Source: an uncultured Aquimonas sp.
Lineage (GTDB): Bacteria; Pseudomonadota; Gammaproteobacteria; Xanthomonadales; Xanthomonadaceae
Reading direction: 5' to 3'
Length of the DNA stretch: 9,519 nt
Assembly (NCBI GenBank): GCA_946481615.1
Contig: CAMLOR010000116.1
Coordinates: 1 to 9,519, forward strand
Of the stretch, positions 1-9,519 are shown one piece after another; the first letter of the stretch is position 1, and each line of letters starts with the position of its first letter. Both the position numbers and the translations under genes were made by a program. Below the pieces are notes generated by a model. It saw only the letters and a list, made by a program, of their open reading frames with translations, was not told where the DNA came from and did not search any database.

Positions 1-214
1 CGCGGTTGAACAGCGTCACCTTGTGGCCGCGCGCCAGCGCGTAGTTCACCTGGAAGGGCCCGGTGAAGCCGGTGCCGCCCAGGATCAGGATGTTCAGCGG
101 CCTGGCCGCCTTCGGCACCGGCGGCGAGGCCGCCGCGGAGGAAAGCGACGGCAGCGAAGCGGCGGCCGCGGCGAGCGCGGTGAGTTTGAGCAGGTCGCGG
201 CGGGATGCGTGCAT
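1..214 (-). CDS. Tat-exported NAD-dependent epimerase/dehydratase-like protein (N-terminal part)
   Basis: Only the first 71 codons lie in the window; the rest runs off the left edge. The start is the ATG at 214-212, with GGAG at 224-221 six bases before it. Residues 4-10 read SRRDLLK, a twin-arginine (Tat) export motif with RR at 5-6, followed by an Ala/Leu-rich hydrophobic stretch (about 11-30). The mature part opens with LNILILGGTGFTG (40-52), a Rossmann GxxGxxG nucleotide-binding loop, and continues to HKVTLFNR, a second strand typical of extended SDR or epimerase proteins. The family binds NAD(P) and modifies sugars or related alcohols and ketones, but the catalytic YxxxK region is outside the window, so neither substrate nor activity can be given. 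Tat export would suggest folding with cofactor before transport to the periplasm. It is divergent from the DUF1579 gene. Confidence 0.85.
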   Translation of the reverse strand, partial: MHASRRDLLKLTALAAAAASLPSLSSAAASPPVPKAARPLNILILGGTGFTGPFQVNYALARGHKVTLFNR

Positions 215-343
215 GGCGGACTCCGGTCGATGAACCCGCATTCTTGCCGCGTGCTGCGCTGCACCGCGTATGTCAAAAGTCGGGGTGTAAACTCGGCCGG
301 CGCTGACGGTCCCACGCTTCGTCACATCGAAGGAGAAAACCGC
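215..343. promoter_or_regulatory. Divergent intergenic region, Tat oxidoreductase / DUF1579 gene
   Basis: These 129 bp separate two divergent genes and must hold both promoters unless one lies inside a gene. On the minus strand there is an exact TTGACA at 276-271, but I see no good -10 hexamer 16-18 bp further on. On the plus strand TAAACT at 288-293 resembles a -10 hexamer, 50 bp before the DUF1579 start, with no clear -35. The strong Shine-Dalgarno AGGAG at 331-335 belongs to the DUF1579 gene. No long palindrome was seen here. Confidence 0.35.
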
Positions 344-937
344 ATGATCCGCACGATGCTGTCGCTTTCCCTCCTGCTCGCCCTGCCTGCCCTCGCGCAG
401 GATCCGAACATGCCCCCGATGACGCCCGAACAGCAGGCGGAAATGGAGGCCTACCAGAAGGCCGGCACGCCCGGCGAGGCGCACGCCGCGCTCGCCAGGA
501 TGGCCGGCAGCTACGACCTCGCCATCAAGAGCTGGCACTCGCCGGGCGGCCCGCCGACGGAAGAGACAGGCACCGCAACGCGCACCATGGCGCTCGATGG
601 CCGCGTGCTGGTGGAAGACGTGAAATCCCAGATGCACGGCCAGCCCTGGACGGGCCATGGCATGCACGGCTACGACAACGTCACCGGCAAGCACTGGTCG
701 ACCTGGAACGATTCCATGTCCACCGGCCTCATGGTCAGCGAAGGCACCTGCGACGCCGCCGGCGCCTGCACCTTCACCGGCAGTTGGAACGACCCGGTCA
801 AGAAGGGCAACAAGATCACCTCGCGCATGACCACGAAGTGGACCACCCCCACGACGGAAGTCTTCGAGATGTTCGTGCCGGGTCCGGACGGGAAGGAGTT
901 CCGGATGATGGAGCTGACCTACACCAAGCGGCCGTAG
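344..937 (+). CDS. Secreted DUF1579 family protein
   Basis: A protein of 197 residues. The reading frame is open further upstream, but the ATG at 344 is chosen because AGGAG lies eight bases before it and a signal peptide begins exactly there: a short basic n-region, a Leu-rich core, and an ALA site with likely cleavage after Ala18. The mature protein has a Met/Pro/Gln-rich linker (about 19-40) and then the DUF1579 core: LARMAGSYDL (50-59), a LDGRVLVED strand (84-92), the G-x-GMHGYDNVTGK turn (104-116) and the WSTWND motif (118-123). Cys136 and Cys142 could form a disulfide in the periplasm. DUF1579 proteins are small secreted beta-rich proteins of unknown function, so no reaction is proposed. 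The gene is apparently monocistronic and ends nine bases before the convergent toxin gene. Confidence 0.85.
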   Translation: MIRTMLSLSLLLALPALAQDPNMPPMTPEQQAEMEAYQKAGTPGEAHAALARMAGSYDLAIKSWHSPGGPPTEETGTATRTMALDGRVLVEDVKSQMHGQPWTGHGMHGYDNVTGKHWSTWNDSMSTGLMVSEGTCDAAGACTFTGSWNDPVKKGNKITSRMTTKWTTPTTEVFEMFVPGPDGKEFRMMELTYTKRP

Positions 938-946
938 GCAGCCGCT

Positions 947-1186
947 TCAATCGAACAGGGCGGCGATCAGCGCCGCCCGTTCCAATCGATGATGCTCGCC
1001 GACGTCCGCGAGGATGGCGGCGAGCGTCCCGATCTTCAGTGGACGATGGGCCGGAACCGTGATCGCGTGCGTCGGATCGTCGCACTGCAGCCGGATGTGA
1101 CTGCCCTGTTGCCGCACCACGCGGTAACCGAGGCGCGACAGCGCCTTGACCAGTTCCTCGGAACCCAGATCGCGGCGCAACTTCAC
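947..1186 (-). CDS. HicA-like toxin (YcfA/HicA family putative mRNA interferase)
   Basis: A protein of 79 residues starting at a GTG (1186-1184) that overlaps the TGA of the upstream antitoxin gene as GTGA, which points to translational coupling. Small size, a basic N-terminus, ELVKALSRLGYRVVRQQGSH (11-30) and the following strand IRLQCDD fit the HicA double-stranded-RNA-binding-like fold. His30 in GSH matches the catalytic histidine of HicA mRNA interferases, which cleave mRNA and slow growth until neutralised by the partner. ITVPAHRPLKIGTLAAIL (42-59) matches the usual C-terminal half, in which a short strand is followed by a helix. It is the last gene of the minus-strand run icmF-peptidase-antitoxin-toxin. 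Family assignment is fairly firm; actual toxicity is inferred. Confidence 0.85.
   Translation of the reverse strand: MKLRRDLGSEELVKALSRLGYRVVRQQGSHIRLQCDDPTHAITVPAHRPLKIGTLAAILADVGEHHRLERAALIAALFD
954..981. terminator. GC-rich hairpin at the convergent gene ends
   Basis: GGGCGGCG (958-965) and CGCCGCCC (971-978) form a perfect 8-bp stem around a 5-base loop. AAC (954-956) and GTT (979-981) extend it with one bulged A. It begins about 20 bases after the DUF1579 stop and lies within the last codons of the convergent toxin gene, where it could stop transcripts from both sides. Neither side has a T-run, so it does not match the classic intrinsic terminator, and it may only reflect Ala-rich coding sequence. 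Confidence 0.3.
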
Positions 1187-1398
1187 GCCGCGAGCACCTC
1201 GTCCTTCACGTAGTGCAGCCGGATCATCTTCGGCACGTCGTCGCCGTCGAAATGGCAGCGCACGGCGTCGCGCACCTGTTCGCGCAACGCCTCGTAAGTG
1301 TCGGATTCGGTGAAGATCGAATGCCCGAGCGCGCGGGCCGTAAAGCCGCCTTCGGGCGCGTCTTCCACCAGGAACACGATTTCGCTCATGGCCGTCAT
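1183..1398 (-). CDS. HicB-like antitoxin (family often mislabelled 2-oxoisovalerate dehydrogenase)
   Basis: A protein of 71 residues from the ATG at 1398, or 68 if the in-frame ATG at 1389 is used. The second gives the family-typical N-terminus MSEIVFLVEDAPEGG; neither start has a clear Shine-Dalgarno. The sequence matches the short HicB-like partner of YcfA/HicA toxins: a strand-rich VEDAPEGGFTARALG segment, a SIFTESDTYEALREQVRDAV helix and a CHFDGDD turn. From memory, this family is often labelled as a 2-oxoisovalerate dehydrogenase subunit in databases. It is far too short for that enzyme, and its tight 4-base overlap with a HicA-like gene argues for an antitoxin. No helix-turn-helix or ribbon-helix-helix region is visible, so any autoregulation would need a partner or would not occur. 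It starts 34 bp after the peptidase stop codon, same strand. Confidence 0.8.
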   Translation of the reverse strand: MTAMSEIVFLVEDAPEGGFTARALGHSIFTESDTYEALREQVRDAVRCHFDGDDVPKMIRLHYVKDEVLAA

Positions 1399-1432
1399 CG
1401 GGGTTGGTCGACCTCAGTCTACTCTTGCGCGG

Positions 1433-2458
1433 TCAGAACGCGCCTCGCTCCGGAGCTTCGTTCCACGCCGCGGGTAGCGGCGCCCACTCGCCCTCGTCGC
1501 GCCGCAGATAGTGGCGCACGAATTCGCCGAGGTCGACGTGCAGGTGGCGTTCCGCCGCCGCCGCGCCGGCGTCGTCGAGACTGGCCTCCAGCGCGAAGTC
1601 CTCGAAGCGCGGCCACGGGTCGCTCATGCCGGTGACGAGGATGCGGCCGAGATCGTAGGACAGCTCGTTGCCGTCGTCCGGACGATGGTAGGAACGGCCG
1701 CTCCAGAACTCCTGCATCGCCGCGGGCGTCCAGAACGCGCGATGCTTCTTCTCCAGCTCGATCAGCTTGTGCGCGTCGGCCACGCGGCCGAACGCGGTTT
1801 CCATGTTCACCGCCAAACCCTCGTTCAGCCAGGCGGGGATCGGCAGATGCGCGAGAAAAGCGTGCGTCATTTCGTGGACGATGGTCGGCTGCACCTGCTC
1901 GAGGTCGTCGCCGTTGACGACGAAATGCGGCCCGGGGCCGTTGAAATGCACGCCGGCGCTCATCGCGAACTCGCCTTCGTCGGGATAGCGGCCGGCGAGG
2001 TAACGGTAGTAATCGTCATCATTGTCGATCAGCAGGACGATCTGCTTCTCCGGCAGCCGATCGCTGGCGAGCCGCCCCAGCGAACGCGCCACGCGTCGCT
2101 GCGTGAGCGCCAGGTAGTCCAGCGCCACCTTCACCGCGCGCATCGGCCGGGCCGTCACCAGCAGCGCGTCATCGGACTCGTGCACGCGATAGGCAGCGCC
2201 CAGATGCGCCGCGACCCAGCCCATCCACTCGCGCTGCACCGCGAGCCACGCGGCGCCGTAACGCGCGCCGTCGAAGCCATCGGCCCACTCCCGCGCGCGC
2301 AGCAGGTCCGGATGCGGCACGCCCTCGCGCCACAGCGCGCCTTCGGCCAGATCGAACTCCTGCCCTTCGAACTGCACGCGCCCATCGCACTCGTGCGCCG
2401 CAGCGGCCGGCGCGAACGTATCGGGTACCGGCGCGAACCACCGCTTCAGCCAACGCAC
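1433..2458 (-). CDS. Putative zinc metallopeptidase, peptidase MA-like (HExxH, gluzincin type)
   Basis: A protein of 341 residues starting at a GTG (2458-2456) that shares one base with the TAG stop of icmF (TAGTG), so it is probably translated by reinitiation; a weak GGCGGA lies upstream. The frame is open much further upstream, but that stretch is a shadow of icmF. The zinc site is clear: HEMTH at 195-199 provides two histidines and the catalytic Glu196, and Glu213 in WLNEGLA (210-216) is the likely third ligand, the usual arrangement in peptidase-MA-like gluzincins. Residues 92-130 resemble the alpha/beta lead-in of that family, ending in a Val/Arg/Leu helix. No signal peptide, lipobox or membrane helix is apparent, so a cytoplasmic location is inferred. 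The substrate is unknown. Fixed coupling to icmF suggests co-expression at set ratio, but no direct link to the mutase is shown. Confidence 0.8.
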   Translation of the reverse strand: MRWLKRWFAPVPDTFAPAAAAHECDGRVQFEGQEFDLAEGALWREGVPHPDLLRAREWADGFDGARYGAAWLAVQREWMGWVAAHLGAAYRVHESDDALLVTARPMRAVKVALDYLALTQRRVARSLGRLASDRLPEKQIVLLIDNDDDYYRYLAGRYPDEGEFAMSAGVHFNGPGPHFVVNGDDLEQVQPTIVHEMTHAFLAHLPIPAWLNEGLAVNMETAFGRVADAHKLIELEKKHRAFWTPAAMQEFWSGRSYHRPDDGNELSYDLGRILVTGMSDPWPRFEDFALEASLDDAGAAAAERHLHVDLGEFVRHYLRRDEGEWAPLPAAWNEAPERGAF

Positions 2459-5400
2459 TACATGTTCCGCCGGTACTCGCCGCCCACGTCGTAGAGCGCG
2501 TGGCTGATCTGTCCCAGCGAGTGCGTCTTCACCGCCTCCATCAGCGCGGCGAAGACATTCTCGCGGCGGCGCGCGGTGGTCTGCAGCGGGGCGAGACCGC
2601 CGGACGCGAGGCCGTTGCGCAGTTGCTGCCAGCGCTGCACGTTGGCGATCTGCTGGCCCTTCTCGCCTTCGGTCGAGCGGATCAGTTCGATCTCGGTGAC
2701 GATGTCGCCGCCATGTTCCTTCGGCAGGAAGGTGTTGACGCCGACCAGCGGCAGCGAACCGTCGTGCTTCTTGTGTTCGTAGTAGAGCGATTCTTCCTGG
2801 ATCTTGCCGCGCTGGTACATGGTGTCCATCGCACCCAGCACGCCGCCGCGTTCGGAGATGGCCTCGAACTCGCGGTAGACGGCTTCCTCGACGATGTCCG
2901 TGAGCTTGTCGACGATGAAGCTGCCCTGCCACGGGTTCTCGCAGAAGTTCAGGCCCAGCTCCTTGTTGATGATCATCTGGATCGCCACCGCACGGCGCAC
3001 CGATTCCTCCGTCGGCGTGGTGATGGCCTCGTCGTAGGCGTTGGTGTGCAGCGAGTTGCAGTTGTCGAACAGCGCGTACAGCGCCTGCAGCGTCGTTCGG
3101 ATGTCGTTGAACTGGATCTCCTGCGCGTGCAGCGAGCGGCCGGAGGTCTGGATGTGGTACTTCATCATCTGGCTGCGCGGGTCGGCGCCGTAGCGTTCGC
3201 GCATGGCGCGGGCCCAGATGCGGCGGGCGACGCGGCCGATCACGGTGTATTCCGGGTCCATGCCGTTGCTGAAGAAGAACGACAGGTTGGGCGCGAAGTC
3301 GTCGATCTTCATCCCGCGCGCCAGGTAGTACTCGACGATGGTGAAACCGTTCGACAGCGTGAAGGCGAGCTGCGAGATCGGGTTCGCGCCGGCCTCGGCG
3401 ATGTGGTAGCCGGAGATCGACACCGAGTAGAAGTTGCGGACGCGGCGCTCCACGAAATACTGCTGGATGTCGCCCATCATCCGCAGCGCGAATTCGGTGC
3501 TGAAGATGCAGGTGTTCTGCGCCTGGTCTTCCTTGAGGATATCGGCCTGCACCGTGCCGCGCACGGTCGAGAGCGTCTGTGCCTTGATCTTCTCGTAGAC
3601 CTCGGGCTCGAGGAGCTGGTCTCCGCTGACGCCGAGCAGACCGAGGCCCAGCCCTTCGTTCCCGCCGGGTAGCGAGCCCGAATATTCGGGACGCGGCTTG
3701 CGTTCGAAGAACTTCTCGATGCGGTTGTGCGCGGTGTCCCAGCGCGCCTGGTCGGCACGCAGGTACTTCTCGACCTGCTGGTCGACCGCGGTGTTCATGA
3801 ACATCGCGAGGATGATCGGTGCAGGTCCGTTGATCGTCATCGACACGGACGTTGTCGGCGCGCACAGGTCGAAGCCCGAGTAGAGCTTCTTCATGTCGTC
3901 GAGCGTCGGGATGTTGACGCCGGAATTGCCGATCTTGCCGTAGATGTCGGGGCGCTCGGCCGGGTCTTCGCCGTAGAGCGTGACGCTGTCGAACGCGGTC
4001 GACAGACGGGCAGCGGGCAGGCCCTGGCTCAGGTAATGGAAGCGGCGATTGGTGCGCTCCGGCGTGCCTTCCCCGGCGAACATGCGGATCGGGTCTTCGC
4101 CGGTGCGACGGTACGGATACACGCCGCCGGTGTACGGGTACGAGCCCGGCAGGTTCTCCTTGCCGAGGAAGGTCAGCAGCTCGCCCCAGGACTTGTACGT
4201 CGGCGCGGCGATCTTCGGCACCTTCTGGTGCGACAGCGATTCGCGGTAGTTCTCGACGCGGATGGTCTTGTCGCGCACCTGGTATTCGGTGAACTCGTCG
4301 GTGATCGACTTCAGGCGCTGCGGCCATTGGCGCAGCTGCTTGAGGTTTTCGCTTGAGAGCGACTGCACCGCGTCGTTGTAACGCTGGCGCAGCGTCAGCA
4401 GCGTGCGATCCGGGCGAGCAGCGCCGCTCGGATGCTGCAGCCGCGCCAGCGCTTGCGCTTCGAGTTCGTCGATGTGCTGACGCGCGCGGTCGAGAACCGA
4501 GCCGACTTCGCCGTCGATCTGCGGCGGCAACAACGCTCCGGCGTCGTACAGATCGAGCGCCTTCGGCAACGCTGCGTCGCCGATGTCTTTCAGCGATTCC
4601 CAATACGACTGCGCGCGATCCGCGATCTCGCTCTGCTTCTCGATGTTGCCGTTGATCGCGCGCCCCTGCTCGGCGATCTCCGCGAGATAGCGCACGCGCG
4701 CACCGGGAATCAGCACGGTGGCGCGCGGTTCTTTCAGCGACGTGTCGACATCCGGCGACCACTTCGCTTCCGGCAACGACAGCTTCGTGCGCAGCAACCG
4801 GCACAGGTTGACGAACATCCAGCTGATGCCGGGATCGTTGAACTGCGAGGCGATGGTCGGGTAGACCGGCACGTCCTCGTCCTTCATCGAGAACGCGGTG
4901 CGGTTGCGCTTCCACTGTTTGCGCACGTCGCGCAGCGCGTCTTCGGCGCCGCGCTTGTCGAACTTGTTGAGCACCACCAGCTCGGCGTAGTCGAGCATGT
5001 CGATCTTCTCGAGCTGGCTGGGCGCGCCGAAATCGCTGGTCATGACGTACATCGGGAAATCGACCAGATCGACGATCTCCGAATCGCTCTGGCCGATGCC
5101 GGCGGTCTCCACGATGACGAGGTCGTAACCCAGCGACTTCAGGAACGCAATGCAATCCTTCAGCACGAGATTCGTCGCCATGTGCTGGCGGCGGGTGGCC
5201 ATCGAGCGCATGAACACGCGCGGGCTGCGCAGCGAGTTCATGCGGATGCGATCGCCCAGCAGCGCGCCGCCGGTGCGGCGGCGCGTGGGATCGACCGAGA
5301 TGACCGCCAGGCGCATCTCCGGGAAATTCGCGAGGAAGCGGTTCAACAACTCGTCCGTCACCGACGATTTGCCGGCGCCGCCCGTGCCGGTGATGCCCAC

Positions 5401-6006
5401 CACCGGCGTCTTGCCGCCCGCCAGCTGCCACTGCTTGCGCAGGTGCGCGAGCTCCGATTCCTCCAGCGCGCCTTCCTCGATGGCCGAAAGCATGCCGCCG
5501 ATGGCGATCTCGTCGGAGAGATCCACCTGCTTGGGCTTGGCGACGCCGACGCGATGCTCGCCGGCGCGGCGGATCACGTCCTCGATCATGGCCACGAGGC
5601 CCATGTGCATGCCGTCGTTCGGGTGGTAGATGCGCTCCACGCCGTAGGCCTGCAGCTCGCGGATCTCCTCCGGCGTGATGGTGCCGCCGCCGCCGCCGAA
5701 CACCTTGATGTGCGAGGCGCCGCGCGCCTTCAGCATGTCGACCATGTATTTGAAGTATTCGACGTGGCCGCCCTGGTAGCTCGACAGGGCGATGCCGTCG
5801 GCGTCCTCCTGCAGCGCGGCGCGCACCACGTCTTCGACGGAACGGTTGTGGCCCAGGTGCACCACTTCGGCGCCCTGCGACTGGATCAGGCGCCGCATGA
5901 TGTTGATGGCGGCATCGTGGCCGTCGAACAGGCTGGCGGCGGTGACGAAGCGCAGCGGCGTGGTCTCGGGCGCGGCGGCCGGCACGGAAGAGGCGGGCGT
6001 GCTCAT
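2458..6006 (-). CDS. icmF: Fused isobutyryl-CoA mutase (B12 domain + MeaB-like GTPase + mutase)
   Basis: A protein of 1182 residues that interconverts isobutyryl-CoA and n-butyryl-CoA with adenosylcobalamin, in the cytoplasm. Domain order is that of IcmF. The B12-binding domain (about 18-150) has FDGH, with His30 as lower axial cobalt ligand, SSYQGG (75-80) and a GGGGG loop (104-108). The MeaB-like G-protein chaperone (about 200-415) has Walker [10 protein letters not shown] (207-215), VDP (238-240), ETAG (300-303) and NKFD (347-350). A helical linker is followed by the mutase barrel (about 600-1182). Phe643 in RMFAG and Gln830 in DILKEDQAQ take the places of Tyr89 and Arg207 of methylmalonyl-CoA mutase, the isobutyryl-CoA signature; His868 in SGYHIAEAG matches the catalytic His244. 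The family, as I remember it, is near 1,090 residues, so this one is long. The ATG at 6006 has a weak GAGAG before it. It overlaps the peptidase gene by one base. Confidence 0.95.
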
Positions 6007-6036
6007 GGAAGCTCTCGCGGAAGGCGGAAAGGCCGA

Positions 6037-6042
6037 ATTGTA
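6037..6042 (-). promoter_or_regulatory. Candidate -10 hexamer of icmF
   Basis: On the minus strand the bases read TACAAT, five of six matching the sigma-70 consensus TATAAT, 30 bp before the icmF start and in otherwise very GC-rich DNA. A transcript from here would have a leader of about 24 bases, too short for a cobalamin riboswitch. The position 17 bp further upstream holds no good -35 hexamer; instead the repeated palindromic element (6060-6087) begins there, as expected for an activated or repressed promoter. Confidence 0.45.
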
Positions 6043-6059
6043 CCGCGCCGGCCGAGGCG

Positions 6060-6087
6060 GGCCCGGCCGTGCGCCCCCGTGCGGGGG
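6060..6087. repeat. 28-bp palindrome-containing element, copy A
   Basis: This copy reads GGCCCGGCC, then GTG, then CGCCCCCGTGCGGGGG. It matches copy B at 9058-9085 in 24 of 28 positions without gaps. The right half is an inverted repeat (CCCCCG 6074-6079, TG, CGGGGG 6082-6087). It lies between the divergent icmF and DUF4331 genes, with its icmF-side edge 17 bp from the candidate icmF -10. A role as operator or as dispersed REP-like repeat is open. Confidence 0.6.
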
Positions 6088-6175
6088 TGGACCCAGGGCA
6101 GAAATTTCAGGGTCGCGCCGGCGCCGCCACGCGGCCCTTGAAACCCGGCGCGGACGGGCGCTCAATCGGCTTTCG

Positions 6176-6198
6176 TTCGCGGCAGGAGGGGCCGCGAA
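6176..6198. promoter_or_regulatory. Perfect 8-bp inverted repeat, operator- or hairpin-like
   Basis: TTCGCGGC (6176-6183) and GCCGCGAA (6191-6198) are exact reverse complements around AGGAGGG. The centre-to-centre distance of the arms is 15 bp, which does not match a simple full-turn dimer operator but can form a stable RNA hairpin. It is 152 bp before the DUF4331 start and about 170 bp before the icmF start. No start codon with a convincing reading frame follows the AGGAGG in the loop. Confidence 0.35.
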
Positions 6199-6349
6199 TC
6201 CTATTGTCCCCTGCCCGCCTCTTGTGGCGTTGGCAAGGCGCCAGCTGTTCTCTCGCGAAGGATCGCGCGGCTCCCCGGTTCCCGCGGACGCGATGGACCG
6301 GGGCGTAGTGTCCCGTGCCCCACCTCATCCGCCACCGGGAGGTTCTTCC

Positions 6350-7801
6350 ATGAAACTGCACTTCGCTCCGCTCGCCCTTGCCCTGGCCGCGCTGTTGAAC
6401 ACCGCGGCGCAGGCCGCCGACCACCGCGACGGGCCGCTCACCACCAACGACCCCACGGCGGACATCAACGACGTCTACACCTTCGTCGATCCCACCGACC
6501 CCGCCCGCACCGTGATCGCCGTGACGGTGGTACCGCTGGCGAACAGCAACAGCCGCTTCTCCGACGTCGTCGACTACAACATCCACATCGACAACGGCGC
6601 CGCCAACGGCACCACGCTGATCAATTGCACCTTCCCCGAGGAAGCCACGCGCGTGCTGTGCCGCGGTGCCGGCGACACGCTCTATGCCGAAGGCCCGCTC
6701 AACCGCACCGTCGATGCCGACGATCTCAAGGTCTGGGCCGGCCTGCGCGACGATCCGTTCTTCTTCGATCTGGACGCCTTCAACCGCACGCGCGCCGACG
6801 TGGCGCCGCGCTTCACCAATCCGGGCGTGAACTTCTTCGCCGGCGCCAACACGCTGGCCATCGTGCTGAGCATCGAAAGCGCACGCCTGACCAACGACGG
6901 CGCCAACGACACGCTCAAGGTCTACGCCTCCACCACGCGCAACGGCGACGCCGGCATCGGCGCGGGCATCAGCGGCCTGTGGTACGACCCGGCCAATTCG
7001 GGCCACGGCCTGGTGCTGCAGGTGACCGGCTCGGGCGACGAAGACAACCTGCCGTACAAGATGATCACGTACTGGAACGTGTTCACGCCGCAGGGCGCGC
7101 AACTCAACCTGTGGGGCATCGGCGACGTCGAGGTCAACGGCGACCAGGCCAGCGTGCCGGTGAGCACGAGCAGCGGCGGCAACTTTCCGCCGGCGGCCAT
7201 GAACAATCCGCCCGTGGAAGCCTTCGGCACGCTGGACTTCACCTTCACCGGCTGCAACACGGCGAGCATGGCGGTCACCACCACGCGCGCGGGCTATGCC
7301 GACACCACGGTGCCGCTCACGCGGCTCACCTCGGTGCTCGATCTGCCGTGCAGCTTCAACTCCACCGGCCAGATCGATCGCATGGGCCGTCCGGGCATCA
7401 ACACGGCACTGATCGATCTGCTCGCCTCCACCGGCAAGAAGGATCTCTACAACCGCGCCGTCGATCCGGCCGGCTGGGCCGCCGCGTTCACCAGCGAAAT
7501 GCAGGCCAACCTCACCGCGCTAGACACCCTCGACGGCACCAGCGGCAACGCCGTGCTGGGGGCGGCGCCGCTGGCGGGCGTGCTGGTCGACGACCGCCTG
7601 CAGATCAACAGCGCGGTCGCGGCCTGCGATGCGTATCTCGCGGTAGAACTGGGCGTGACCGCCAACTGCGGCGGCCGCACCCTGGCGCGCGACGTCATCG
7701 ACGACACCCTGGGCGCCGTGGTCGGCCCGGGCGTCAGCGACAACGTGCCGAACGACAGCACCTTCCTCGAGGCCTTCCCGTTCCTGGGCGCGCCGAACTG
7801 A
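6350..7801 (+). CDS. Secreted DUF4331 protein with an internal SGHG-type module
   Basis: A protein of 483 residues. The ATG at 6350 is chosen because GGGAGG lies seven bases before it and a signal peptide starts there: basic start, Ala/Leu core and AQA cleavage site after Ala22. The mature protein opens with ADHRDGPLTTNDPTADINDV, the hallmark of DUF4331, and the N-terminal half continues to about residue 200. Residues about 207-334 differ: they start with SGLWYDPANSGHG (208-220), continue with YWNVF...QLNLWGIG (241-258), a Gly/Ser-rich stretch, and TFTGCNTASM (298-307), and end in RLTSVLDLPC (325-334). This is a beta-rich module I recognise from secreted Xanthomonadales-type proteins. DUF4331 then resumes at QIDRMGRPGIN (341-351). 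Cys302 and Cys334 may pair. Its function is unknown; it is likely periplasmic or extracellular. Its stop overlaps the next start (TGATG). Confidence 0.88.
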   Translation: MKLHFAPLALALAALLNTAAQAADHRDGPLTTNDPTADINDVYTFVDPTDPARTVIAVTVVPLANSNSRFSDVVDYNIHIDNGAANGTTLINCTFPEEATRVLCRGAGDTLYAEGPLNRTVDADDLKVWAGLRDDPFFFDLDAFNRTRADVAPRFTNPGVNFFAGANTLAIVLSIESARLTNDGANDTLKVYASTTRNGDAGIGAGISGLWYDPANSGHGLVLQVTGSGDEDNLPYKMITYWNVFTPQGAQLNLWGIGDVEVNGDQASVPVSTSSGGNFPPAAMNNPPVEAFGTLDFTFTGCNTASMAVTTTRAGYADTTVPLTRLTSVLDLPCSFNSTGQIDRMGRPGINTALIDLLASTGKKDLYNRAVDPAGWAAAFTSEMQANLTALDTLDGTSGNAVLGAAPLAGVLVDDRLQINSAVAACDAYLAVELGVTANCGGRTLARDVIDDTLGAVVGPGVSDNVPNDSTFLEAFPFLGAPN

Positions 7802-9024
7802 TGCGTGCGGCGATACGGGCGGGCTTCGCCCTGGCGCTGGCGGCGATGCTGGCCGCCTGCGCCTCGACGCCGGAGCGGGAAACCGCGGCGGCCGTGGAAG
7901 ATCCGAGCTGGCCGATCGGCCTGACGGACTACCGCACCACGGCCGCCTCGATCTATCTCGGCAATCTCGACGCCCGCATCTCGGAACTGCGCCGCCTGAT
8001 CGCGGCGCAGGACCAGGCGCATCACCGCACATCGCTGGCAGGCAGCCTGTACCACCGTTACCGCGTGCTCGGCCGGCTCGAAGACGCCGACGAAGCGCTG
8101 CGGCTGTCCGAAGCTGCGGTGGCGGCCGATCCCGAGGATCCGAAGCACCGCCTCACGCGTGCGGTGATCCTGGCCGGCTTCCACCGTTTCGACGCGGCGC
8201 TGGCCGATCTGGACGTCGCGCAATCGCACGGTGCACGGCCGGAAGAAACCGGCGGCACGCGGCGCGAAATCCAGCTCGCGCTCGGCCAGTACGATCGCCT
8301 CGCGGAAGAGTTCGCGCGCTCGGACGAACTCACGCACGACTTCCTCGAACTGGCCAACCGCGCCGACCTGCGCGTGCAGCAGGGCGATCTGGCCGGCGCC
8401 ACCTTCCTCTACCGCGCCGCGCAGGCCGAATACCGCGACGTCAATCCTTTCCCGCTGGCCTGGCTGCACGTGCAACAGGGCATCGCCTTCCTGCGCTTCG
8501 GGCAGTTGCAGCAAGCGCGGCGCTTCTTCGAGGCCGCGCACGCGCGCATGCCGACCTACTACCTCGCCACCGAACATCTCGCCGAGACCGAAACCCGTCT
8601 GGGCAACCGCGAACGCGCACGCGGGCTGTACGCGCAAGTGATCGGGCAGACCGGCAATCCGGAATTCATCGCGGCGTTGTCACGGCTCGAAGCCGCCGAC
8701 GGCCACGAAAAACTCGCCGCACGCCTGGCCCGGCAGGCCGAAGAAGGCTACGCGGACCTGCTGCGCATCAATCCCTCCGCATATGCTCAGCATGCCGCCG
8801 AGTTCTTCGTCGAGATCGAGAAGCCGCAGCGCGCCTACGAACTCGCGCAGCAGAACCTCGCGCTGCGGCAGGACGTCGGCAGCTGGATCCTGCTGGCGCA
8901 GGCGGCACACGCGGTGGGCGACGATGCCCGCGCCTGCGAAGCGCGCTCGCAGGCGCTCGAAACCGGCCTGAAGCCGCCGGAACTCGCCGAACTCGACGCC
9001 TTCGCGGCGGCCTGCACGCCCTGA
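7801..9024 (+). CDS. TPR-repeat lipoprotein
   Basis: A protein of 407 residues whose ATG uses the last base of the DUF4331 stop codon (TGATG), so it is translationally coupled. The N-terminus has a hydrophobic signal ending in lipobox LAAC, with Cys20 as the lipidated residue. Ala and Ser follow rather than Asp, which favours outer-membrane sorting. From about residue 80 to the C-terminus the protein is a series of helix pairs with TPR character: EDADEALRLSEAAVAADPED (residues 96-115), a FHRFDAALADLDVA pair, a LQQARRFFEAAHARMP pair, a GNRERARGLYAQV pair, and a final QRAYELAQQNLALR pair. TPR proteins act as protein-binding scaffolds, so it may hold the DUF4331 partner at the membrane; that is inference. 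No enzyme motif is visible. Confidence 0.85.
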   Translation: MRAAIRAGFALALAAMLAACASTPERETAAAVEDPSWPIGLTDYRTTAASIYLGNLDARISELRRLIAAQDQAHHRTSLAGSLYHRYRVLGRLEDADEALRLSEAAVAADPEDPKHRLTRAVILAGFHRFDAALADLDVAQSHGARPEETGGTRREIQLALGQYDRLAEEFARSDELTHDFLELANRADLRVQQGDLAGATFLYRAAQAEYRDVNPFPLAWLHVQQGIAFLRFGQLQQARRFFEAAHARMPTYYLATEHLAETETRLGNRERARGLYAQVIGQTGNPEFIAALSRLEAADGHEKLAARLARQAEEGYADLLRINPSAYAQHAAEFFVEIEKPQRAYELAQQNLALRQDVGSWILLAQAAHAVGDDARACEARSQALETGLKPPELAELDAFAAACTP

Positions 9025-9025
9025 A

Positions 9026-9043
9026 GCCGCCGGCACCGGCGGC
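9026..9043 (+). terminator. GC hairpin directly after the TPR lipoprotein gene
   Basis: GCCGCCG (9026-9032) and CGGCGGC (9037-9043) form a perfect 7-bp stem with a GCAC loop, starting two bases after the stop codon. An outer pair GAAGCC (9023-9028) / GGCTTC (9052-9057) offers an alternative longer fold. No T-run follows, so intrinsic termination is uncertain. Confidence 0.35.
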
Positions 9044-9057
9044 GGCGCGCGGGCTTC

Positions 9058-9085
9058 GGCCCGGCCATACGCCCGCGTGCGGGCG
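9058..9085. repeat. 28-bp palindrome-containing element, copy B
   Basis: This copy reads GGCCCGGCC, then ATA, then CGCCCGCGTGCGGGCG, and differs from copy A (6060-6087) at only four positions. The right half is a perfect inverted repeat with arms CGCCCGC (9070-9076) and GCGGGCG (9079-9085). An outer CCGGCC (9061-9066) / GGCCGG (9094-9099) pair nests around it. It ends 20 bp before the TAAACT hexamer of the dehydrogenase gene and 62 bp before that gene's start. Confidence 0.6.
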
Positions 9086-9105
9086 CCCTGCCCGGCCGGA
9101 TGCTC

Positions 9106-9111
9106 TAAACT
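9106..9111 (+). promoter_or_regulatory. Candidate -10 hexamer of the amino-acid dehydrogenase gene
   Basis: TAAACT stands out in GC-rich DNA 36 bp before the ATG at 9148, and the same hexamer occurs before the DUF1579 gene at 288-293. No -35 hexamer is seen; the region where it should be is occupied by the end of repeat copy B. Assignment rests on position and base composition only. Confidence 0.35.
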
Positions 9112-9147
9112 ATCGGGCTCCCGTCAGCCTCCCCGCGGTGCCCCCTC

Positions 9148-9519
9148 ATGATCTTCGAAACCCTTGCCACGTCCGGCCACGAGCAGGTCGTTTTCTGCCA
9201 CAACAAGGACGCCGGCCTGAAGGCCATCATCGCCATCCACAGCACCGTGCTGGGTCCTGCGCTGGGCGGCCTGCGCATGTGGCCGTACAAGAGCGAGCAG
9301 GAAGCGCTGAACGACGTGCTGCGCCTCTCGCGCGGCATGAGCTACAAGAACGCCGTGGCCGGCCTCAACATCGGCGGCGGCAAGGCCGTCATCATCGGCG
9401 ACCCGAACAAGGACAAGTCCGAGGTGCTGTTCCGCGCCTTCGGCCGCTTCGTCGATTCGCTGGGCGGCCGCTACATCACGGCCGAGGACGTCGGCATCGA
9501 CGTCAACGACATGGAATAC
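9148..9519 (+). CDS. Glu/Leu/Phe/Val dehydrogenase family protein, leucine-dehydrogenase-like (N-terminal part)
   Basis: The first 124 codons are present; the gene runs off the right edge. The ATG at 9148 gives the family-typical N-terminus MIFETL; only a weak GGTG lies before it. The family oxidatively deaminates leucine, valine or isoleucine (some members phenylalanine) with NAD+ to the 2-oxo acid. The catalytic domain is clear: [10 protein letters not shown] (38-47), [20 protein letters not shown] (61-80) with Lys67 as the probable substrate-carboxylate ligand and Lys79 as catalytic lysine, and TAEDVG (111-116) with Asp114. The numbering is one less than in Bacillus leucine dehydrogenase (Lys68, Lys80, Asp115). 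The NAD-binding domain is outside the window, so cofactor and exact substrate remain inferred. It shares an upstream element with icmF, which fits a role in branched-chain amino-acid breakdown. Confidence 0.9.

Follow-up and report, generated by a model that had tools for sequence, protein, structure and literature searches.

The 9,519-bp stretch of DNA analyzed here (the window), which belongs to a member of the Lysobacterales, carries an icmF-type fused mutase gene that diverges from a DUF4331 gene, followed by a TPR gene and the beginning of a Glu/Leu/Phe/Val dehydrogenase gene (Table 1). Two intergenic regions concern us, the one ahead of icmF and the one ahead of the dehydrogenase gene, and each contains one copy of a similar 28-mer (copies A and B) together with a -10-like box. 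Elsewhere in the window, two small frames on the minus strand, 947-1186 and 1183-1398, overlap by 4 bases; we take them to resemble a HicA/HicB-type toxin-antitoxin pair, and part of the frame at 1183-1398 has no Pfam match.

Table 1. Features of the window discussed in the text
Feature	Coordinates	Strand	Remarks
DUF1579 protein gene	344-937	+	domain match in frame
icmF-type fused mutase gene	2458..6006	-	B12-binding, MeaB and methylmalonyl-CoA mutase domains
TACAAT, -10-like box of icmF	6037..6042	-	conserved in relatives
Copy A of the 28-mer	6060..6087	+	intergenic, with icmF and DUF4331 diverging on either side
Stretch of A in register with the B core, CGTGC-GCCCCC-GTGCG	6068..6083	+	4 mismatches; 25 bp from TACAAT; candidate member
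DUF4331 gene, then TPR gene	6350-9024	+	domain matches; ahead of the dehydrogenase gene
Copy B of the 28-mer	9058..9085	+	33 bp past the TPR gene stop
Core inside copy B, CATAC-GCCCGC-GTGCG	9066..9081	+	2 mismatches to CATAC-N6-GTATG; 24 bp ahead of the -10-like box
TAAACT, -10-like box of the dehydrogenase gene	9106..9111	+	fits TARAMT
Glu/Leu/Phe/Val dehydrogenase gene, 5' part	9148..9519	+	remainder beyond the window end

Two similar 28-mers in GC-rich intergenic DNA

A first-pass annotation of the window described copies A and B as one palindromic element placed ahead of two promoters. The resemblance is as it was described: the copies are identical at 24 of 28 positions with both in the + orientation, and A lies 17 bp from TACAAT (6042-6037, minus strand) and B 20 bp from TAAACT (9106-9111). 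The 28-bp palindrome does not hold up, since comparison of the 28-mer with its own reverse complement gives 16/28 matching positions for A and 14/28 for B. The best hairpins are CCCCC-GTGC-GGGGG in A and CGCCCG-CGTG-CGGGCG in B, and their centers are one base out of register in the alignment.

Over the whole window the A/B pair is not clearly more than chance. A pair of 28-mers matching at 24 or more of 28 positions appeared somewhere in the window in 15 of 60 simulations with locally matched composition. In real 9,519-bp stretches from relatives (the first 9,519 bases of those of our 80 first loci that were long enough, 76 in all), such a pair was found in 68 when any distance was allowed and in 24 when the copies had to lie at least 1 kb apart. 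At up to three mismatches the 16-mer CGCCCGCGTGCGGGCG matches four places within the window, including A and B; shuffles average 2.99. When only the two intergenic regions (G+C contents 72% and 80%) are compared, the match is unusual: 24/28 was reached in none of 2000 dinucleotide shuffles.

The 28-mer in related genomes

We searched for the 28-mer in the genomes of relatives and, at up to three mismatches, found it in 0 of 20, 0 of 397 and 0 of 20. These three sets overlap in part; the 397 come from a larger group that includes genome G110, and the last 20 include G428 and G417. The exact 23-letter form of the 28-mer gave no hits in viral contigs, and Rfam returned no matches at gathering scores. 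A 23-bp part, sought at up to three mismatches, was found at 10, 1 and 2 places in G428, G110 and G417, respectively, and its reversed control at 1, 3 and 2. We rejected the G428 matches as copies of A/B: seven of the ten are one identical string, a different repeat. The four of these seven places that were inspected (L121, L123, L126 and L127) share an identical 320-bp stretch and belong to a long repeat unrelated to A/B. A form modeled on locus L016 was also rejected, with three places in 12 genomes, L016 itself included, and 19 for the reversed control. BLAST of positions 6040-6110 against 395 genomes gave a borderline match in 27 (best E value 4.5e-5), numbers that are not copy counts, since two candidates were scored per genome; the best of the five matches inspected has 7 mismatches to the 28-mer.

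At up to eight mismatches the 28-mer matches 9 of 80 icmF upstream regions (shuffle mean 4.9, with 2 of 40 sets reaching 9) and 5 of 66 dehydrogenase upstream regions (shuffle mean 3.9, with 13 of 40 sets reaching 5). Across the 80 first loci the closest match, in L077, has five mismatches. Comparing the icmF and dehydrogenase upstream regions within each locus gave a best common 28-mer of 20/28 at most in all 52 loci, 14 overlapping upstream pairs having been excluded.

A 16-bp core recurs upstream of the dehydrogenase gene

The relatives' upstream regions contain a shorter inverted repeat, first noticed as TACGC-N2-GCGTA. At up to one mismatch this form is present in 12 of 73 dehydrogenase upstream regions, the window included (shuffles: mean 0.5, largest 3), and in 1 of 86 icmF upstream regions (shuffle mean 0.6). 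The form CATAC-N6-GTATG was derived after alignment on the -10 box and was scanned for over 250 bp upstream. In this first set it occurs upstream of the dehydrogenase in 14 of 73 regions at up to one mismatch (shuffles: mean 0.1, largest 1) and in 27 of 73 at up to two (mean 2.7, largest 7); the window counts toward the 73 and lies outside the 14.

Because this motif was picked after looking, it was fixed in writing beforehand and then tried on new loci, and only the new set counts as a test. That set consists of 30 + 80 loci among 370 genomes with a match and, with 12 duplicates dropped, yields 98 dehydrogenase upstream regions. The motif was present in 7 of them at up to one mismatch (mean 0.3, largest 2 over 60 shuffle sets) and in 13 at up to two (shuffles: mean 4.2, largest 9). 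With both sets pooled and the window left out, the counts are 21/170 and 39/170, against a background of 0.37% and 2.9% in 20,000 random 250-bp stretches from the same loci; 131 of the 170 are without the motif at up to two mismatches. In 2.5 Mb there are 37 sites at up to one mismatch; the two upstream regions hold 21 of them, and the other 16 lie outside. A CATAC-N6-GTATG-like repeat is over-represented upstream of the dehydrogenase gene in part of the Lysobacterales, and copy B carries it. Judged by sequence comparison, the conserved unit is this 16-bp core and not the 28-mer.

The sites can be measured against conserved -10-like boxes. In 52 of 66 loci TARAMT is found no more than 250 bp ahead of the dehydrogenase, compared with 1.1% of 2000 random stretches, and TACAAT lies within 75 bp upstream of the icmF start in 55 of 81, compared with 0.35% of 2000. 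Counting the window, there are 40 dehydrogenase sites at up to two mismatches. Their spacing ahead of the -10 box is 12 bp for 13 sites and 22-26 bp for another 14; for the last 13 the spacing differs or a box was not found. The dehydrogenase upstream region of G428 has CATACGCTGCAGTGCA, with three mismatches and at 24 bp from the box as in the window, that of G417 has CATACGCCCGCGCACG, with two mismatches at 35 bp, and that of Thermomonas hydrothermalis (L010) has a clear site, CATACCTTGACGTATG. G110, the nearest relative examined by its TPR protein, has no site upstream of the dehydrogenase at up to three mismatches.

Copy A and the upstream regions of icmF

The stretch of copy A that aligns with the B core differs from the motif at 4 of 10 positions, no better than shuffles, and the case for counting it as a motif site therefore depends on how closely it resembles B and where it lies: the cores of A and B lie at similar distances, 25 and 24 bp, from their -10 boxes. 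The upstream regions of icmF in relatives are enriched for the motif, more weakly than those of the dehydrogenase. At up to two mismatches the first set has it in 13 of 86 (shuffles: mean 2.8, largest 7). In the new set the icmF start was present in 64 of 110 stretches, leaving 55 upstream regions after nine duplicates were dropped, and the motif occurs in 10 of these at up to two mismatches (shuffles: mean 2.1, largest 6), at mixed distances, and in 2 at up to one (mean 0.2, largest 2). Both sets without the window give 2/140 at up to one mismatch and 23/140 at up to two (2.9% of random stretches), with 117 of the 140 lacking the motif at the latter threshold. At least two sites (L020 and L247) lie in a gap common to both genes and were counted for each.

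The icmF sites stand 22-23 bp from the -10 box in L008, L057, L067 and L255 and 32 bp in three loci; for the remainder the distances are 27, 33, 35, 37, 43 and 47 bp, or no box was found. The icmF upstream regions of L182, L194 and L206 have a CRTAC-N6-GTACG-type site 32 bp from the box, a third distance class.

Interpretation

We favor a model in which copies A and B are sites of one shared putative regulator at the icmF and dehydrogenase promoters, and we place its probability at roughly 0.5. A single dimeric regulator would bind A at the icmF promoter and B at the dehydrogenase promoter; A may be a site for it that is weak or has diverged. The 12 bp and 22-26 bp distance classes are about one helical turn apart, so that the protein would contact the same helical face in either class. 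The regulator may activate transcription from close to -35, a suggestion to which we attach low weight and that we make because a scan found no full sigma-70-type promoter there. In a further form, which we hold at a little short of an even bet, a candidate regulator that binds CATAC-N6-GTATG-like sites may jointly control head-to-head icmF and dehydrogenase genes in part of the Lysobacterales from two helical-phase positions ahead of the -10 box, with A and B as its sites in this organism.

The candidate site resembles the operator of a dimeric helix-turn-helix protein near -35 in having two inverted 5-base halves with 6 bases between them, near a promoter and ahead of orthologous genes. Unlike such an operator, it is found in a minority of relatives, and copy A is a poor match. 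The annotation's hypothesis of a shared operator gains from the recurrence of the B core upstream of relatives' dehydrogenase genes, at preferred distances and on new loci, and loses from the mismatches of A; with the icmF enrichment weaker and copy A at chance level, we regard a shared site as plausible. The original 28-bp match was weak evidence in itself, yet it pointed at something real. If true, the model would point to a concrete, testable site through which a regulator controls branched-chain amino-acid breakdown in the Lysobacterales, with two genes of the pathway arranged head to head.

In a different reading, which we consider unlikely but deserving of serious attention, the dehydrogenase has a genuine regulator site that B overlaps, but the likeness of A is a GC-rich coincidence and the regulon in this organism does not include icmF. 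The four motif mismatches of A, the frequency of 24/28 pairs in windows of this size and the weaker enrichment at icmF all fit this account. Moreover, genome G332 has the core of A again within open frames that are 585 and 574 codons long, which indicates that composition can generate it. Against coincidence stand the shuffles of the two intergenic regions, the identical register of A and B at nearly equal distances from a conserved -10 box, and the motif enrichment in relatives' icmF upstream regions. In addition, the icmF upstream regions of L044 (25 bp from TACAAT) and L016 (39 bp) have matches to the 28-mer with six mismatches, and none of 40 shuffle sets has two such matches.

That A and B are both chance resemblances in GC-rich intergenic DNA is improbable in our estimation. 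The whole-window statistics, from simulations and real stretches alike, and the count for the 16-mer are what one would cite for it; the enrichment of the core upstream of the dehydrogenase on new loci, together with its spacing from the -10 box, argues the other way.

Slightly less credible again is the proposal that this lineage has a dispersed REP-like hairpin repeat of which A and B are two copies. Both copies are intergenic and form GC-rich hairpins of 20-40 bp like the GTAG- or CGTC-tagged, RAYT-associated REPs, among the 24 pairs with distant copies in stretches of relatives, roughly 11 resemble REPs when judged by eye, and an excerpt of PMC3733652 indicates that REP families can be species-specific. 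However, positions 6045-6105 and 9040-9105 contain no GTAG, CGTC or GGAG (the first two checked on either strand), and GTGG occurs once, on the 3' side of the A hairpin and not at its head. The stems are out of register, and the 28-mer is absent from the three partly overlapping genome sets. Two copies are visible, and A lies between divergent genes, whereas the same excerpt of PMC3733652 places REPs mainly between unidirectional or convergent ones. An excerpt of PMC2817692 gives REP copy numbers as usually more than 100 per genome. As for copy B being part of an intrinsic terminator, its GC hairpin does follow a stop codon, but it has no T-tract and the scan called no terminator at A or B.

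Gene order in relatives

The order icmF, DUF4331, TPR, dehydrogenase is also found in G428 and L012. G428 shares 88% identity with the window in IcmF and 97% in the dehydrogenase over its first 124 residues. The DUF4331 and TPR genes are adjacent in 17 of 18 loci (L081-L096, L101 and L102), the remaining locus being without a DUF4331 match. Where the fetched stretches contain both icmF and the dehydrogenase gene, the two lie on opposite strands in all 66 first-set loci and head to head in all 64 new loci, and in 14 first-set loci their starts are less than 520 bp apart. In G011 roughly 140 kb of a single contig separates the two genes.
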